Of a DNA stretch of 64,000 bases, positions 1-64,000 are shown piece by piece. Position 1 is the stretch's first letter, and every line of letters begins with the position of its first letter. Below the pieces are notes generated by a model, which did not search any database, was not told the origin of the DNA, and saw only the letters and a list, made by a program, of their open reading frames with translations. Origin of the DNA: Atopobium sp. BS2 (GTDB lineage: Bacteria; Actinomycetota; Coriobacteriia; Coriobacteriales; Atopobiaceae); contig NZ_JDFG01000028.1 of the NCBI RefSeq assembly GCF_000565075.1, positions 1-64,000 on the forward strand, read 5' to 3'. A program made the translations under genes and the position numbers.

Positions 1-2
1 CT

Positions 3-404
3 GCTGAGTCGCTCGCTTGTATTTATGCAGCTCCAACAAGTCTTTGCATTGCGGGATATATTCAATCTATTTCGTCAAAGTCTGTACCGTTTCTTTTGGT
101 TATGCTGGCAATCGCTTCAATTATTTATGTGGTTTCTTTTGTGTGGTGCATCAGGTGTCTTACAAAACCGTTCTTTCCCAGTCATGCCGCATTTACTTTT
201 CCCTTTGTAATTTGTGTTGTTGCGCGTACGCAGACGTCGGCATACCTAGCTGGACTCGGCCAGCCTCTTCAATGGCTCGACGGAATAGCTACTGTTGAAA
301 CTGTGCTTGCAGCAGGGCTTTGCATTGTTGTGCTTGTACGGTTACTTGCGTACGTTCGCGATCAGACTTTGTCTAAAGCGAGATCTATGAGTAGCCTGAG
401 GTAA
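3..404 (+). CDS. C-terminal part of a TDT-family (TehA-like) membrane transporter
   Basis: The reading frame is open from the window edge (codons from position 3) to the stop at 402-404, so only the last ~133 residues are present. The visible part is hydrophobic with about four membrane segments. It carries IYAAPTSLCIAGY and AAFTFPFVICVVA, which resemble conserved helices of the tellurite-resistance/dicarboxylate transporter (TDT) family of anion channels and exporters. A short basic tail (KARSMSSLR) follows the last helix. The gene begins left of the window, so length and substrate cannot be judged. Family assignment is from remembered motifs; the specific substrate is unknown. Confidence 0.65.
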   Translation, partial: AESLACIYAAPTSLCIAGYIQSISSKSVPFLLVMLAIASIIYVVSFVWCIRCLTKPFFPSHAAFTFPFVICVVARTQTSAYLAGLGQPLQWLDGIATVETVLAAGLCIVVLVRLLAYVRDQTLSKARSMSSLR

Positions 405-409
405 CGTTT

Positions 410-698
410 TTCATTTTGTTTGTTTAGAGTTTCGTGACGGAGCGCGCAACGCGGATGCGGGCGCGGATGTCCGCCACCCAGGAGTCCGCCCTTCTCGGCG
501 ATCTCTTGCTTCTCGCTATCCGGTCAATTTCTGCGCCGAGGAGTTGAGCGCTCGTGTCGAAGACGAGCTCTTAATGGGAGGGCATGGCCGGACCCCGATT
601 CTACCAAGGCAGATCTACTGTAGGTACAGATCATACAATGGGAAATGATGCGATGACGGAAGCGGCTTGGACTGTGCTTTCCTCTGCGCTTGCAGCTT
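410..698. other. Intergenic stretch, no intact gene; possible decayed coding remnant
   Basis: No convincing intact ORF lies here. On the minus strand, between about 570 and 430, there is a 48-codon open stretch without a start codon whose translation (for example QLLGAEIDRIARSK, then WVADIRARIRVARSV) looks protein-like, suggesting the eroded end of a former gene. I cannot name its family. Base composition rises sharply in G+C compared with the transporter gene to the left. Confidence 0.4.
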
Positions 699-745
699 TG
701 TCTGTATCGTATGTATTATTGTGAGTAATACATACGATACAGACA
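690..745 (+). promoter_or_regulatory. Promoter and 20-bp palindromic operator of the GntR gene
   Basis: A perfect inverted repeat has 20-nt arms, TGTCTGTATCGTATGTATTA at 699-718 and its reverse complement at 726-745, separated by a 7-nt spacer. A plausible promoter (TTGCAG at 690-695, 18-bp spacer, TATTAT at 714-719) has its -10 inside the left arm. The palindrome ends 18 nt before the GntR start codon. The layout is what is expected of an autoregulatory operator of a YtrA-type GntR repressor; binding itself is an inference. Confidence 0.7.
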
Positions 746-763
746 TCGTTGGAGGCTCACACC

Positions 764-1138
764 ATGCTCCTGCAGCTGGACTTCTCAACCGCGGCACCCA
801 TCTACCAGCAGATCCGCGATCAGATTGTGCGAGGCATCGCCGAAGGCGAGCTTGCGCCTGGCGAGCGCCTGCCGACCGTGCGGGCGCTCGCATCGGAGTG
901 CGGCGTCAACGCCATGACGGTGAGCAAGGCCTATCAGCTTCTCAAGCAGGAGGGACACGTGCTCGGCGACCGGAGGGGTGGCACCTTCGTGTGCGAGCCC
1001 GATGGCAGCTCGGACCCCGATTCCGGCATCATGGACGCGCTGCGGATGCGCCTGGCTGAGCTGGTGGCCGGTGGGATGTCAGGCAAAGAGGTTCTCGCGC
1101 TCTGCGAGCACCTGCTGGATGAGATTGCGTATCGCTAG
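764..1138 (+). CDS. GntR-family (YtrA subfamily) transcriptional regulator
   Basis: A 124-residue DNA-binding repressor of the short YtrA type. Residues ~10-75 form the winged helix-turn-helix: IYQQIRDQIVRGIAEGELAP, GERLPTVRALASE and NAMTVSKAYQLLKQEG match the GntR domain consensus closely. The short C-terminal tail (LRMRLAELVAGGMSGKEVLA) is the helical dimerisation region found in YtrA proteins instead of a large effector domain. I chose ATG 764 because GGAGG at 751-755 lies 8 nt upstream; an in-frame TTG at 749 overlaps that site. It is followed 14 nt later by a DUF5808-like membrane protein, and such pairs usually have the regulator controlling the adjacent membrane protein. The large palindrome just upstream is its probable own operator. 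Confidence 0.9.
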   Translation: MLLQLDFSTAAPIYQQIRDQIVRGIAEGELAPGERLPTVRALASECGVNAMTVSKAYQLLKQEGHVLGDRRGGTFVCEPDGSSDPDSGIMDALRMRLAELVAGGMSGKEVLALCEHLLDEIAYR

Positions 1139-1152
1139 AAGTAAGGAAGTTT

Positions 1153-2529
1153 ATGATGAGCACTGCGACTATCCTATGGCTCTCCTGCAGCTGGACTCCA
1201 CTCCTCATATGGTGGACGCTCAGGAACAGCGCGCGCTTCAAGAAGAACATTGTCGTCGGCGTCACTTTCCCGCGCGAGGCGCGGGAAGACGTGCAGGTAA
1301 AGGCGTTTCTTACCAGCTACCGTCACCTGCAGCTCGCGTGCGCTATCGTGCTCGTGGCTGCGGCACTTGGCGGTGCGGCGACAGGAACGGTACGAGCGTG
1401 GGCTGGGTCGAGCATGTTCTGCTGGAGCGTCTGGATACTTGTGGTCTGTATCGTGCCCGAGGTAATCTACGCGCTCACCAACCGCAGGCTCGCGGCCCTG
1501 AAGGACGAGCGCGGCTGGCGGCCCAGAGGCGCCGCGGCCCAGCGCGTGACGGTGGCCGATATTGGGGCGGCCGCGCAGTCGTACCCGCGCGTCTCGAGCA
1601 TATGGTTTGTCCTCATCTGCGCGGCGAGCCTGCTCCCCGTCCTGCTCGACCGTGACAACGTAGTAATCTACCTGCTGTTTGCCGTATGTGTGCTCATGAT
1701 GTGGGCAATCTTCCGTTGGTGTTACCGCAATCGCAGCGAGGTGGTGGACGACAACACCGCCCTCACGCAGACGCTCACGCGCATACGCCGGCGCGCCTGG
1801 GCGAGGGTGTTCCTCGTCGCGGCTGCGTCTTTTGCATTCATGAGCTGGGCGCAGCTCCTCTTCCAGGGTTCAACCAATCTGTACTTTATCGGTATGATGC
1901 TTCCCTGCACGGTCCTTGGAATCGTGGCGTTTGCAACCGAGATGCGCGTGCGCAGCCTGCAGGAGCGTCTTACAAAGGCCAGCGGCGAGGGCTTCTACGT
2001 GGACGAGGACGATCACTGGATCTTTGGCATCTTCTACTATAACCCCGACGATGCTGAGCTCATAGTGAACGAGCGCGTGGGCATCAACACGTCGATCAAC
2101 CTGGCACGGCCGGCGGGAAAGGCGATTGTAGTGGCCCTCGCTTGCTCGCTGCTCTGCCTGCCCGTGACGGGAGCGTTCATGGCGGAGGAATTTGGAACTC
2201 CTGTGACGCTTGAGTTGAGCGAGCAGACGATTCGGGCACACCACTTGCTCACAACCTATGAGATTGACATGGCCGACGTGGTGTCTGTGGAGCTGGTTGA
2301 CCAACTTCCCCAGATGACGCGCACGTTTGGTGGCGCGAGTGAAACCTTCCTCGAAGGTAACTTCTCAAGTGACGCGTACGGATCGCTCAAGGTATGCCTG
2401 AACCCCGAGGTCGGCCCCTGGCTCCTCGTGCGGACGAGGAGCGGCACAACCTACCTTCTGGGCGCGAGCGATACGGCGCAGACCGAGACCGTTTATGAGG
2501 AAGTCCCCTCGGCCTTAGTCGATGCATAG
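1153..2529 (+). CDS. Multipass membrane protein with a DUF5808-like segment
   Basis: 458 residues with about eight hydrophobic segments (an N-terminal one, a pair around 70-120, further ones around 160-200, 230-270 and 330-350). Between residues ~290 and 320 is the motif DEDDHWIFGIFYYNPDD followed by VNERVGINTSIN, typical of the DUF5808 module usually found with DUF1648 in Gram-positive membrane proteins. The C-terminal ~110 residues are predicted soluble and beta-rich, probably a PH-like domain. It is co-transcribed with the GntR gene (14-nt gap). Function is unknown; relatives are linked to cell-envelope stress or SdpI-like immunity, but nothing here proves that. The start could equally be the adjacent ATG at 1156. 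Confidence 0.7.
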   Translation: MMSTATILWLSCSWTPLLIWWTLRNSARFKKNIVVGVTFPREAREDVQVKAFLTSYRHLQLACAIVLVAAALGGAATGTVRAWAGSSMFCWSVWILVVCIVPEVIYALTNRRLAALKDERGWRPRGAAAQRVTVADIGAAAQSYPRVSSIWFVLICAASLLPVLLDRDNVVIYLLFAVCVLMMWAIFRWCYRNRSEVVDDNTALTQTLTRIRRRAWARVFLVAAASFAFMSWAQLLFQGSTNLYFIGMMLPCTVLGIVAFATEMRVRSLQERLTKASGEGFYVDEDDHWIFGIFYYNPDDAELIVNERVGINTSINLARPAGKAIVVALACSLLCLPVTGAFMAEEFGTPVTLELSEQTIRAHHLLTTYEIDMADVVSVELVDQLPQMTRTFGGASETFLEGNFSSDAYGSLKVCLNPEVGPWLLVRTRSGTTYLLGASDTAQTETVYEEVPSALVDA

Positions 2530-2740
2530 TGTGACCTCTCGCGCCTAAACTCGTCGGTGTACTTGTTGTTGCCCATGCCTTGCCTCGCTTTCTCGGTTGT
2601 CTGGGCATATACGATTCCTGGGTTTTGAATCTGGGATGCCCGTGTCCGAAAAAAACGATACAGGTCACTCTGACCCTGATTACGCCCCGTGGTGAGACAA
2701 CATCGCGGACCACCGGGAGGACGTGGACTAGGGGTGCAGG
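2530..2740. other. Intergenic region between the membrane protein and DUF4143 genes
   Basis: No coding potential recognised. A single run resembling the core of the downstream repeats (AAAAAAACGATA near 2650) may be a degenerate copy, out of phase with the four clear ones. Confidence 0.4.
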
Positions 2741-2854
2741 GTGTAAAAAACGCGACCGAGAGACTGTCCTAGCGTGCGAAAAACGCAATAAAACCACTAT
2801 AAAATGATGTAAAAAACGCAACTGAAAGCGTATCATAGAGTGTGAAAAACGCAT
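2741..2854 (+). repeat. Four direct repeats at exact 33-bp spacing
   Basis: The core GTGTRAAAAACGCAA (with small variations) starts at 2741, 2774, 2807 and 2840, so every step is exactly 33 bp. The 18 bp between cores are much less conserved. The array ends 33 nt before the start codon of the AAA+/DUF4143 gene. Regular phasing close to three helical turns suggests that the same face of the DNA is bound repeatedly, as in iteron or multi-site operators. Function is inferred only. Confidence 0.8.
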
Positions 2855-2887
2855 TTCACTTGTTAATTACTATGGGGAGATGAAATC

Positions 2888-4213
2888 ATGCTCAAACGCA
2901 AGGCATACCAAAGGCTGGAGGATTGGAAACGATACAAGACGAAGCAGGCACTTCTCGTCAAAGGAGCCCGACAGGTAGGAAAGACGACCCTTGTCAGGCA
3001 GTTTGCCGCAGACAACTATGGGATCCTCGCCGAGGTGAACTTCTTCGACAACAAGACTGCCAAAGAGACGGTCATGAGGGCGATTGATGCTGATGACCTG
3101 CTTCTACGTCTTTCCGTGCTCAGCGGGAAAGAACTGGAGGCCGGAAAGACCCTCGTCTTCCTCGACGAGATCCAGGAGTGTGGTGCGGACCTGCTCACCT
3201 GGATCAAGATGCTCCTTGAACGGACCGACTACGATTACATTCTTTCGGGCTCTCTGCTGGGGATTGAGGTATCCAATATTTCCTCCCTTCCCGTTGGTTT
3301 TTTGCAGGAAGTAACCTTGTATCCCCTTGATTTTGAGGAGTTTTGCTGGGCAAGTGGGATAGGCAAGACGGCATTGGAAGCTGTTTCTGCCTGTATGGAA
3401 TCCCTTACCCCTGTGCCTGATTATCTGCATGATAAGCTTACGGATACCTTTTACCGGTATCTTTTGGTAGGCGGTATGCCTGACGTTGTGCAGGCCTTTG
3501 TGGACAACAACGACCTCTTGCGAGCCCGTAATCTGCAGAGGGGAATTGTGAACATGTACAAGATGGACATGGCCAAGTATGTATCGGATACGCTTGAGGC
3601 GCGCCAGGTACAAATGGTATACGAGTCCATACCTTCTCAGTTGAATTCTGAGAACAAGCGATTCAAATATGCAAGGCTGGGGAAGAGTCTGAGGTTTGCC
3701 AACCTTGAGTTCGCGTTCGACTGGCTTGAGCACGTAGGGGTCGCTCTTCCGGCATTCCGAGTCAATGAGCCGACGTTTCCCCTTGCCGCCCATGAGGACC
3801 GAAACATGCTGAAGCTTTACGCAAATGACGTCGGCCTGCTTACCGCCCAAATGATGGGGGATGTCGATATCGATATCCTCAATAGAAGGTCAAGCATAAA
3901 CTTTGGGTCGATATTTGAGAATGTGGCAGCCCAGGAATTCAGGGCGTGTGGAAGGGAACTGCGCTACTATAATTCCTCCAAGATAGGCGAGGTTGATTTT
4001 GTGCTTCAGGGGCAACAAGGAGGCATCGACCTCTGTGAGATAAAGAGTGGTAAGAACTATCGACGCCACAGTGCGCTTGACAATCTCCTAACAACAAAAA
4101 ACTACAGCTTCGAACATGTCTACGTATTTCATGACGGCAATGTGGATACTCCAGGAGCTTTCGAAGGTGTTACGTATCTCCCTATTTATATGATGGGTAT
4201 GGCACTGGGCTGA
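2888..4213 (+). CDS. AAA+ ATPase with C-terminal DUF4143 (nuclease-like) domain
   Basis: A 441-residue member of the common but poorly understood AAA_14/DUF4143 family. Walker A is GARQVGKTT (residues ~26-34) and Walker B is LVFLDEIQE (~88-96); SGSLLG is a sensor-like segment near 125. The C-terminal DUF4143 part contains EVDFVL ... DLCEIKSGK (~368-390), which resembles the E/D...EXK arrangement of PD-(D/E)XK folds. Length is normal for the family. GGGGAG precedes ATG 2888. The gene stands alone, between the GntR unit and the convergent anti-sigma gene, and its upstream region carries the 33-bp repeats. Family members are often mobile or multicopy and their biological role is not established. 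Confidence 0.9.
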   Translation: MLKRKAYQRLEDWKRYKTKQALLVKGARQVGKTTLVRQFAADNYGILAEVNFFDNKTAKETVMRAIDADDLLLRLSVLSGKELEAGKTLVFLDEIQECGADLLTWIKMLLERTDYDYILSGSLLGIEVSNISSLPVGFLQEVTLYPLDFEEFCWASGIGKTALEAVSACMESLTPVPDYLHDKLTDTFYRYLLVGGMPDVVQAFVDNNDLLRARNLQRGIVNMYKMDMAKYVSDTLEARQVQMVYESIPSQLNSENKRFKYARLGKSLRFANLEFAFDWLEHVGVALPAFRVNEPTFPLAAHEDRNMLKLYANDVGLLTAQMMGDVDIDILNRRSSINFGSIFENVAAQEFRACGRELRYYNSSKIGEVDFVLQGQQGGIDLCEIKSGKNYRRHSALDNLLTTKNYSFEHVYVFHDGNVDTPGAFEGVTYLPIYMMGMALG

Positions 4214-4250
4214 CGCAGGAACTGGCTGACCAAGAACCAATTTGTGGTCT

Positions 4251-5318
4251 CTATTTCACTTCAGCGATGGCATAAAGATGTGGCGCGCTTTCGAGAAGCC
4301 CTTCCAGTTGAGCTTTTGCCTCCTGGTTATTCGGGTTTTTGGCGAGAGTAACATTTGCTCGGATGGACGAGTCAAGCCACTCTGTATAGAGCTGCTCAAA
4401 GTTGTCAACGGGCGTGATGACATAGGATTTTGTCTGGGTACTTCCATCCGCAAATGTAACAGTTGCCACGAAGGCCGTCTTAGCGAGGGTCTCAGAGAAG
4501 CGCTTCTCAAGGGCGACTTGCAAACGGTTATGGTCCTTCTCGTATTGCCATAGTTCTTCGTCGGACGATGTGTCGGTGACCTGAAAAAGCCAATCGCTGA
4601 GGGCTTGGATTGTGCCGTCATCGACAAATGAAGCCCTTATGCTGCGGGTCAGGTTCTTCTCGTCATTCTGCTGAAAGTCCCCCACGGTGAAATCCAAGCC
4701 GCTTTCGCCTGCGGGACCGTCTTCTGCCTGGTCCTTTACGAGGGAATCGAAGTAGATATGAGTATCGGTATACGTGTTGTCGTTGGGCAGACTGGCGTAG
4801 TCTCCCTCAAGAGAATAGGTGAGACTTGCAACGTTTCTTGTTGAGCACGAGAGGTCGATATCATGGGTAACTGACCATACTGAATGGTCCCCGCCACTGA
4901 AAGACCCTAGTGCGCTGAGGGTTTCTGTCGGCAGGGGCACCACTGCCCCGCTCTCGTCCGGTGTTTCTTGGGCGAAAGCCTTGAGGGTGAAGAAATTCCC
5001 GCCTGAGGAACCCCCAAAGATCCCAAGCCCCACAAAGACTGCTCCCGCTGCTGCGGCTATGCCGCCGACATAGAAAAATCTGCGTCGGGTCATCGTCAGT
5101 TTGTGCTGTGGTGGGGAATCAGCCTGCATTGATAGCCCGTGCTGTGGTACGTGGCGAGAAGCATCTGTCTCGGCAGAGACCTTGGCATCAATTGCACGAG
5201 CTTCTCGCAATACCTTTTCTCTTACGGTGTAGGGGAGCTTGGCTTCCTTGGAAATCATTTTAAGCTCATCCATTGGGTTGGGGCTGTGGTGTGAACTGGT
5301 ATGAGTCGGCTTATGCAT
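4251..5318 (-). CDS. Putative membrane-anchored anti-sigma factor
   Basis: 355 residues: a hydrophilic N-terminal ~75 residues (predicted cytoplasmic), then MTRRRFFYVGGIAAAAGAV, a single membrane segment preceded by a twin-arginine-like RRRFF, then a ~255-residue extracytoplasmic domain. AFAQE after the membrane segment could be a signal-peptidase site, so a Tat-exported form is also conceivable. It overlaps the stop of the ECF sigma gene by 8 nt and has its own AGGAGG site inside that gene, the classic translationally coupled sigma/anti-sigma layout. No standard anti-sigma zinc motif (HXXXCXXC) is visible, so the role is inferred from position and topology. The outer domain may be the sensor; I recognise no named fold. 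Confidence 0.65.
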   Translation of the reverse strand: MHKPTHTSSHHSPNPMDELKMISKEAKLPYTVREKVLREARAIDAKVSAETDASRHVPQHGLSMQADSPPQHKLTMTRRRFFYVGGIAAAAGAVFVGLGIFGGSSGGNFFTLKAFAQETPDESGAVVPLPTETLSALGSFSGGDHSVWSVTHDIDLSCSTRNVASLTYSLEGDYASLPNDNTYTDTHIYFDSLVKDQAEDGPAGESGLDFTVGDFQQNDEKNLTRSIRASFVDDGTIQALSDWLFQVTDTSSDEELWQYEKDHNRLQVALEKRFSETLAKTAFVATVTFADGSTQTKSYVITPVDNFEQLYTEWLDSSIRANVTLAKNPNNQEAKAQLEGLLESAPHLYAIAEVK

Positions 5319-5988
5319 AGCTATCCTCCTGTCTCAAGTTGGAAGTTTCTTCAAGTAGCGACCGTATCTGCCTGCGGGCGCGATACAGCCTTGTGCGGAC
5401 GGTCGTCGGCGAGCACCCCAAGATGTGGGCGATCTCATGTGTCGGATAATCCTCGATATAGTGGAGAAGCACGACTTCCCTCAGTTTTTCGGGCAACTGC
5501 CCGATGGCCTGCCACAAGGCATTTGCCTCAAGCCTTCCGAGCACCTCGTCCATTACCTCGTTTGCGGGATATACCGCCCGGGCATCTGTCATCTGGGGTG
5601 ACGGCCCATTTTGTGAGGTCTCTAGCGTGTCTGTTGCATCTATGGCCTCGACCCGGCTGTTCCAGGGTGCCCGATGCAGCTCGTGACATCTGTTGATGGT
5701 CACCCGCAGCAGCCACGCCTTGAGATGTTCTTCACTCGAGAAGACCGTGTTGCTGGTAAGTAGCCTGATGAATACATCCTGTGCGACGTCTTGTGCGTCT
5801 GCGACCGAGCGGGTCTGGTTGAGCGCCACGAGATAGACGGTCCCGCCCCATCTGTCCATCGCCTGTCGGATGAACTCCTCGCTGCTGCTGTCATTGCGAA
5901 GGTTGCTGTCGGCATGAAGACTGTCGATGGTGTGGCCGTCCTTTCTTGCCCTATTGCCTCCGCCTTGCTTTCGAGTCTCGATGATAAT
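5311..5988 (-). CDS. ECF (sigma-70 family group IV) RNA polymerase sigma factor
   Basis: Region 2 is GGTVYLVALNQTRSVADAQDVAQDVFIRLL with AWLLRVTINRCHE (2.3-2.4). Region 4 is LPEKLREVVLLHYIEDYPTHEIAHILGCSPTTVRTRLYRARRQI. It should guide RNA polymerase to envelope-stress-type promoters and be held by the downstream membrane protein. The only in-frame ATG is at 5859, which would remove the SSSEEFIRQA segment that precedes region 2 homology. The frame is open back to a stop at 5998-6000, and a strong GGGGAGG site lies directly before ATT-ATC-ATC (5983-5988), with a likely ECF promoter just upstream. I therefore extend the gene to the ATT/ATC cluster (up to 225 residues); if initiation is only at 5859 it has 182. 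Confidence 0.8.
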   Translation of the reverse strand: MIIETRKQGGGNRARKDGHTIDSLHADSNLRNDSSSEEFIRQAMDRWGGTVYLVALNQTRSVADAQDVAQDVFIRLLTSNTVFSSEEHLKAWLLRVTINRCHELHRAPWNSRVEAIDATDTLETSQNGPSPQMTDARAVYPANEVMDEVLGRLEANALWQAIGQLPEKLREVVLLHYIEDYPTHEIAHILGCSPTTVRTRLYRARRQIRSLLEETSNLRQEDSYA

Positions 5989-6005
5989 CGCCTCCCCTCA
6001 CCTTT

Positions 6006-6033
6006 AATATGCGCGAAAAGAGGGAAACGTTCC
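6006..6033 (-). promoter_or_regulatory. Likely autoregulated ECF-type promoter of the sigma gene
   Basis: Reading the minus strand, GGAAC (6033-6029), a ~15-nt pyrimidine-rich spacer, then GCGCATATT (6014-6006) fits the GGAAC -35 and short -10 of ECF promoters. It lies about 20 nt before the ribosome site of the sigma gene, leaving a very short leader. This is an inference from consensus. Confidence 0.5.
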
Positions 6034-6083
6034 ATTACATGAACAAGATATTTCGCAAATTGACTAGTGTAGACTGGCGTATA

Positions 6084-6105
6084 GGGATGCCATCGGGATG
6101 CCATC
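6084..6105 (+). repeat. Tandem 11-bp duplication
   Basis: GGGATGCCATC occurs twice head to tail between the divergent sigma and deaminase genes. It is probably a simple slippage duplication, though its position between divergent genes leaves a regulatory role possible. Confidence 0.6.
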
Positions 6106-6214
6106 GGAAAGCGTGGCATCAGAACTTCATGGCATGAGGTATGAGGCATCGAGATATAGGGGCGACAAGATATACGGTATTGGGTTTGGTCGTCCTTTCG
6201 AGGGGGAGACATGT

Positions 6215-6742
6215 ATGGATAAGGAACCGTCTTGGGAGACTCCTCGCAGGGCTCACTTTACCCATGAAGAGGACGTGGCATTTCTCCGCAGGACAATCAA
6301 GGTTTCAAGAGATTCCCGCTCACACGGGAACACTCTGTTTGGCGACATCCTGGTAGACGAACACAAGAATATCGTGCTTGAACAGGAGAACGTCAAAATT
6401 ACCGAGCATCGCTGCATTGCACATGCCGAGACCATGCTGGCAGATTGGGCTTCGCACGAATTTGACCGCGACTATCTTTGGCAGTGCATGCTTTATACAA
6501 CGGCCGAACCTTGTGCTATGTGTGTGGGTGCTATTTACTGGGCAAACATCGGTCGTGTGGTCTTTGCCATGACGGAGCGTGACCTTCTTGCCATGACGGG
6601 AAGCAGCGAGCAAAACCCCACTATGGATATGCCCGCTCGGAGCATCTTTGCCTCAAGTCAAAAGAATATCGAGGTTATAGGACCATTTCCAGAGCTGATT
6701 GAAGAGGCGGCTGCGGCCCATGTGGGCTATTGGGGTGAGTAG
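6215..6742 (+). CDS. Nucleoside/guanine deaminase-like zinc enzyme (CMP/dCMP deaminase fold)
   Basis: A 175-residue cytidine-deaminase-like protein. The zinc and catalytic motif HAE (CIAHAETM, residues ~67-74) is followed by the two-cysteine motif AEPCAMCVGAIYWANI (~100-115). The architecture and the W/Y-rich C terminus fit the GuaD/nucleoside deaminase branch rather than tRNA adenosine deaminase TadA, although substrate cannot be fixed from motifs. ATG 6215 was chosen for the GAGGGGGAG site 6 nt upstream; a longer in-frame start at 6098 has no ribosome site. It is divergent from the ECF sigma gene. Confidence 0.8.
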   Translation: MDKEPSWETPRRAHFTHEEDVAFLRRTIKVSRDSRSHGNTLFGDILVDEHKNIVLEQENVKITEHRCIAHAETMLADWASHEFDRDYLWQCMLYTTAEPCAMCVGAIYWANIGRVVFAMTERDLLAMTGSSEQNPTMDMPARSIFASSQKNIEVIGPFPELIEEAAAAHVGYWGE

Positions 6743-6830
6743 GGAGTTAAGGTAAAGTCAGGGCTTTTAAGGTCAGGGCATCTTCGTTACGATCACCAAG
6801 GGGTACTTTTATAACAGAGGGGGAGAGACA

Positions 6831-7118
6831 TGCCAAAAAAGCTTGAAGTATACCGAAGAGGGGTTTGCCGATAGGGTCTTCCACCTTCATCTGCGTCTTA
6901 CCGGGGATAACGATGAGCTCTATTTCCGCGATTACCTGTGCGATCATCCTGAAGATGCCGAGAATTACCAGCTCCTGAAGCTCTCACTCTGGAAGAAGTT
7001 TGAGTACAACAGGGATGCCTACACGGATGCGAAAGGCGACTTCATCAAGCGCTGTACCGATCTTGCGCATCTTGCCTACGGCGACAGATATGCAACCAGA
7101 ACGAGAGAAACGGACTAG
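6831..7118 (+). pseudogene. Remnant of a GrpB/UPF0157 family gene
   Basis: From 6846 the reading frame encodes KYTEEGFADRVFHLHLRL ... YFRDYLCDHPEDAENY ... REAY-like DAYTDAKGDFI, which is the C-terminal half of the GrpB (UPF0157, nucleotidyltransferase-like) family; intact members are about twice this length. A good ribosome site (GAGGGGGAGAG) and ATG at 6831 start MPKKLE, a typical GrpB beginning, but in a different frame that stops after ~14 codons. This looks like an internal deletion that removed the N-terminal half and joined the ends out of frame. Residual translation from TTG 6843 is unlikely to give an active protein. Confidence 0.65.
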
Positions 7119-7132
7119 TCACCGTAATCTAT

Positions 7133-7849
7133 GTGGCAAAAGAGGAGATGGCAAGACTCATGCGGGCAGATAAAAGGTATTTCGATAAAGCCATGGGCTC
7201 ATTGGCGGTTCTTCTCTCGTTGGTGCCTACGGTCGTTCTGTCTGTCATGTGGAATTCGATTCCCCAGTTGATACCGGCCCATTGGTCGGCGGACTCTATT
7301 GACCGATGGGGACAGAAATGGGAGCTTCTTATTGTTCCTACAATATGCCTGATATCTGGTCTTATGTTGGCAGTCTACGCGTTTAAGCGGGATTCAGATG
7401 ATATGAACGGCGCAAATAACACAGATGGAGCAAACTCTCACTTTATCGTAAGGAACAGAAGACTTGCGATCGCTTTTTTGACAATCGCCCTGTTCTCGTT
7501 CTCTGCCCTGTCCCTTGTGCATACCTACCTGTCATTGCAGGCAGGAGAACCCATAACACTCCAATCCTACGGGATGACTCTCTTTTACATCATAGACGGC
7601 TTAGTTTTTATTCTATTGGGAGTTGTTTTTCCGATAGGTTCCGTGAACGCGTCTTCTAGATTAAGGCGACTCAACAGTGCCTATGCCAAGGGCCTCCTTA
7701 TTCTGGCGGGAGCGACGATCCTTCTGTTCTGTGGCACCGGCTTTCTGAGAGGGCATGCCGCCTTACTGTTGATGTCTGTAATGATTATCGTGCCGGCAGT
7801 GCTTATCTCGGTCTCTTCTTATCGCAACCAACAAGAGGGGTCCTTGTGA
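7133..7849 (+). CDS. DUF1648-domain membrane protein (SdpI-like)
   Basis: About 238 residues with roughly six membrane helices. The N-terminal motif SLVPTVVLSVMWNSIPQLIP followed by AHWSADSIDRWGQKW is the DUF1648 signature (helix, then HW...G..D.WG.K) found in SdpI immunity/signal proteins and many Gram-positive envelope proteins. The start is uncertain: GTG 7133 gives the longest form, while ATG 7148 and ATG 7160 are alternatives, with GAGGAG at 7142-7147 favouring 7160. It follows the GrpB remnant by 14 nt. No SdpR-type repressor is adjacent, so a specific immunity role is not supported. Confidence 0.7.
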   Translation: MAKEEMARLMRADKRYFDKAMGSLAVLLSLVPTVVLSVMWNSIPQLIPAHWSADSIDRWGQKWELLIVPTICLISGLMLAVYAFKRDSDDMNGANNTDGANSHFIVRNRRLAIAFLTIALFSFSALSLVHTYLSLQAGEPITLQSYGMTLFYIIDGLVFILLGVVFPIGSVNASSRLRRLNSAYAKGLLILAGATILLFCGTGFLRGHAALLLMSVMIIVPAVLISVSSYRNQQEGSL

Positions 7850-7877
7850 CGAGGGATGTGTCTAAGGGGCCGAAGAG

Positions 7878-7939
7878 AAGTCCGAAGACAAGTCCGAAGA
7901 CAAGTCCGAAGAAGAGGTTCGAAGAAGAAGTCCGAAGAC
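7878..7939 (+). repeat. 12-bp tandem repeat AAGTCCGAAGAC
   Basis: Copies start at 7878, 7890 and 7902 (last base changed), with a further copy at 7928. A GTG-started frame overlapping the end of the DUF1648 gene would read KSPKTSPKTSPKK, but the rest of that frame lacks any protein-like character, so I treat this as a slippage-prone DNA repeat. Confidence 0.7.
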
Positions 7940-8068
7940 AGGCACCACAGGCACCAACACTGGCTAGTTGTACGACCTATCCGACTGGAGGGCCTCAAGA
8001 AGTAAGTTGTACTTGGTGTCTAATTCCTCTTCTCGCCAAAGGTTTTCCGAAATCCGCTAAAATACCGC

Positions 8069-8160
8069 GACCATTAGGTATTTTCACGGCGAGAAGTGCC
8101 TCGAAAGGGGCCAAATCTACCTAATGGTCGGCATTTCCTAGCGGCGGATACCTAATGGTC
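8069..8160. repeat. Three copies of TACCTAATGGTC, one inverted
   Basis: The 12-mer is present at 8118-8129 and 8149-8160 on the plus strand and inverted (GACCATTAGGTA) at 8069-8080. It lies in the ~590-bp gene-free stretch before the ECF transporter genes, the rest of which holds no recognisable gene. It may be a multi-site operator or the ends of a small lost element. Confidence 0.6.
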
Positions 8161-8353
8161 ATGATTCTTTAGCAGTCTTGGGTAGTTGCCACCTTCTAGC
8201 AGCCTTTGAGAGCAAATACTGACTTCTGCCGCGAGTATCCGATGAAACATTGATGGCCAAATGGAGCAATTCCGGCCGAATAGAGTATCTAAGGTTCAGG
8301 ATTTGTTTTAGCATGGAGTGAAGTTAGTTGTATCTAACATTAGGGTTATAGAG

Positions 8354-8428
8354 CTATAGGGACTATAGACCCTGCTATAGATTCCGCTACAGGTTCATGT
8401 CGTAAAGAACACGTGAGTTGACGTGTTC
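8354..8428 (+). promoter_or_regulatory. Structured leader before the ECF transporter operon
   Basis: Two dyads precede the first gene: CTATAGGG pairing with CCCTGCTATAG (about 8354-8381) around a third CTATAG, and an 8-bp arm pair GAACACGT (8407-8414) / ACGTGTTC (8421-8428) immediately before the AAAGGA ribosome site. They could be regulator sites (perhaps for the AraC protein of this operon) or an RNA hairpin limiting translation. No known riboswitch class was recognised. Confidence 0.45.
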
Positions 8429-8443
8429 GGAAAGGATATCTCC

Positions 8444-9118
8444 ATGTCTCACGTTTCTAACGGCAATGCGGATACCACTCCCGTCCGCGGCAATGTCAAA
8501 CAAGATGCCGGACAAAACGCCGATCGAAACACCGGAAAGATGCTCAAGGGCCGCGACCTCATCACCACGGGCATCTTCTTCGCCCTGTACTTCATCCTCA
8601 CGATGATTCCGATGTTCATTTCGGGTATCTCACCATTCATCTGGGTGCTCTTCCCCGGCCTCGCGGCGATTCTCGGCAGCATTCCGTTTATGCTGCTCTG
8701 CGCCCGCGTACAGAAGCCGGGAGCCATTCTCATCATGGGTACGGTCATGGCGATCTTCTGTGCCATGATGGGCTATTTCATCCTGGCGTTCGGCCTGTTC
8801 TTCGGTGGCGCACTTGTTGCAGAAGCCATCCGTTGGGCCACCGGATACAGGAGTTGGTGGGGCAATGCCGTGGCCTTCATGTTTTTCTCGCTTGGATGGA
8901 TGTCATCGCCTCTGCCGATGTGGCTCTTCCACGACCAGTTCATGGTCAAGATCAGCGGCATGGGTATGCAGGCAGAATATGTCGCGGCATGCGAGGCGGT
9001 GGCCGCTCCGCCCTTCATGGTGCTGTGCATCGGTTTCACCCTTGTTGGCGCAGTTATCGGGGTATTTCTCACCAGGGCCCTTTTCAAGAAGCACTTTCTC
9101 AAAGCAGGTCTTGCCTGA
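8444..9118 (+). CDS. Trep_Strep (MptD-type) putative ECF transporter S component
   Basis: 224 residues: a hydrophilic N-terminal ~30, then five to six membrane helices beginning LKGRDLITTGIFFALYFIL and ending in a basic tail. The pattern matches the Trep_Strep/MptD family of substrate-binding (S) subunits of energy-coupling-factor importers. ATG 8444 follows AAAGGA by 8-9 nt; an in-frame GTG at 8423 would include the upstream dyad and is less likely. It overlaps ecfT (TGATG), so the subunits are translationally coupled. Substrate is unknown for this family; the company of two ABC half-transporters and an AraC regulator hints at a metal-chelate or peptide-like ligand. Confidence 0.8.
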   Translation: MSHVSNGNADTTPVRGNVKQDAGQNADRNTGKMLKGRDLITTGIFFALYFILTMIPMFISGISPFIWVLFPGLAAILGSIPFMLLCARVQKPGAILIMGTVMAIFCAMMGYFILAFGLFFGGALVAEAIRWATGYRSWWGNAVAFMFFSLGWMSSPLPMWLFHDQFMVKISGMGMQAEYVAACEAVAAPPFMVLCIGFTLVGAVIGVFLTRALFKKHFLKAGLA

Positions 9119-9804
9119 TGAAGCGGAAGGGAGAAGGGCTTCTTGCCCTCGATCCTCGGACCCAGATGGGGCTTGTCATCACGACGACGCTCGTCGCGTT
9201 TGTTCCCAAGCCATTTTGGCTTGAGGCCGCTACTGTGGTTTGGCTGGCACTGTTGCAGGCGCTCTGTGGGCATCCTTGGATGGCCGTCGGCTATCTTGCG
9301 GGTTTTGCTGCGGTAATCTGGCTGCTCGACTATGCGTTTGCCTTTGAGGCCGCGGCATTTCTCGGCATGTTCGCCTTCTGTTTCACTCTCTGGAGAAGGA
9401 CGTTTGCGGCGGTCATGGCGGCTTCGCTGCTTGCGAGGGAGAATTCCGTCCATCGTATAGTTGCGGCGATGAGAAGGCTTTCCGTTCCCGAAGCCGTGTT
9501 GGTTCCCTTTGCGACGGGGCTTCGCTATCTTCCCACGTTTCGACAGGAGGCAAGCCATATCCGTGACGCCATGCGTCTCAGGGATGTTCCTCTGTCTGAG
9601 AAGGCAGAGGCATTTGTAGTGCCGCTCATGATGTCGGCGACGACTACGGCGGACGAGCTCTCTCGTGCGGCAGTCTGCCGCGGCATTGAGAATCCCGCCC
9701 CACGTGCCGATACCGAGCGATTGCATATGGGGATTGCGGATTGGGCTGTGCTTACCGTAGGGCTTGCAGTCTGTCTATACACACTTTTCGGAGGCGCACG
9801 ATGA
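9118..9804 (+). CDS. ECF transporter transmembrane T component (EcfT/CbiQ-like)
   Basis: 228 residues. It begins LLALDPRTQMGLVI, the usual CbiQ/EcfT opening, and has several membrane helices. Near the C terminus lie the coupling motifs IRDAMRLRDV and LSRAAVCRGI, equivalents of the A-R-G motifs that contact the ATPases. Start codon overlaps the S-component stop (TGATG) and its own stop overlaps the ATPase start (ATGA). It links the S component to the double ATPase encoded next. Confidence 0.85.
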   Translation: MKRKGEGLLALDPRTQMGLVITTTLVAFVPKPFWLEAATVVWLALLQALCGHPWMAVGYLAGFAAVIWLLDYAFAFEAAAFLGMFAFCFTLWRRTFAAVMAASLLARENSVHRIVAAMRRLSVPEAVLVPFATGLRYLPTFRQEASHIRDAMRLRDVPLSEKAEAFVVPLMMSATTTADELSRAAVCRGIENPAPRADTERLHMGIADWAVLTVGLAVCLYTLFGGAR

Positions 9805-11285
9805 ACATCATTGAGATGGACCGTGTGACCTGCATGGCTCAGGGCGAGCCGCAAGCCACGCCTCAGGATATGCCGCAAACCACGGCGCAAGGTACCGTAC
9901 GATGCATCCCGCAAGGCGAGAAGATCTTGGATGATGTCTCCCTTGACGTCCGCCAGGGAGAATGCGTGCTTCTGTGCGGGCCTTCGGGTATGGGCAAGAC
10001 GACACTGACAAAATGCATCAACGGGCTCATTCCATCCTTTGAGTTGGGGATAGGGCTCGTTGGGGCGGTGAGGGTCTGCGGCCTTGTGCCCGGAACCTGT
10101 GAAACGTATGAACTCGCAAAACGTGTGGGTTCGGTATTTCAAAACCCCAAATCGCAGTTCTATCACTTGACTTCGGACGACGAGCTTGTCTTCGGTCTTG
10201 AGAATGCCGGCGCCGATGTGGGACGCATTGAGAGGCGTCGTTCAGAGGTGGTCTCGGAGATGGGCATTCAAAGGCTCCTTCACAGGGATGTCTCAAAGAT
10301 GAGTGGGGGAGAGAAACAGGCATTGGCCTTTGCATCGGTTGCCGTGGCGGACCCAGATGTCTATGTACTCGACGAGCCGACCGCCAACCTCGATGCTGCC
10401 GCCATCGACGTGCTCCGGCGTCAGATTGCCGGCGTGGTCGCATTGGGGAAGACCGTCATCGTCGCCGAGCATCGCCTGGCGTTCTTGCACGGCATCATCG
10501 ACAGGGCCGTGCTTCTTGAGGATGGCCGCATAAAGCGGAGTATGTCTTCTAGAGAGCTCATGGGGCTATCGGAGAAAGAGCGCGCCTCGCTTGGTCTCAG
10601 GATCGTCAATCCGGCCTCCCTCCCGGCCTTTTCCGTTGAGCGGCCGGTCAGTTTTTCCGCCGCGCCTAAAAAGCGCGGGGTGTCCCTCCGCAACTTCACG
10701 GTCCTCCGTCATGGCGAGCCTGTATTCAGCCCCCTTAACCTCGATATCTGTCCTGGTGAGATTGTAGGTCTTGTCGGTGCCAACGGTTCTGGCAAGTCAA
10801 CGCTCCTGCGGGGCTTGGCGGGCCTTGAGCGCAGGACGGGCGGGGGGTTCTTTTTAGATGCCGCCGAAGTGCCCCGCCGTCAAAGGCGCAAGGTCTGTTC
10901 GATGGTCATGCAAGACGTCAACCACCAGCTCTTTAGCGACAGCGTGTGGGGAGATTGCGAGCTGTCGTGTCCCGATGCGGGGAAGATCGGGGAGGTTTTG
11001 GGAGCCCTCGACCTTCTCGCCCTCTCCGACAGACATCCCATGTCGCTTTCGGGAGGGCAGAGGCAGCGGCTTGCCATGGCAGATGCCATACTTGCCGGTC
11101 GACCCGTCGTCTTGCTCGACGAGCCGACAAGCGGCCTGGATCTTAGGCACATGATCGAGGCAGGTGTGCTGATCAAAGGAATCGCCGCCCAAGGAGCCTG
11201 CGTCATCGTGACCACGCATGATGTCGAGTTCTTGGTGCGGACCTGCGATCGCGTATACAGCCTCGAGCAAGAATCGAATTCGTAA
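9801..11285 (+). CDS. Fused double ATP-binding protein of the ECF transporter (EcfA1-EcfA2)
   Basis: 494 residues with two complete ABC cassettes in one chain. Cassette 1 has Walker A GPSGMGKTT (~residue 59), signature MSGGEKQ and Walker B VYVLDEPTANLD; cassette 2 has GANGSGKST (~326), LSGGQRQ and VVLLDEPTSGLD. Both look catalytically intact. The first cassette carries an odd ~25-residue insert after its first strand (GEPQATPQDMPQTTAQG), a low-complexity expansion not expected in this position. The ATGA overlap with ecfT fixes the start at 9801. It powers uptake through the T and S subunits. Confidence 0.88.
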   Translation: MNIIEMDRVTCMAQGEPQATPQDMPQTTAQGTVRCIPQGEKILDDVSLDVRQGECVLLCGPSGMGKTTLTKCINGLIPSFELGIGLVGAVRVCGLVPGTCETYELAKRVGSVFQNPKSQFYHLTSDDELVFGLENAGADVGRIERRRSEVVSEMGIQRLLHRDVSKMSGGEKQALAFASVAVADPDVYVLDEPTANLDAAAIDVLRRQIAGVVALGKTVIVAEHRLAFLHGIIDRAVLLEDGRIKRSMSSRELMGLSEKERASLGLRIVNPASLPAFSVERPVSFSAAPKKRGVSLRNFTVLRHGEPVFSPLNLDICPGEIVGLVGANGSGKSTLLRGLAGLERRTGGGFFLDAAEVPRRQRRKVCSMVMQDVNHQLFSDSVWGDCELSCPDAGKIGEVLGALDLLALSDRHPMSLSGGQRQRLAMADAILAGRPVVLLDEPTSGLDLRHMIEAGVLIKGIAAQGACVIVTTHDVEFLVRTCDRVYSLEQESNS

Positions 11286-11296
11286 AGCGAGGCATC

Positions 11297-12274
11297 ATGT
11301 CGGACGATATGAAGCGGTTTTTACGCGGTGTTGAGCACGATGCCGACATCTCCGTCTCAACTGAGGACGGCTGGCAGGTTGTCGATGTCAGAAATGAGAC
11401 TGGAGAGGGCAGGATGCTGTTCACAAGCGTTCTCCCTGGGGTCTACTTTACGTACAACGATTTCGATATGGCGGGGTGCACCACGGACTTTGCAGCTCCG
11501 GAAGGCCGTTATCTGGGCATCAATCATTGCTCTGCGGGACGCATTGAGCAGAGGATGCCGGGCGGCGTATTCTCATATATCTCGACGGGCGACCTTAAGA
11601 TCTCCGACTTCGCGAACCATGCCGGCATCTATGTCTTCCCGACCGAGCACTACCGTGGAGTTACTTTCAACTTTGATATAGAGATCTGTGAGGATTCTCT
11701 TCCGCGCTTGCTTGACGGGTTCCCGGGGAGTCCCCGTATGCTTCGCGAGAAGTTCTGTCGGAAGCATCCTCCTTACGTGCTGCACGATTTCCAGCCTGCC
11801 GAGAGGCTCCTCGCAAGCCTCTATGGGACCAAACCTGCGTTTCTCAGACCTTATGCCCAAATCAAAGCCCTTGAGTTGCTCCTGCTCCTTGCAGATGTCG
11901 ACTATAGCGAGGGTTCCCAGCACATCGACTATTTTGAGAGCGTCCGGGTCGAGAAGGTCAAGAGGGCGCGCGACATCATGATCGCCGACCTTTCGGTCGC
12001 GCATACCGTACGTGAACTAGCGCAGGAAGTGGGGCTCTCCCTGACCGGGTTCAAGGATTGCTTCAAGGGGGTCTATGGTATGCCGCCGTATGGCTATCTT
12101 AAGTCATGCCGGATGGAGAGGGCTTCCGAACTGCTCCTTTCGGGAGACCTCCCCATTGCAGACATTGCCGGCATAGTCGGGTATGACAGTCCGTCCAAGT
12201 TTACGGCGGCATTCAAGGAGTCCATGGGGCTGACACCAACAGCCTACAGGCTCCATGAGGGAAAGAGAGGGTGA
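11297..12274 (+). CDS. AraC-family transcriptional regulator
   Basis: 325 residues: a ~220-residue N-terminal domain of no recognised ligand type, then a C-terminal pair of helix-turn-helices. HTH1 is HTVRELAQEVGLSLTGFKDCFK, HTH2 is IADIAGIVGYDSPSKFTAAFKE, closing with GLTPTAYR. It lies 11 nt after the double ATPase and just before two ABC half-transporters, in the same direction, so it probably activates this transport operon when its ligand is taken up. Similar AraC regulators control siderophore uptake loci (for example YbtA), a parallel but not proof. Confidence 0.88.
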   Translation: MSDDMKRFLRGVEHDADISVSTEDGWQVVDVRNETGEGRMLFTSVLPGVYFTYNDFDMAGCTTDFAAPEGRYLGINHCSAGRIEQRMPGGVFSYISTGDLKISDFANHAGIYVFPTEHYRGVTFNFDIEICEDSLPRLLDGFPGSPRMLREKFCRKHPPYVLHDFQPAERLLASLYGTKPAFLRPYAQIKALELLLLLADVDYSEGSQHIDYFESVRVEKVKRARDIMIADLSVAHTVRELAQEVGLSLTGFKDCFKGVYGMPPYGYLKSCRMERASELLLSGDLPIADIAGIVGYDSPSKFTAAFKESMGLTPTAYRLHEGKRG

Positions 12275-12278
12275 TGTC

Positions 12279-14246
12279 ATGGCAGACAAGAAAACCCAGG
12301 TAGCCGCGAAGGGCCAAATCGGCCAGACGGGCGAGAAGGGCCGGATGGGCCAAAAGGGCCAGACAGGCGGTAACCCGAGGTCTGTCGACCATACGCACAA
12401 AGATACGTCCGGTTGGCTTAAGACTTTGCTCTCCTATGTATCGCGCTGTCGGGGACGCATGATAGTCGCGGAGGCTGCATCGGTCATAAGTGTCTTCTCG
12501 GGCCTCGTCCCGTTTTATGCCGTCTATCGGATCATCGATCTTGTCGTCGTGAGTGTCGGGGGCACATTTGCATGGGATGCCGTGTTTGGATGGGCCGCGC
12601 TTGCAGGCATAGGATATCTAGCCAAACAGCTCCTCTTTGCCGTCTCCACTATGAACTCGCATATCGCCGCCTATACAATCCTGGCCGGGTTACGCGATGA
12701 TATTGCAGAGAGACTCATGGGCGCCTCGCTGGGAACGGCACAGGCGACCTCCGTCGGTGAACTCAAGGACGTCATCGTCGACCGTATCGAGCAGATTGAA
12801 GTCCCCCTTGCGCATATGGTCCCGGAGCTCTCCGCCAACATGCTTTTGGCCGTCGCCATTGCCGTCTGGCTTGTCCTTATCGACTGGCGCCTTGCACTGG
12901 CGGCCGTTGCCACCGTGCCGATCACCCTTCTGGTGATGACCCTTAGCATGCAGAGCTATTACAAGATGTACGGCGGCTATATGGCCGAGCAGGATCACGT
13001 CAACTCCGTTGTGGTCGAATATATCGAGGGCATCCGTGTGGTCAAGGCATTCAACCAAGCTACAAGTTCCTACGAGAAGTTCGCACAGGCCGTTCGGGGC
13101 TTTTGCGATTATACGGTGGCATGGATGAGGACATCGAGGGTGTCGATGGGGCTTGCCCTCTCGCTCCTGCCGACGACGCTTTTAGGTGTGGTGCCTGTGG
13201 GTATCGCGCTTTATCTGGGAGGGTCCCTTACTGTGGCGCAGTTTGCACTTGCATGTGTCCTCGCAATGGCAATCGTGATGCCCGTCACCTATTTGGGGAC
13301 GAGTTTCAACGAGATGAACCTCATGTCGTATGTCATTGCCGATGCACAGGCCTTTCTCAAGCTCCCCGAGCTCTCCCAACCCACCGAAGCCGTTGTGGTA
13401 CATGGGTATGGCGTGCGCCTCTCCCACGTCCGTTTCTCCTACGACGGGAAGACCGAGGTACTCCACGATATCTCCTTCGATGCGCCCGCCGGGACGTTTA
13501 CGGCACTTGTCGGCCCCAGCGGTTCAGGCAAGTCCACGATGGCACGGCTTATCGCCCGCCATTGGGATGTCGGGGAGGGCGGCGTCTCCATCGGTGGCAC
13601 AGACGTGAGGGACATGCCTCTCTCCCAGCTCTCCTCGCTGGTGAGTTACGTGTCTCAAGACGACTTCCTGCTTGACGGGACCCTGCGCGAGAACGTTGCC
13701 TTAGGTAAGCCCGGTGCTTCTGACGATGAGGTGGGCGCGGCGGCGGCCGCGGCAAGCTGCGACGAGTTCGTCAACCGCCTGCCTTACGGTTGGGATACGC
13801 CTGCGGGAGAGGCGGGTCACGCACTTTCCGGCGGGGAGCGTCAACGCATCTGCATCGCCCGTGCGATCTTGAAGGACGCACCCGTTGTGGTGTTCGACGA
13901 GGCCACGGCCTTTGCAGACCCCGAGAACGAAGCACACATCCAGCGTTCTGTCGCCCGTCTCGCGGAAGGAAAGACGCTCATTGTCATTGCACACCGCCTG
14001 TCGACGATCGTCTCGGCGGACAACATCTGTGTAGTTGATGATGGGCGCATCGTTGCGCAGGGGACCCATGAAGAACTTCTCGAGAGGTGCCCCCTCTATG
14101 CACGGATGTGGAGTGCCCATATCGGTGCCGGTACATGGGCGGCTGGATCTCACGGGGAATCCAGCGAGGGATCTCCTGAGGAGCTTTATGGAAGATCTCA
14201 CGGGGAATCCCACGGGGAGTCCCAGAGGGAAGGTGACGTACGATGA
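12279..14246 (+). CDS. ABC half-transporter, first of a heterodimeric pair
   Basis: 655 residues: six-helix membrane domain (~residues 60-360) and ATPase domain with Walker A GPSGSGKST, Q-loop YVSQDDFLLDG, signature ALSGGERQR and Walker B VVVFDEATAFADPE. The usual catalytic D-E is present; the D-loop is unusual (AFADPE rather than ALDPE). ATG 12279 follows GAGAGGG; an in-frame ATG at 12255 lies inside araC. N-terminal oddity: residues ~11-35 form seven Gly-X-Y triplets (GQIGQTGEKGRMGQKGQTGG), collagen-like. The C terminus also carries HGES repeats. It is coupled to the next gene by a 4-nt ATGA overlap. Exporter-fold pairs beside ECF/AraC genes include importers such as YbtPQ, so direction of transport is open. 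Confidence 0.85.
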   Translation: MADKKTQVAAKGQIGQTGEKGRMGQKGQTGGNPRSVDHTHKDTSGWLKTLLSYVSRCRGRMIVAEAASVISVFSGLVPFYAVYRIIDLVVVSVGGTFAWDAVFGWAALAGIGYLAKQLLFAVSTMNSHIAAYTILAGLRDDIAERLMGASLGTAQATSVGELKDVIVDRIEQIEVPLAHMVPELSANMLLAVAIAVWLVLIDWRLALAAVATVPITLLVMTLSMQSYYKMYGGYMAEQDHVNSVVVEYIEGIRVVKAFNQATSSYEKFAQAVRGFCDYTVAWMRTSRVSMGLALSLLPTTLLGVVPVGIALYLGGSLTVAQFALACVLAMAIVMPVTYLGTSFNEMNLMSYVIADAQAFLKLPELSQPTEAVVVHGYGVRLSHVRFSYDGKTEVLHDISFDAPAGTFTALVGPSGSGKSTMARLIARHWDVGEGGVSIGGTDVRDMPLSQLSSLVSYVSQDDFLLDGTLRENVALGKPGASDDEVGAAAAAASCDEFVNRLPYGWDTPAGEAGHALSGGERQRICIARAILKDAPVVVFDEATAFADPENEAHIQRSVARLAEGKTLIVIAHRLSTIVSADNICVVDDGRIVAQGTHEELLERCPLYARMWSAHIGAGTWAAGSHGESSEGSPEELYGRSHGESHGESQREGDVR

Positions 14247-15991
14247 TCAGGTCGTTCAAACGTATCATGGCATGGGTCGGCAGTCGAAAAGGCCGTGTCT
14301 ATGCAGGCTTTCTACTTTCTGTCGTCATTGCCGTTGCCACCGCCTCACCGACGTTCATAGCGGCTTGGGTCCTTGGCAGCCTTGTCGCAGACGCACGCGG
14401 GGAGGCGCCCATAGACTCCCAGCTCATATGGGTCTCTCTTCTCGCCATAGCGGCCTGTGTTGTCATCAGGTTCATATTTACCGTGCTCAAATCCCATATT
14501 CAAGAGAGTGTCGGCTACGAGACTGCGGCGGACGAGCGCCTCGCCGTCGGCGATGTGCTCAAGCGTGTGCCCCTCGGGTATTTCCAGCAGATGAAGATTG
14601 GCGACATCCTTACCGGCGTCACCACCAACCTCAACATGCTCGAACTTGAGGGAGTACGGCGGATCGACGGGGCTCTGGAAGGGTATGTCTCGGCCGCCAT
14701 CATCACACTCTGGCTTTTTAGGGCGAGCCCTCTTTGTGGGGCGATCTCGCTCTTTGCGATCCTTCTGGTCTCATTTACCCTGATTGCCGTGAACCGGGCC
14801 GCAGCCCGTCTCACACCTGCTGCCAAGACGGCGACAGAGCGCCTGTCTGGTGCAGTCGTCGAACTGTACCGTGGCCTTGGGACGGCAAAATCATACGGGA
14901 CGAATAGGTCTGTACTGCGACCTTATACATCCTCGGTTGACGATCTTCGCCGTGCTCGCATTGACATCGAGCTTGGGTACACGCCCCCTAACGTCACCCA
15001 TAAGCTCATACTTGAGGTGGCGTCCGTCACCCTTGTCGTTGCGGCGGTCTCTGCGCTTGTCGCAGGGAGTCTCCAGTTGTGGGAGTTTTTCGGTATCGCG
15101 CTCTTCTCGGCAACAATCTTTGGCTCCATTGAGCGCCTGACCGACTCCGCCCACATATTTGCCGACCTCAGTGATTCCCTTGACCGCATCGAAGCCATTG
15201 AGGATGCCGAGTTTATCGATGCCGACGGCAGCGATGTCAAACTGGACTCATACGGCATCGGATTCGACAAGGTCTGCTTTTCCTACGGGGAGCGAGAGGT
15301 CCTCCACGACGTCACGTTTGACATACCCCAGGGGACGACCTGCGCCATCGTGGGTCCAAGCGGTTCAGGGAAGACCACGATATCCAGCCTTATGGCGCGC
15401 TTCTACGACGTCGATAGCGGGGCGGTGCGTGTCGGCGGCCACGACGTCCGTGAATTCACGGTGGACAGCCTGTTGAGGAATTTCTCGATGGTGTTCCAAG
15501 ATGTCTACCTGTTCAATGACACCCTGGAGGCCAACATTGCGTTTGGGACTGCCGGCGCAACGCATGAGCAGGTGGTCGAAGCTGCCAAACGCGCACGGTG
15601 TCACGATTTTATCAGCGCCCTGCCCAACGGTTATGACACGATTGTGGGCGAGGGAGGCGCAAGCCTTTCCGGGGGAGAGCGCCAGCGCATCTCGATTGCC
15701 CGGGCGTTGCTCAAGGATGCCCCTATCGTGGTGCTTGATGAGGCGACGGCTTCAATCGATCCGGAGAACGAACAGCTTATCCAACAGGCACTTACGGAAC
15801 TTACGCGCGAGAAGACCGTGGTGGTCATAGCACACAGGCTTGCGACTATCGAACATGCCGACCAGATCCTTGTGGTAGAGGATGGTACCGTCGTTCAGAG
15901 GGGGACCCATGAGGAGCTTCTCGCGCAAGAAGGTGTGTACCGGCGCTTTGTTGAGGCACGTGCCGAGGCGGAAGGGTGGAAGATAGGATAG
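14243..15991 (+). CDS. ABC half-transporter, second of a heterodimeric pair
   Basis: 582 residues of standard length: six membrane helices, then ATPase domain with Walker A GPSGSGKTT, Q-loop MVFQDVYLFNDT, signature SLSGGERQRIS, Walker B IVVLDEATASIDPENE and H-loop VVIAHRLATI. All catalytic positions are canonical. It starts inside the stop of its partner (ATGA), so both subunits are made in equal amounts. It is the last gene of the higher-G+C block. Confidence 0.87.
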   Translation: MIRSFKRIMAWVGSRKGRVYAGFLLSVVIAVATASPTFIAAWVLGSLVADARGEAPIDSQLIWVSLLAIAACVVIRFIFTVLKSHIQESVGYETAADERLAVGDVLKRVPLGYFQQMKIGDILTGVTTNLNMLELEGVRRIDGALEGYVSAAIITLWLFRASPLCGAISLFAILLVSFTLIAVNRAAARLTPAAKTATERLSGAVVELYRGLGTAKSYGTNRSVLRPYTSSVDDLRRARIDIELGYTPPNVTHKLILEVASVTLVVAAVSALVAGSLQLWEFFGIALFSATIFGSIERLTDSAHIFADLSDSLDRIEAIEDAEFIDADGSDVKLDSYGIGFDKVCFSYGEREVLHDVTFDIPQGTTCAIVGPSGSGKTTISSLMARFYDVDSGAVRVGGHDVREFTVDSLLRNFSMVFQDVYLFNDTLEANIAFGTAGATHEQVVEAAKRARCHDFISALPNGYDTIVGEGGASLSGGERQRISIARALLKDAPIVVLDEATASIDPENEQLIQQALTELTREKTVVVIAHRLATIEHADQILVVEDGTVVQRGTHEELLAQEGVYRRFVEARAEAEGWKIG

Positions 15992-16032
15992 TCGCAGGCC
16001 GTCAGGGAAGTTCAGGCATTGCAACACGTCCG

Positions 16033-16062
16033 TTTGATGATTTGTATCAAATGGGTTCATTT
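16033..16062 (+). terminator. Weak hairpin with T-run after the ABC pair
   Basis: TTTGAT (16033-16038) and ATCAAA (16046-16051) can pair, followed shortly by a six-T run. The stem is short and A/T-rich, so it may instead be an operator for the next transcription unit. Confidence 0.35.
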
Positions 16063-16145
16063 TTTGTTGTTATCAGCATGAAATCAGCGTGTATGTGGGA
16101 CACTAAATACCAGTGAATACTGACCCGGTCAAGAAAGGACGGCTC

Positions 16146-17939
16146 ATGGCATACGAGTCTCGCGAAGAAATAGACAGCAAATATAAGTGGGATCTGTCCT
16201 CAATGTTCCCTAGTGATGAGGCATTTGAGGCTGGACTTGAGGAGCTCAAGGCTTATTGCCCAAAGCTGCTTGCATTCAAGGGCAAGATTTCCACCTCCGC
16301 ACAGGATCTTCTGGAGTTCCTGCAGCTTGAGGACAAGATGACCCTTCTGCTCTACAAGATTATCAACTACGCCGAGCGCAAGAGTGACGAGGACACCCGC
16401 GTTGCTAAGTATCAGGCATACGTCGCAAACGCTACCAGCGCATATACTCAGGTTGGCGAGGCAACATCTTGGTTTGCCGCAGAGCTTCTGGCCATTCCAG
16501 CAGAATCTGTCGAGAAGTTCTATGCAGAGGTTCCAGCTCTTGAGTTTTATCGTCGTAAGCTCAACAAGATCTTGAACCAGCGTGAGCACACCCTTTCTGC
16601 TGAGGAAGAGGCTCTTTTGGCGCGCGCTGAAGAGCTTGCTGTTCAGCCAACCAACATCTTCTCCATGTTTGATGACGCGGACCTTACCTTCGATGACGCA
16701 ATTGATTCCGAGGGCAAGACTCATAAGCTGACCAGCGGCTCATTTGTTCCTCTGCTGATGGATGGAGACCGCGTCCTGCGTGAGTCTGCATTCAAGCAGC
16801 TTTACAGCCGTTTTGGTGAGTTCCGCAACACTTCCGCTGCAATTCTGACCAGCCAGGTTAAGAACCTGCAGTTCTTCTCGTCATCTAGAAAATATGCAAG
16901 CTCCCTTGAGGCCGCTCTTGCAGAGAACGAGATTCCTGTTGAGGTCTACAACAACCTCATCGATGCCGTTCACCAGAACTTTCCAGCGTTCTACAAGTAC
17001 GTTGACCTGCGCAAGCGTGTCATGGGCTTGGATGAGCTGCACTTCTGGGACGTTTACACTCCTCTAGTTGACGACGTTGACATGAAGTTCACCTACGAGG
17101 AGGCTTGCGACCTTATTGTTAAGGCGCTGGCACCTATGGGTGAGGAGTACGTTAACCTGGTCAAGAAGGGCCTGGAGAGCCGTTGGGTTGACGTGTACGA
17201 AACCCCAGGTAAGCGCTCCGGCGCTTATTCCGCAGGTGGTAAGGGCATGAACCCTGTTATGCTCCTCAACTTCCAGGGCGGTCTTGACGACGTTTACACC
17301 CTTATTCACGAGATGGGCCACTCCCTGCACACGTATTTCTCGTCCCACAACCAGGAGATTACCTACTCTGATTACTCCATCTTTGTTGCAGAGGTTGCAT
17401 CTACCTGCAACGAGGCGCTGCTCTCGCACTACCTGCTTGAGCACGAGACTGATCCCGCTCGCCACGCGTACATCCTTAACCACTTCCTTGAGGGCTTCCG
17501 TGGCACCATCTATCGCCAGTGCATGTTTGCCGAGTTTGAGCGCGATATCAGCCAGATGAACGCTGACGGTGTGGCGCTGAACGCCGAGGTTCTCTCTGAG
17601 CGCTATGGCAAGCTTTGCGCAGAGTATTTTGGACCTGGCATTGAGCTGGACGAAGAGATCAAGCTAGAGTGGTCGCGCATCCCTCACTTCTACTACAACT
17701 TCTACGTCTATCAGTACTGCATTGGTTTTTCGGCGGCTATTGCCCTGTCGCAGCGCATCCTTTCCGAGGGCGAGCCTGCGGTCAAGGATTACATCGGCTA
17801 CCTGTCCGGCGGTTGCTCCAAGACTCCAATCGAGCTGCTTCGCGGCGCTGGCGTTGACATGGCTACTCCAGACCCCGTTAACGCTGCGCTCAAGTACTTT
17901 GGCGAGCTTGTCGATCAGCTTGAGCAGGAGCTCAACTAA
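16146..17939 (+). CDS. pepF: Oligoendopeptidase F (M3B metallopeptidase)
   Basis: 597 residues, the usual length. The zinc site is LIHEMGHSLHTYFS (HEXXH at about residue 388) with the downstream third-ligand region EVASTCNEALL. Cytoplasmic PepF cleaves short peptides (roughly 7-17 residues) for amino-acid supply. ATG 16146 follows AAAGGAC; an in-frame GTG at 16113 lacks a ribosome site. From here codon choice changes to GTT/CTT/GCA-rich, lower G+C. It ends at a strong hairpin. Confidence 0.93.
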   Translation: MAYESREEIDSKYKWDLSSMFPSDEAFEAGLEELKAYCPKLLAFKGKISTSAQDLLEFLQLEDKMTLLLYKIINYAERKSDEDTRVAKYQAYVANATSAYTQVGEATSWFAAELLAIPAESVEKFYAEVPALEFYRRKLNKILNQREHTLSAEEEALLARAEELAVQPTNIFSMFDDADLTFDDAIDSEGKTHKLTSGSFVPLLMDGDRVLRESAFKQLYSRFGEFRNTSAAILTSQVKNLQFFSSSRKYASSLEAALAENEIPVEVYNNLIDAVHQNFPAFYKYVDLRKRVMGLDELHFWDVYTPLVDDVDMKFTYEEACDLIVKALAPMGEEYVNLVKKGLESRWVDVYETPGKRSGAYSAGGKGMNPVMLLNFQGGLDDVYTLIHEMGHSLHTYFSSHNQEITYSDYSIFVAEVASTCNEALLSHYLLEHETDPARHAYILNHFLEGFRGTIYRQCMFAEFERDISQMNADGVALNAEVLSERYGKLCAEYFGPGIELDEEIKLEWSRIPHFYYNFYVYQYCIGFSAAIALSQRILSEGEPAVKDYIGYLSGGCSKTPIELLRGAGVDMATPDPVNAALKYFGELVDQLEQELN

Positions 17940-17995
17940 GCGCGTAACCGAGCACGATTTCCGCTGGCAGTCCATCTACCAGCATGTAGTTCATA

Positions 17996-18030
17996 TGGCG
18001 AGAAACCCCGTCTAGTAGCGGGGTTTCTCG
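17996..18030 (+). terminator. Perfect 12-bp hairpin containing the GGCGAGAAA word
   Basis: CGAGAAACCCCG (17999-18010) and CGGGGTTTCTCG (18019-18030) form a perfect stem with an 8-nt loop after pepF. The left arm is one of the over-represented TGGCGAGAAACCC words. There is no strong T-run, so termination is likely but not certain. An inverted word pair in a terminator is typical of DNA uptake sequences in Neisseria and Haemophilus. Confidence 0.7.
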
Positions 18031-18047
18031 ATATCAAAGGAGGATTT

Positions 18048-18416
18048 ATGCAGGCACGTTTTGTTCATCGCTGCACTCATGTTTTGGATAACGAGAAAAC
18101 CGTCGAGTTCTACAAGAAGGCTCTGGGATTCCGTGTTGATCGCGTTAAGGGACCAGAGGACGGTTCTTGGACCAACACGTTTTTGGTAAACGACTGGTCT
18201 CCTTTTGAGCTGGAACTCACGTGGAACCGCGGTTGGGTGGAGCCCTACGATAACGGCGGAAAAGACACTCACATTGCGTTCCGTGTTGACGATTTTGATG
18301 CGTTCCACGCACTTCACGAGGAGATGGGCTGTATTGTTAAAGAGAACCCAAAGATGGGTCTCTACTTTATCGCAGACCCTGATGGCTGCTGGATTGAGAT
18401 TCTGCCAGAGAAGTAA
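18048..18416 (+). CDS. VOC-superfamily protein, lactoylglutathione lyase-like
   Basis: 122 residues with the glyoxalase I-like double beta-alpha-beta-beta-beta layout: FVHRCTHVLDNEKTVEFYKKALGF, then ELELTWN, then THIAFRVDDF and a final WIEILPEK. H, E, H and E occupy the positions of the four metal ligands of glyoxalase I. It may detoxify methylglyoxal, but VOC members vary widely in substrate. AAAGGAGG precedes the ATG. The next gene begins 2 nt after its stop, so both form an operon. Confidence 0.8.
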   Translation: MQARFVHRCTHVLDNEKTVEFYKKALGFRVDRVKGPEDGSWTNTFLVNDWSPFELELTWNRGWVEPYDNGGKDTHIAFRVDDFDAFHALHEEMGCIVKENPKMGLYFIADPDGCWIEILPEK

Positions 18417-18418
18417 AC

Positions 18419-19054
18419 ATGACTGACTACGGTTTACTCGCAAAACAGATAGTCTCGCTTGCCGAGATTGACGCGCACTGGCTGCCGGTGTTGTCTAACG
18501 CCGCAGCTCTTGTGTGGGACGCGCTTGACGACATCAACTGGGCAGGGTTCTACCTGGTAGATCCTGTGACGGTGTCAGGAGCGGAGCTGGGCGCAGGTTC
18601 GGGCGCGGTCGCGGAACTGGACGCGGCCCCGGGTGTGGAGCTGGGCGCGGGTTTGGGTGTGGAGCCGGGCGCGGGTTCGGGCGTGGAGCCGGGCGCGGCC
18701 CCGGGTGCGGCTCCGAGCGACCACGAGCCGTGCGCTCCCGAGCTGCGCCTGGGACCGTTCCAGGGCAAAGTTGCTTGCGTGCGTATTCCCTTTGGTCGGG
18801 GAGTGTGTGGCGCGGCTGCGGAAACAAAGACAAGTCAACTGGTAGAGGACGTGCATCAGTTCCCGGGACATATTGCATGCGACTCTGCATCAAACTCTGA
18901 GGTGGTCGTTCCTATCGTCAAGGATAACCAGGTAGTTGGCGTGTTGGATATTGATAGTCCGAGCGTAGCGCGGTTTACCCAGGAAGACCTCGCAGGTCTT
19001 GAGCAGGTGGTAAAAGCGCTTGAGAGCTGTGTGAATTTCTCGGACTTCTGTTAA
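18419..19054 (+). CDS. Free methionine-(R)-sulfoxide reductase (GAF domain)
   Basis: 211 residues, longer than the usual ~160. All family hallmarks are present: INWAGFYL, LRLGPFQGKVACVRIPFGRGVCGAAA, DVHQFPGHIACDSASNSEVVVPI. The three cysteines (in VAC, VCG and IAC) needed for reduction of free Met-R-O are intact. Residues ~50-105, between GFYL and LRLGPFQG, are a Gly/Ala/Glu/Pro-rich expansion made of five 24-bp DNA repeats; normal members have only a few residues there. This loop is at the surface, so activity may survive. The protein protects against oxidised methionine. Confidence 0.88.
   Translation: MTDYGLLAKQIVSLAEIDAHWLPVLSNAAALVWDALDDINWAGFYLVDPVTVSGAELGAGSGAVAELDAAPGVELGAGLGVEPGAGSGVEPGAAPGAAPSDHEPCAPELRLGPFQGKVACVRIPFGRGVCGAAAETKTSQLVEDVHQFPGHIACDSASNSEVVVPIVKDNQVVGVLDIDSPSVARFTQEDLAGLEQVVKALESCVNFSDFC
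18584..18709 (+). repeat. Five in-frame 24-bp repeats inside the fRMsr gene
   Basis: Units start at 18584, 18614, 18638, 18662 and 18686, each coding eight residues of the type E-L/P-G-A-G-S-G-V. The third to fifth are directly adjacent. Being in frame and G+C-rich, the tract can expand or contract without breaking the gene. Confidence 0.85.
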
Positions 19055-19154
19055 ATACGACTACAGAGCTAACGTTTGGGTACACAAATCATGTACGGGC
19101 AGATTTGCTCGTGCATGATTTTTATTTATACAGCATTCGCGGAGAGGTCTGCTT

Positions 19155-19703
19155 ATGAAGAAAATTGTATTTATCATCGGTTCTGGCCGAAAGAACTCGT
19201 TTAACAAAACATTGAGCCAGGTTGCGGCAAAGGCGCTCGAGGGCAAGGCAGAGATTAAGATTGTTGACGTTTTGGACGTCCCTCTGCTTAACCAGGATGA
19301 AGAATTCCCAGCTCCTGAAGGTGTCCAAAAAGTCAGGGACGCGGTTATGGCCGCCGATGGCGTATGGCTCTTTACTCCGGAGTACAACTACAGCATTCCC
19401 GGCACCGTTAAGAACATCTTGGACTGGCTGAGCCGTCCGCTCACCTCCGATTATGAGAAGAAGTCAGAGACTGCCATTGCTGGCAAGGTTGTTACTGCAA
19501 GCGGTGTTGGTGGCCGAAACAAGACTGCAGGATCGCTCGCCGTGGTAAAGCAGCAGTTCCTGGCTCTGCGCACTAAGCCAGTTGAGCCGTTCAATGGCTT
19601 CTCGCTTCCTGTTACTGCTTGGACTGAGGGAACTTGGGAGCCAGAGTCCGAGGTTCACGAGGCAATTGCTCAGCAAGCAGAGGATTTTCTCGCCGCACTG
19701 TAA
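19155..19703 (+). CDS. NADPH-dependent FMN reductase (flavodoxin-like)
   Basis: 182 residues. The phosphate-binding start IVFIIGSGRKNSFNK and the TPEYNYSIPGTVKNILDWLSRP motif are characteristic of the ChrR/YieF/AzoR-like NADPH:FMN (quinone/chromate) reductases. It is cytoplasmic and likely reduces flavin or quinones against redox stress, which fits its neighbour fRMsr. An AGAGG-type site precedes ATG 19155. It is separated from fRMsr by ~100 nt. Confidence 0.85.
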   Translation: MKKIVFIIGSGRKNSFNKTLSQVAAKALEGKAEIKIVDVLDVPLLNQDEEFPAPEGVQKVRDAVMAADGVWLFTPEYNYSIPGTVKNILDWLSRPLTSDYEKKSETAIAGKVVTASGVGGRNKTAGSLAVVKQQFLALRTKPVEPFNGFSLPVTAWTEGTWEPESEVHEAIAQQAEDFLAAL

Positions 19704-19750
19704 GTTGCGCGCCCGGCGAACGCACCTGCAAGCTCGTGACCGCAAAGCGT

Positions 19751-19868
19751 GCCTGATTTCTGCAAAGAATCTGTAAATTCTGCCTGAAAACGTTAAAGAA
19801 ACTGTGGATTTGCCTGATTTCATCAAAGAGTCTGTGTCTCAAATACAGATTCTTTGCACTTTTCAGGC
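19751..19868. repeat. 118-bp interspersed element, copy 1
   Basis: Three direct sub-units beginning GCCTGA at 19751, 19782 and 19812 (steps 31 and 30 bp) are followed by an inverted unit ending in CAGGC at 19868. The outer units can pair over about 25 bp (GCCTGATTTCTGCAAAGAAT against its inverted counterpart), giving a long hairpin. Copies of the same length and unit spacing lie at 52395 and 59498. Confidence 0.9.
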
Positions 19869-19874
19869 TCGCGG

Positions 19875-19902
19875 CGCACCTGGCGAGAAACCCACGCACT
19901 CG
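19875..19902 (+). repeat. 28-bp repeat around the GGCGAGAAA word
   Basis: This 28-mer (core CCTGGCGAGAAACCCACGCA) recurs with one to a few changes at 59223-59250, 59666-59693 and 59698-59725. It follows the 118-bp element by 6 nt. Confidence 0.75.
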
Positions 19903-19932
19903 AAAGCCCAGCGTGCGCGCACTCACAAAAAG

Positions 19933-19963
19933 AGCCCGGATGCCGCGCAATAGCATCCGGGCT
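19933..19963 (-). terminator. Terminator between convergent FMN reductase and AmiE-like genes
   Basis: An 11-bp stem, AGCCCGGATGC and its complement, around a 9-nt loop. Read on the minus strand it is followed by CTTTTTG, so it serves the AmiE-like gene; on the plus strand the T-run is weak. Confidence 0.8.
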
Positions 19964-20068
19964 TTGGTGTGTCTAGACGGAGGAGAGGGCCGTTGCTAGA
20001 CAAGATGTGTATCGTACCTTGTTCGTGTACTGCGTTTATTCCCGCCACACGGGTTGTTTACACGAGCT

Positions 20069-22066
20069 TTACTTACCAACAAACTCCGAGATGGTCTTGT
20101 ACAGATCGCTTGCCTGGAAGTCCTTGATAACCTTGGAATCTTTCCTCTGGTCGCAGACCTCAAGCAATGCCTTCAGGGAAGCCTTATCGGGGTCAGTCTG
20201 ATAATCTGCCTCGGCCTGAATGAGCTTGTACTTGGCAATGACCATGTCCATGAGCTTGGCGTTGTTGCCCTCAGCGTTTGCGTCGTCAAGGCCATCAAAT
20301 GCCAGCGTAGAAACAACTCCGTAGCCGCCGGTCAGGAAGTGGTTGCCCACAAAGTCGTTAGGATTGACCTTGTTGTCAATGACAGGCGAGTTCTTGGTAT
20401 TAGTGAGCAGCACCAAGCTGGTGTTGTTGTAGACGTCAATGACAGTAAGCGTGCCGGTCCAGCCGGTGTGACCAACGGTTGCAGCGTTTGCAATTGGCGA
20501 GAAGGCCCACTGGTAGCCAATGTGACCCTTACGCCTCCAGCCCAGGCCGTAGGTGACGCTGGTGTCCTTTGGCTTGATGAACTGGTCGTGAACGTCCTCG
20601 CTGAAGAGCATGGTGTTGCCGTAACCACCACGGTTCATAACGGTCTGGACAAGTACAGCCAGGTCGGAAGCGTTGGCAAATAGACCAGCGTGACCAGAGA
20701 TACCACCCATGGCGTAATAGGCCTTCTCGTCATGAACGGTACCCTGAATGGTGTCGGTACGCATGTTGTCAAAGGTAATCAGGCCGTCGCGAGTGTTGCC
20801 GTTAAGCTCGGTAGCTGCGATTCCGTCAGCCTTGAAGCCGTTGTCCAGTGGGTTGAACGTGACGTTCTTGAGTCCCAGTGGCTCGTAGAGAGCTTCCTTA
20901 ACGTACTGGTCAAGGCGCTTATTGGTGATCTTCTCGATGATAAAACCAAGGAGCATGTAGTCTACGTCGGAATAGGCAGTCTTGGTACCTGGGACGTACT
21001 GCAGAGGAGTCTCAATGATCTTCTGCAGAATCTCGTCGCGATTCTGAGAGTACAGCTTCTGGTTTGCGTCTGGCTGAGGATCGTCAGGCTTCTCTGGGTT
21101 GTAGTTGCGGTTGTGGTACTGAGGATCTGGTGGGAATCCAGCCTGGTGCTCAAGAATCTCACGAACGGTAAGGTCATTCTTGCCCAGGATCTTATCGCCC
21201 TCCTGGTCCTTGAAGTCTGGAATGTACTCCTGAACCTTCTTGGAAACGTCCAGCTGACCGTCGGTAACCAGCTTCTCAATTGCCAGGTTAGTGGCATACA
21301 TCTTTGTGTTAGAAGCCAGGTCGTAGAGGGTGTTGTCGTCAACAGCCTTGCCGTCTTTGATGCGAGAGCCGTCCTTGTTGTAAGAATTGACGTTGCCGTA
21401 GTTAGTCTTCTTGATAATCTTGCCGTACCTGGTAACAACCAGCTGAGCAGAGGTAAAGCCGTTGGCAATCTCTGCGTTGATAATCTGGTCAATCAGCTTG
21501 AAGTTGTCGTTGTCAGCGTAATCCTTGGTGCCGTCAATAAGGGTTGGGTAGCCAATCTTGACCTCAAAGGTTGCCTGAGTCTCTTTAACGGTGCTGACCT
21601 GCAGGCGGTTATCGCCGTTGACGGTTACGTCAGAGATGTCAATCTGGTTCCAGGAAGAGCCGTCAAGCTTGTCGGTTGGAACCTGGTGACCGTTTACAAA
21701 GAGCGCAAAGCTCTGAGGCTCGGAGCTCTTTACATAGACGGTGCCCTGACCAGCAAAGCAAACAAAGCTGTTGAGCTGGTTGGTAACAAGAGAGTCGTCA
21801 AATGCCTCGTTGTCGTTGAGAACAGGGAAGACCTTCTCGTACTGGAAGGTTCCGTCTACGGAGTCAACTTTCTTTGCGGTTCCCTTAGCAGCAGTTGCGC
21901 CACCCTTTGTCTGGCAGGCGGTAAGGCCAAGACCTGCTAGAGCGGCTAGACCAAGAGCACTTCTGCTGAGGAATTGCCTTCTGGTCTGTCCAGCAGGGGA
22001 GCCTGCGTTAGATGAGTGCTCAGAGTGAGCGTTTTGATTCTGGTGCAAATCTTCGTTGGTGCGCAT
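20069..22066 (-). CDS. Exported beta-lactamase-fold serine hydrolase, likely AmiE-like muropeptide amidase
   Basis: 665 residues. The N terminus has a twin-arginine motif (TRRQFLSRS), a hydrophobic stretch and the lipobox LTAC, so it should be a Tat-exported lipoprotein. Residues ~55-190 look like an accessory beta-sandwich; the catalytic class-C beta-lactamase domain follows with SNTK (S-X-X-K, ~250), YSDVDY (~365) and HTG (~531). AAGGAGA precedes the ATG. It is divergent from murR-murQ-murP-mupG. In Bacillus subtilis a protein of this fold (AmiE/YbbE) in the equivalent cluster removes peptides from MurNAc, so release of MurNAc from wall fragments is a reasonable inference; esterase or D-Ala peptidase activity remains possible. 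Confidence 0.8.
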   Translation of the reverse strand: MRTNEDLHQNQNAHSEHSSNAGSPAGQTRRQFLSRSALGLAALAGLGLTACQTKGGATAAKGTAKKVDSVDGTFQYEKVFPVLNDNEAFDDSLVTNQLNSFVCFAGQGTVYVKSSEPQSFALFVNGHQVPTDKLDGSSWNQIDISDVTVNGDNRLQVSTVKETQATFEVKIGYPTLIDGTKDYADNDNFKLIDQIINAEIANGFTSAQLVVTRYGKIIKKTNYGNVNSYNKDGSRIKDGKAVDDNTLYDLASNTKMYATNLAIEKLVTDGQLDVSKKVQEYIPDFKDQEGDKILGKNDLTVREILEHQAGFPPDPQYHNRNYNPEKPDDPQPDANQKLYSQNRDEILQKIIETPLQYVPGTKTAYSDVDYMLLGFIIEKITNKRLDQYVKEALYEPLGLKNVTFNPLDNGFKADGIAATELNGNTRDGLITFDNMRTDTIQGTVHDEKAYYAMGGISGHAGLFANASDLAVLVQTVMNRGGYGNTMLFSEDVHDQFIKPKDTSVTYGLGWRRKGHIGYQWAFSPIANAATVGHTGWTGTLTVIDVYNNTSLVLLTNTKNSPVIDNKVNPNDFVGNHFLTGGYGVVSTLAFDGLDDANAEGNNAKLMDMVIAKYKLIQAEADYQTDPDKASLKALLEVCDQRKDSKVIKDFQASDLYKTISEFVGK

Positions 22067-22104
22067 ATCGTCTCCTTCGGTTTTGCCTTAGGTGAAACAC
22101 CTGG

Positions 22105-22449
22105 TATCTCAATTGGCTGAGATAATTTGCGCTTATGATGACGTGCGTTTCATCAAAATTGCAGCTAGTTTGCTCAAGATGAAATAATGGGTACGTTAAC
22201 GTACTGCGAGTGGTATCAAAAAAGCTGTCAATGGTATCTAAATTTGAATTTTTTAGGCAAAGATGAAATATTTTAATCAGGTTTTACGTGGTCAAATGTC
22301 TAATAGGTAGTAAAAGTTTTTATGAAGTGATAGTAACGTACCCAAATCAAGGCTCAGTTTTTGCGACAATTGTCCCCGCATTATGCTGGGAAAACATGAG
22401 TAGTCGCGCATGCAACGCACAGGGAGCGCGCTTACACTTGCGCATGCAA
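22105..22449. promoter_or_regulatory. Divergent regulatory region with several palindromes
   Basis: The ~490-bp gap between the amiE-like gene and murR holds no gene but several dyads: TATCTCA/TGAGATA (22105-22124), the perfect 14-bp palindrome GTACGTTAACGTAC (22191-22204), an inverted partner TAACGTACCC (22334-22343) of GGGTACGTTA (22189-22198), and TTGCGCATGCAA (22438-22449). GATGAAAT words recur at about 22179, 22262 and 22481. These are candidate MurR and catabolite-control sites; assignment is inference. Confidence 0.55.
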
Positions 22450-22553
22450 TACTACCGTTTACGGCACTGCCTACTTTACAGATGAAATTTTTATGGCATC
22501 GTGAAACAATATAGTCAAACGTTTTAGTCAACTGGACGGCCGGAGGTGATTGC

Positions 22554-23468
22554 GTGAGAGGTGTTCGTCTACGTCTGGAAGAGTATCGCAAGAATGCTAG
22601 TTCAGCTGAACGCGATATTGTCGACTATATTCTGTCTGATCCAGAGGCAGCAGTTGGTCAATCAATCCATAAACTAGCAGCTCAAACGTATACATCTGCA
22701 TCAACGGTTGTCAGGCTTTGCAAGAAGCTTGGCTGCGGTGGCTATAAAGAGTTCCAGCAGGCGCTCATTTACGAGCTGGCAGTAAGTAACAAAAGCAACG
22801 ATATTGCTGTCGGCGGCGTTATCGCAGGTGACACCACTGATGTGATCATCGAAAAAGTTACGGCAAAGAACATTTCTTCGCTGGAGCTTACCAGGCAATT
22901 GCTTGACGCTCAGGTTGTTGACTCAGTTGTTTCACTCATGATGCAAGCTCATTCCATCTGCCTCTTTGGCATGGGAGCTTCGCTTCTGGTTGCAAGAGAT
23001 CTGCAGCTCAAACTCATGCGCCTCAACATTACCTGCAACTTGAGCGACGATTACCACTCTCAGATGCTCTACGCCAAAAACATGGGGCGAGAAGATCTTG
23101 CCATTGTGATCAGCTACTCGGGCCTCACGCGAGAAGCCATTGAGTGTGCCTGGATTGCAAAAGCAAATGGCGCCAAGGTGGTTGCCATTACCCGCGGTGG
23201 CATTGATTCGGAATTGATTCACCGCTCCGATTACGTTTTGGGCGTTGCAGAAACAGAGCACATCATGAGAAGTGGCGCCATGTCTTCAAGAATTGCCCAG
23301 CTCAACGTTGTAGATGCGCTCTTTGCAGCCTATGTAAATAGAAATTACGAGAAGAGCGTTAAGCGTTTCTCGACAAACTATATTGGCAAGTTAGATTCAG
23401 CCGAGCGTGTCAATACGCTTTCTTCTGACCAAGATTTGCCTGGTACAGCCAACGATGTTATTGCGTAA
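22554..23468 (+). CDS. murR: RpiR-family regulator with SIS domain, MurR-like
   Basis: 304 residues: N-terminal RpiR helix-turn-helix (VGQSIHKLAAQTYTSASTVVRLCKKLG, ~35-65) and a C-terminal SIS sugar-phosphate domain (ISYSGLTREAIECAWIAKANGAKVVAITR). GTG 22554 follows GGAGGTG. It heads murQ-murP-mupG and should sense MurNAc-6-phosphate and control this cluster and the divergent hydrolase gene. The assignment rests on family and context. Confidence 0.85.
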   Translation: MRGVRLRLEEYRKNASSAERDIVDYILSDPEAAVGQSIHKLAAQTYTSASTVVRLCKKLGCGGYKEFQQALIYELAVSNKSNDIAVGGVIAGDTTDVIIEKVTAKNISSLELTRQLLDAQVVDSVVSLMMQAHSICLFGMGASLLVARDLQLKLMRLNITCNLSDDYHSQMLYAKNMGREDLAIVISYSGLTREAIECAWIAKANGAKVVAITRGGIDSELIHRSDYVLGVAETEHIMRSGAMSSRIAQLNVVDALFAAYVNRNYEKSVKRFSTNYIGKLDSAERVNTLSSDQDLPGTANDVIA

Positions 23469-23493
23469 AAATCACAACACAGAAGGTGAAAAC

Positions 23494-24387
23494 GTGATTG
23501 ATTTAACAAAACTTGTCACCGAGACAAGAAACCCCAACACCATGGACCTGGATCAGATGACCCCGCTTGAGCTGGTTAGCGTTATGAATCAAGAAGACCT
23601 CAACGTGGTAGCTGGCGTCAAAGAGGTTCTTCCGCAGGTAGCACAGGCAGTTGAGTGGGCAGTTTCCTCGCTAGAAGCTGGCGGCAGAATCGTCTATTTT
23701 GGCGCTGGAACCTCAGGCCGTCTGGGTGTTTTAGACGCGGTTGAGTGTCCGCCTACTTTTGGCGTTTCTCCTGACGTGGTTGTTGGTCTTATCGCCGGTG
23801 GCGAGAAGGCCTTTGTACGTGCAGTTGAAGGCGCGGAAGATTCTCTTGAGCTTTGCGAAGAAGAGTTCAAGAAGATTGGCCTGAACAAGAACGACATTGC
23901 TATTGGAATTGCAGCTAGTGGTCGCACACCTTACGTTATTGGCGGACTGCGCTATGCTCGTTCTCTGGGCTGCAAGACTGTTGCTATTGCCTGCAATAAG
24001 GGTTCTGAAGTGGGCAAAGAGGCAGAGCTTGCTATTGAGCCTTCCTGTGGCCCTGAGGTTCTTACAGGTTCCACACGCCTTAAGTCTGGTACCGCTCAGA
24101 AGATGATTCTGAACATGATTTCAACCGGTTCTATGGTTGGCGTGGGCAAGGCATATCAGAATCTTATGGTTGACGTGCAGCAGACCAACAAGAAGCTGGT
24201 AGTTCGTGCACAGAACATTACCATGGCAGCAACTGGTTGCACCCGCGAAGAGGCAGCTCAGGCGCTTGAGCAGGCTGACGGTAACGCAAAGCTTGCTATT
24301 GTTATGCTGCTGACTCAGATGCCTGTTGACGAGGCTAAAGCTAAGCTTGAGGCAGCTCATGGTCATGTCAGAGGTGCACTGCAGTAA
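23494..24387 (+). CDS. murQ: N-acetylmuramic acid 6-phosphate etherase
   Basis: 297 residues, the normal length. It removes the D-lactyl ether from MurNAc-6P to give GlcNAc-6P. Family marks: TETRNPNTMDLDQM at the start, IVYFGAGTSGRLGVLDAVECPPTFG, GGEKAFVRAVEGAEDS, IGIAASGRTPYVIGGL. The catalytic glutamate lies in ECPPTFG. GTG 23494 gives the family-typical beginning and has AGAAGGTGA upstream; an in-frame GTG at 23407 lies inside murR. Confidence 0.95.
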   Translation: MIDLTKLVTETRNPNTMDLDQMTPLELVSVMNQEDLNVVAGVKEVLPQVAQAVEWAVSSLEAGGRIVYFGAGTSGRLGVLDAVECPPTFGVSPDVVVGLIAGGEKAFVRAVEGAEDSLELCEEEFKKIGLNKNDIAIGIAASGRTPYVIGGLRYARSLGCKTVAIACNKGSEVGKEAELAIEPSCGPEVLTGSTRLKSGTAQKMILNMISTGSMVGVGKAYQNLMVDVQQTNKKLVVRAQNITMAATGCTREEAAQALEQADGNAKLAIVMLLTQMPVDEAKAKLEAAHGHVRGALQ

Positions 24388-24640
24388 CCGCAGTTGTAAC
24401 AAATGACACACGCGTGAGCATTTTGTTTCAACTGCATCGGTCAGTGGTATCAGCATGACGCTTAAGCGTACGGTAAGTTTTGAAAAACGCTCAATTTACC
24501 TGCAGTAACGAGGCGTTCAAATTAGGTCAAAACATGAAACAATGAACCACAGGTATGGATTGTTGTACCGATAAGTTCATTTTTTATGTATTCTTGATAG
24601 GTATTTGTTGCAACATCGCAACGAGAGAAAGAAGGAAAGT
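24388..24640 (+). promoter_or_regulatory. Gap between murQ and murP, probable internal promoter region
   Basis: No gene is seen. TGAAACAATGAA near 24534 resembles the TGAAAY words upstream of murR, so a second MurR-responsive promoter for murP is plausible. Confidence 0.35.
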
Positions 24641-26128
24641 ATGGATTACACCAAGCTTTCAGAACAGATTCTTGCTGCCGTCGGTGGCAAAGAAAATGTT
24701 CAGAGCAACATGGTCTGCATGACCAGGCTCCGCATTAAGACCGCAGATCCTTCAAAGGTTGACTCCGAGGACATCAAGGCTATCGACGGTGTCATGGGTC
24801 TGGTCGAGGATGCAGAGTACCTTGAGGTTGTTCTTGGTCCTGGCGTTGTCAACAAGGTTATTGTTGAGTTCTCCAAGCTTACCGGCGTTGCTGCTGGTGA
24901 CGCATCTGAGGACGACGTTGTTTCCGCAGCTAAGGACAACAAGGCAGCTCAGAAGGCTAAGTACGAGAACAAGCCTGTTCAGCGCTTCCTCAAGAAGATT
25001 GCTAACATCTTTGTTCCACTGCTTCCTGGCATCATTTCTGCAGGTCTGATCAACGGTATCATCAACGTTATCAACTTCTCCACTGGTAAGGCTTTTGCTA
25101 ACGAGTGGTGGTTCGCAGCTATCTGGACCATGGGTTGGGCGCTTTTCGCTTACCTGCCAGTTCTTGCTGGCGAGAACGCTGCCAAGGAGTTTGGCGGTTC
25201 TCGCGTTCTTGGTGCTATGGCTGGTGCACTTTCCATTGCTAACGCTGGTATGCCTCTTCTTGCTTCCAAGACTGTTGACGGCGTTGCAACTCGTCTGGTT
25301 CACCTTCCATTCAGCCTTCCAACTGTTGCTTTCAAGGAGGGCGCATTTATCGTCGCTTCCTCTGACCTGTTCAACGCAGCAGCAGGCGGCATGATTGGTG
25401 CAATCATCTGCGCAATCTTCTTCGCATTCCTGGAGAAGAACCTGCACAAGGTTATGCCAAGCGTTCTTGACACCTTCCTGACTCCACTTTGCACCGTCAT
25501 CATCGGTGTTATTGGTTCTGTCCTGATTCTTCAGCCTGCAGGCGCATGGCTCACCCAGGCAATCTTCTTTGTCCTTCAGTTCTTCTATGACAAGCTTGGC
25601 GTCTTTGGTGCTTACCTGCTTGGTTCTACCTTCTTACCACTGGTTTCCGTTGGTCTTCACCAGGCACTTACCCCAATCCACGTTATGCTTAACAACCCAG
25701 AGGGCCCAACTCAGGGCATCAACTACCTGCTTCCTCTGCTGATGATGGCAGGCGGCGGCCAGGTTGGTGCTGGTCTTGCAATCCTCTTCAAGACCAAGAA
25801 CAAGCGCGTCAAGAAGTACCTGACCGAGTCCATCCCAGTTGGTATGCTCGGCATCGGCGAGCCTCTTATGTACGCAGTTACCCTGCCTCTTGGTAAGCCA
25901 TTCATCACCGCATGCCTTGGCTCCGGTATTGGCTCCGTAATTGCTTACCTCTTCCACCTTGGTACCGTTTCCCAGGGCGTCTCCGGCCTCTTTGGTCTGC
26001 TGATTGTCCAGCCTGGTAACCAGGTCTTCTACCTGCTTGCAATGCTTCTTGCTTACGCTGCAGGCTTTGCACTTACTTGGTTCTTCGGCGTTGACGAGGA
26101 TCGTATTAACGACGTCTTCGGCGAGTAA
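24641..26128 (+). CDS. murP: PTS EIIBC component, MurNAc-type
   Basis: 495 residues: EIIB at the N terminus with the phosphorylated cysteine in NMVCMTRLRI (~residue 26), a linker, then a ten-helix EIIC domain from ~110. There is no EIIA domain, as expected for MurP, which uses a glucose-type EIIA encoded elsewhere. Position between murQ and mupG supports MurNAc (or MurNAc-GlcNAc) import with phosphorylation. ATG 24641 follows AAGGAAAG; an in-frame TTG at 24605 is weaker. Codon usage is strongly biased, suggesting high expression. Confidence 0.88.
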   Translation: MDYTKLSEQILAAVGGKENVQSNMVCMTRLRIKTADPSKVDSEDIKAIDGVMGLVEDAEYLEVVLGPGVVNKVIVEFSKLTGVAAGDASEDDVVSAAKDNKAAQKAKYENKPVQRFLKKIANIFVPLLPGIISAGLINGIINVINFSTGKAFANEWWFAAIWTMGWALFAYLPVLAGENAAKEFGGSRVLGAMAGALSIANAGMPLLASKTVDGVATRLVHLPFSLPTVAFKEGAFIVASSDLFNAAAGGMIGAIICAIFFAFLEKNLHKVMPSVLDTFLTPLCTVIIGVIGSVLILQPAGAWLTQAIFFVLQFFYDKLGVFGAYLLGSTFLPLVSVGLHQALTPIHVMLNNPEGPTQGINYLLPLLMMAGGGQVGAGLAILFKTKNKRVKKYLTESIPVGMLGIGEPLMYAVTLPLGKPFITACLGSGIGSVIAYLFHLGTVSQGVSGLFGLLIVQPGNQVFYLLAMLLAYAAGFALTWFFGVDEDRINDVFGE

Positions 26129-26152
26129 AAACCACACGTTTTAGAAACGTTT

Positions 26153-26189
26153 ATCCCTCTTCTTAGGTATCCTAGGAAGAGGGATTTTT
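26153..26189 (+). terminator. Rho-independent terminator after murP
   Basis: ATCCCTCTTC pairs with GAAGAGGGAT across a loop, with TTTTTCTT following. Partial read-through to mupG is likely. Confidence 0.85.
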
Positions 26190-26224
26190 CTTCTCGCCCG
26201 GCACCCGACCGGCTGCCCGTCGGT

Positions 26225-26243
26225 TTTCTCGCCTGACGAGAAA
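26225..26243. repeat. Inverted pair of the CGAGAAA word
   Basis: TTTCTCG (26225-26231) and CGAGAAA (26237-26243) flank 5 nt; the left copy is the full TTTCTCGCC word. It is the second inverted pair of this word in an intergenic region in the window. Confidence 0.7.
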
Positions 26244-26284
26244 CCCGTCTTTTAGAAAGCGTTTTGCAATTGCTTGGAGGATTT

Positions 26285-27340
26285 ATGCGCACCGGAATTT
26301 CACTGTATTTTGCCAGTGGATATGAGGCTAATGCTGAGGTTGTGGCAAAAGCACAGGCAGCCGGATGCCACTACGCCTTTACGTCTTTACAGATTCCCGA
26401 GGAAGAGGGGATTGATTATCGCACTGAGGCTCGCCGACTTTTAGAGCTGTGCAAAAAGGCTGAGATCAACCTCATTGCCGATGTTTCTCCTGCTACTCTT
26501 TCTAAACTTGGCGTTCAGAAGTTTGACGAGCTTGCGGAGCTGGGCATTACGTATGTGCGTCTTGACTTTGGGTTTGATGCGACGGAGACCGTAGAGCTCT
26601 CTCGCAAGTTCCACGTGGTCTTTAACGCTTCGACCATTACCAAGGACGACATTTCCGCATGGCAAGCGGCTGGTGCCGACTTCACTCGTTTTGCTGCCTG
26701 CCACAATTACTATCCCAAGAGTTACACGGGCCTTTCGCTGGAGCGCGTCGCACAGATTAACGCACGCCTTTCGGCGCTTGGATTCCAGATTTTCTCGTTT
26801 GTTCCTGGCGAGATTTTCCGCGGTCCTCTCTACGAGGGACTGCCAACTGTCGAGGAACATCGTGGACTTTCTGGTGATGCGCTTATTCAGGCAATGCTTT
26901 CGCTTTACGACGCTGACTCTGACGTGGTGCTTATTGGCGACCCAGATGTTACTGAGGCTACGTGGAAGCGCATCGGCCAGCTTGAGCAAAACTGCATTGA
27001 GCTAAAGACGGAACTCAAGCCTGATTTTGAGTATCTGTACGATAGACTTCAGACCGATCGACCTGATTCCAGCTCGTACATTATCCGCTCGCAGGAGTCC
27101 AGGCTGTGGAAAGACGCTCCCGTTTACGACGCAAAGCCTTCTACCTGGGAAACTGTTGCTACTGGCGCCATCTTGGTGAGTAGCAAGGCGTATGGCCGTT
27201 ATGCGGGCGAGCTTTCGATTGCTCGAGGTCTTTTGGAGCTTGATGCTCGCGACAACGTTGCAGGTAGTGTCTGCGAAGAAGATCGCGCATTCTTGCCGTA
27301 CATTCACTCCGGCCGAGGCTTTAGGTTTATCCGCAGGTAG
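26285..27340 (+). CDS. mupG: 6-phospho-N-acetylmuramidase (DUF871 family)
   Basis: 351 residues. MupG hydrolyses MurNAc-6P-GlcNAc in the cytoplasm to give MurNAc-6P for MurQ. The N-terminal TIM-barrel part begins ISLYFASGYEANAEVV; ITYVRLDFGFD and FAACHNYYPKSYTGLS are typical of DUF871, and the C-terminal cyclophilin-like part ends in the arginine-rich GRGFRFIRR. ATG 26285 has TTGGAGG 5 nt upstream. Together with murR, murQ and murP it matches the Staphylococcus aureus mupG-murQ-murP-murR set, in a different order. Confidence 0.9.
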   Translation: MRTGISLYFASGYEANAEVVAKAQAAGCHYAFTSLQIPEEEGIDYRTEARRLLELCKKAEINLIADVSPATLSKLGVQKFDELAELGITYVRLDFGFDATETVELSRKFHVVFNASTITKDDISAWQAAGADFTRFAACHNYYPKSYTGLSLERVAQINARLSALGFQIFSFVPGEIFRGPLYEGLPTVEEHRGLSGDALIQAMLSLYDADSDVVLIGDPDVTEATWKRIGQLEQNCIELKTELKPDFEYLYDRLQTDRPDSSSYIIRSQESRLWKDAPVYDAKPSTWETVATGAILVSSKAYGRYAGELSIARGLLELDARDNVAGSVCEEDRAFLPYIHSGRGFRFIRR

Positions 27341-27543
27341 CCAGCGGTTTTCTTGCTGGCTGATCACGCGAGCGCACCATACGCGTCGTAGTTACGCGGC
27401 GTGTTTGGTGCGCCGGATCTCGGGGGGGGTGTACAGGGTGTGCGAGGCGCTAGAAAACGTACGAAGTCACCTTGCGTGCATAAAGACCGCCTAATATGCA
27501 CAAAAACTAATCAAGAAATTGATATGTCATTCAGAGGGTGCTG
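27341..27543. other. Intergenic, one hairpin, no gene
   Basis: AGCCAGC/GCTGGCT directly after the mupG stop can form a hairpin without a T-run. A run of eight G residues occurs near 27422. Nothing else is recognised. Confidence 0.4.
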
Positions 27544-27731
27544 TTTTGGGTAAAAAACCCGTTTAGTTGGGGATAATTTTTTAGTTTTGTCATTTTGGCA
27601 TTTGCGTTTGAGCAGTTCAGAAATAATGTGAATGTGTACGAAAAATTCGTCCAATAAAAAGCGCTGGTAAATCGCTTGCATAGAAATTAGCCAATCCTGT
27701 ATTTTCCAACTAAACGCATTTTTTACCACTT
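27544..27731 (-). mobile_element. 188-bp MITE-like element, copy 1
   Basis: Terminal inverted repeats of about 22 bp (GTAAAAAACCCGTTTAGTTG at the left, its near-complement at 27706-27727) bound an A+T-rich interior without a gene. In reverse orientation it aligns over its full 188 bp with the copy at 38229-38416, including interior words such as TATGCAAGC and CAAACGCAA. No clear target-site duplication. Non-autonomous transposon is the best reading; no matching transposase is in the window. Confidence 0.7.
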
Positions 27732-27902
27732 CGCACCGAAATAAACTATTTTTGAATCAGAATAAGCTACTTCGCGCCACAAAAGACCAGTTGGCGACAA
27801 AATGGTGTGCGATCAAGCTGTGTGTGACCGAGTTTCGCATGAGCAATAAGCTCTTACAAAGCAAAGACTTTCTCTCTCAGCAAAGAATTGCCTGCTAACA
27901 AA

Positions 27903-27941
27903 CTGCCTCCCATTTCCTCGGTGTCGGGAAATAGGAGGCAG
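27903..27941 (-). terminator. Long hairpin after the nitroreductase gene
   Basis: CTGCCTCC with ATTTCC pairs with GGAAAT and GGAGGCAG on the far side (one mismatch), directly downstream of the minus-strand nitroreductase stop. Confidence 0.65.
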
Positions 27942-27965
27942 CTCAAAAGTCAGTGTAATAGCTCT

Positions 27966-28673
27966 TTACAGCTTGACGATAACATCCTCAGCTGGCTGGC
28001 GACGCTTCTGGACAGGATCCATATCGCGATAGCCCAGGCTAAGCATGCAGGAAACGCCAAAGTCGTTGTACTGGCCGCCGTCGAGAAGACCTTCTTCTTC
28101 CAAAATCTTATCGACAGCCTCACGGTTGAAGCCCTCGATTGGGCAGCTATCAACACCAATCATAGCGGCCATAGTGAGCATGTTTGAAAGCGCAATGTAG
28201 GTCTGCTTGCAAGCCCAATCAAAGGTTGCGCGCTCATTGCCTACCAGGTCAAACATGTTCTCCTGGAAGTTCTTGAAGGCTGCAGCGTAAGTTGGCTCAA
28301 AGTCTGCAGGAAGCTGCTTGATGTCGTGCATCATGTGCTTGACGTAAGCAGACTCTGCGTTGACGTTCTTGCGAGCAAGAAGAATAACCAGGTAATGAGC
28401 ACCGTTAAGGGACGCGCGAGCACCATAGCATGGCTCATAAAGTTTCTCTTTAAGGCGAAGTGACTGCTCAGAAGCCTGATCCTCTCGTAAATTAACAACC
28501 AGGAAGCGCCAAGGCTCCAAACCGTAGGAACTTGGTGCCAGACGACCAGCCTCAAGGATTACCTCAAGGTCCTCGTTAGAGACGTTTTTGGTTGGATCGA
28601 ACTTCTTGGTTGCAAGTCTCCACTGGTAGGATGAGAGAACTTTGTTTGCAACGTACTGTGCGGAACAGGCCAT
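27966..28673 (-). CDS. Nitroreductase-family oxidoreductase (NfsB-like)
   Basis: 235 residues with the FMN-binding nitroreductase pattern: TKKFDPTKNVSNEDLEVILEAGRLAPSSYGLEPW at the N terminus and GVDSCPIEGFN in the C-terminal half. It probably uses NAD(P)H to reduce quinones or nitro compounds in the cytoplasm. AAGGACC precedes the ATG. A second, distant nitroreductase lies ~150 bp upstream on the same strand with the same kind of ribosome site. Confidence 0.85.
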   Translation of the reverse strand: MACSAQYVANKVLSSYQWRLATKKFDPTKNVSNEDLEVILEAGRLAPSSYGLEPWRFLVVNLREDQASEQSLRLKEKLYEPCYGARASLNGAHYLVILLARKNVNAESAYVKHMMHDIKQLPADFEPTYAAAFKNFQENMFDLVGNERATFDWACKQTYIALSNMLTMAAMIGVDSCPIEGFNREAVDKILEEEGLLDGGQYNDFGVSCMLSLGYRDMDPVQKRRQPAEDVIVKL

Positions 28674-28820
28674 GTGAGGTCCTTTCTTGTTAGAGGTGTG
28701 GCGCTGAGCTGGTTGCGCTGAGCTAAGAGGCGCGCTGGGTGCGCTGAGCTGGGAGTGTCATCCAGGAATGCGCCGCTCGGGAACATAACGTTTGTAAGCT
28801 GGGGCGCTACGCGTGGAAGG

Positions 28821-29591
28821 CTACTCAGAAACGATAAAACGACCAGGCTGTCCAAGTTCCCACGTGCCCTTGAGGTCAGCGGCAAGCTCAAAGTGCAGCT
28901 TGGAGATACCCAGGTCATAGTCTTGGATGAGGTGGCGCTGGTTAGGCATAGACGCGCTTACCACACCATCTGTCAGGTCAAATACAACTGGCAGCTTGTT
29001 GATGGCGGTTGGGCATGCCAAAACCGCATCAATGCCGCGGTTAAACCACTCGGGCATCTGCTTCGGCTCAGTTGGAGTACCGTTTGCCGTCATAATCTGC
29101 GCGGGCTTTTTGGTACGCAGACGAATTGCGGTACGAATGCCCTCCTGCTTGAGCGGAATCTTCTCCGGAGCGTATCCGATAGAAATAATAATGCCCAGCT
29201 TAAGGCCGTTGTACTCGTCGCGAGCCAGGGTCTTCCAGTCCATGGTCTCAGCAATCCAGCATGAACCAATGCCCAGCTGGGTGGCGAGAAGTACGATCTT
29301 CTCGCCATAGTAGCCGATGAGTTCACGGGCAATTGCGTCTTCACAATAACCTGCTACGTAGTGGTAAATGGGACCGACAATAGACCTGTTCTTCATGTGA
29401 ACGGAAGTGCCATCCTCGAGGTGAGGACCCTCGATGGTAAGGATTGCGGGGTGATCAGGTGCTACCTCTGCCATCTGGGCGTTTGCGACGTCAATGGCCT
29501 CCTGGAGCTGAGAAAGTTTCTCTTGCTCAATAGGCTTTTGGTCGTACGCGCGCAGAGATATGCGCTGGTCCATAGCTTCTTTTACGTCCAT
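28821..29591 (-). CDS. Nitroreductase-family protein (second type)
   Basis: 256 residues. It starts MDVKEAMDQRISLRAYDQKPI, a nitroreductase-like FMN-binding opening, and has LATQLGIGSCWIAETMDW in the middle, matching the putative TM-nitroreductase group in which the usual central region differs from NfsB. A C-terminal ~60-residue extension ends the protein. ATG 29591 has GGAAGGACC upstream; a longer in-frame start would overlap mgtA. Substrate unknown. Confidence 0.75.
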   Translation of the reverse strand: MDVKEAMDQRISLRAYDQKPIEQEKLSQLQEAIDVANAQMAEVAPDHPAILTIEGPHLEDGTSVHMKNRSIVGPIYHYVAGYCEDAIARELIGYYGEKIVLLATQLGIGSCWIAETMDWKTLARDEYNGLKLGIIISIGYAPEKIPLKQEGIRTAIRLRTKKPAQIMTANGTPTEPKQMPEWFNRGIDAVLACPTAINKLPVVFDLTDGVVSASMPNQRHLIQDYDLGISKLHFELAADLKGTWELGQPGRFIVSE

Positions 29592-29613
29592 CGTGGTCCT
29601 TCCTAGAGCAAGG

Positions 29614-32547
29614 TTAAAGCAGCGAGCCAAATCGCTTGACGTAGAGGCTCTTAATTATGGTGATAAGAACCATATACCCGCTCATGAGTGCAGTTAGCCA
29701 TCCAAAGAATGATAAAGGTAGCGCAACAAGACTCAAGGGCTGGGCGAACACCGGCAGATACGGAAGAGCGCTGACCACAATGATTCCCGCAGTGGTTAGA
29801 GCAAGCAGCGATGCCGATGGCATGCTCTGAATAAACGGAATCTTATTGGTTCTGAGCGCGTGGAGAACAAAGGTCTGGGTCCACATGGATTCGATGAACC
29901 AGCCTGTTTGGAAAGACAGAATAAAGAGTGCTTGAGCAGAGGTGTTTCCAGCTGCAGCAAGTTCTGCCCAGGTTCCTCCGGCAAGTGCGGGAGAGACTAC
30001 AAAGAACATGAGGGCAAAGGTCAGCACATCAAAGATTGAACTGATAGGACCAATCCAAAGCATAAAGTTTGTAATTGAATGTGCATCCCAAGAGCGAGGG
30101 CTTGAGAGGAACGAATCGTCAACGTTGTCCCAAGGAATCGCAATGCAGGTAACGGTATATGCAAGACCCAAGAGAAGCAGCTGAAGCGCGCTCATTGGCA
30201 AGAATGGTAGGAAGAAGCTGGCCACCAAAACGGACAGCACGTTACCAAAATTGGAGCTTGCGGTTGCTTTGATGTACTTGATGGTGTTGCCATAGGTTCT
30301 GCGACCCTCTTCAACGCCGTGCTCAAGTACCAGCAGATCCTTCTGCAGCAAAATGATATCAGCGGACTCTTTTGCCACGTCAACAGCGGTGTCAACGGAG
30401 ATTCCTACGTCGGAGGAGCGCATTGCAGCAGCATCGTTGATGCCGTCACCCATGAAGCCGACCACGTGGTTGTTGGACCTGAGTGCAGAGACAACACGAG
30501 CCTTTTGCATAGGGGAAAGCTTTGCAAAGAGCTGGGTCTTCTCGACACGCTCTTTGAGCTGCTCATCGTTAAGGTTCTCTACGTCGCTACCAAGCAAGAG
30601 CTCGTCAACGTGGATACCCACCTTCTTGCAGACGGCAGCGGCAACGCCTTCGTTATCGCCGGTAAGTACCTTGACCTGCACGCCTCTCTGGTTGAGCTTG
30701 GCAATTGCCTCGCGAGCGCTTTCTTTTGGTGGGTCCAAAAAGGCAAGGTAGCCAATGAGTACCATGTCGCGCTCATCGTCTACACCAAACTCGCCGACAC
30801 CACGAGGGTCACTCTTCTGAGCAACGCCAACTACGCGCATGCCTTCCTGATTGAGCTGGTAGACGCGGTCCATAACGTTCTTGCGCTGAGCGGGAGTCAG
30901 CGGTTTGATTTCAGAGTCCAGGTCAACAAAGGAGCATGCGTTGAGGACTTCTTCAACGGCGCCCTTGGTGATCATATGCGTTTTGTTAGTTTTTGTATTT
31001 CTCACTACAACGCTCATGCGGCGACGCTCAAAGTCAAATGGAACCTCGTCGATTTTTTCATACTCAATGCTCAGCAGGTTAGTGGGCAGCTCATCGTTTG
31101 AAGTCTTGATAATTGCCTTGTCAATGAGGTTTCGAAGGCCCGTCTGGAAATAGCTGTTCAGGTACGCATGGCGGAGCACGCGAGGATCCTCTTCGCCCAG
31201 AATGTTGAGGTGGCGCTCAAGCACAACCTCGTCTGCGGTGATGGTGCCGGTCTTGTCGGTGCACAGGATGTCCATAGCGCCCAGGTTCTGGATTGCCGCC
31301 GGGTTCTTGACAATAACGTCCTGCTTGGCCATCTGTGTTCCACCGCGAGAAAGGCAAGTGGTAACAATAACAGGCAACATCTGAGGGGTAATGCCAACGG
31401 CAACAGAAACGCTGAAGAGCAGCGCGTCAAACCAGTCACCCTTAAGGAAACCGTTTGCAAAGAACACAATAGGGCACATGATTAGCATGAACGAGACAAG
31501 TACCTTAGAGACGGATTTGAGACCCTCGTCAAAGCTGGTCTCGCCAGAAGGTTGCTGAAGCAGCTCGGACATAGTGCCTACGTAGGTTTTATTGCCTGTT
31601 GTAATTACCACTACCGTTGCACTTCCCGACTGAACGGTAGTACCGGCAAACAGCAGGTTTGTGCACTCAGAGAGCGAGAGGGGATAGCGTGTACCATCCG
31701 CGCGACGGCGAGCGTGCACTACACCAGCAGTTTTCTCGACGGACTCTGATTCTCCGGTGAGCGCAGTCTCGTTGACAAAGAGGTCCTTGGCGTCCAGAAC
31801 GCGGCAGTCTGCAGGAATCATGTCTCCCGAGGCAAGGCGGATGATATCGCCAACGACTACCTGTTCAAAGGGGATCTCTTCTCCCAGAGCAGAAGCAAGC
31901 TTGGGCTCTTCAGGAGCTTCCTCTTCATCGGCAGCGTCTTCGGCGTAGTCGGCAGCTTCATCTGCGGCGTATTCATCAGCAGCGTCATCCTCGAAGTCCA
32001 CGGCGGCATTTACGGCGTCATTCGAGCCCTGTTCAACGCCCTGGTCCACACCCGAGTCATTAAAGTCGATGGGACGACGGATTACTCTTGTCGTTGAGGT
32101 TACCATTTTGGAGAGCGCGGCCGCTGCCGAGGCTCCCTTGGAGCTCTGGACAAAGTCGATGATGCCGGAGATAAGCACCATTGCGGTGATGATGACGACG
32201 GTTGACGGGTCCTTCTCGCCATCTGCGGCAAGGGCCACGTTAGTGACGTAAGAAATGCCTGCGAGCGCAATCAAAATGAAGGTGAAGGGGCTTGCAAAGC
32301 TTTTGAGCAGGCGGATGATAAAGGGCTCCTCAGCGGCACTGGTGATAACGTTTGGGCCGTCGAGGTCGTATTTTGCCTGCGCAATGTCAATGGCAAGGCC
32401 GTCCGGGGTGGTATGGAACTTTCTACAGACGCTCTTTACCGAGTGTGTTGCGGCAAAGGTCAATGACTGTCCAAGCTCTCCCGAGGTGGTCTGAGCTGTC
32501 TTTGTTTGGGTTGTCTTTGTTTGAGTTGTGCGCTTCATGATTGCCAT
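29614..32547 (-). CDS. mgtA: Magnesium-translocating P-type ATPase
   Basis: 977 residues, somewhat longer than the usual ~900. Core motifs: TGES (LTGESESVEKT), phosphorylation site CTDKTGT (~428), MITKGAVEEV, VLTGDN and GDGINDAAAMRSSDVGISVD, followed by the six-helix C-terminal block. It imports Mg2+ (or Ni2+) across the membrane. Two oddities: the N terminus carries a TTQTKTTQTKTAQTT repeat, and an acidic insert (~residues 162-214, e.g. EYAADEAADYAEDAADEEE) interrupts the actuator domain. ATG 32547 has GGAGG 5 nt upstream; a GTG two codons earlier overlaps that site. A leader ORF lies ~190 nt upstream. Confidence 0.92.
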   Translation of the reverse strand: MAIMKRTTQTKTTQTKTAQTTSGELGQSLTFAATHSVKSVCRKFHTTPDGLAIDIAQAKYDLDGPNVITSAAEEPFIIRLLKSFASPFTFILIALAGISYVTNVALAADGEKDPSTVVIITAMVLISGIIDFVQSSKGASAAAALSKMVTSTTRVIRRPIDFNDSGVDQGVEQGSNDAVNAAVDFEDDAADEYAADEAADYAEDAADEEEAPEEPKLASALGEEIPFEQVVVGDIIRLASGDMIPADCRVLDAKDLFVNETALTGESESVEKTAGVVHARRRADGTRYPLSLSECTNLLFAGTTVQSGSATVVVITTGNKTYVGTMSELLQQPSGETSFDEGLKSVSKVLVSFMLIMCPIVFFANGFLKGDWFDALLFSVSVAVGITPQMLPVIVTTCLSRGGTQMAKQDVIVKNPAAIQNLGAMDILCTDKTGTITADEVVLERHLNILGEEDPRVLRHAYLNSYFQTGLRNLIDKAIIKTSNDELPTNLLSIEYEKIDEVPFDFERRRMSVVVRNTKTNKTHMITKGAVEEVLNACSFVDLDSEIKPLTPAQRKNVMDRVYQLNQEGMRVVGVAQKSDPRGVGEFGVDDERDMVLIGYLAFLDPPKESAREAIAKLNQRGVQVKVLTGDNEGVAAAVCKKVGIHVDELLLGSDVENLNDEQLKERVEKTQLFAKLSPMQKARVVSALRSNNHVVGFMGDGINDAAAMRSSDVGISVDTAVDVAKESADIILLQKDLLVLEHGVEEGRRTYGNTIKYIKATASSNFGNVLSVLVASFFLPFLPMSALQLLLLGLAYTVTCIAIPWDNVDDSFLSSPRSWDAHSITNFMLWIGPISSIFDVLTFALMFFVVSPALAGGTWAELAAAGNTSAQALFILSFQTGWFIESMWTQTFVLHALRTNKIPFIQSMPSASLLALTTAGIIVVSALPYLPVFAQPLSLVALPLSFFGWLTALMSGYMVLITIIKSLYVKRFGSLL

Positions 32548-32736
32548 GTGCACCTCCGATGATTAGCGAAAACGAATGACTAACTGGTTGGTGTATGACG
32601 CAAACTGAAAGCGTTCTGTTATGTGCGGGACTTGAAACCGGATGATCCGAAACCGGGCACATAGATTCATATATCTACAGGATTGCTCTATAAACCTGCA
32701 AATTTATATCCCTATAGGCTTGCGGTGCAGTAAAAA

Positions 32737-32835
32737 TTAAAGCTTTTGAATAAGAGGTTTCTTTATATCCGTCACACATAAATGAACAGGGTCAGCATCT
32801 GCTGTCAGACGTAAGCTGCTACTTCGACTAGGCAT
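32737..32835 (-). CDS. 32-residue leader peptide upstream of mgtA
   Basis: A short ORF with an excellent ribosome site (TAAGGAGGTG, 7-8 nt before ATG) encodes MPSRSSSLRLTADADPVH followed by a short basic tail ending in KPLIQKL. It lies in the long mgtA leader, on the same strand, with ~190 nt of structured A+T-rich RNA between its stop and mgtA. Enterobacterial mgtA uses a proline-containing leader peptide (MgtL) plus a riboswitch for Mg2+ sensing, so a similar attenuator role is the natural guess. No M-box consensus was recognised. Confidence 0.55.
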   Translation of the reverse strand: MPSRSSSLRLTADADPVHLCVTDIKKPLIQKL

Positions 32836-32941
32836 ATAAAGCACCTCCTTATATTGGAGTTCTGCAAGGGACGTCCAGTAAAGCGTGGCATCTTGCGATG
32901 GACGGACGTCACGTCTATTCAGACATCTCTAAGAGTAGTTG

Positions 32942-32962
32942 GGTTGACGACTTTGGTCAACC
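32942..32962. promoter_or_regulatory. 7-bp inverted repeat upstream of rbsK
   Basis: GGTTGAC and GTCAACC flank a 7-nt spacer in the divergent mgtA/rbsK region. It is a possible operator for either unit. The remaining gap to rbsK shows no other gene. Confidence 0.4.
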
Positions 32963-33115
32963 TATTACTATATATCTTATAAATAACGTGTTTAATCTGC
33001 GTATTTATTTGCCGCGATATGGCGAGAAACCCTGTCGAGCAGTAACGCAGAGAAGAAACGACAAGCAGAACGACCAAACGCCGTACACAGCACTCTTGCT
33101 AAGAAGGAGCATCTC

Positions 33116-34036
33116 ATGGGCAAAGTAATTGTATTTGGAAGCTTGAACATGGATATCTCCATCGAGGCCGATAAGATGCCTCAGCAGGGCGAGACTATTG
33201 GCGGCAAAAATCTTGTCACCAGCCCAGGCGGAAAGGGCGCTAATCAGGCAGTTGCTGCGGCTCGAATGGGCGCGGACGTTCACATGATTGGCGCGGTTGG
33301 CGCTGACTCGTTCGGACAAGACCTCAAGCAGTCGCTTATTGGCTACGGGGTCAATGCAGAGCAGGTAGATGAGCTGTCTGGAGTCTCCACGGGTGTTGCT
33401 GTGATCGTGCGCGTGGGCGGCGATAACCGTATCATTTTGGACCACGGCGCTAATTACGTTCGCACAACCGACGACGTGAAAGCGGTGCTCGATCGCATTG
33501 CAGAGCCAGGAGATGTGTTCTTGACGCAGTTTGAGTGCGAGTTGTCGACTACGTTTGAGCTTATCAGATACGCACATGAGCTGGGACTCTATACGATGGT
33601 GAACCCATCGCCATCGGCCACCATGACCACCGGTCTTCTCGCCAGCGTGGACGTGCTTTGCCTGAACGAGATTGAGTTTGCAGATTTGTTTGGCGAGGGC
33701 AAGATTAGCCCGCTGGCAGATCCCGAGGCTGCGGTGCAGAAGGTGCTTGCAAGTGGCGTGGCTACTGCGGTGTTGACGCTGGGGTTCAAGGGCTCCATTG
33801 CTGCTGACTCGCACGGCGTGTACCAGCAGGAATGCTACCACGTGGACACCGTGGACACTACCTGTGCGGGCGACACGTTTATGGGTACGCTTGCTGCGTT
33901 CCAGGCATCGGGGCAGCTAGAGGGGCACGACATCAAGCGGGCGCTTGACGTGGCCGCGAAGGCCGCAGCGCTCGCTACCACTAAGGTTGGCGCTCAGCAA
34001 TCAATTCCAACGTATCGGCAGGTAGTTGAGTTTTAG
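33116..34036 (+). CDS. rbsK: Ribokinase
   Basis: 306 residues of the PfkB family. N-terminal VIVFGSLNMDISIEADKMPQQGETI and GGKGANQAVAAARMG form the ribose-binding motif; DTTCAGDTFMGTLAAF near residue 245 is the second PfkB signature with the catalytic Asp. It phosphorylates ribose to ribose-5-phosphate. The nucleoside hydrolase downstream would supply ribose, so the two act in nucleoside salvage. AAGGAG precedes ATG 33116. Confidence 0.92.
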   Translation: MGKVIVFGSLNMDISIEADKMPQQGETIGGKNLVTSPGGKGANQAVAAARMGADVHMIGAVGADSFGQDLKQSLIGYGVNAEQVDELSGVSTGVAVIVRVGGDNRIILDHGANYVRTTDDVKAVLDRIAEPGDVFLTQFECELSTTFELIRYAHELGLYTMVNPSPSATMTTGLLASVDVLCLNEIEFADLFGEGKISPLADPEAAVQKVLASGVATAVLTLGFKGSIAADSHGVYQQECYHVDTVDTTCAGDTFMGTLAAFQASGQLEGHDIKRALDVAAKAAALATTKVGAQQSIPTYRQVVEF

Positions 34037-34075
34037 GTTAAAATTGCAGTGATCGTTGCTCCATAATTTGCAGCT

Positions 34076-34154
34076 TACACGCAGTTCAAATGGCTCCAAC
34101 TAAGTCCAAACGCAGTCTACACGCAGTTCAAACGTAACGTACACGCAGTTCAAA
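34076..34154 (+). repeat. Three direct repeats TACACGCAGTTCAAA
   Basis: Copies start at 34076, 34118 and 34140 (spacings 42 and 22 bp, close to multiples of 21) in the gap between rbsK and the nucleoside hydrolase gene. The last one ends just before the ribosome site. Possible binding sites of an unidentified regulator. Confidence 0.65.
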
Positions 34155-34170
34155 CGCACAAAGGAGACTT

Positions 34171-35157
34171 ATGACAACGCTTTCAACTAAGACGCGCGTC
34201 ATCATTGACACGGATCCCGGCATTGACGATGCCATTGCGCTGGGATTTGCCCTGGCCGCAAAGGCGCTGGATATCAAGCTTATTACTACCGTTAGCGGAA
34301 ATGTTGGCATCGAGAACGTCACCAATAACGCTCTCAAGCTGCTCAAATTCTGGAATCAGCATGTGCCTGTTGCGCGTGGTGCTGCCGAGCCTCTGCTCAG
34401 AAAACCGATGGACGCAAGCGACGTCCACGGCGCTTCGGGCATGAGGGGCTACGAATTTGACGGCATTCAGCCAGACTGTCTGCTCGAAGAAACTGCACTT
34501 GAAGCGCAGCGTCGCGTCATTATGGAGGGTGCTTCGGCTGGCGAGAAAACCACGTTGGTGACGCTTGGTCCGCTGACAAACATCGCACTGCTGCTGAAAG
34601 CATATCCACAGGTCAAAGAGCATATCGAGCGCATTGTTATGATGGGCGGCGCTCTGACCCGTGGAAACCTTGGCGTCATGTCCGAGTTTAACGTGGGTGT
34701 TGACCCTGAGGCAGCAAAAATTGTCTTCGCATCCGGCGTTCACGTGGCCATGGTTGGCCTTGAGGTGGGCGACGCCGCTCGCGTCATGCCTGAGGACATC
34801 GAGAGCATCCAGAACTCCGGCAAGAGCGGAGACATGCTGGTCAAGCTGCTTCTCAACTACCGCGTTCACTACCAGGAGGAGGGATTCAGCATGTACGACC
34901 CAACGGCCGTGGCCTACCTGCTGGCACCTCAGATGTTTGAGACCAAAGACGTGTTTGTGGACGTCGAATGCGCTGGAGGCTTAACCGCTGGCTGCACCGT
35001 CGTTGACCTGGCCGGATATCTTGGCGAGAAACCCAATGCAACCGTATGCGTGGGCGTCGACCAAAAGGCATTCCGCACTTGGTTTGTCCACCAGATCCAA
35101 AAGTGCAACGTCCTCGACGGCTCCGCCCTCGCGGTCGAAGGCGTGCTACTGGACTAG
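34171..35157 (+). CDS. Inosine-uridine preferring nucleoside hydrolase family enzyme
   Basis: 328 residues. IIDTDPGIDDAIAL at the N terminus is the calcium-binding DXDXXXDD signature; VTLGPLTNIALLLK and MGGALTRGN are the other family motifs, and EFNVGVDPEAAKIVF completes the site. It splits nucleosides to base plus ribose. AAAGGAGA lies before the ATG. Pairing with ribokinase gives a complete nucleoside-ribose catabolic unit. Purine versus pyrimidine preference cannot be told. Confidence 0.9.
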   Translation: MTTLSTKTRVIIDTDPGIDDAIALGFALAAKALDIKLITTVSGNVGIENVTNNALKLLKFWNQHVPVARGAAEPLLRKPMDASDVHGASGMRGYEFDGIQPDCLLEETALEAQRRVIMEGASAGEKTTLVTLGPLTNIALLLKAYPQVKEHIERIVMMGGALTRGNLGVMSEFNVGVDPEAAKIVFASGVHVAMVGLEVGDAARVMPEDIESIQNSGKSGDMLVKLLLNYRVHYQEEGFSMYDPTAVAYLLAPQMFETKDVFVDVECAGGLTAGCTVVDLAGYLGEKPNATVCVGVDQKAFRTWFVHQIQKCNVLDGSALAVEGVLLD

Positions 35158-35231
35158 GGTATTGCAAGGGCAGTGTGCTGTTGGACTAGATGCTGCTGAA
35201 CTAAGATCGTCGCTCCAAAACCTACAAGAAA

Positions 35232-35263
35232 AAAGCCTCTTCTCGCCATTGAGAAGAGGCTTT
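35232..35263. terminator. Bidirectional terminator
   Basis: A 13-bp stem, AAAGCCTCTTCTC and complement, with A-run before and TTTG after, lies between the convergent nucleoside hydrolase and AEC permease genes. Confidence 0.85.
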
Positions 35264-35296
35264 GTTGTGCGTAAAAGTGCTGGTTGGTAACGTTAA

Positions 35297-36271
35297 TTAG
35301 CCAATGATGGTCATTACGATAGGAATGACAATCGCAAAGAGCACCGTTGAAGTCGCAACAACGTTAGTTGCAAATTTGACGTCAGCTTTACCCTCGTTTG
35401 CCAGAATTGGCAGAACGGTTAGCGCTGGAACTGCGGCCTGGATGATAAACGTTCTAGTTTCAAGTACGTTCTGTGTACCAAACACGCCGGTAAATGCCAT
35501 GATTACGCCGACCATAATAAGCGGGGCAATAACAAATTTACCAATAAGCGCAATTGCCGTGTCACGGTCAATTCGAATGCTCGAGAGTCCCGTCTCCTGC
35601 AAAATAATGCCAATGTAAATCAGTGAAAGTGGCGTTACTAGGTTGCCTAAATACGTAAGACCAGTGTTTACAACTGCTGGAACAGGGATGTTGAACACGA
35701 GAAAAACGAGGGCTACTAAGAAACCAAGCAATGGTGGTGGTAACAACTTGCTGATATTGAATTTGTGCTCAGCGGCGTTGGTTTTCTCGCCATCATTTTC
35801 TGTTGGCATTGGATCACCGTAAATGAAGAAGATTCCAATTGCCCAGGTAGAAATAGTGTTCATGATGTAGTACACCAAGAAGTACGGTACGGCATGCTCG
35901 CCAAAGAGCGCAAGATTAAGCGGCATACCAATGAAGATGGTGTTGGCATTTGCAAAGGTATTGAGCATCAAGCCTCGGCGACCTGGTTGGACGCGGAAAA
36001 CGTTGATAACCAAAAATCCTACGACATAAGACAAAGCAAAGCTAATCGCTGCAATAAGCACCGAGGGACCAAGCTGGAGCAGCTGATTGAGAGACAAGTT
36101 TTTTAGGACCGCTACAAAAATTGATGCAGGAAGTGCCACATTCATGATGAGCTTTGACGCCTGACCAGCAAATGTTTCATTGAGCCAGTTGATCTTCCTA
36201 AGAATATAGCCAAGCACAATAATCAAAATGATAGGCAGCACATTCTGTAATGATGTCAAAAAGACAGACAT
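35297..36271 (-). CDS. mleP: AEC-family permease, probable malate transporter
   Basis: 324 residues with about ten membrane helices, beginning ILIIVLGYILRKINWLNE and ending in ATSTVLFAIVIPIVMTIIG, the standard auxin-efflux-carrier fold. It starts 1 nt after the malolactic enzyme stop, as mleP follows mleS in lactic acid bacteria. It should import L-malate, probably in exchange with lactate. The symbol follows context; AEC members with other substrates cannot be ruled out. Confidence 0.8.
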   Translation of the reverse strand: MSVFLTSLQNVLPIILIIVLGYILRKINWLNETFAGQASKLIMNVALPASIFVAVLKNLSLNQLLQLGPSVLIAAISFALSYVVGFLVINVFRVQPGRRGLMLNTFANANTIFIGMPLNLALFGEHAVPYFLVYYIMNTISTWAIGIFFIYGDPMPTENDGEKTNAAEHKFNISKLLPPPLLGFLVALVFLVFNIPVPAVVNTGLTYLGNLVTPLSLIYIGIILQETGLSSIRIDRDTAIALIGKFVIAPLIMVGVIMAFTGVFGTQNVLETRTFIIQAAVPALTVLPILANEGKADVKFATNVVATSTVLFAIVIPIVMTIIG

Positions 36272-36272
36272 A

Positions 36273-37913
36273 CTATGCCTCTAACTCCTTGTAGACAGGG
36301 AACCACTTAAGGGCGTCAACTGCCTCTTTTGCATCGGCAATTGGCTCGCGGTTCAGACCCTGCCTAATTGCCTCCTCTGCAACGCCAACAGCAATACGCT
36401 CGGAGAACTCAGTAATCTTGGAGACTGGAGGAAGAATTGCCGCACCAGGCTTTGTGGTGTCGACGATTCCGCCAAGCGAGTGAGCTGCGAGGGAAATCAT
36501 CTGGTCTGTGAGCAGGCGAGCCTTTGATGCAAGTGCACCAAGTCCAAGGCCTGGGTAAATCAGAGCGTTGTTAGCCTGACCGATTTGGTAGGTTACGCCG
36601 TTCAGCTCTACGTCATCGGATGGAACGCCGCAGGCCACAAGTGCGCGACCATCAGTCCAGGTAAGCAGGTCCTGGGCGGTTGCCTCCGCAAGCTTAGTTG
36701 GGTTGGACAGAGGGAAGACCATGGGGCGCTCGCAATGAGCTGCCATTTCGCGAATAATCTCTTCAGTGAACGCTCCATAAACGGTAGAGGTTCCAACCAT
36801 GATTGTTGGGTGAACCGTCTTTACAACGGCCGCTAGGTTGGTGAGGTCGTCAGCGTTTGCGAACTCAGAGCGCTTGCGAGCAAATGGCTTCTGCTGTGGA
36901 GTGAGGTTGTCCATATCGTCGAAGAGTAGGCCCTGACGATCTACCAGGTAGAAGCGCTTTCGAGCCTCTTCACGGTCCATTCCCTGGTCCACAAATTCCT
37001 GAAGTACACGCTCAGCGATGCCACAACCAGCAGTTCCTGCGCCAAAGCAGAGATATACCTGGTCGACGAGTTTCTCGCCAGAAATATTGAGGCCGCCGAG
37101 GATGCCTGCAAGGGTAACAATACCAGTGCCCTCGACGTCGTCGTTGAAGACAGGGTAGGTGTTCTTGTAGCGGTCCAGGATTGCTGCAGCGTGCGAGCGG
37201 CCGAAGTCCTCGAAGTGCAGGTAGAGATTAGGGAAGAGCTTCTCGACGGTGGTTACAAAGTTGTCAATGAATGCGTTATAGCGGTCTTCATCAACGCGCT
37301 TGTGACGTTCGCCCAGGTATAGCGGGTCATCGAGAAGTTCCTGGCGGTTGGTGCCAGCGTCAATGACAACAGGCATGATGCGATTAGGGTCAACACCAGC
37401 TGCGGCAGTGTAAACCATGAGCTTGCCAACGGAAATTTCGACACCGTTAGTGCCCCAGTCGCCAATACCCAGGATTGCTTCTGCGTCGGTGACGACAATC
37501 AGGTCGATGTCTCTACCTGCGGCTGCGTTCTTCAGCGAGGTTTCAAGGTCCTCAGGACGATCAACTGACAGGAAGCATGCATACTGTGGATCGACATAGC
37601 GCTGAGAATACTGCTCAATATCTGGTGCGATGGTTGGATCGTAGACGATAGGCATGAACTCTTCAACGTGCTTGGAGAACAGGTTATAGAACAGCGTGCG
37701 GTTCTCAGAGAAAAGCCTCATGAGATAGTGACGCTTTGTCTCGAGGTCAGGATATTGCTGGAAAAGCACGTATGCCTGCTCAGCTTGCTCCTCGATGGTC
37801 TGAATGTTTGGAGGTAGAAGTCCTACTAAGCCATACTTCTGACGCTCCTCCTGCGTAAAAGCGGTTCCCTTGTTCAAAAATGGATCATTCAGTAGTTCAA
37901 AACCCGTCTTCAT
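36273..37913 (-). CDS. mleS: Malolactic enzyme
   Basis: 546 residues, malic-enzyme superfamily. The start [18 protein letters not shown], the segment [22 protein letters not shown] and [13 protein letters not shown] (NAD Rossmann loop) match lactic-acid-bacterial MleS better, as far as I remember, than SfcA/MaeA malic enzymes. It would convert L-malate to L-lactate and CO2 with bound NAD and Mn2+, conserving energy and raising pH. AGGAGG precedes the ATG. It is the first gene of a two-gene operon with an AEC permease and has a large palindrome ~45 nt upstream. An oxidative malic enzyme is the main alternative. Confidence 0.82.
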
Positions 37914-37956
37914 GATGCCTCCTTAGTGCATCAGCTGTAATAATTGCCGTATTTGG

Positions 37957-37984
37957 CGCAGATAGAATATGTTTTCTATCTGCG
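37957..37984. promoter_or_regulatory. 11-bp-arm palindrome upstream of mleS
   Basis: CGCAGATAGAA and TTCTATCTGCG are perfect inverted copies 6 nt apart. The location just upstream of mleS suits an operator of a malate-responsive regulator. No mleR-type regulator gene is adjacent. Confidence 0.6.
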
Positions 37985-38228
37985 ATAACAATACCCATAT
38001 TCTGTTACGTATTTACGAGAATTAGAAGAAATCTCCTTCTTTTTTTGAAAAGATTTTCTTACTAAACATATATGTTCACCTGTGCATATATAAATTTGGT
38101 TAAACTGACAAGGTGATGTTTTCAAATCCCAAGGTGATGTTTTCTAATCCTTTTGAAAGAATCGTTTTAACGGAGAAATGTAAGACAGAATTAATGCCAA
38201 CTGCGGTTTTGCTGAGCGCTTGTCATGC
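37985..38228. other. A+T-rich intergenic stretch without a recognised gene
   Basis: No ORF of note. A partial duplication reading AAGGTGATGTTTTC occurs twice near 38110 and 38131. Confidence 0.4.
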
Positions 38229-38416
38229 AAGTGGTAAAAAATGCGTTTAGTTGGAATATGCAGTAGCGATTAGTTTTTATGCAAGCCATTTAACTGCGGT
38301 TTTGTTACGGATAAAAATAGCAAAATATGGACACTTTTTGTCACCTGCGCAAACGCAAGTTAGGAATTTCCGTGATCGTGATTTGACTTCCAACTAAACG
38401 GATTTTTTACCCAAAA
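38229..38416 (+). mobile_element. 188-bp MITE-like element, copy 2
   Basis: The same element as at 27544-27731, in opposite orientation and of equal length. The left end has GTAAAAAATGCGTTTAGTTG, the right end the near-complement ending TTTTTTACCCAAAA. The interior is diverged but alignable, so the copies are old. It lies in the mleS/SpeE-like intergenic region. Confidence 0.7.
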
Positions 38417-38545
38417 GAGGGGTCTAATTTTGGTGAGTCAAATTGTTGATACAAAACTCCGTATAAACAAGGTGGAATATGCAATTTTCTCGGGTGATTG
38501 GATGTTGCTCGGTAAATTGGATAGCGGCCAGCCCTCAAAGTGACG

Positions 38546-39376
38546 TTATTTCACTACAACAGCTCCTTCGGGAAGTGCGATATCCGCGTCGGTTGCAATT
38601 AAAAGGTTGTTACCTGGTGTTTTAGGAGTATCAGGCCACTCGGGCACGTAAGCGATATGCGTAAACTCCTGCGCAAAGACGTTTGCCACCTGGGGAAGTA
38701 TCGTAGACCCGTGGCCTTCGAGCGGACAGCGAACATCGGCCAGATACACACCGCCATCTGCAAGTTTTTCTTTAACCACTTGCGCGCCAGCCGCTGTTCC
38801 CAGAGGCCCAAGTGATTTTCGACCAGCAAACACTTCGTTTACCAGCACGTCAATGCTGCCATCTTCTGCGTCCTGCAACACCTTCCACGCATCATCTTCG
38901 ATGACTCGTAGCTCGCTTGAAGCTGCACCCAGCGCTTCGTCCAGAAAGAAATGCTCGCGCGCAAGCGAGACAATTTTCGGATCAATCTCAATCGCGTCAA
39001 TTACGCCGCCGCTCATGTGCGTAGCCAGGTGTTTTGGCAGCGAGAAACCTCCGCCGCCCATGACTACAACGTGACCCCGAGCAGATACCTGCTGGATGAC
39101 CTTCGCCATCATGCGGTGATAGTGGACGCAGAGCTCGAAGCGCAGTTCAGGCGCAATGTAGCTCACGGACTGGAAGGTGCCATTAACGTTGAGCAGCCTA
39201 ATGGGCGTACCGTCGGCGTCCTCGGAGTCAAAAATCATCGTGAGGCCAAATTTTGTACGCGTCACAAAAACGCCTCGAGCACGCAGAATTAACAGAAATA
39301 GCTGGTAAATGCCAATAATGGCAAGCCCCGCTACGGTCGACCAGATAAAAAATGTCCAAAAATCATGTAAGACCAT
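38546..39376 (-). CDS. Membrane-anchored spermidine-synthase-like methyltransferase-fold protein
   Basis: 276 residues. An N-terminal membrane segment (FFIWSTVAGLAIIGIYQLFLLIL) is followed by a Rossmann domain with HVVVMGGGGFSLPKHLA (nucleotide loop), DAIEIDPKIVSLAREHF (acidic residue after strand 2) and EDDAWKVL, the spermidine-synthase (SpeE) layout. The polyamine-synthase catalytic Asp motif is not clear, so it may be one of the SpeE-like proteins of unknown substrate. It is divergent from tatA. Confidence is high for the fold, low for reaction. Confidence 0.75.
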   Translation of the reverse strand: MVLHDFWTFFIWSTVAGLAIIGIYQLFLLILRARGVFVTRTKFGLTMIFDSEDADGTPIRLLNVNGTFQSVSYIAPELRFELCVHYHRMMAKVIQQVSARGHVVVMGGGGFSLPKHLATHMSGGVIDAIEIDPKIVSLAREHFFLDEALGAASSELRVIEDDAWKVLQDAEDGSIDVLVNEVFAGRKSLGPLGTAAGAQVVKEKLADGGVYLADVRCPLEGHGSTILPQVANVFAQEFTHIAYVPEWPDTPKTPGNNLLIATDADIALPEGAVVVK

Positions 39377-39472
39377 GTTAATTCCTTGTTAGTAAGGTTT
39401 CCCTCGGTTATACTAGCCGATACGGCGTTTTTTCTGAACGCTTTTACAGGAAAAGATTTTCTGGGGGTTTAT

Positions 39473-39682
39473 ATGATTTTAGGACTTGGTATTCCTGAGC
39501 TTCTGATTATTGTTGTTATCGTCATGGTTCTCTTTGGACCTAAGAACCTTCCAAAGCTCGGCAAGGCTGTCGGCGAGACCGTTAAGAGCGTTCGCGAGGG
39601 CATGGAGTCTGAGACCAAGGAAGAAGCCAAGGAGCCAGAGGCTGAGGTCGTTGAGGACGAAGAGTCCAAAAAGGCTGAGTAA
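39473..39682 (+). CDS. tatA: Sec-independent (Tat) translocase subunit TatA/E
   Basis: 69 residues: one N-terminal membrane helix (PELLIIVVIVMVLFG), the hinge FGPKNLPKLGKAVGETVKS and an acidic tail. TatA oligomers form the pore for folded proteins; the RR-signal of the AmiE-like lipoprotein in this window is a likely client. ATG 39473 follows GGGGG at good spacing; an upstream in-frame ATG would put extra residues before the helix and is rejected. Confidence 0.9.
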   Translation: MILGLGIPELLIIVVIVMVLFGPKNLPKLGKAVGETVKSVREGMESETKEEAKEPEAEVVEDEESKKAE

Positions 39683-39731
39683 CCCCATCTCACACGTATA
39701 GACCGACTGACCCATCAACAGAAAGAACACG

Positions 39732-40211
39732 ATGGACACTACTAAAGAGATTGTACTTACCCCAGAAGGCCGTCAGAAGCTTGTCGATGAGCTGGCTTAT
39801 CGTGAGGGCGAGAAACACGACGAGATTGTTGAGCGCATCAAAGAGGCACGTGGTTTTGGTGACCTTTCTGAGAACTCCGAGTATGACGCTGCAAAAGAAG
39901 AGCAGTCTCACAACGAGTCCCGCATCAACGAGATTCGCCAGATTCTCTCTGTCGCAAAGGTTGTCGAGGGCGGCAGCAAGCGCAACGTCACCGTTGCAAT
40001 CGGCACAACCGTCGAGCTTGCTGATGCAAAAGGCAAGACAACTAAATATGTAATTGTTGGTACTACTGAGACTAACTCCCTTGAGCACAAGATCTCTAAC
40101 GAGTCCCCAGCTGGCGAGGCTCTTATTGGTCACAAGAAGGGCGACGAGGTTGAGTTCACCACGCCAAACGGCAAGGTGAAGAAGTACACCATTACCTCTA
40201 TTACTCGCTAG
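39732..40211 (+). CDS. greA: Transcription elongation factor GreA
   Basis: 159 residues: N-terminal coiled coil with the acidic tip (RGFGDLSENSEYDAAKEEQ, catalytic DLSENSEY) and C-terminal FKBP-like domain ending in GKVKKYTITSI. It rescues backtracked RNA polymerase by transcript cleavage. It lies 49 nt after tatA and before the lysS terminator. Confidence 0.95.
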   Translation: MDTTKEIVLTPEGRQKLVDELAYREGEKHDEIVERIKEARGFGDLSENSEYDAAKEEQSHNESRINEIRQILSVAKVVEGGSKRNVTVAIGTTVELADAKGKTTKYVIVGTTETNSLEHKISNESPAGEALIGHKKGDEVEFTTPNGKVKKYTITSITR

Positions 40212-40233
40212 ACTGGCACAAAAGATATTTGGT

Positions 40234-40265
40234 CGCCCCGTGTCCGTCTGGCGCGGGGCGTTTTT
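40234..40265 (+). terminator. Terminator between greA and lysS
   Basis: CGCCCCG pairs with CGGGGCG, followed by TTTTT. Confidence 0.85.
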
Positions 40266-40278
40266 ACGTGGAGGATAC

Positions 40279-41883
40279 ATGTCCGAAGTAGAGAACAACA
40301 TCGCTGGTAGCTCGGTCGCCGCAGAGAACGCTGCCGCAACCAGCGCAGAGAACGCTGCTGCAACCGGCGCCGACGCAACCGAAGCCACCCCAGAGGCTTC
40401 CATCAACGACGAGCGCGCCCAGCGCAAAGCTCGTCGCCAGGCACTGCTTGACGCCGGCGTTGACCCATACCCAATCAAGTCAACTGTCACCGCTCACGTC
40501 GCTGAGCTGGAGGAACGCTACGCTGACCTCGAGGATGGCCAGACTGGCGAGGAAGTCTATTCCGTGGCCGGCCGCGTCCGTGCCATCCGCAACCAGGGCA
40601 AGATCGCGTTTGTCGTGGTAGAGGACTACACCGGCCAGATTCAGCTTTTCTGCCGCATCAACAACCTTGACGAGAAGAACTGGGAGCTCCTGGGTCTTCT
40701 CGACCTTGGCGACATCATCGGCGCAACCGGCGCTATCATGCGTACGCGCCGCGGCCAGCTTTCCCTGGCAGTGACCTCGCTGGAGGTCCTCTCCAAGTCG
40801 CTGCGTCCTCTGCCAGAGAAGTTCCACGGCCTCACCGACCGCGAGGTCCGTTATCGCCAGCGCTACGTTGACCTCATCATGAACCCGGAGGTCCGCGACG
40901 TATTCCGCAAGCGTTCCCAGATCATCTCCATTATCCGCCAGTTCATGGAGGCAGACGGCTACATGGAGGTTGAGACCCCTGTTCTCCAGGAGATTCTTGG
41001 CGGCGCAAATGCAAAGCCATTCATTACGCACTACAACGCTCTGAACACCGAGAATTACCTGCGCATTGCAACCGAGCTCCCGCTGAAACGCCTGCTTGTC
41101 GGCGGACTTGAGCGCGTCTACGAGCTTGGTCGCCAGTTCAGAAATGAGGGTACCGACCTCACGCACAACCCAGAGTTCACTTCCATGGAGGCATACGCCG
41201 CCTACTCTGACCTGGCCGGCATGCGCGAGCTGTCCCAGAACCTCTTCCAGGAGATTGCCCGCAAGGCTTGCGGCTGCGAGGAGGGCCACGAGGTTATCAC
41301 GTACCAGGGCACCGAGGTTGACCTCTCCGGCAACTGGCGCGTTGCGTCCCTCGCAGAGATTGCGTCCGAGGTCACCGGCGAGGAGCTCTCCATTGACACC
41401 CCTGTCGAGAAACTCCGTGCAGTCCTGGATCGCTACGAGATTGAGTGGAACCCAGAGTGGCAGGCCGGCAAGCTTCTGTTTGAGATCTACGACGAGCTTG
41501 GCGAGAAGAGCATCGTAAACCCAACCTTTGTCTGCGATTATCCTGCAGAGGTTTCTCCGCTCACCAAGCGCAAGGCAGATGATCCTCGTCTGACCGACCG
41601 CTTTGAGCTCATTATCTGCGGCGCCGAGTACGCAAACGCATACTCCGAGCTCAACGATCCTGTTGACCAGGAGGAGCGCTTTGCCGCCCAGATGGAGGCC
41701 AAGCGCCAGGGTGACGAAGAGGCTATGGAGTACGATTACGACTTCATCCGCGCACTTGAGTACGGTATGCCACCAGCGGGCGGCATAGGCTACGGCATCG
41801 ACCGCATGATGATGCTCTTCTGCGATCAGCCTTCTATCCGCGACGTTCTTCTCTTCCCACAGCTCAAGCCCGAGAAGCGCTAA
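40279..41883 (+). CDS. lysS: Lysyl-tRNA synthetase, class II
   Basis: 534 residues. The OB-fold anticodon domain (VAGRVRAIRNQGKIAFVVVED) is followed by the class II core: motif 2 FRNEGTDLTHNPEFTSMEAY and motif 3 PPAGGIGYGIDRMMML. The N terminus has an Ala/Glu-rich extension with a duplicated AENAAAT, not needed for catalysis. GTGGAGG sets ATG 40279; a GTG at 40240 lies within the terminator stem. Confidence 0.95.
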   Translation: MSEVENNIAGSSVAAENAAATSAENAAATGADATEATPEASINDERAQRKARRQALLDAGVDPYPIKSTVTAHVAELEERYADLEDGQTGEEVYSVAGRVRAIRNQGKIAFVVVEDYTGQIQLFCRINNLDEKNWELLGLLDLGDIIGATGAIMRTRRGQLSLAVTSLEVLSKSLRPLPEKFHGLTDREVRYRQRYVDLIMNPEVRDVFRKRSQIISIIRQFMEADGYMEVETPVLQEILGGANAKPFITHYNALNTENYLRIATELPLKRLLVGGLERVYELGRQFRNEGTDLTHNPEFTSMEAYAAYSDLAGMRELSQNLFQEIARKACGCEEGHEVITYQGTEVDLSGNWRVASLAEIASEVTGEELSIDTPVEKLRAVLDRYEIEWNPEWQAGKLLFEIYDELGEKSIVNPTFVCDYPAEVSPLTKRKADDPRLTDRFELIICGAEYANAYSELNDPVDQEERFAAQMEAKRQGDEEAMEYDYDFIRALEYGMPPAGGIGYGIDRMMMLFCDQPSIRDVLLFPQLKPEKR

Positions 41884-42000
41884 GAGCTTGAGCGCACTGC
41901 GAATTCAACGCCCGCGACATATCCACAATGAGACTTAAAAGCTTGTGACACGCCTGTCTTAAAATCCTTTGCATTCACACGATAGTCACATCAATTAAAG

Positions 42001-42030
42001 CCGGTACCTGCACTTTTACGGGTACCGGTT
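42001..42030 (+). terminator. Hairpin between lysS and clpC
   Basis: CCGGTACC and GGTACCGG pair across a 12-nt loop with TTTCTT after. It probably ends lysS transcription and precedes the clpC promoter. Confidence 0.6.
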
Positions 42031-42103
42031 TCTTGTGATTGTGGACGTTACCTTTTGGGTACATACCTATCCAAATCAAGATAGTTTTGAGAGGTTTCAG
42101 CAC

Positions 42104-44734
42104 ATGTTTGATAAATTCACTGACAGAGCGCGTAAAGTCATGAGCCTGGCTCAGGACGAGGCTCGCGGTCTTGGCCAGATGTATGTTGGTACCGAGCACC
42201 TGCTACTTGCTCTCATCAAAGAGGGGGAGGGCATTGCTGCTCAGGCTTTGGCTAAGCTGGAGGTCTCGTATGATGAGGCCCTAGCAACCGTAAAAGAGCT
42301 CACTACAGGCGCAGGAGATCCTATTCCTGGCGGCCACATTCCGTTTACTCCTCGCGCAAAACGCGTGCTAGAGGACGCGTATAGAGAGACCATGACCCAC
42401 GGTCAGAGCTATATTGCAACAGAGCATCTGCTTTTAGGCATTGTGTCTGAGGGCAATGGTCGCGCTATGGATGCCCTGCGTACCATGGGTGTTTCGGGCG
42501 ACGCAGTAAGAAACGCCGTTGATGAGCTGGTTGCTCAGACTCCAGAAGACGCGCCTGCTGGTCCTCGCATGGCAGAGCCTCGCATTGAAGGTGGCATCTT
42601 TGGCATGCCCGTCGGTGCTGGTCAGATGCGTCCTAACACAAACGATGACGCCTCCATGCTGGAGCAGTTTGGCCGTAACCTTACCAAGCTTGCCGCAGAT
42701 AAGAAGCTTGACCCCGTCATTGGCCGTGACCGCGAGATTGAGCGTGTCATGCAGGTTCTTGCGCGTCGTCAGAAGAACAACCCACTTATCCTGGGAGACC
42801 CTGGCGTTGGTAAGACAGCCATTGTTGAGGGCTTGGCTCAGCTCATTGCTTCCGGCAATGTTCCTGACATTCTGCGCGGAAAGCAGGTTTGGACGCTTGA
42901 CCTGGCAAGCTTGGTAGCTGGCTCTAAGTATCGCGGCGAATTTGAGGACCGCATGAAGAAGGTTGTTGCTGAACTGGAGAAATCCAAGAATGACATCCTC
43001 TTCATCGACGAGATTCATACCGTCATTGGTGCCGGCTCCGCAGAAGGTTCTATTGATGCTGCGTCCATCCTTAAGCCACCGCTGTCTCGTGGAGAAATCC
43101 AGGTCATCGGCGCAACCACGGCAGAAGAGTACCGTAAACATGTCGAGAAGGACGCTGCATTTGAGAGGCGTTTCCAACCTGTCAATATCGGTGAGCCAAA
43201 CAACGATGACACCATTTCTATCATTCACGGTCTACAGGACCGCTATGAGAAGCATCACCACGTTCACTATACAGAGGCTGCCATCAAGGCTGCCGTTGCG
43301 CTTTCGAGCCGCTACATCCAGGACCGCTTCTTGCCAGACAAGGCCATTGACGTCCTCGATGAGGCTGGCGCTCGTGCACGCATCCACAAGATGAGCCTTC
43401 CTCCAGAGATTGCCCAGGTAGACGCAGATCTTCTCCGCGTTCGTACCCAGAAGTCTGAGGCAGCAAGCGCTCAGGAGTTTGAGCAGGCAGCTCGTCTGCG
43501 TGATCAGGAGAAATCCCTGGTAGCAGAGAGGGATCGCTTAGAGACTGAGTGGCGTGAGCAGCTAGACAAGAACATTGTTACCGTTGACGAGGACGATATT
43601 GCAAAGGTTGTCTCTGGCATCACTGGTGTTCCTGTTTCCAACCTCACCGAGACTGAGGCTTCAAGGCTGCTTCGTACAGAAGATATCCTTCACCAGCGCG
43701 TTGTTGGTCAGGATGAGGCTGTTGTTAAGGTTGCAAAGGCAATCCGCAGAAGCCGTAGTCCTCTCAAAGACCCTAAGCGTCCTGGCGGCTCCTTCATCTT
43801 CTTAGGACCTTCCGGCGTAGGTAAGACTGAGCTTGCAAAGGCCCTGGCAGAGTTCCTGTTTGGCTCTGAAGACGCCCTGCTATCCTATGACATGTCCGAG
43901 TACATGGAGCGTCACACTGTAGCTAAGCTGGTTGGCGCACCTCCAGGATACGTGGGCTACGATGAGGGCGGCGAGCTCACTAAAGCTGTTCGTAGGCGTC
44001 CATACTCTGTTCTGCTCTTTGATGAGATTGAGAAAGCACATCCAGACGTCTTCAACATCTTGTTGCAGATTCTGGACGAGGGCCGCTTGACTGACGGTCA
44101 AGGCCGTCACGTGGACTTCTCCAATACGGTTGTCATCATGACATCCAACATTGGCGCTCGCGAGATCGCCCGCACCAATACTATGGGCTTCTCGTCAGAG
44201 GGTTCTAAGGGTCTGTCTGACAAAGAGATTACCAGCCGTGTTATGTCCGAGCTCAAGCGTGGATTCCGTCCAGAATTCTTGAACCGCGTGGACGAGATTG
44301 TTGTTTTCAAGTCGCTCTCTACCGAGCAGCTTCGTGGCATCGTTGACCTCATGGTTCTTGAGCTGCGCGATCGCCTGATTGCCAACGGCATGTCCATTGA
44401 GCTCACCGAGGCCGCAAAGGACCTGATTGCCAAAGACGGAACCGACCCTGTCTACGGTGCTCGTCCGCTGCGCCGCACCATTCAGTCTATGATTGAAGAC
44501 CCACTGTCTGAGGAGCTTCTCTCTGGCCAGTGGACCGCAGGCGACATTGTTGCTGTTGATGTTGACGCTGAGGGCAAGAAGCTTGTGTTCACCAAGACCA
44601 CGGGCGTTATCCCTGAGCCTCGCAAGAAAGAGACAATGGCGCAGCTTGATCAGATGGATGTCAGCATGGGACCATCCTCGCTGCCGCAGGGTAGTGCAGG
44701 CGGTTCGTCCGACCTGATGTCCTCCGCCGAGTAA
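42104..44734 (+). CDS. clpC: ATP-dependent Clp protease ATP-binding subunit ClpC
   Basis: 876 residues. Two Clp-N repeats ([24 protein letters not shown]...[10 protein letters not shown]), D1 AAA+ module with GDPGVGKTA (~232), a UVR-type middle segment (~455-485), and D2 with GPSGVGKTE (~567) ending at LLSGQW. It unfolds substrates for ClpP. ATG 42104 gives the family start [12 protein letters not shown]; the longer in-frame start is rejected. Unlike Firmicutes, there is no ctsR-mcsA-mcsB in front and no clear CtsR box. A strong terminator follows. Confidence 0.95.
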
Positions 44735-44742
44735 GACACTCC

Positions 44743-44770
44743 GACCCGAGGTTCTGCCTCGGGTCTTTTT
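44743..44770 (+). terminator. Rho-independent terminator after clpC
   Basis: GACCCGAGG pairs with CCTCGGGTC over a 5-nt loop, then TTTTT. Confidence 0.92.
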
Positions 44771-44954
44771 GTATCGCAGCTAAACGCACAGTTCTCTTGG
44801 CAGAAGCTCTTGGCGAGAAACCCGTCTTCTTCAAACCGTCACTACACGCGCCGGCAACAAAACCGTATACTTGAAATGTTGAAACAAATTGAAGCCGTAA
44901 ACGTACCAGATCGCAAAACGCAGCCTGTAAGCTGCAAGTAATTGAGGGAGAGCC

Positions 44955-46034
44955 ATGGAGCCAACGCAACTTGATCCAAGCGCAACAGAAAACGAGGACC
45001 GTATTGCCACCGCTCTGAAGATGACTGCCCCTGGCACAGCGCTCCGCGTTGCACTGGACATGATTATCGCTGGCCGTCTGGGCGCCCTCATTTGCGTGGG
45101 AGATACAGAAAACGTCCTTGCTGCGGGCGGAGATGGTTTCAAACTTGATGTTTCTTTCACAGCAAATCGATTGTTTGAGCTCTGCAAGATGGATGGCGCT
45201 GTGGTGGTGGACAAAGATCTCACCAGAATTCTGCGCGCCAACTTCCACCTCAATCCTGATGCAACGCTTCCAACTGCAGAAACAGGCACTCGCCACCGTA
45301 CTGCCGCTCGCATGAGCTTGCTCACCAAGTCTATTGTGATTGCAGTGTCTTCTCGCCGTTCGTTGATTACGGTCTACGTTGATGGTCACGTTATTCCGCT
45401 AAAGTCGGTACCAGCCATTATGTCTACCGTCAATCAGCTCTCGGTTGCTATGCAAAATACGCGCCAGCAGCTTGATCGCGCGCTTTTACGCCTAACCGCT
45501 CTTGAGCTTGATAACTACGTCACCCTGGGCGATGTAGCAGGCATTTTCTACCTGTTTGAGGTTCTTTTGAGTGCCGCTGATCAGCTTGATTCTTGTCTTT
45601 TGGAGCTAGGTAGCGAGGGCAAAACCACCGCTATGCAGCGCGAGGAATATTTGGGCGGTATCGACGAGGCCTATAACCTGATGATTCGCGATTACGCTGT
45701 AGATTCTTCCGCTGAAGAGGCGCGCGCCATTCGCCGCCGCTTCCACGAGACGGCTAACACCGAGCTCCGCTCCGCAGAAAGCGTTGGCCAGATTCTTGGC
45801 TACTCCGATGGCCGCGGAGAAGATGCATCCATGGAGCCTCTGGGCCTGCGCACGCTTTCCCGCGTTCACGTGGTCAACGATGAGATTGCGGCCAGAATTG
45901 TTGACGCTTACGATAACCTGCAACAGCTGCTTCACGTTGCAGAAAACGATACATCAAGCCTCAAATCTCTGGGTGTCGAGAACCCCGGTGCACTTGCTAA
46001 CAGTCTCCGCAGAATGTGGGGTAAGTCGGAATAA
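44955..46034 (+). CDS. disA: DNA integrity scanning protein / diadenylate cyclase DisA
   Basis: 359 residues. The DAC domain has DGA (MDGAVVVD, ~79) and RHR (GTRHRTAARMS, ~112), the two catalytic motifs for c-di-AMP synthesis; a helical spine and C-terminal HhH DNA-binding domain follow. It monitors branched DNA and signals through c-di-AMP. TGAGGGAG precedes the ATG. The stop overlaps the ispD start, and radA, its usual neighbour, is absent here. Confidence 0.95.
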   Translation: MEPTQLDPSATENEDRIATALKMTAPGTALRVALDMIIAGRLGALICVGDTENVLAAGGDGFKLDVSFTANRLFELCKMDGAVVVDKDLTRILRANFHLNPDATLPTAETGTRHRTAARMSLLTKSIVIAVSSRRSLITVYVDGHVIPLKSVPAIMSTVNQLSVAMQNTRQQLDRALLRLTALELDNYVTLGDVAGIFYLFEVLLSAADQLDSCLLELGSEGKTTAMQREEYLGGIDEAYNLMIRDYAVDSSAEEARAIRRRFHETANTELRSAESVGQILGYSDGRGEDASMEPLGLRTLSRVHVVNDEIAARIVDAYDNLQQLLHVAENDTSSLKSLGVENPGALANSLRRMWGKSE

Positions 46035-46837
46035 TGGCTGCAAGCAGCACCTGTGCAAAGGTCGTGTCAAAGCCACGTCCTTCTCGCTTTTCTACACATG
46101 GAGCAAAAGCCGATACCGTTGCCGTCATTGTGGCCGGTGGCATTGGCGAGCGCTTTGGGTATCCTGATGGCAAGCAGTTTATTTCTGTCTGCGGTCTTCC
46201 GCTGATGAGCTGGTCAATCCTTGCGTTTGATCACGCGCCAAGTGTGGCTCACATTGTGATTGCTTGCTCTGACGAGAAACGCGCTGCAGTTCAAGAGGGT
46301 GTTGTGGGCAAGCTTGTACTCCACAAGCCTGTTCACTTTGCAACGTCTGGTGCTACCAGACAGGAATCGGTTTACAACGCGCTCCAGGTAGTGCCTGCTG
46401 GATATGATTTTGTTTCTGTTCATGATGCGGTTCGTCCGCTCATTGAGGTAGAGACTATTGAGCAGGTCATTGGTACAGTTCGCAAGTCGCCTAAGATTGC
46501 GGGAGCAATTTTGGCTCACCGCGCAACTGATACGCTAAAGCGCGTAGATGGTGCAACCATTGTAGATACGCCTGACCGCTCAACGTTCTGGGCTGCTCAA
46601 ACCCCTCAGGTGTTCAAGACACGTACACTTCTTGAAGCCCACGAAGTAGCTCGCCAGGAAGGCTACCAGGGAACCGATGACTCGTCGTTAGTTGAGCGAC
46701 TTGGTCTTACCGTGCTGTGCGTTGAGTCGCGACGAGAAAACGTGAAGGTCACGTACCCGTCTGACCTTGCAATTGTTGAGGCTACGCTCAGCCGTCGCCT
46801 GGTAGAAGGCGCAACCGGAAGTGGGGCTGTAGAGTGA
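46034..46837 (+). CDS. ispD: 2-C-methyl-D-erythritol 4-phosphate cytidylyltransferase
   Basis: 267 residues. VAVIVAGGIGERFGYPDGKQF is the CTP-binding loop, and VSVHDAVRPL the metal-binding Asp. A ~25-residue N-terminal extension precedes the nucleotide loop. The start overlaps the disA stop (TAATG) and the next gene overlaps its stop, so disA-ispD-ispF are translationally coupled. Third step of the MEP isoprenoid route. Confidence 0.93.
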   Translation: MAASSTCAKVVSKPRPSRFSTHGAKADTVAVIVAGGIGERFGYPDGKQFISVCGLPLMSWSILAFDHAPSVAHIVIACSDEKRAAVQEGVVGKLVLHKPVHFATSGATRQESVYNALQVVPAGYDFVSVHDAVRPLIEVETIEQVIGTVRKSPKIAGAILAHRATDTLKRVDGATIVDTPDRSTFWAAQTPQVFKTRTLLEAHEVARQEGYQGTDDSSLVERLGLTVLCVESRRENVKVTYPSDLAIVEATLSRRLVEGATGSGAVE

Positions 46838-47328
46838 GCATGCCAGAGCTTAAAATTGGCCACGGATACGATGTTCATCGCCTGGTAGAGGGCAGAGATC
46901 TTATCTTAGGTGGCATCAAAATTGAGCACACCAAAGGTCTTCTCGGCCACTCCGATGCCGATGTTTTAGCTCATGCGCTTATGGATGCCCTGCTAGGAGC
47001 TATGCGAGCAGGCGACATTGGTCAGCTTTTTCCTGATACAGACCCTGCTTATGAGGGTGCTGATTCTATGGTGCTCCTGTCCCATGTTATGCAGCTTGTT
47101 CGTAATGAGGGCTTTGAGCTTCTGGATTGTGATTGCACCGTTGCAGCTCAGGCGCCTAAGTTGCTCCCTCATCGCGATGCTATGAGAAACCGCATGGCTG
47201 AGGTCATGGGTGTTTCGCCAGATAAAGTTGGCGTAAAAGCAACCACTACCGAAGGCCTTGGCTTTGTAGGCACTCAAGAAGGCATTGCTGCCTGGGCAGT
47301 TGTACTGTTGGGACGTAGCGCGCAATAA
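46834..47328 (+). CDS. ispF: 2-C-methyl-D-erythritol 2,4-cyclodiphosphate synthase
   Basis: 164 residues. GHGYDVHRL supplies the zinc ligands Asp and His; LLGHSDADVLAHALMDALLGA and FPDTDPAY are further family marks. GTG 46834 overlaps the ispD stop; ATG 46840 is an equally good start. It converts CDP-ME-2P to MEcPP. The convergent ABC gene ends 1 nt after it. Confidence 0.94.
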   Translation: MSMPELKIGHGYDVHRLVEGRDLILGGIKIEHTKGLLGHSDADVLAHALMDALLGAMRAGDIGQLFPDTDPAYEGADSMVLLSHVMQLVRNEGFELLDCDCTVAAQAPKLLPHRDAMRNRMAEVMGVSPDKVGVKATTTEGLGFVGTQEGIAAWAVVLLGRSAQ

Positions 47329-47329
47329 A

Positions 47330-48970
47330 TTACAGCTCTACGATATGGTCGGCTGCCTCCACCACTTTAGGGTCATGAGATATGAGAAGTATTATGTGGT
47401 CCTGCTTGACCTTCTTGAGAAGAGTAAGAAGGACATCAACACTGTTTTGATCTAACGCAGAAGTTGGCTCGTCAAGCAACATGACACTTGGATTCATAAG
47501 CATCATGCGGATAATTGCAATCTTTTGCTTTTCTCCACCAGAGATAGCAGAGCTTCGTTCAGCCAGGCGAACATCAAGATTTTGATCGTCACCAAGCAGC
47601 AATTTTTCCAGGTTGAATAGCTTGATATAGCTGATTATCTCTTCATCTGTTGGTTGGTTTTTGCACAGCAGTGTCAGATTATTTCTTACCGTATCGTCAA
47701 CAATGCTTGGCTCTTGCTCGGTAAATCCAAGCGTATTTTTTCGAAGTTCATACTGATTAATTTGAGTTAACAAATCCTCATTAATAGCAATAGTGCCTGA
47801 TAGGTGAGAAGACCACTCTCCGTTAATGAGCTTCAGAAATGTTGATTTGCCTGTACCGTTTCCACCGGTAATGGCATATATATTTCCTTTTGCAAAACTA
47901 CAAGACAAGTTGTTCATCAGTACTTTATTGGTATGTGGATAAGAGAAAGACACATTTGTGCAGGTAATTTGATTGACATCGTCTGATGGAACGATAGTTC
48001 CAACGGATTCTTGAGATAAATCTAGAATCTGCTCAATTCGATTAAGGCTTACCGTAATGCTCTGATAAGCCATACCAAATTCCATAAGAAGCGTAATAGA
48101 ACCTAAGAGCGATACAAAATAGCTTGAAATGGTTGCAATATAGCCAGGCTGCAGTGCTCCAAGGAAAATTTGATATGCACAGGTAATAAAGACAATGGCT
48201 TGGAATACGGCAATCACAGCATTGTTTAATTCTTGTACGCCAAACTCAAGCTTGTACTGCTCATGAATGGCACTACGAACTTTTTGATTGACGGCATAGT
48301 GCTGATTAAAGAAACGCTCAAAGAGAGAATGACGCCTGATAAAATCTACGTCTGTGAATTGGGAGAGCTCAATAGATCCATACTGGGACCGCAGTTCTTT
48401 AGATTCTTTGTATCTTTTATAGGCCGAAGCTTGGATTTGCTTATAGATAATAAAACTCACTAGCAACAGAACAACCGTTACAAGGGCGGTTAATGGGTTC
48501 AAATATAAAATAATTGCCAGTGTGCCTAAGACAGAGACCATAGTTGTTACAAAGCTCACACATTGTGTAAGTATAAAAATTGAAACGTCATTAGAATCGT
48601 TATTTACTGTCTGGCGGTAATGTCCAGAATCATATGACGAGAAAAACGATGAATCTGCATGTTGAATCTTGTCAATTAGCTGTCGCTCAATAGTAAACGC
48701 AGAATCAATCTGCAATTGACAATAGCGCGTTTTAGCAAGATAGGAACAGCCGGCAATAAGGATTCCTAGTGCGGCAACTACAGCGCAATAGAAAAGTATC
48801 TCGCTCCAAGTAGTTCCCGTAATAAAAAGATTAATTACAAATCCAACAAGAAGAGGTTGGATCACCATAAGTGCTGTGACAAAGAATGACAGAAAGAGAA
48901 AAACTGCAAGACTGCCCTTATCCAGAATGGTAGATATACAGTAGCGGATAATGTTAAAAAACTTACTCAT
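47330..48970 (-). CDS. ABC transporter, fused membrane and ATPase domains; probably acquired
   Basis: 546 residues: six membrane helices (first ~290 residues) and ATPase domain with GGNGTGKST, signature AISGGEKQK and Walker B VMLLDEPTSALDQ, closing LLISHDPKVVEAADHIVEL. Exporter-type half-transporter (homodimer likely). ATG 48970 follows GAAGGTG by 6 nt. It is visibly more A+T-rich than its neighbours, runs opposite to them, and sits where Firmicutes have gltX-cysE between ispF and cysS, so lateral insertion is likely. Substrate unknown; no peptide precursor gene is seen nearby. Confidence 0.8.
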   Translation of the reverse strand: MSKFFNIIRYCISTILDKGSLAVFLFLSFFVTALMVIQPLLVGFVINLFITGTTWSEILFYCAVVAALGILIAGCSYLAKTRYCQLQIDSAFTIERQLIDKIQHADSSFFSSYDSGHYRQTVNNDSNDVSIFILTQCVSFVTTMVSVLGTLAIILYLNPLTALVTVVLLLVSFIIYKQIQASAYKRYKESKELRSQYGSIELSQFTDVDFIRRHSLFERFFNQHYAVNQKVRSAIHEQYKLEFGVQELNNAVIAVFQAIVFITCAYQIFLGALQPGYIATISSYFVSLLGSITLLMEFGMAYQSITVSLNRIEQILDLSQESVGTIVPSDDVNQITCTNVSFSYPHTNKVLMNNLSCSFAKGNIYAITGGNGTGKSTFLKLINGEWSSHLSGTIAINEDLLTQINQYELRKNTLGFTEQEPSIVDDTVRNNLTLLCKNQPTDEEIISYIKLFNLEKLLLGDDQNLDVRLAERSSAISGGEKQKIAIIRMMLMNPSVMLLDEPTSALDQNSVDVLLTLLKKVKQDHIILLISHDPKVVEAADHIVEL

Positions 48971-49212
48971 TCGAATCACCTTCTGAAGTTGTTAAGAGTA
49001 AGATTTCTTGTCTTCTAGTTCTTTGCAGTTTTGATTCAAATATAAATTCTTAAAATTTTTATTCGTCAAGTTTAGTAAAACAAAAAAAACAATCCAGTAC
49101 TAATCCGTAAATGGTAACAAAATTGAATCTTGATTAGTAAGGTATGGAACTTAAAGGTTTTCCACAAACCGTTTATACTTACACCAATACACAATGGTTG
49201 CGAGGAGTATGC
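48971..49212. other. Divergent promoter region between the ABC gene and cysS
   Basis: A+T-rich, no gene. It must hold both promoters; I could not fix either confidently. Confidence 0.4.
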
Positions 49213-50694
49213 ATGCTTGTCTATAACACTCAGACGCATAAAAAAGAAGAGTTCAAGCCAATCGACGAGGGCAAAATCCGCATGTACGTGTGCGGTCCTA
49301 CGGTTTACGATCAGATTCACATCGGAAACGCCCGTACCTTCCTCTCGTTTGACGTTATTCGCCGTTATCTGATGCATAAGGGTTTTGAGGTCACCTTTGC
49401 TCAAAACCTGACCGATGTTGACGACAAGATTATTCAGCGCGCCATTGAGCAGGGAAGGACTGCTCAAGAGGTTTCTGAAGAGTTTTCTCAGGCGTTCATT
49501 GAGCAGATGCATCGGTTCAATATTCTGGATCCAGATATTCGTCCTCGCGCAACGCACGAGATTGAAGCCATGCTCCAGATGATTCAATCTTTGATTGAGC
49601 AGGGTCACGCTTACGCGGTGCCTTCGGGCGACGTGTACTTCTCGGTTCGTTCTGACCACGGCTATGGTGTGCTTTCTGGTCGCGATCTTGATCAGCTTCG
49701 CGCAGGTGAGCGCGTTGAGGTTAATGACGAGAAACGCGATCCATTTGACTTTGCACTCTGGAAGGCTGCTAAGCCTGGTGAGCCTAGCTGGCCAAGCCCT
49801 TGGGGAGAAGGTCGTCCAGGTTGGCACAGTGAGTGCTGCGCAATGATTCATCGCTACCTGGGCACTCCAATTGACATTCACGGCGGTGGCTCTGACCTGG
49901 TATTCCCTCACCATGAGAACGAGACTGCGCAGGCATCCTGCGCCTGGCACGCTCCTCTCGCCAATTATTGGATGCACACCGGAATGCTTCGCGTTGATGG
50001 CGAGAAGATGTCCAAGTCTTTGGGCAACTTCTACACACTCAAGGAAGTTTTGGACAAGTACCCTGCAGATGCAGTAAGACTTTTGATGCTTCAAACGCAC
50101 TATCGCGCACCACTTGATTTCTCGTTTGAGCGCCTTGAGGGCACTGTTGGTACGCTTGAGCGCATGAAGACCTGCGTTGCAAATCTCCGATGGGCTTTCA
50201 AGCAGTCTTCTGCTCAGCACGAACTTTCCGACGCTGATAGCACGCTTGCTGAGGCAATCAATACAGCTCAGAGCGAGTTTGACGCTCAGATGGATGATGA
50301 TTTCAACACCGCAGGAGCACTCGCTGCTATCTTTGCTCTGGTAACTGCTGCAAATACGTATCTTGCAGAGGTTGGCCAGAACGTTGGCGCAAGTCCTGTT
50401 CTTCGTGCAGCAGATATGTTGTGCGAGCTCACGGGCGCTTTGGGAATCGATTTGACTCAGGCAGCGTCTACCTCTGATTTGCCAGAGGAGCTTGTGACGC
50501 TTGCTGCCCAGGTGGCAGGCTATGAGGGCTCTTCAGCTGACGAGGCTGCAGAGGCTTTGCTTGCTGCTCGTCAGGAGGCTCGTTCCCAGAAAAACTGGGC
50601 AGTTGCTGATCAAATTAGAGACGGCATTGCCGAGCTTGGGCTTTTGATTGAAGATACCGCCGCAGGCGCTCGACTTAAGCGTAAGGCAGACTAA
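49213..50694 (+). CDS. cysS: Cysteinyl-tRNA synthetase
   Basis: 493 residues, class [21 protein letters not shown] holds a zinc Cys and the HIGH equivalent (HIGN, ~35); [15 protein letters not shown] gives further zinc ligands; KMSKSLGNF (~264) is the KMSKS loop. Start set by GAGGAG. Two nt after it begins rlmB, so both are co-transcribed. RNase MrnC, which lies here in Bacillus, is absent. Confidence 0.96.
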
Positions 50695-50696
50695 CT

Positions 50697-51731
50697 ATGG
50701 CAAGAAATCAGCGTTCTACCTCTAAAAATACACGCTCCGAGGGCGCTGCAGGCCGCGGCGCAGCCGGACGCGGCGGAGCTGCGGGTCGCGGTGGAGCTGC
50801 AGGTCGTGGTGGCGCAGGTCGCGGCTCCAAGAAGGCTGCCGACTGGGGCGGTTATTTCGGCGCCAAGAATGGCCAGGGCTCAAAGGGCGGCCGCTCCGCA
50901 CAAGGCGCACGCGCAGCTCAGGGCACTCGCGGACAGAAAGGCGCTGGCACACAGCGAAGTGCTGGTGCTGGACGTCCCGGCAACAAGAAGCCTGCAACCG
51001 ATCTTATCGAGGGTCGTCGCGCAGTAGCTGAGGCGCTGACCGTGGGTATTCCTTTGAAGAATGCGCTGGTACAGGCCGCTAGCGGACAGAAGGACCAGGA
51101 GATTGAGGCTCTTGCACGCCAGCTTGAGCAGGAGGGCATTCCTGTCGAGCGTGTTGCAAAGCCAGTGCTTGACTCGCTTTCAAGTCACGGCGCTCACCAG
51201 GGCGTTATTGTCCGTACACAGCCGTTTGCCTACGCCGACCTCTCTGAAATCATTCAGCGCGCCGGTTCTGAAAACGCGCTGGTTGTGGTCTTGGATCACG
51301 TCACCGACGAGGGAAACTTTGGCGCAATCGTAAGAAGTGCCGAGGTAGTTGGCGCAGCCGGCGTCATTATTGCAAACGCTCGCGCCGCCCGAGTTGGCGT
51401 TGGAGCATACAAGACGTCCGCAGGAGCCGTGCTTCACCTGCCAATCGCTCAGGTCTCTAACTTGCCACGCGCTCTTGAAGAGCTTAAAGCCGTAGGTTTT
51501 TGGACATGTGGCTCCACCGAGCATGCCACTCAGTCCGTGTGGGAGGCTCCTATGGGAGGCCGCCTTGCACTTGTAATGGGCTCTGAAGGCTCAGGAATTT
51601 CTCGCCTTATGCTCGAGAAGTGCGATTTTACGTGCAAGCTTCCTCAGTTTGGCCAGGTAGAATCCCTGAACGTTGCTCAGGCAACGACGGTTATGTGCTA
51701 CGAGTGGCTCCGCAGGACCCAGGACGCGTAA
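50697..51731 (+). CDS. rlmB: 23S rRNA (guanosine-2'-O)-methyltransferase RlmB, TrmH family
   Basis: 344 residues; the SpoU domain is the last ~240: LIEGRRAVAEAL, then VVLDHVTDEGNFGAIVRSAEVVGAAGVI, ALVMGSEGSGISRLMLEKCD and LNVAQATTVMCYEWLR, giving the knotted SAM site. The first ~100 residues are an Arg/Gly-rich low-complexity tail with GRGGAAGRGGAAGRGG repeats, encoded by 18-bp DNA repeats near 50750-50825, probably an RNA-binding extension. Methylates the peptidyl-transferase loop (G2251 in E. coli). Confidence 0.92.
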   Translation: MARNQRSTSKNTRSEGAAGRGAAGRGGAAGRGGAAGRGGAGRGSKKAADWGGYFGAKNGQGSKGGRSAQGARAAQGTRGQKGAGTQRSAGAGRPGNKKPATDLIEGRRAVAEALTVGIPLKNALVQAASGQKDQEIEALARQLEQEGIPVERVAKPVLDSLSSHGAHQGVIVRTQPFAYADLSEIIQRAGSENALVVVLDHVTDEGNFGAIVRSAEVVGAAGVIIANARAARVGVGAYKTSAGAVLHLPIAQVSNLPRALEELKAVGFWTCGSTEHATQSVWEAPMGGRLALVMGSEGSGISRLMLEKCDFTCKLPQFGQVESLNVAQATTVMCYEWLRRTQDA

Positions 51732-51749
51732 GCCCAGGAAGCGTAAGGT

Positions 51750-52328
51750 ATGGCTCAGAAAAAATCGCTGCTTGTAGTCGATGGCTATAACGTCATGTTG
51801 GCAACTCCTCGCTATGAGGCGTTGCTGGATGAACGCGGCTCTTCTGCACAAGAAACCGCTGCTGAGAGAGCCTATCACCTCAACACCGATCCGTTTTATC
51901 GCGCCCGTTTGGCGCTCATTTCTGACGTTGCCACGTTTGCGCAGGGCACCTACGAGGCCGTTATTGTGTTTGACGGCAAGGGAAACGTAAACGACGAGCG
52001 CCCGGAGCGCACCCACGCTGGCGTGCAACTGGTTTTTTCCGAGACTGGGGAGTCCGCGGATAGCGTTATTGAGCGCCTGGTCACGGACGCGCGAGAAGCT
52101 GGTCGCAAGGTATTTCTGGTTACGTCGGACAGGGACATCCGCGCTACGGCCGGCTTTGGCCCCGGCGAGGTCACGCGCATTGCAAGCGCATCTCTGGTCC
52201 ATGAGATTTCCCAAGCAGATAACGTTGTCGAAGAGATGCGTCGCAATCAGGTCAGTACGCGCATGACGCTTGAAGACCGCATTTCTCCAGAACAGCGCGA
52301 GAAACTCTGGAAGCTTCTGGGCAAATAG
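51750..52328 (+). CDS. yacP: NYN/PIN-like ribonuclease, YacP (Rae1) family
   Basis: 192 residues. LLVVDGYNVMLA at the N terminus, VIVFDGKGN in the middle and FLVTSDRDIR near 130 supply the acidic metal-binding residues of the PIN/NYN fold. Bacillus Rae1 cleaves mRNA in the ribosomal A site; the same neighbour order cysS-rlmB-yacP supports orthology. Confidence 0.85.
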   Translation: MAQKKSLLVVDGYNVMLATPRYEALLDERGSSAQETAAERAYHLNTDPFYRARLALISDVATFAQGTYEAVIVFDGKGNVNDERPERTHAGVQLVFSETGESADSVIERLVTDAREAGRKVFLVTSDRDIRATAGFGPGEVTRIASASLVHEISQADNVVEEMRRNQVSTRMTLEDRISPEQREKLWKLLGK

Positions 52329-52394
52329 GTGACCAGGTCAGCGTCTCACGCGCCTTACGCGCTAATGCGCCCGACGCGCCAATTTGACTGACGC

Positions 52395-52512
52395 GCCTGA
52401 TTTCTGCAAAGAATCTGTAAATTCTGCCTGATAACAGCAAAGAATCTGTGGATTTGCCTGATTTTGTTAAAGAATCGGTGGCTTAAATACAGAATCTTTG
52501 CACTTTTCAGGC
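52395..52512. repeat. 118-bp interspersed element, copy 2
   Basis: Sub-units at 52395, 52426 and 52456 and an inverted unit ending at 52512: identical spacing and length to the copies at 19751 and 59498. The sequence differs at scattered positions only. Confidence 0.9.
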
Positions 52513-52568
52513 GGGCATTTCGTGACGTGACTTTTGAATCTGGTGTGGTTCATGGGCGCTTTCATCGA

Positions 52569-52688
52569 GCCTGATTTTCTCGCCAAGTCTGAACGATTTG
52601 CCGGAAAAGTGCGCCAAGTCTGAGTGTTTTGCCGGTTTTTCTCGTCATGTCTGAGCTGTTTTACTCAGACATGATGTACTTTTCAGGC
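52569..52688. repeat. ~120-bp interspersed element of a second family, copy 1
   Basis: Three direct units (52569, 52600, 52631) of the type GCCTGATTTTCTCGCCAAGT plus an inverted unit ending CAGGC at 52688. Layout is the same as in the 118-bp family but the unit sequence is different and contains CAAGTCTGAG; the first unit includes TTTCTCGCC. A second copy is at 59320. Confidence 0.85.
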
Positions 52689-52847
52689 TGACTAAACTTA
52701 ACCAGACAGCGCATTTGTACCAAGTTCACCCCCACAGAAGGGCAGCGCTCCTACGAGCCACATTGACCAGTTTGTGGAGAAAAATTTCTCGAAAATTGAG
52801 ACTAGACCAAAGCCAGAAAAGTCTATAGAATATCCTCTGCACTTGAT

Positions 52848-52923
<76 letters not shown>

Positions 52924-52934
52924 CTTGAATTTTC

Positions 52935-52959
52935 AGCCAGGCATTGCCTGGCTTTTTTC
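52935..52959 (+). terminator. Terminator of tRNA-Thr(TGT)
   Basis: AGCCAGGC pairs with GCCTGGCT over a 3-nt loop, then TTTTTC. Confidence 0.9.
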
Positions 52960-53029
52960 GTGCGAATTTTGGGCATTCGCGACGTATCGCGTATGGCTTT
53001 TATAGATAACCGTAAAAGCCCGTATGCGT

Positions 53030-53192
53030 CTGGCCAGAAACTCGCTTGAAGTTGTGGCAAGAAACCCGCTTGGAGTTGTGACGAGAAAATCGGTGGAGTT
53101 GCGGCAACAAACCCGCTTGAAGTTGTGGCCAGAAAACTGCATGGAATCGTGGCGAGAAAATCGCTTGGAATTGTGGAAAAAATTTGATAAGA
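53030..53192 (+). repeat. Six tandem 24-bp repeats plus a partial unit
   Basis: Units start at 53030, 53054, 53078 (23 bp), 53101, 53125 and 53149, each resembling GTGGCGAGAAAATCGCTTGG; a truncated seventh begins at 53173. The units are variants of the over-represented GGCGAGAAA word. The array ends ~25 nt before the promoter of the tRNA-tuf operon. Not CRISPR: there are no spacers. Confidence 0.88.
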
Positions 53193-53215
53193 TACGCCCG
53201 GTTGGGTGGATTACG

Positions 53216-53244
53216 TTGACAAGATTTTTATTCAATCGTAATAT
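53216..53244 (+). promoter_or_regulatory. Strong sigma-70 promoter of the tRNA-tuf operon
   Basis: TTGACA at 53216-53221, 17-bp spacer, TAATAT at 53239-53244. Near-perfect consensus, as expected for stable RNA and tuf. Confidence 0.9.
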
Positions 53245-53350
53245 TTTCCCGCTTACGAGGTAATACAGAAGTTCAATAAGACTTTCTGCGTACGTTAAAC
53301 CACAAGGTACAGCGTATTAATTACTTCAAGAGTGCTTGAAAACGGCATTT

Positions 53351-53434
53351 GGGGATATGGCACAGCGGCAACTGCGGCGGACTGTAAATCCGCTCTCTCT
53401 GAGTTCCTTGGTTCGAGTCCAAGTATCCCCACCA
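53351..53434 (+). tRNA. tRNA-Tyr (anticodon GTA)
   Basis: Type II tRNA with a long variable arm (CTCTCTCTGAGTTC). Acceptor GGGGATA/TATCCCC, anticodon loop with GTA, encoded CCA. Confidence 0.95.
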
Positions 53435-53435
53435 C

Positions 53436-53511
53436 GCCCGTGTAGCTCAGTAGGTAGAGCACTTCGTTGGTAACGAAGAGGTCACCGGTTCAAATCCGGT
53501 CGCGGGCTCCA
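53436..53511 (+). tRNA. tRNA-Thr (anticodon GGT)
   Basis: Acceptor GCCCGTG/CGCGGGC, anticodon stem CTTCG with loop TTGGTAA, T-arm GGTTCAAATCC, encoded CCA. One nt after tRNA-Tyr. Confidence 0.96.
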
Positions 53512-53530
53512 TGTTTCAAGCGGCATTTAT

Positions 53531-53607
53531 GCCGGCGTAGCTCAGCTGGTTAGAGCACACGGCTCATACCCGTGACGTCACTGGTTCGAATCCAGTCGCC
53601 GGTACCA
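53531..53607 (+). tRNA. Elongator tRNA-Met (anticodon CAT)
   Basis: Acceptor GCCGGCG/CGCCGGT with paired end, so not an initiator; anticodon stem CACGG, loop CTCATAC; encoded CCA. Confidence 0.93.
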
Positions 53608-53615
53608 GACTCTTT

Positions 53616-53646
53616 ACGGCGTACATGTCCTAGACATTTGCGCCGT
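53616..53646 (+). promoter_or_regulatory. Symmetric hairpin between tRNA-Met and tuf
   Basis: ACGGCG/CGCCGT and ATGTC/GACAT pair around an internal loop and a 3-nt apex. There is no T-run; it may be an RNA processing site separating tRNAs from tuf mRNA. Confidence 0.55.
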
Positions 53647-53713
53647 TGAGTATAAACAGACGTTTTTTCACCACGGTCTAGCCCGAGGGTTAGTTCCAGA
53701 AGGAGGATTGGCA

Positions 53714-54919
53714 ATGGCCAAGGAAAAGTTTGACCGCACAAAGCCACACGTAAACATCGGTACCATTGGTCACGTCGACCACGGTAAGACTACCCTTACC
53801 GCAGCAATCACCAAGGTTCTCTCTGAGACCGAGGGCTGCAAGGCAGACTATACCGCCTTCGAGAACATCGATAAGGCTCCAGAGGAGCGTCAGCGTGGTA
53901 TTACCATTTCCGTTGCTCACGTTGAGTACGAGACTTGGGAGCGCCATTACGCTCACGTCGACTGCCCTGGCCACGCAGACTACATCAAGAACATGATTTC
54001 TGGTGCAGCTCAGATGGACGGCGCAATCCTCGTTATTGCTGCAACCGATGGTCCTATGGCTCAGACTCGTGAGCACATCCTTCTTGCACGTCAGGTCGGC
54101 GTTCCTTACATCGTCGTCTTCCTGAACAAGTGCGACATGGTCGACGATGACGAGCTCATCGACCTCGTCGAGATGGAGACCCGTGACCTTCTCTCCGAGT
54201 ACGACTTCCCAGGCGATGACCTTCCAATCATCCGTGGTTCCGCTCTCGGCGCTCTTAACGGCGAGGAGAAGTGGGTTGAGTCCATCCGTGAGCTCATGCA
54301 CACTGTTGACTCCTACATCCCAACACCAGCTCGTGACAACGAGAAGCCATTCCTGATGGCAATCGAGGACGTCATGACTATTTCTGGTCGTGGTACCGTT
54401 GCTACCGGCCGTGTTGAGCGTGGTGAGCTCAAGCTCAACGATCCAGTCGAGATCGTTGGTATTAAGCCAACTCAGAACTCTGTTGCTACCGGCATTGAGA
54501 TGTTCCGTAAGACCATGGACTTCTGCGAGGCTGGCGACAACGTTGGTATTCTTCTTCGCGGTGTTAAGCGCGAGGACATCGAGCGCGGTCAGGTTCTCTG
54601 CAAGCCTGGTACCGTTACTCCACACAAGAAGTTCACCGGTGAGGTTTACGTTCTTACTAAGGAAGAGGGCGGCCGTCACACCCCATTCTTCTCTGGTTAC
54701 CGTCCACAGTTCTACTTCCGTACAACTGACGTAACCGGCGACATCTACGAGCTCACCGATGCAAACGGTGGCAAGGTAGAGATGGCTATGCCTGGCGACC
54801 ACATCACCGTTGGTTGCGAGCTCATTCACCCAATCGCTCTTGAGCAGGGTCTGAAGTTCGCTATCCGCGAGGGTGGCCACACCGTCGGCGATGGCCGTGT
54901 TTCCACCGTCATCGAGTAA
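53714..54919 (+). CDS. tuf: Elongation factor Tu
   Basis: 401 residues. G1 [10 protein letters not shown]2 RGITIS, G3 DCPGHADY, G4 NKCDMVDD, G5 GSALGAL; C-terminal barrels end in GRVSTVIE. GTPase delivering aminoacyl-tRNA to the ribosome. AAGGAGG lies before ATG 53714. Extreme codon bias. Downstream of three tRNAs, an arrangement seen in tufB of E. coli. Confidence 0.97.
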
Positions 54920-54942
54920 CTTCTTTTAAAGTTGCTAACTTG

Positions 54943-54973
54943 CCCGGCGTGCTTTTTGCGCGCCGGGTTTTTT
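54943..54973 (+). terminator. Terminator of tuf
   Basis: CCCGGCG/CGCCGGG stem followed by TTTTTT. Confidence 0.93.
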
Positions 54974-55018
54974 GTCGAGAAAAAATATGTGAACGCCTAG
55001 AGTAATTAGAGAAAAGTA

Positions 55019-55048
55019 TTGACATCTCTGGGTAGTGGGTGCTAACCT
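55019..55048 (+). promoter_or_regulatory. Promoter of rpmG-secE-nusG
   Basis: TTGACA at 55019-55024, 18-bp spacer, TAACCT at 55043-55048; the first gene is 55 nt further. Confidence 0.75.
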
Positions 55049-55103
55049 AAGCAACCGCGTCACATTTCGAGAATACATCTCGTGACCGTGTTCAGGAGGA
55101 TCA

Positions 55104-55253
55104 ATGCGTACACTCGTTACTCTCGCCTGCACTGAGTGCAAGCGTCGTAATTACACTACGGACAAGAATAAGTCCAACAACCCAGATCGTATGGAGTTGA
55201 AGAAGTACTGCCCATGGTGCCACAAGCACACGGTACATCGCGAGACCCGCTAG
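55104..55253 (+). CDS. rpmG: 50S ribosomal protein L33
   Basis: 49 residues: [20 protein letters not shown] at the N terminus and [16 protein letters not shown] at the end. The four cysteines (CXXC twice) form a zinc ribbon, the C+ type of L33. AGGAGG precedes the ATG. First gene of the rpmG-tRNA-Trp-secE-nusG unit, the order found in most Gram-positives. Confidence 0.97.
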
Positions 55254-55271
55254 GCTAGGTGGGTTCGTTCT

Positions 55272-55347
55272 AGGCCAGTAGCTCCAATGGTAGAGCGGCG
55301 GTCTCCAAAACCGTTTGTTGAGGGTTCGAGTCCTTCCTGGCCTGCCA
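55272..55347 (+). tRNA. tRNA-Trp (anticodon CCA)
   Basis: Acceptor AGGCCAG/CTGGCCT, D-arm AGCTCCAATGGTAGAGC, anticodon loop CTCCAAA, encoded CCA. Between rpmG and secE, its conserved location. Confidence 0.96.
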
Positions 55348-55418
55348 GATAACTTCACCGGCCTTCCCATAAGGGTTGGCCGGTTTGTATGTAGGTATAA
55401 CATCCAAGGGAGCGTAGG

Positions 55419-55781
55419 ATGGCAAATAAGGAGCGCAATAAGAGGAGCGCACGTAAGGCTCGCGCAGAAGAGCGCGCCCAGCGTGAGGCCCTTCAGACTG
55501 AAGCTACTCCTGAAGCTTCTGCTAAGGCCACTAAGGTCGAGGCAAAGAAGCAGGAGAAGTCCATTCAGCGTAACGCTAACCCTGGCTTCTTTGGCCGCCT
55601 GGGTGCTTATTTTGCAGGCGTTCGTACAGAAATGCACCGCGTTGTGTGGCCTTCAAGCTCTGAGCTTGCTGGTTTCTCTGTAGCCGTAATTGCAACAATC
55701 ATTTTCTTTGGCTTGGTAACTTGGCTGGTTGATACTGGCATTGTTGCTGGTCTCGTCGCCTTTACTGGACTGAGGGGATAA
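55419..55781 (+). CDS. secE: Preprotein translocase subunit SecE
   Basis: 120 residues; longer than the minimal form because of a ~60-residue charged N-terminal extension (RKARAEERAQREAL). The conserved part is FFGRLGAYFAGVRTEMHRVVWPSSSEL followed by one membrane helix (VIATIIFFGLVTWLVDT). Clamps SecY. Confidence 0.95.
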   Translation: MANKERNKRSARKARAEERAQREALQTEATPEASAKATKVEAKKQEKSIQRNANPGFFGRLGAYFAGVRTEMHRVVWPSSSELAGFSVAVIATIIFFGLVTWLVDTGIVAGLVAFTGLRG

Positions 55782-55784
55782 TCA

Positions 55785-56330
55785 ATGGCTAAGCGCTGGT
55801 ATGTAGTTCACACCTATTCAGGTTATGAGAACAAGGTAAAGACAGACCTTGAGCACCGTATTGAGACCTATGGCCTTGAGCGTGCTGTTGTTGATATTCA
55901 GATTCCTACCGAGGAAGTCACTGAGGTCAAGGACGGCGGTAAGCGCGAGACCAAAGAGTCCAAGGTTTTCCCAGGTTATGTTCTTGTTCGCATGGAGCTG
56001 GATGACAATACCTGGGCTGTTGTTCGTAACACCCCAGGCGTAACTGGTTTTGTTGGCATTGACGGCAAGCCAGTTCCTCTGCGTCGCGATGAGTTCGATA
56101 AGATCATGCGTCGTGGCGGCATGAAGACGGGTAGCCCTGTACCTAAGCGTACAGCAACCAATATTGAGGTCGGTCAGGCAATTCACGTTCTTTCTGGTCC
56201 TCTCGCTGACTTCGACGGTACTGTCTCTGAGGTCAACGCAGAGTCCGGCAAGATCAAGGTAATGCTCACTATCTTTGGTCGCGAGACTCCGGTTGAGCTC
56301 ACCATGGATCAGATTTCCCTGATAGACTAG
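55785..56330 (+). CDS. nusG: Transcription termination/antitermination factor NusG
   Basis: 181 residues. NGN domain begins RWYVVHTYSGYENKVKTDLEHRI and holds FPGYVLVRMELDDNTW; the KOW domain is VLSGPLADFDGTVSEVNAE. Three nt after secE. Couples transcription with translation or Rho. Confidence 0.97.
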   Translation: MAKRWYVVHTYSGYENKVKTDLEHRIETYGLERAVVDIQIPTEEVTEVKDGGKRETKESKVFPGYVLVRMELDDNTWAVVRNTPGVTGFVGIDGKPVPLRRDEFDKIMRRGGMKTGSPVPKRTATNIEVGQAIHVLSGPLADFDGTVSEVNAESGKIKVMLTIFGRETPVELTMDQISLID

Positions 56331-56426
56331 TAACTAACGGCTTATCCCGCACTTCTCGTCCCTTGTGGATTGCTTCTCGGGAGTGCGCGAGAATAGACTC
56401 ACAAGAATTCAAACAGGAGGCTTAAC

Positions 56427-56855
56427 ATGCCCGCAAAGAAGGTTGTTAACTTTATTAAGCTGCAGATTCCTGCAGGCCAGGCAAACCCAGCTCCTCCAGT
56501 AGGACCAGCTCTGGGTGCTGCACAGGTCAACATTATGCAGTTCTGCCAGGCATTCAACGCTGCAACTCAGGACAAGGCTGGCGACATCATCCCAGTCGAG
56601 ATTTCTGTTTACGAGGATCGCTCCTTTGACTTCGTAACCAAGACTCCTCCAGCAGCTCAGCTCATCAAGAAGGAGCTTCACCTCAAGGGTGGTTCCGGTG
56701 TTCCTCAGCGCGATAAGGTTGGCCAGCTCTCCCAGGAGCAGCTCACCAAGATTGCTGAGATCAAGATGCCTGACCTCAACGCAAACGACATTGAGGCTGC
56801 AAAGAAGATCGTCGCTGGTACCGCTCGTTCCATGGGTGTAACCATCGCCGAGTAG
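56427..56855 (+). CDS. rplK: 50S ribosomal protein L11
   Basis: 142 residues. [34 protein letters not shown] is the universal L11 start; the C-terminal rRNA-binding part ends [16 protein letters not shown] before the ATG. Part of the GTPase-associated centre. Confidence 0.98.
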
Positions 56856-56864
56856 TGTTTACTC

Positions 56865-56897
56865 CCGTCAGCCATTAGTGTGGCTGACGGTTGTTTT
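56865..56897 (+). terminator. Hairpin between rplK and rplA
   Basis: CCGTCAGCC pairs with GGCTGACGG, then TTGTTTTTG. It may be a partial terminator that tunes rplA. Confidence 0.8.
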
Positions 56898-56954
56898 TGT
56901 CAGAGCATCCGACGTTAGTGCACATAGTTGGGTTTCTCGCCAAGAGGGCGCAGC

Positions 56955-57007
56955 TGCGGACGGAAGATGCAGGAGTGGGAGGGCAGACGCCCGCTAACCA
57001 CAGGAGG
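56955..57007 (+). ncRNA. Candidate L1-binding leader of rplA
   Basis: GTGGGAGGGC (from ~56976) and GCCCGCTAACCAC (to ~57001) face each other just before the rplA ribosome site, like the conserved L1-binding site of 23S rRNA and of L1 operon leaders. It would let excess L1 repress its own translation. Confidence 0.6.
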
Positions 57008-57013
57008 TACATA

Positions 57014-57721
57014 ATGCCTAAGCACGGAAAGAACTACAAGAATGCAGTTGCCAAGGTAGACGGTGCAAACCTCTACAGCCCAAAAGAGGCAGTAACCCTG
57101 TCTAAGGAGCTTGCAACTGCTAAGTTTGACGAGACCATTGAGGTAGCAATTCGCCTTGGTGTCGATACTCGTAAGGCTGACCAGAACGTTCGCGGTTCTA
57201 TCTCTCTGCCTCACGGCACTGGTAAGTCCGTTCGCGTTGCAGTCTTCGCAGAGGGCGAGAAGGCCCGCGAGGCTGAGGCAGCTGGCGCTGACATCGTCGG
57301 TGGCGACGAGCTCATCGCAGAGGTCGAGAAGGGCATGCTTGACTTTGACGCAGCAATCGCAACCCCTCAGATGATGGGTAAGGTTGGTCGTCTTGGTCGC
57401 GTTCTTGGTCCTCGTGGCCTTATGCCTAACCCTAAGCTTGGCACCGTTACCATGGATGTTGCAAAGATGGTTAACGAGCTCAAGGCTGGTCGTGTTGAGT
57501 ATCGTGCAGACCGTTTTGGTATCTGCCACGTTGCAATCGGCAAGGCTTCTTTTGAGGTCCAGCAGCTTGTTGAGAACTATGGCGCACTGATCTCCGAGAT
57601 CATCCGCGTCAAGCCATCCAGCGCTAAGGGTAAGTACGTCAAGACCGTTGCTGTTTCCTCTACTATGGGCCCTGGCATCAAGGTTGATCCAACCAAGGTT
57701 CGTAACCTCATGGAGGACTAA
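57014..57721 (+). CDS. rplA: 50S ribosomal protein L1
   Basis: 235 residues. [11 protein letters not shown] start; [22 protein letters not shown] is the L1 signature. CAGGAGG before ATG 57014; a longer in-frame start reaches back into the leader and is rejected. Forms the L1 stalk. Confidence 0.97.
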
Positions 57722-57752
57722 GCTAATCGCTTAGAAGTACCTAGCACGTTTA

Positions 57753-57785
57753 ATCCGGTATCTGCTTGCAGGTACCGGATTTTTC
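57753..57785 (+). terminator. Terminator after rplA
   Basis: ATCCGGTA pairs with TACCGGAT over a 12-nt loop, then TTTTC. Confidence 0.88.
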
Positions 57786-57959
57786 TTGAAGCGTGCACGC
57801 GGCTGATGTGTGTGGCTGAGTTGTGCGTAGCTGCTTAGCCGCCCTTCTCGTCAAATTTTTGTGAAGAGAAAGAAATTGCGCGCTCAACCTTGACTTGGAT
57901 AGTTTTTTGCTGCACAATATCCAACGCAAGACAGACGTCTTGTAGTTGCACGTTCGCTG

Positions 57960-58072
57960 CCAAAGACAGCCGGCGCCTTGAATCCAAGGCTTAATGGGAA
58001 TTCCCGCCTGCCGAGGTGGTCTTGAGATTAGTACATCCAGACCCCGCTTTGGTTGCCAAAGTGGGGTCTTTT
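57960..58072 (+). ncRNA. L10(L12)4-type ribosomal leader with attenuator
   Basis: CGCCTTGAATCCAAGGCTTA followed by GGGAATTCCCGCCTGCCGAG resembles the conserved L10-leader kink-turn region. A strong terminator hairpin follows: GACCCCGCTTTGG (58040-58052) with its complement at 58056-58068 and TTTT. L10-L12 complex binding would control read-through into rplJ-rplL. Confidence 0.75.
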
Positions 58073-58132
58073 CATGTGAGGGCCGCACCTGTTGGCGCTC
58101 GTGCCCGAGACATGATAAAGGAGGTGTACTAC

Positions 58133-58654
58133 ATGCCAGCTCAGTCTAAACTTGATTTGCTCGAGAAGGTTTCCGCTTCTCTCGACAACTCCAAGGGCCT
58201 GTTTGTTATCGACTATCGTGGTCTCTCCGTAAAGGAGACTCAGGAGCTTCGCCGCGCACTTACCGCAGCAGGCGCTCACATGAAGGTCTATAAGAACAAC
58301 ATCGTCAAGATTGCTCTTAAGAACGCTGGTATGCCAGAGATTGACGAGATGCTCGCCGGTACCTGCGCATACGTTTTCTATGAGAATGATCCTGTCGAGG
58401 CCGCTAAGGTCATCAAGGATCAGGCCAAGAAGCTCAAGAAAGTTGAGTTCATTGGTGGTATCGCTGATGGTCAGGCACTTACCGCTGACGAGGCAAAGGC
58501 TTACGCAGACCTTCCTTCTCGCGAGGAGCTCATTGCAAAGCTTGTCTTCGTTGTTGCAAGCCCACTTACCGGTATTGCACAGGTTTGCGCTGGTCCAGCT
58601 CGTGGACTCGCAACCGCTCTTTCTGCAGTCGCAGATCAGAAGAACGCTGCATAA
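58133..58654 (+). CDS. rplJ: 50S ribosomal protein L10
   Basis: 173 residues. LFVIDYRGLSVKETQELRRAL and VYKNNIVKIAL are L10 marks; the C-terminal helix binds L7/L12. AAAGGAGG sets ATG 58133; the long upstream frame overlaps the leader and is not coding. Confidence 0.97.
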   Translation: MPAQSKLDLLEKVSASLDNSKGLFVIDYRGLSVKETQELRRALTAAGAHMKVYKNNIVKIALKNAGMPEIDEMLAGTCAYVFYENDPVEAAKVIKDQAKKLKKVEFIGGIADGQALTADEAKAYADLPSREELIAKLVFVVASPLTGIAQVCAGPARGLATALSAVADQKNAA

Positions 58655-58744
58655 GCAACGTTTTGTTGTACCCGCGCATTGGCGCAAACCGCGTGAGAGT
58701 GTAGACGCACTTAAACGCACACATACAAGCCGGGCTTTTGCCCA

Positions 58745-58769
58745 GATGCAGCACAAAGGCTGCATCGTT
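58745..58769 (+). promoter_or_regulatory. Hairpin between rplJ and rplL
   Basis: GATGCAGC pairs with GCTGCATC over 6 nt, just before the rplL ribosome site. Probably an RNA processing or translational control structure that raises L12 over L10. Confidence 0.6.
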
Positions 58770-58786
58770 TAAAAAGGAGAATTGAC

Positions 58787-59167
58787 ATGGCTGTCACTAA
58801 AGATGAGATCATTGAGGCCCTTAAAGAGATGCCAGCACTCGAGCTTTCTGAGCTCGTTCACGAGCTTGAGGACGTCTTTGGCGTTTCCGCTGCTGCTCCT
58901 GTAGCTGTCGCTGCTGCTCCTGCAGCTGGTGGCGCTGCTGAGGAGGCAGAGGAGAAGACCAACTTTGACGTTGTTCTCGAGGGCTTCGGCGACAACAAGA
59001 TCGGCGTCATCAAGGTTGTCCGTGCTCTTACCAACCTTGGCCTCAAGGAGGCAAAGGAGGTCGTCGAGGGTGCTCCTAAGGCTGTCCTCGAGGGCGCTAA
59101 GAAGGAGGACGCTGAGGCTGCTAAGGCTCAGCTCGAGGAGGCTGGCGCTACCGTCACCCTTAAGTAA
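58787..59167 (+). CDS. rplL: 50S ribosomal protein L7/L12
   Basis: 126 residues: N-terminal dimerisation helices, Ala-rich hinge ([19 protein letters not shown]) and C-terminal domain [35 protein letters not shown] before ATG. Stalk protein recruiting translational GTPases. Confidence 0.98.
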
Positions 59168-59190
59168 GTCCATTCTACATTGCTTACTGG

Positions 59191-59221
59191 AGAGGTCAGA
59201 CTTCGGTCTGGCCTCTTTTTT
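59191..59221 (+). terminator. Terminator after rplL
   Basis: AGAGGTCAGAC pairs with GTCTGGCCTCT (one G-T) around a TTCG tetraloop, then a T-run. It separates rplJL from rpoBC, which have their own promoter. Confidence 0.93.
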
Positions 59222-59319
59222 GTTTGCCTGGCGAGAAATCCGTGCGCTCGGGGCGCATGGAGCTGAGGTGCTTTTGCAGTAGCCCGAAATGTGCATCAAG
59301 CTGGGGCGCTTTAGCTGCA

Positions 59320-59440
59320 GCCTGAAAAGTGCATCAAGTCTGAGTGATTTTGCCGGATTTTCTCGCCACGTCTGAGCGATTTGCCTGTTCTTCTCGCCTT
59401 ATCTGAGTACTTTTGCTCAGACTTGGTGTGCATTTCAGGC
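59320..59440. repeat. ~120-bp interspersed element of the second family, copy 2
   Basis: Direct units at 59320, 59352 and 59383, and an inverted unit ending CAGGC at 59440. Closely related to 52569-52688. A degenerate further unit (AGCCCGAAATGTGCATCAAG) lies at 59281. Confidence 0.82.
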
Positions 59441-59497
59441 TCATAAACCCTGCGTGATTGCTCTAGCTTCCTGCGTGACTTACCCCAGCTTTCTCGC

Positions 59498-59615
59498 GCC
59501 TGATTTCTGCAAAGAATCTGTAACTTTTGCCTAAAAATGCAAAAGAATCTGTGGATTTGCCTGATTTTGCAAAAGAATCGGTGGCTCAAATACAGATTCT
59601 TTGCACTTTTCAGGC
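59498..59615. repeat. 118-bp interspersed element, copy 3
   Basis: Units at 59498, 59529 and 59559, inverted unit ending at 59615: the same length and spacing as the copies at 19751 and 52395. Here both repeat families lie side by side, as they also do at 52.4-52.7 kb, but in the opposite order. Confidence 0.9.
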
Positions 59616-59665
59616 GCGTGCAGCAAAAGGCAGGCGCTCGCAGCGCGCACGCAGTAAAAGGTCGG

Positions 59666-59725
59666 CGCGCCTGGCGAGAAACCCGTGCGCTCGCACCCGC
59701 GCCTAGCGAGAAACCCGTGCGCTCG
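59666..59725 (+). repeat. Two 28-bp repeats around GGCGAGAAACCC
   Basis: Copies at 59666-59693 and 59698-59725 differ at one base. The central part is CCTGGCGAGAAACCCGTGCG. Related copies are at 59223-59250 and 19875-19902. Confidence 0.85.
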
Positions 59726-59926
59726 GAGCGCCATGCGAAGCGATGTGGCGGGGGAGCGCCGCTCACCGAAAGCGATTTCTGTCTCCGTGGACCTTCTTCA
59801 CAAAATCTTCATAACTAGAAAAGACGAGTTAGTCAAGGATTTACCTGCAACATAACGTTTGTGCAGTTGAAAAACATAAACGCGATAATATAGTCAAAAC
59901 GTCTTAAAAAATCAAGTGTTTTTCTG

Positions 59927-59955
59927 TTGACGCGCATTAAAATCTTGACTAAATT
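59927..59955 (+). promoter_or_regulatory. Promoter of rpoBC
   Basis: TTGACG at 59927-59932, 17-bp spacer, TAAATT at 59950-59955; rpoB starts ~50 nt on. A second possible promoter lies ~55 nt upstream (TTGAAA ... TATAGT). Confidence 0.75.
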
Positions 59956-60006
59956 ACTAGGTTGCGACAATTGCCACCTTCCACCCTTTTGAAGGAGGAC
60001 AACCTG

Positions 60007-64000
<3,994 letters not shown>

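Follow-up and report, generated by a model that had tools for sequence, protein, structure and literature searches.

The short ORF that precedes mgtA in the window (the whole 64-kb stretch of DNA analysed here) is confirmed as real and conserved, and we consider it, with a probability of about 0.6, to be a translated leader that acts in cis to set expression of MgtA, an importer of Mg2+. The core of the original prediction, a conserved leader ORF that is linked to mgtA, is probably translated and has no accompanying M-box, is retained; its description of the peptide had to be revised.

A conserved leader ORF upstream of mgtA

The leader comprises 32 codons, or 99 nt with its stop (MPSRSSSLRLTADADPVHLCVTDIKKPLIQKL; 32835-32737, minus strand), and starts 288 nt upstream of mgtA (29614..32547, minus strand), whose 977-residue product was identified as a Mg2+-translocating P-type ATPase by TIGR01524 (1028.5 bits against a cut-off of 610.75). 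Its Shine-Dalgarno (SD) sequence, TAAGGAGGTG (32842..32851, minus strand), is an exact 10-nt match at 6 nt spacing and the longest among the 70 start sites of the 64-kb window at which 6 or more bases match, so that a site predicted to be one of the best in the window ranks first. The predicted ~190 nt of A+T-rich RNA before mgtA also agrees with what was found, since 189 nt separate the leader stop from the mgtA ATG (32547), and the leader-to-mgtA stretch is mildly A+T-rich (43% G+C versus 53% and 52% in the two halves of the window). The leader fits our definition of a strong-SD ORF (8-60 codons, at most 450 nt upstream of mgtA), no equivalent of which was found before the other window genes with clear upstream DNA (0/18), and it was placed first of 346 starts by a codon profile trained on 93 leaders from which its own genus had been excluded. 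These ranks, together with its conservation and the counts in upstream regions given below, make a chance origin very unlikely.

All five genus genomes available carry a strong-SD leader ORF in this place, as expected of a conserved leader; because two of them (G025 and G026) differ by only 2 nt in about 800, they represent three distinct leader regions. What is kept across the genus is the ORF rather than the full peptide of the window, which recurs, with one residue changed, in G023 alone; the remaining three leaders have little in common with it beyond SRS near the start. Within the close pair G000/G023, the leader differs at 1 nt of 99 and mgtA at 135 of its 483 four-fold sites. With 31 of 32 sense codons identical, the chance of such conservation, estimated from this one genome pair, is about 7e-5 at the synonymous codon-change rate of mgtA, or 1.4e-2 when only the 13 four-fold sites of the leader are counted.

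A promoter-like site, TTGACC-N17-TACTCT (32932..32960, minus strand), is predicted upstream of the leader, with a start site expected near 32926, rather than downstream of the leader, where it would have told against the original prediction. In the form TTGACC-N17-TACNCT it is present in all five genus genomes available, where it precedes the leader SD by 65-82 nt, and it has a single occurrence on the two strands of the 64-kb window. The statement that no M-box could be recognised was borne out, as none was detected in the window at the Rfam gathering score, a lax Rfam scan of 32400-33120 returned neither an M-box nor any other match, and the count in family genomes was 0/140 under stricter filters, at which weak matches are lost.

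A leader set with unusual early codons

The window leader proved to be one of many, and we extend the observation to Coriobacteriia and Bacillota and, among other Actinomycetota, to some M-box loci. A strong-SD short ORF lies upstream of mgtA in 78 of 102 Coriobacteriia regions (reverse strand 0/102; shuffles 5/1020) and in 19 of 56 regions from Bacillota and a few others, one of them a Treponema (reverse strand 1/56; shuffles 8/560), both leader counts including duplicates; the remaining 24 of the 102 had no leader at the threshold used. The 88 Coriobacteriia leaders called correspond to 78 distinct ORFs, and two loci with an identical leader (L010 and L158) possibly come from one genome. Before counting we dropped L110 (start not found), L123 (20 nt upstream) and loci with less than 300 nt upstream, including L028 and L056; L018 (Thermophilibacter gallinarum), L040 and L069 were excluded from the three groups, of which the proteobacterial one includes one Acidobacteriota. 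One listing behind the analysis covers 80 of 577 entries. General genes could serve as a control for Bacillota (4/81, one of them the mgtA leader L020) but not for Coriobacteriia, where the 25 matches among 65 genes resemble mgtA leaders in peptide and position, short loci having passed the filter.

Codons 3-7 of the window leader (32815..32829, minus strand) read AGT CGA AGT AGC AGC, encoding SRSSS, and codons 13-16 (32788..32799, minus strand) encode DADP, two stretches missed when the peptide was described as having no obvious stalling run. Two AGT and one CGA fall within codons 2-10, and the pair of AGT codons there is unique among the 70 window sites. AGT serine codons are read by wobble. 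In the early part of 64 distinct Coriobacteriia leaders (a de-duplicated set), AGT supplies 79 of 132 serines, mainly at codons 2-8, and CGA 23 of 49 arginines, mainly at codons 4-8, versus 0 of 39 and 3 of 51 at 58 other gene starts of Coriobacteriia loci; the corresponding AGT count at control gene starts of Bacillota is 20 of 64. An initial codon control was mixed with P-type ATPases (55/113 and 53/169), and the AGT figures given are from its repetition without them. AGT is also bound to the reading frame in the Coriobacteriia leaders (79 in frame, 0 and 1 in the others); because CGA is not, with 34 occurrences in another frame against 23 in frame, and because GGC, like other common codons, is mostly in frame as well (24, 1, 1), we regard frame bias alone as weaker evidence than codon choice. 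The positions at which AGT and CGA are concentrated could be read as classical attenuation that senses charging of tRNA-Ser or tRNA-Arg instead of Mg2+. We think this very unlikely, as the gene downstream is a Mg2+ importer and the scarcity of TCN serines (26/132) is not favoured by serine starvation alone.

Acidic residues and serine are common to the early part of the leaders in the set. Of the representatives, 43 of 50 from Coriobacteriia and 24 of 28 of the Bacillota type have an acidic residue at positions 2-5, the corresponding counts for mgtA being 3 of 50 and 5 of 28; the window leader has none there (MPSRS), its first being D13. For these counts, as for those of codons, pairing and footprints, leaders were chosen by SD and start codon alone, and some are probably wrong. 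L126 and L131 are probably such cases, with a nearby GTG start that fits the motif. Outside Proteobacteria the leaders are 18-60 codons long, and both lengths and C-terminal parts diverge between lineages. This divergence, and the constraint on codons in the sole close pair, speak against a small protein that functions in trans, for example as a regulator of MgtA stability, which we consider improbable in spite of the recurrent N-terminal motif and strong SD that it would explain.

In 16 of the 21 Bacillota-type loci scanned, an M-box (RF00380) is located upstream of the leader, at 80-314 nt in 15 of them and 793 nt in L051. Three further M-box loci, from other Actinomycetota and by inference mycobacterial, have leaders beginning MSSSDSP, MSPGDSP and MSPGDSP, with AGT codons and a proline at position 7; one of the three has a PE-domain ORF downstream.

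Pairing of the leader RBS and possible output at mgtA

The ribosome-binding site (RBS) of the leader pairs computationally with the leader's own distal part, and the two arms covary. In the window, arm 1 (32830..32850, minus strand) contains the RBS and arm 2 (32751..32771, minus strand) is an anti-RBS segment within the distal coding part, forming a predicted duplex of -19.2 kcal/mol. RNAalifold found no consensus hairpin in 29 aligned Coriobacteriia leaders (2 pairs, -0.16 kcal/mol); because the arms shift in register, we used instead a swap test, in which cognate arms were favoured by -3.56 kcal/mol in 50 Coriobacteriia and -5.41 kcal/mol in 28 Bacillota-type representatives (0/5000 permutations in each), with values for a control region of 408/2000 and 83/2000, respectively, the latter itself near significance. 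The window's cognate pair ranks 4 of 50, with a residual of -6.7 kcal/mol. Single-sequence shuffle tests are weaker: 7 of 100 shuffles pair as well in the window, and of 79 Coriobacteriia leaders taken singly, no more than 34 match or beat 95% of their own shuffles.

An alternative helix (-36.0 kcal/mol; residual of -19.1 in the swap test) is predicted between the distal half of the leader (32741..32800, minus strand) and an intergenic segment (32596..32655, minus strand) that is partly conserved in G023, and it would be mutually exclusive with the pairing of arms 1 and 2. Further predicted minus-strand hairpins are a 5'-proximal one (32870..32910; helix 32910-32903/32877-32870) whose arms are largely kept in G023, an intergenic one of 21 bp without a U-tract (32657..32719), and a short one over the mgtA SD (32551..32593; 32593-32587 with 32557-32551, from the predicted fold only). 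The predicted fold of the 351-nt stretch that holds leader and spacer beats that of most shuffled versions (z -2.2) and is equalled by 4 of 100. The RNA itself might sense Mg2+, with the ORF a by-product or mere expression platform; this fold, the covarying RBS pairing and the M-boxes upstream of Bacillota-type leaders would suit such an explanation. We nevertheless consider it unlikely, though less so than the other alternatives, given the choice of AGT for serine in codons 2-10 and its frame, the lack of a consensus fold by RNAalifold, and the lack of an Rfam match in the window region.

Masking the footprint of an initiating ribosome lowers the predicted accessibility of the mgtA RBS in the window (0.58 to 0.42) and G023 (0.37 to 0.16) and leaves it unchanged in G025 and G026, and across 50 Coriobacteriia there was no consistent direction: in each state, accessibility rose by more than 0.1 in 4-6 of them and fell by as much in 1-3. 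In Bacillota, a ribosome at codon 8 lowers accessibility in 10 of 28 and raises it in 2, other states being mixed. Such inconsistency would fit a translational coupler or standby site that is passive and senses nothing; the 189-nt gap in the window and the specific signature of codons and RBS pairing argue against this explanation, the least probable of those considered.

Covariation between the mgtA RBS and the intergenic region was not significant in the Coriobacteriia swap test (177/2000), and pairing tests gave no support to a model in which the mgtA RBS, too, is masked by the anti-RBS arm. Early codons as an RNA pairing element fit Bacillota only (0/2000, versus 1748/2000 for codons 4-12 with downstream RNA in Coriobacteriia), and RNA pairing may partly explain the AGT codons of Bacillota. 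The two intergenic targets overlap in modest excess (Bacillota 12/17 versus 7.6 expected; Coriobacteriia 21/44 versus 18.1). No intrinsic terminator was found between the window leader and mgtA. In profile searches of the genome, two proteins exceeded the cut-off for EttA and one that for Rho.

Proposed mechanism and relation to known systems

We infer a mechanism in which the distal coding part of the leader can mask the leader RBS (1:2) and, in this genome, could alternatively pair with RNA between leader and mgtA (2:3). On entering the leader, a ribosome would encounter the unusual early codons AGT and CGA, together with acidic residues at positions 2-5 in the majority of the relatives examined. 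Low Mg2+ would destabilise or pause it there, as reported for MgtL and MgtQ, leaving the RNA in an mgtA-permitting form. For the output step, Rho is one candidate in the window's class, and in Bacillota-type loci early leader codons may compete with the mgtA RBS for one intergenic segment.

More tentatively, and with less confidence than we have in the window leader, a single family of ribosome-sensing leaders, with early AGT serines beside acidic or proline residues and often a self-masked RBS, could span Coriobacteriia and Bacillota as well as M-box loci of other Actinomycetota, a mycobacterial uORF among them. Whether or not an M-box precedes them, such leaders would control Mg2+ importers, low Mg2+ being sensed by way of decoding or ribosome stability at these codons. 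The control of Mg2+ uptake by leader peptides, known from enterobacteria, would then belong to a wider class, often located behind an M-box; a conserved mycobacterial uORF would gain a testable role; and through the AGT signature, Mg2+ sensing would be linked to how particular codons are decoded, a link that synonymous changes could test. A leader set of this kind before mgtA was not found in the literature searched. The small ORF of PMC4072509 is, on the portion of that source available, an MgtE-like fragment and a separate matter.

Among known systems, the window leader most likely resembles the translation-sensing leaders MgtL and MgtQ. MgtL of Salmonella and E. coli, as described in the accessible part of PMC11282234, is likewise a short ORF in the mgtA 5' region, where Mg2+ control operates via ribosome stability at an acidic/proline start. 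The window leader differs in having no acidic residue before residue 13 and no early EPDP-type motif, and its DADP at 13-16 may be the comparable element; two Serratia loci (L081 and L083) carry MDPDPTPL leaders without an AGT codon, and 7 loci of the proteobacterial group lack complementarity of RBS and distal arm beyond chance (median z 0.14). The M-box shares with these leaders Mg2+ control of transporters and lies upstream of many Bacillota-type ones, but was not found in the window. Rv1805A (uORF2), according to the portion of PMC12810186 available, is a conserved strong-SD uORF that follows a mycobacterial M-box in a region of Mg2+ control, and its residue 7 is a conserved proline; the leaders of our three Actinomycetota M-box loci share its strong SD and Pro7, but self-pairing of their RBS is no better than in shuffles (29, 50 and 61 of 100). 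Salmonella mgtQ, in the sections of PMC8092293 available, is an 8-codon ORF with a strong SD and Asp2/Glu5, located inside the operon between mgtC and mgtB, where stem-loops 1:2 and 3:4 alternate with 2:3 and a Mg2+ P-type ATPase is controlled at translation. Experiments demonstrated that the mgtB RBS is released in that system, whereas no such release is predicted for the window; the window leader has a strong SD as well, and helices 1:2 and 2:3 are predicted for it.

The leader ORF and its conservation

The leader ORF described in the original prediction (32835–32737, minus strand) is confirmed. Its Shine-Dalgarno (SD) sequence, a 10-nt exact match, ranks first among the 70 start sites in the window with at least 6 matched bases, bearing out the strong ribosome site that had been noted, and the expected gap of ~190 nt proved to be 189 nt, from the end of the ORF to the mgtA ATG at 32547 (minus strand). 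The product of that gene is MgtA (TIGR01524, 1028.5 bits versus a cut-off of 610.75). The original prediction had recognised no M-box, and scans detected none, either in the window or, with stricter filters that lose weak matches, in 140 family genomes. Elsewhere in the window, a ribosomal protein L10 leader (RF00557, 57942–58081) scored barely over the gathering score.

Absence from close relatives, which by the original prediction would refute its proposal, was not seen: a strong-SD ORF occupies the same place in all five genus genomes compared, the window's own included. These represent three distinct regions, because the window closely resembles the relative G023, and the sequences of two other relatives, G025 and G026, are identical but for 2 nt in about 800. 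The window genome shares the leader start MPSRSSS with G023, whereas the leaders of G024, G025 and G026 begin MSDHSRS. DNA similarity across the leader region reaches G023 only (2/140 genomes, the window's own counted). Between these two, 1 of 99 leader nucleotides differs, a non-synonymous change in the final sense codon; in mgtA, by comparison, 135 of 483 four-fold sites differ. At mgtA's rate, the chance of 31 unchanged leader codons in this pair is about 7e-5, and for the 13 leader four-fold sites alone the chance of conservation is 1.4e-2.

A promoter-like site (TTGACC-N17-TACNCT), occurring once in the 64 kb, lies 65–82 nt upstream of the leader SD in 5/5 genus genomes. Over its −35 element is an inverted repeat, GGTTGAC-N7-GTCAACC (32942–32962), kept in G023 and possibly an operator. 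In G024, a terminator-like hairpin with a T-run sits between promoter-like site and leader, ending 41 nt before the leader ATG (locus L092); the hairpin at the corresponding place in the window lacks a T-run.

A wider set of leaders upstream of mgtA

Relatives of mgtA were drawn from a scan of named contigs (80 of 577 matches listed), from the family (a match in 66/140 genomes) and from the class (102/396), with further upstream stretches added. We counted ATG ORFs of 8–60 codons that have an SD of 7 nt or more and lie no further than 450 nt upstream of mgtA. By this measure a leader is present in 78 of 102 Coriobacteriia regions (reverse strand 0/102; shuffles 5/1020). Among the matches listed, 19 of 56 regions from Bacillota and others had one (reverse strand 1/56; shuffles 8/560), as did 0/18 from Proteobacteria and others, or 5/18 at 6 nt. 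One relative carries a tandem pair of mgtA-like genes (G021:C2:319792-325027).

Usual N-termini are MSDGSHAR, MNDRSSD, MEGSHSRK, MDAGSSNG, MEEGSSK and MDSDGSP. Among 50 Coriobacteriia and 28 Bacillota-type representatives, respectively, 43 and 24 have an acidic residue at positions 2–5 (missing from the window and G023 leaders), 33 and 20 have AGT within codons 2–10, and 31 and 18 have both. In codons 2–10 of the 64 distinct Coriobacteriia leaders, AGT encodes 79 of 132 serines and CGA 23 of 49 arginines, each being 4% across mgtA. A general 5′-end codon bias does not account for this excess: 58 other gene starts at the same loci have AGT at 0/39 and CGA at 3/51, and mgtA starts have AGT at 1/44. 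In Bacillota-type leaders AGT encodes 37/53 serines, versus 20/64 in 116 other gene starts. AGT is confined almost wholly to the reading frame (79 in frame, 0 and 1 in the others in Coriobacteriia; 37, 3 and 1 in Bacillota), and further common leader codons are likewise mainly in frame; CGA is not tied to the frame (23, 3 and 34 in Coriobacteriia). When 346 start sites were scored with a codon profile built from 93 leaders outside this genus, the window leader came first (14.2 versus 11.0 for the next).

Predicted RNA pairing

Roughly 25–140 nt past the start codon lies a segment complementary to the leader ribosome-binding site (RBS); in the window the two arms, 32850–32830 and 32771–32751 (minus strand), form a predicted duplex of −19.2 kcal/mol. 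Judged against its own shuffles (at or below 5%), this self-complementarity is clear in Bacillota (28/35), moderate in Coriobacteriia (34/79) and absent from the proteobacterial group (0/7). When RBS and target were exchanged between lineages, with row and column means removed, cognate RBS:distal pairs were favoured by 3.56 kcal/mol in Coriobacteriia (n = 50; the window's pair ranked fourth of these 50) and 5.41 kcal/mol in the Bacillota type (n = 28), with 0/5000 permutations in each. The control region upstream of the RBS gave 408/2000 and 83/2000, the Bacillota control thus being itself near significance. From an alignment of 29 sequences, RNAalifold predicted no shared hairpin.

Alternatively, the distal leader half could pair with 32655–32596 (minus strand; predicted −36.0 kcal/mol), and a short hairpin is predicted over the mgtA SD. 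In Coriobacteriia the distal half shows weak covariation with intergenic RNA (16/2000; 44/2000 without this genus); covariation with downstream RNA was not significant there for the mgtA RBS (177/2000) or early leader codons (1748/2000). In Bacillota, both covary with downstream RNA (0/2000 each) and often pick overlapping segments (12/17 versus 7.6 expected).

Masking an initiating-ribosome footprint lowered predicted mgtA RBS accessibility from 0.58 to 0.42 in the window and from 0.37 to 0.16 in G023, which would fit, on weak grounds, an occupied leader switching mgtA off in the window. The proposal of leader control is upheld in part: the ORF in all five genus genomes supports it and it now extends to a wider leader set, but over the class the modelled accessibility showed no consistent change. 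Rho, with one homologue above cut-off in the window's genome, may be a candidate for the output step.

M-box loci and known leaders

M-boxes were present in 16 of 29 loci scanned, all within the 21 Bacillota-type loci. They end upstream of the leader, at a distance of 80–314 nt in 15 loci and of 793 nt in L051. A phylum scan found M-boxes in 21/296 genomes. Among its 25 M-box loci, two (L204, L206) have an MESDPG leader that precedes an Nramp-type gene and whose RBS self-pairing is strong (0/100 shuffles). Three others (L202, L221, L224) have leaders of the type MSSSDSP/MSPGDSP, which contain AGT codons and Pro7 and whose self-pairing was not above shuffles; at an SD threshold of 6 nt, by which some may escape, none was noted in the other 20. 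Downstream of the Pro7 uORFs are a PE-domain ORF (L221) and an Nramp-type gene (L224).

The literature searched, mainly open-access, contained no report of such mgtA leaders outside enterobacteria and relatives, and a mycobacterial uORF reported there had no assigned role. Two proteins of the window's genome exceed the EttA (TIGR03719) cut-off (C19:21852-23507, C5:1347-3002). Pro7 is common to the L202, L221 and L224 leaders and to uORF2 as portrayed in PMC12810186. Of the known Mg2+ leaders, ribosome loss at EPDP in MgtL is reported to be favoured by low Mg2+ and counteracted by EttA (PMC11282234), and in mgtQ Asp2/Glu5 and alternative stem-loops are reported to release the mgtB RBS (PMC8092293). 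We favour a putative ribosome-sensing leader for mgtA because the anatomy seen here in sequence and predicted RNA resembles that of both MgtL and mgtQ.
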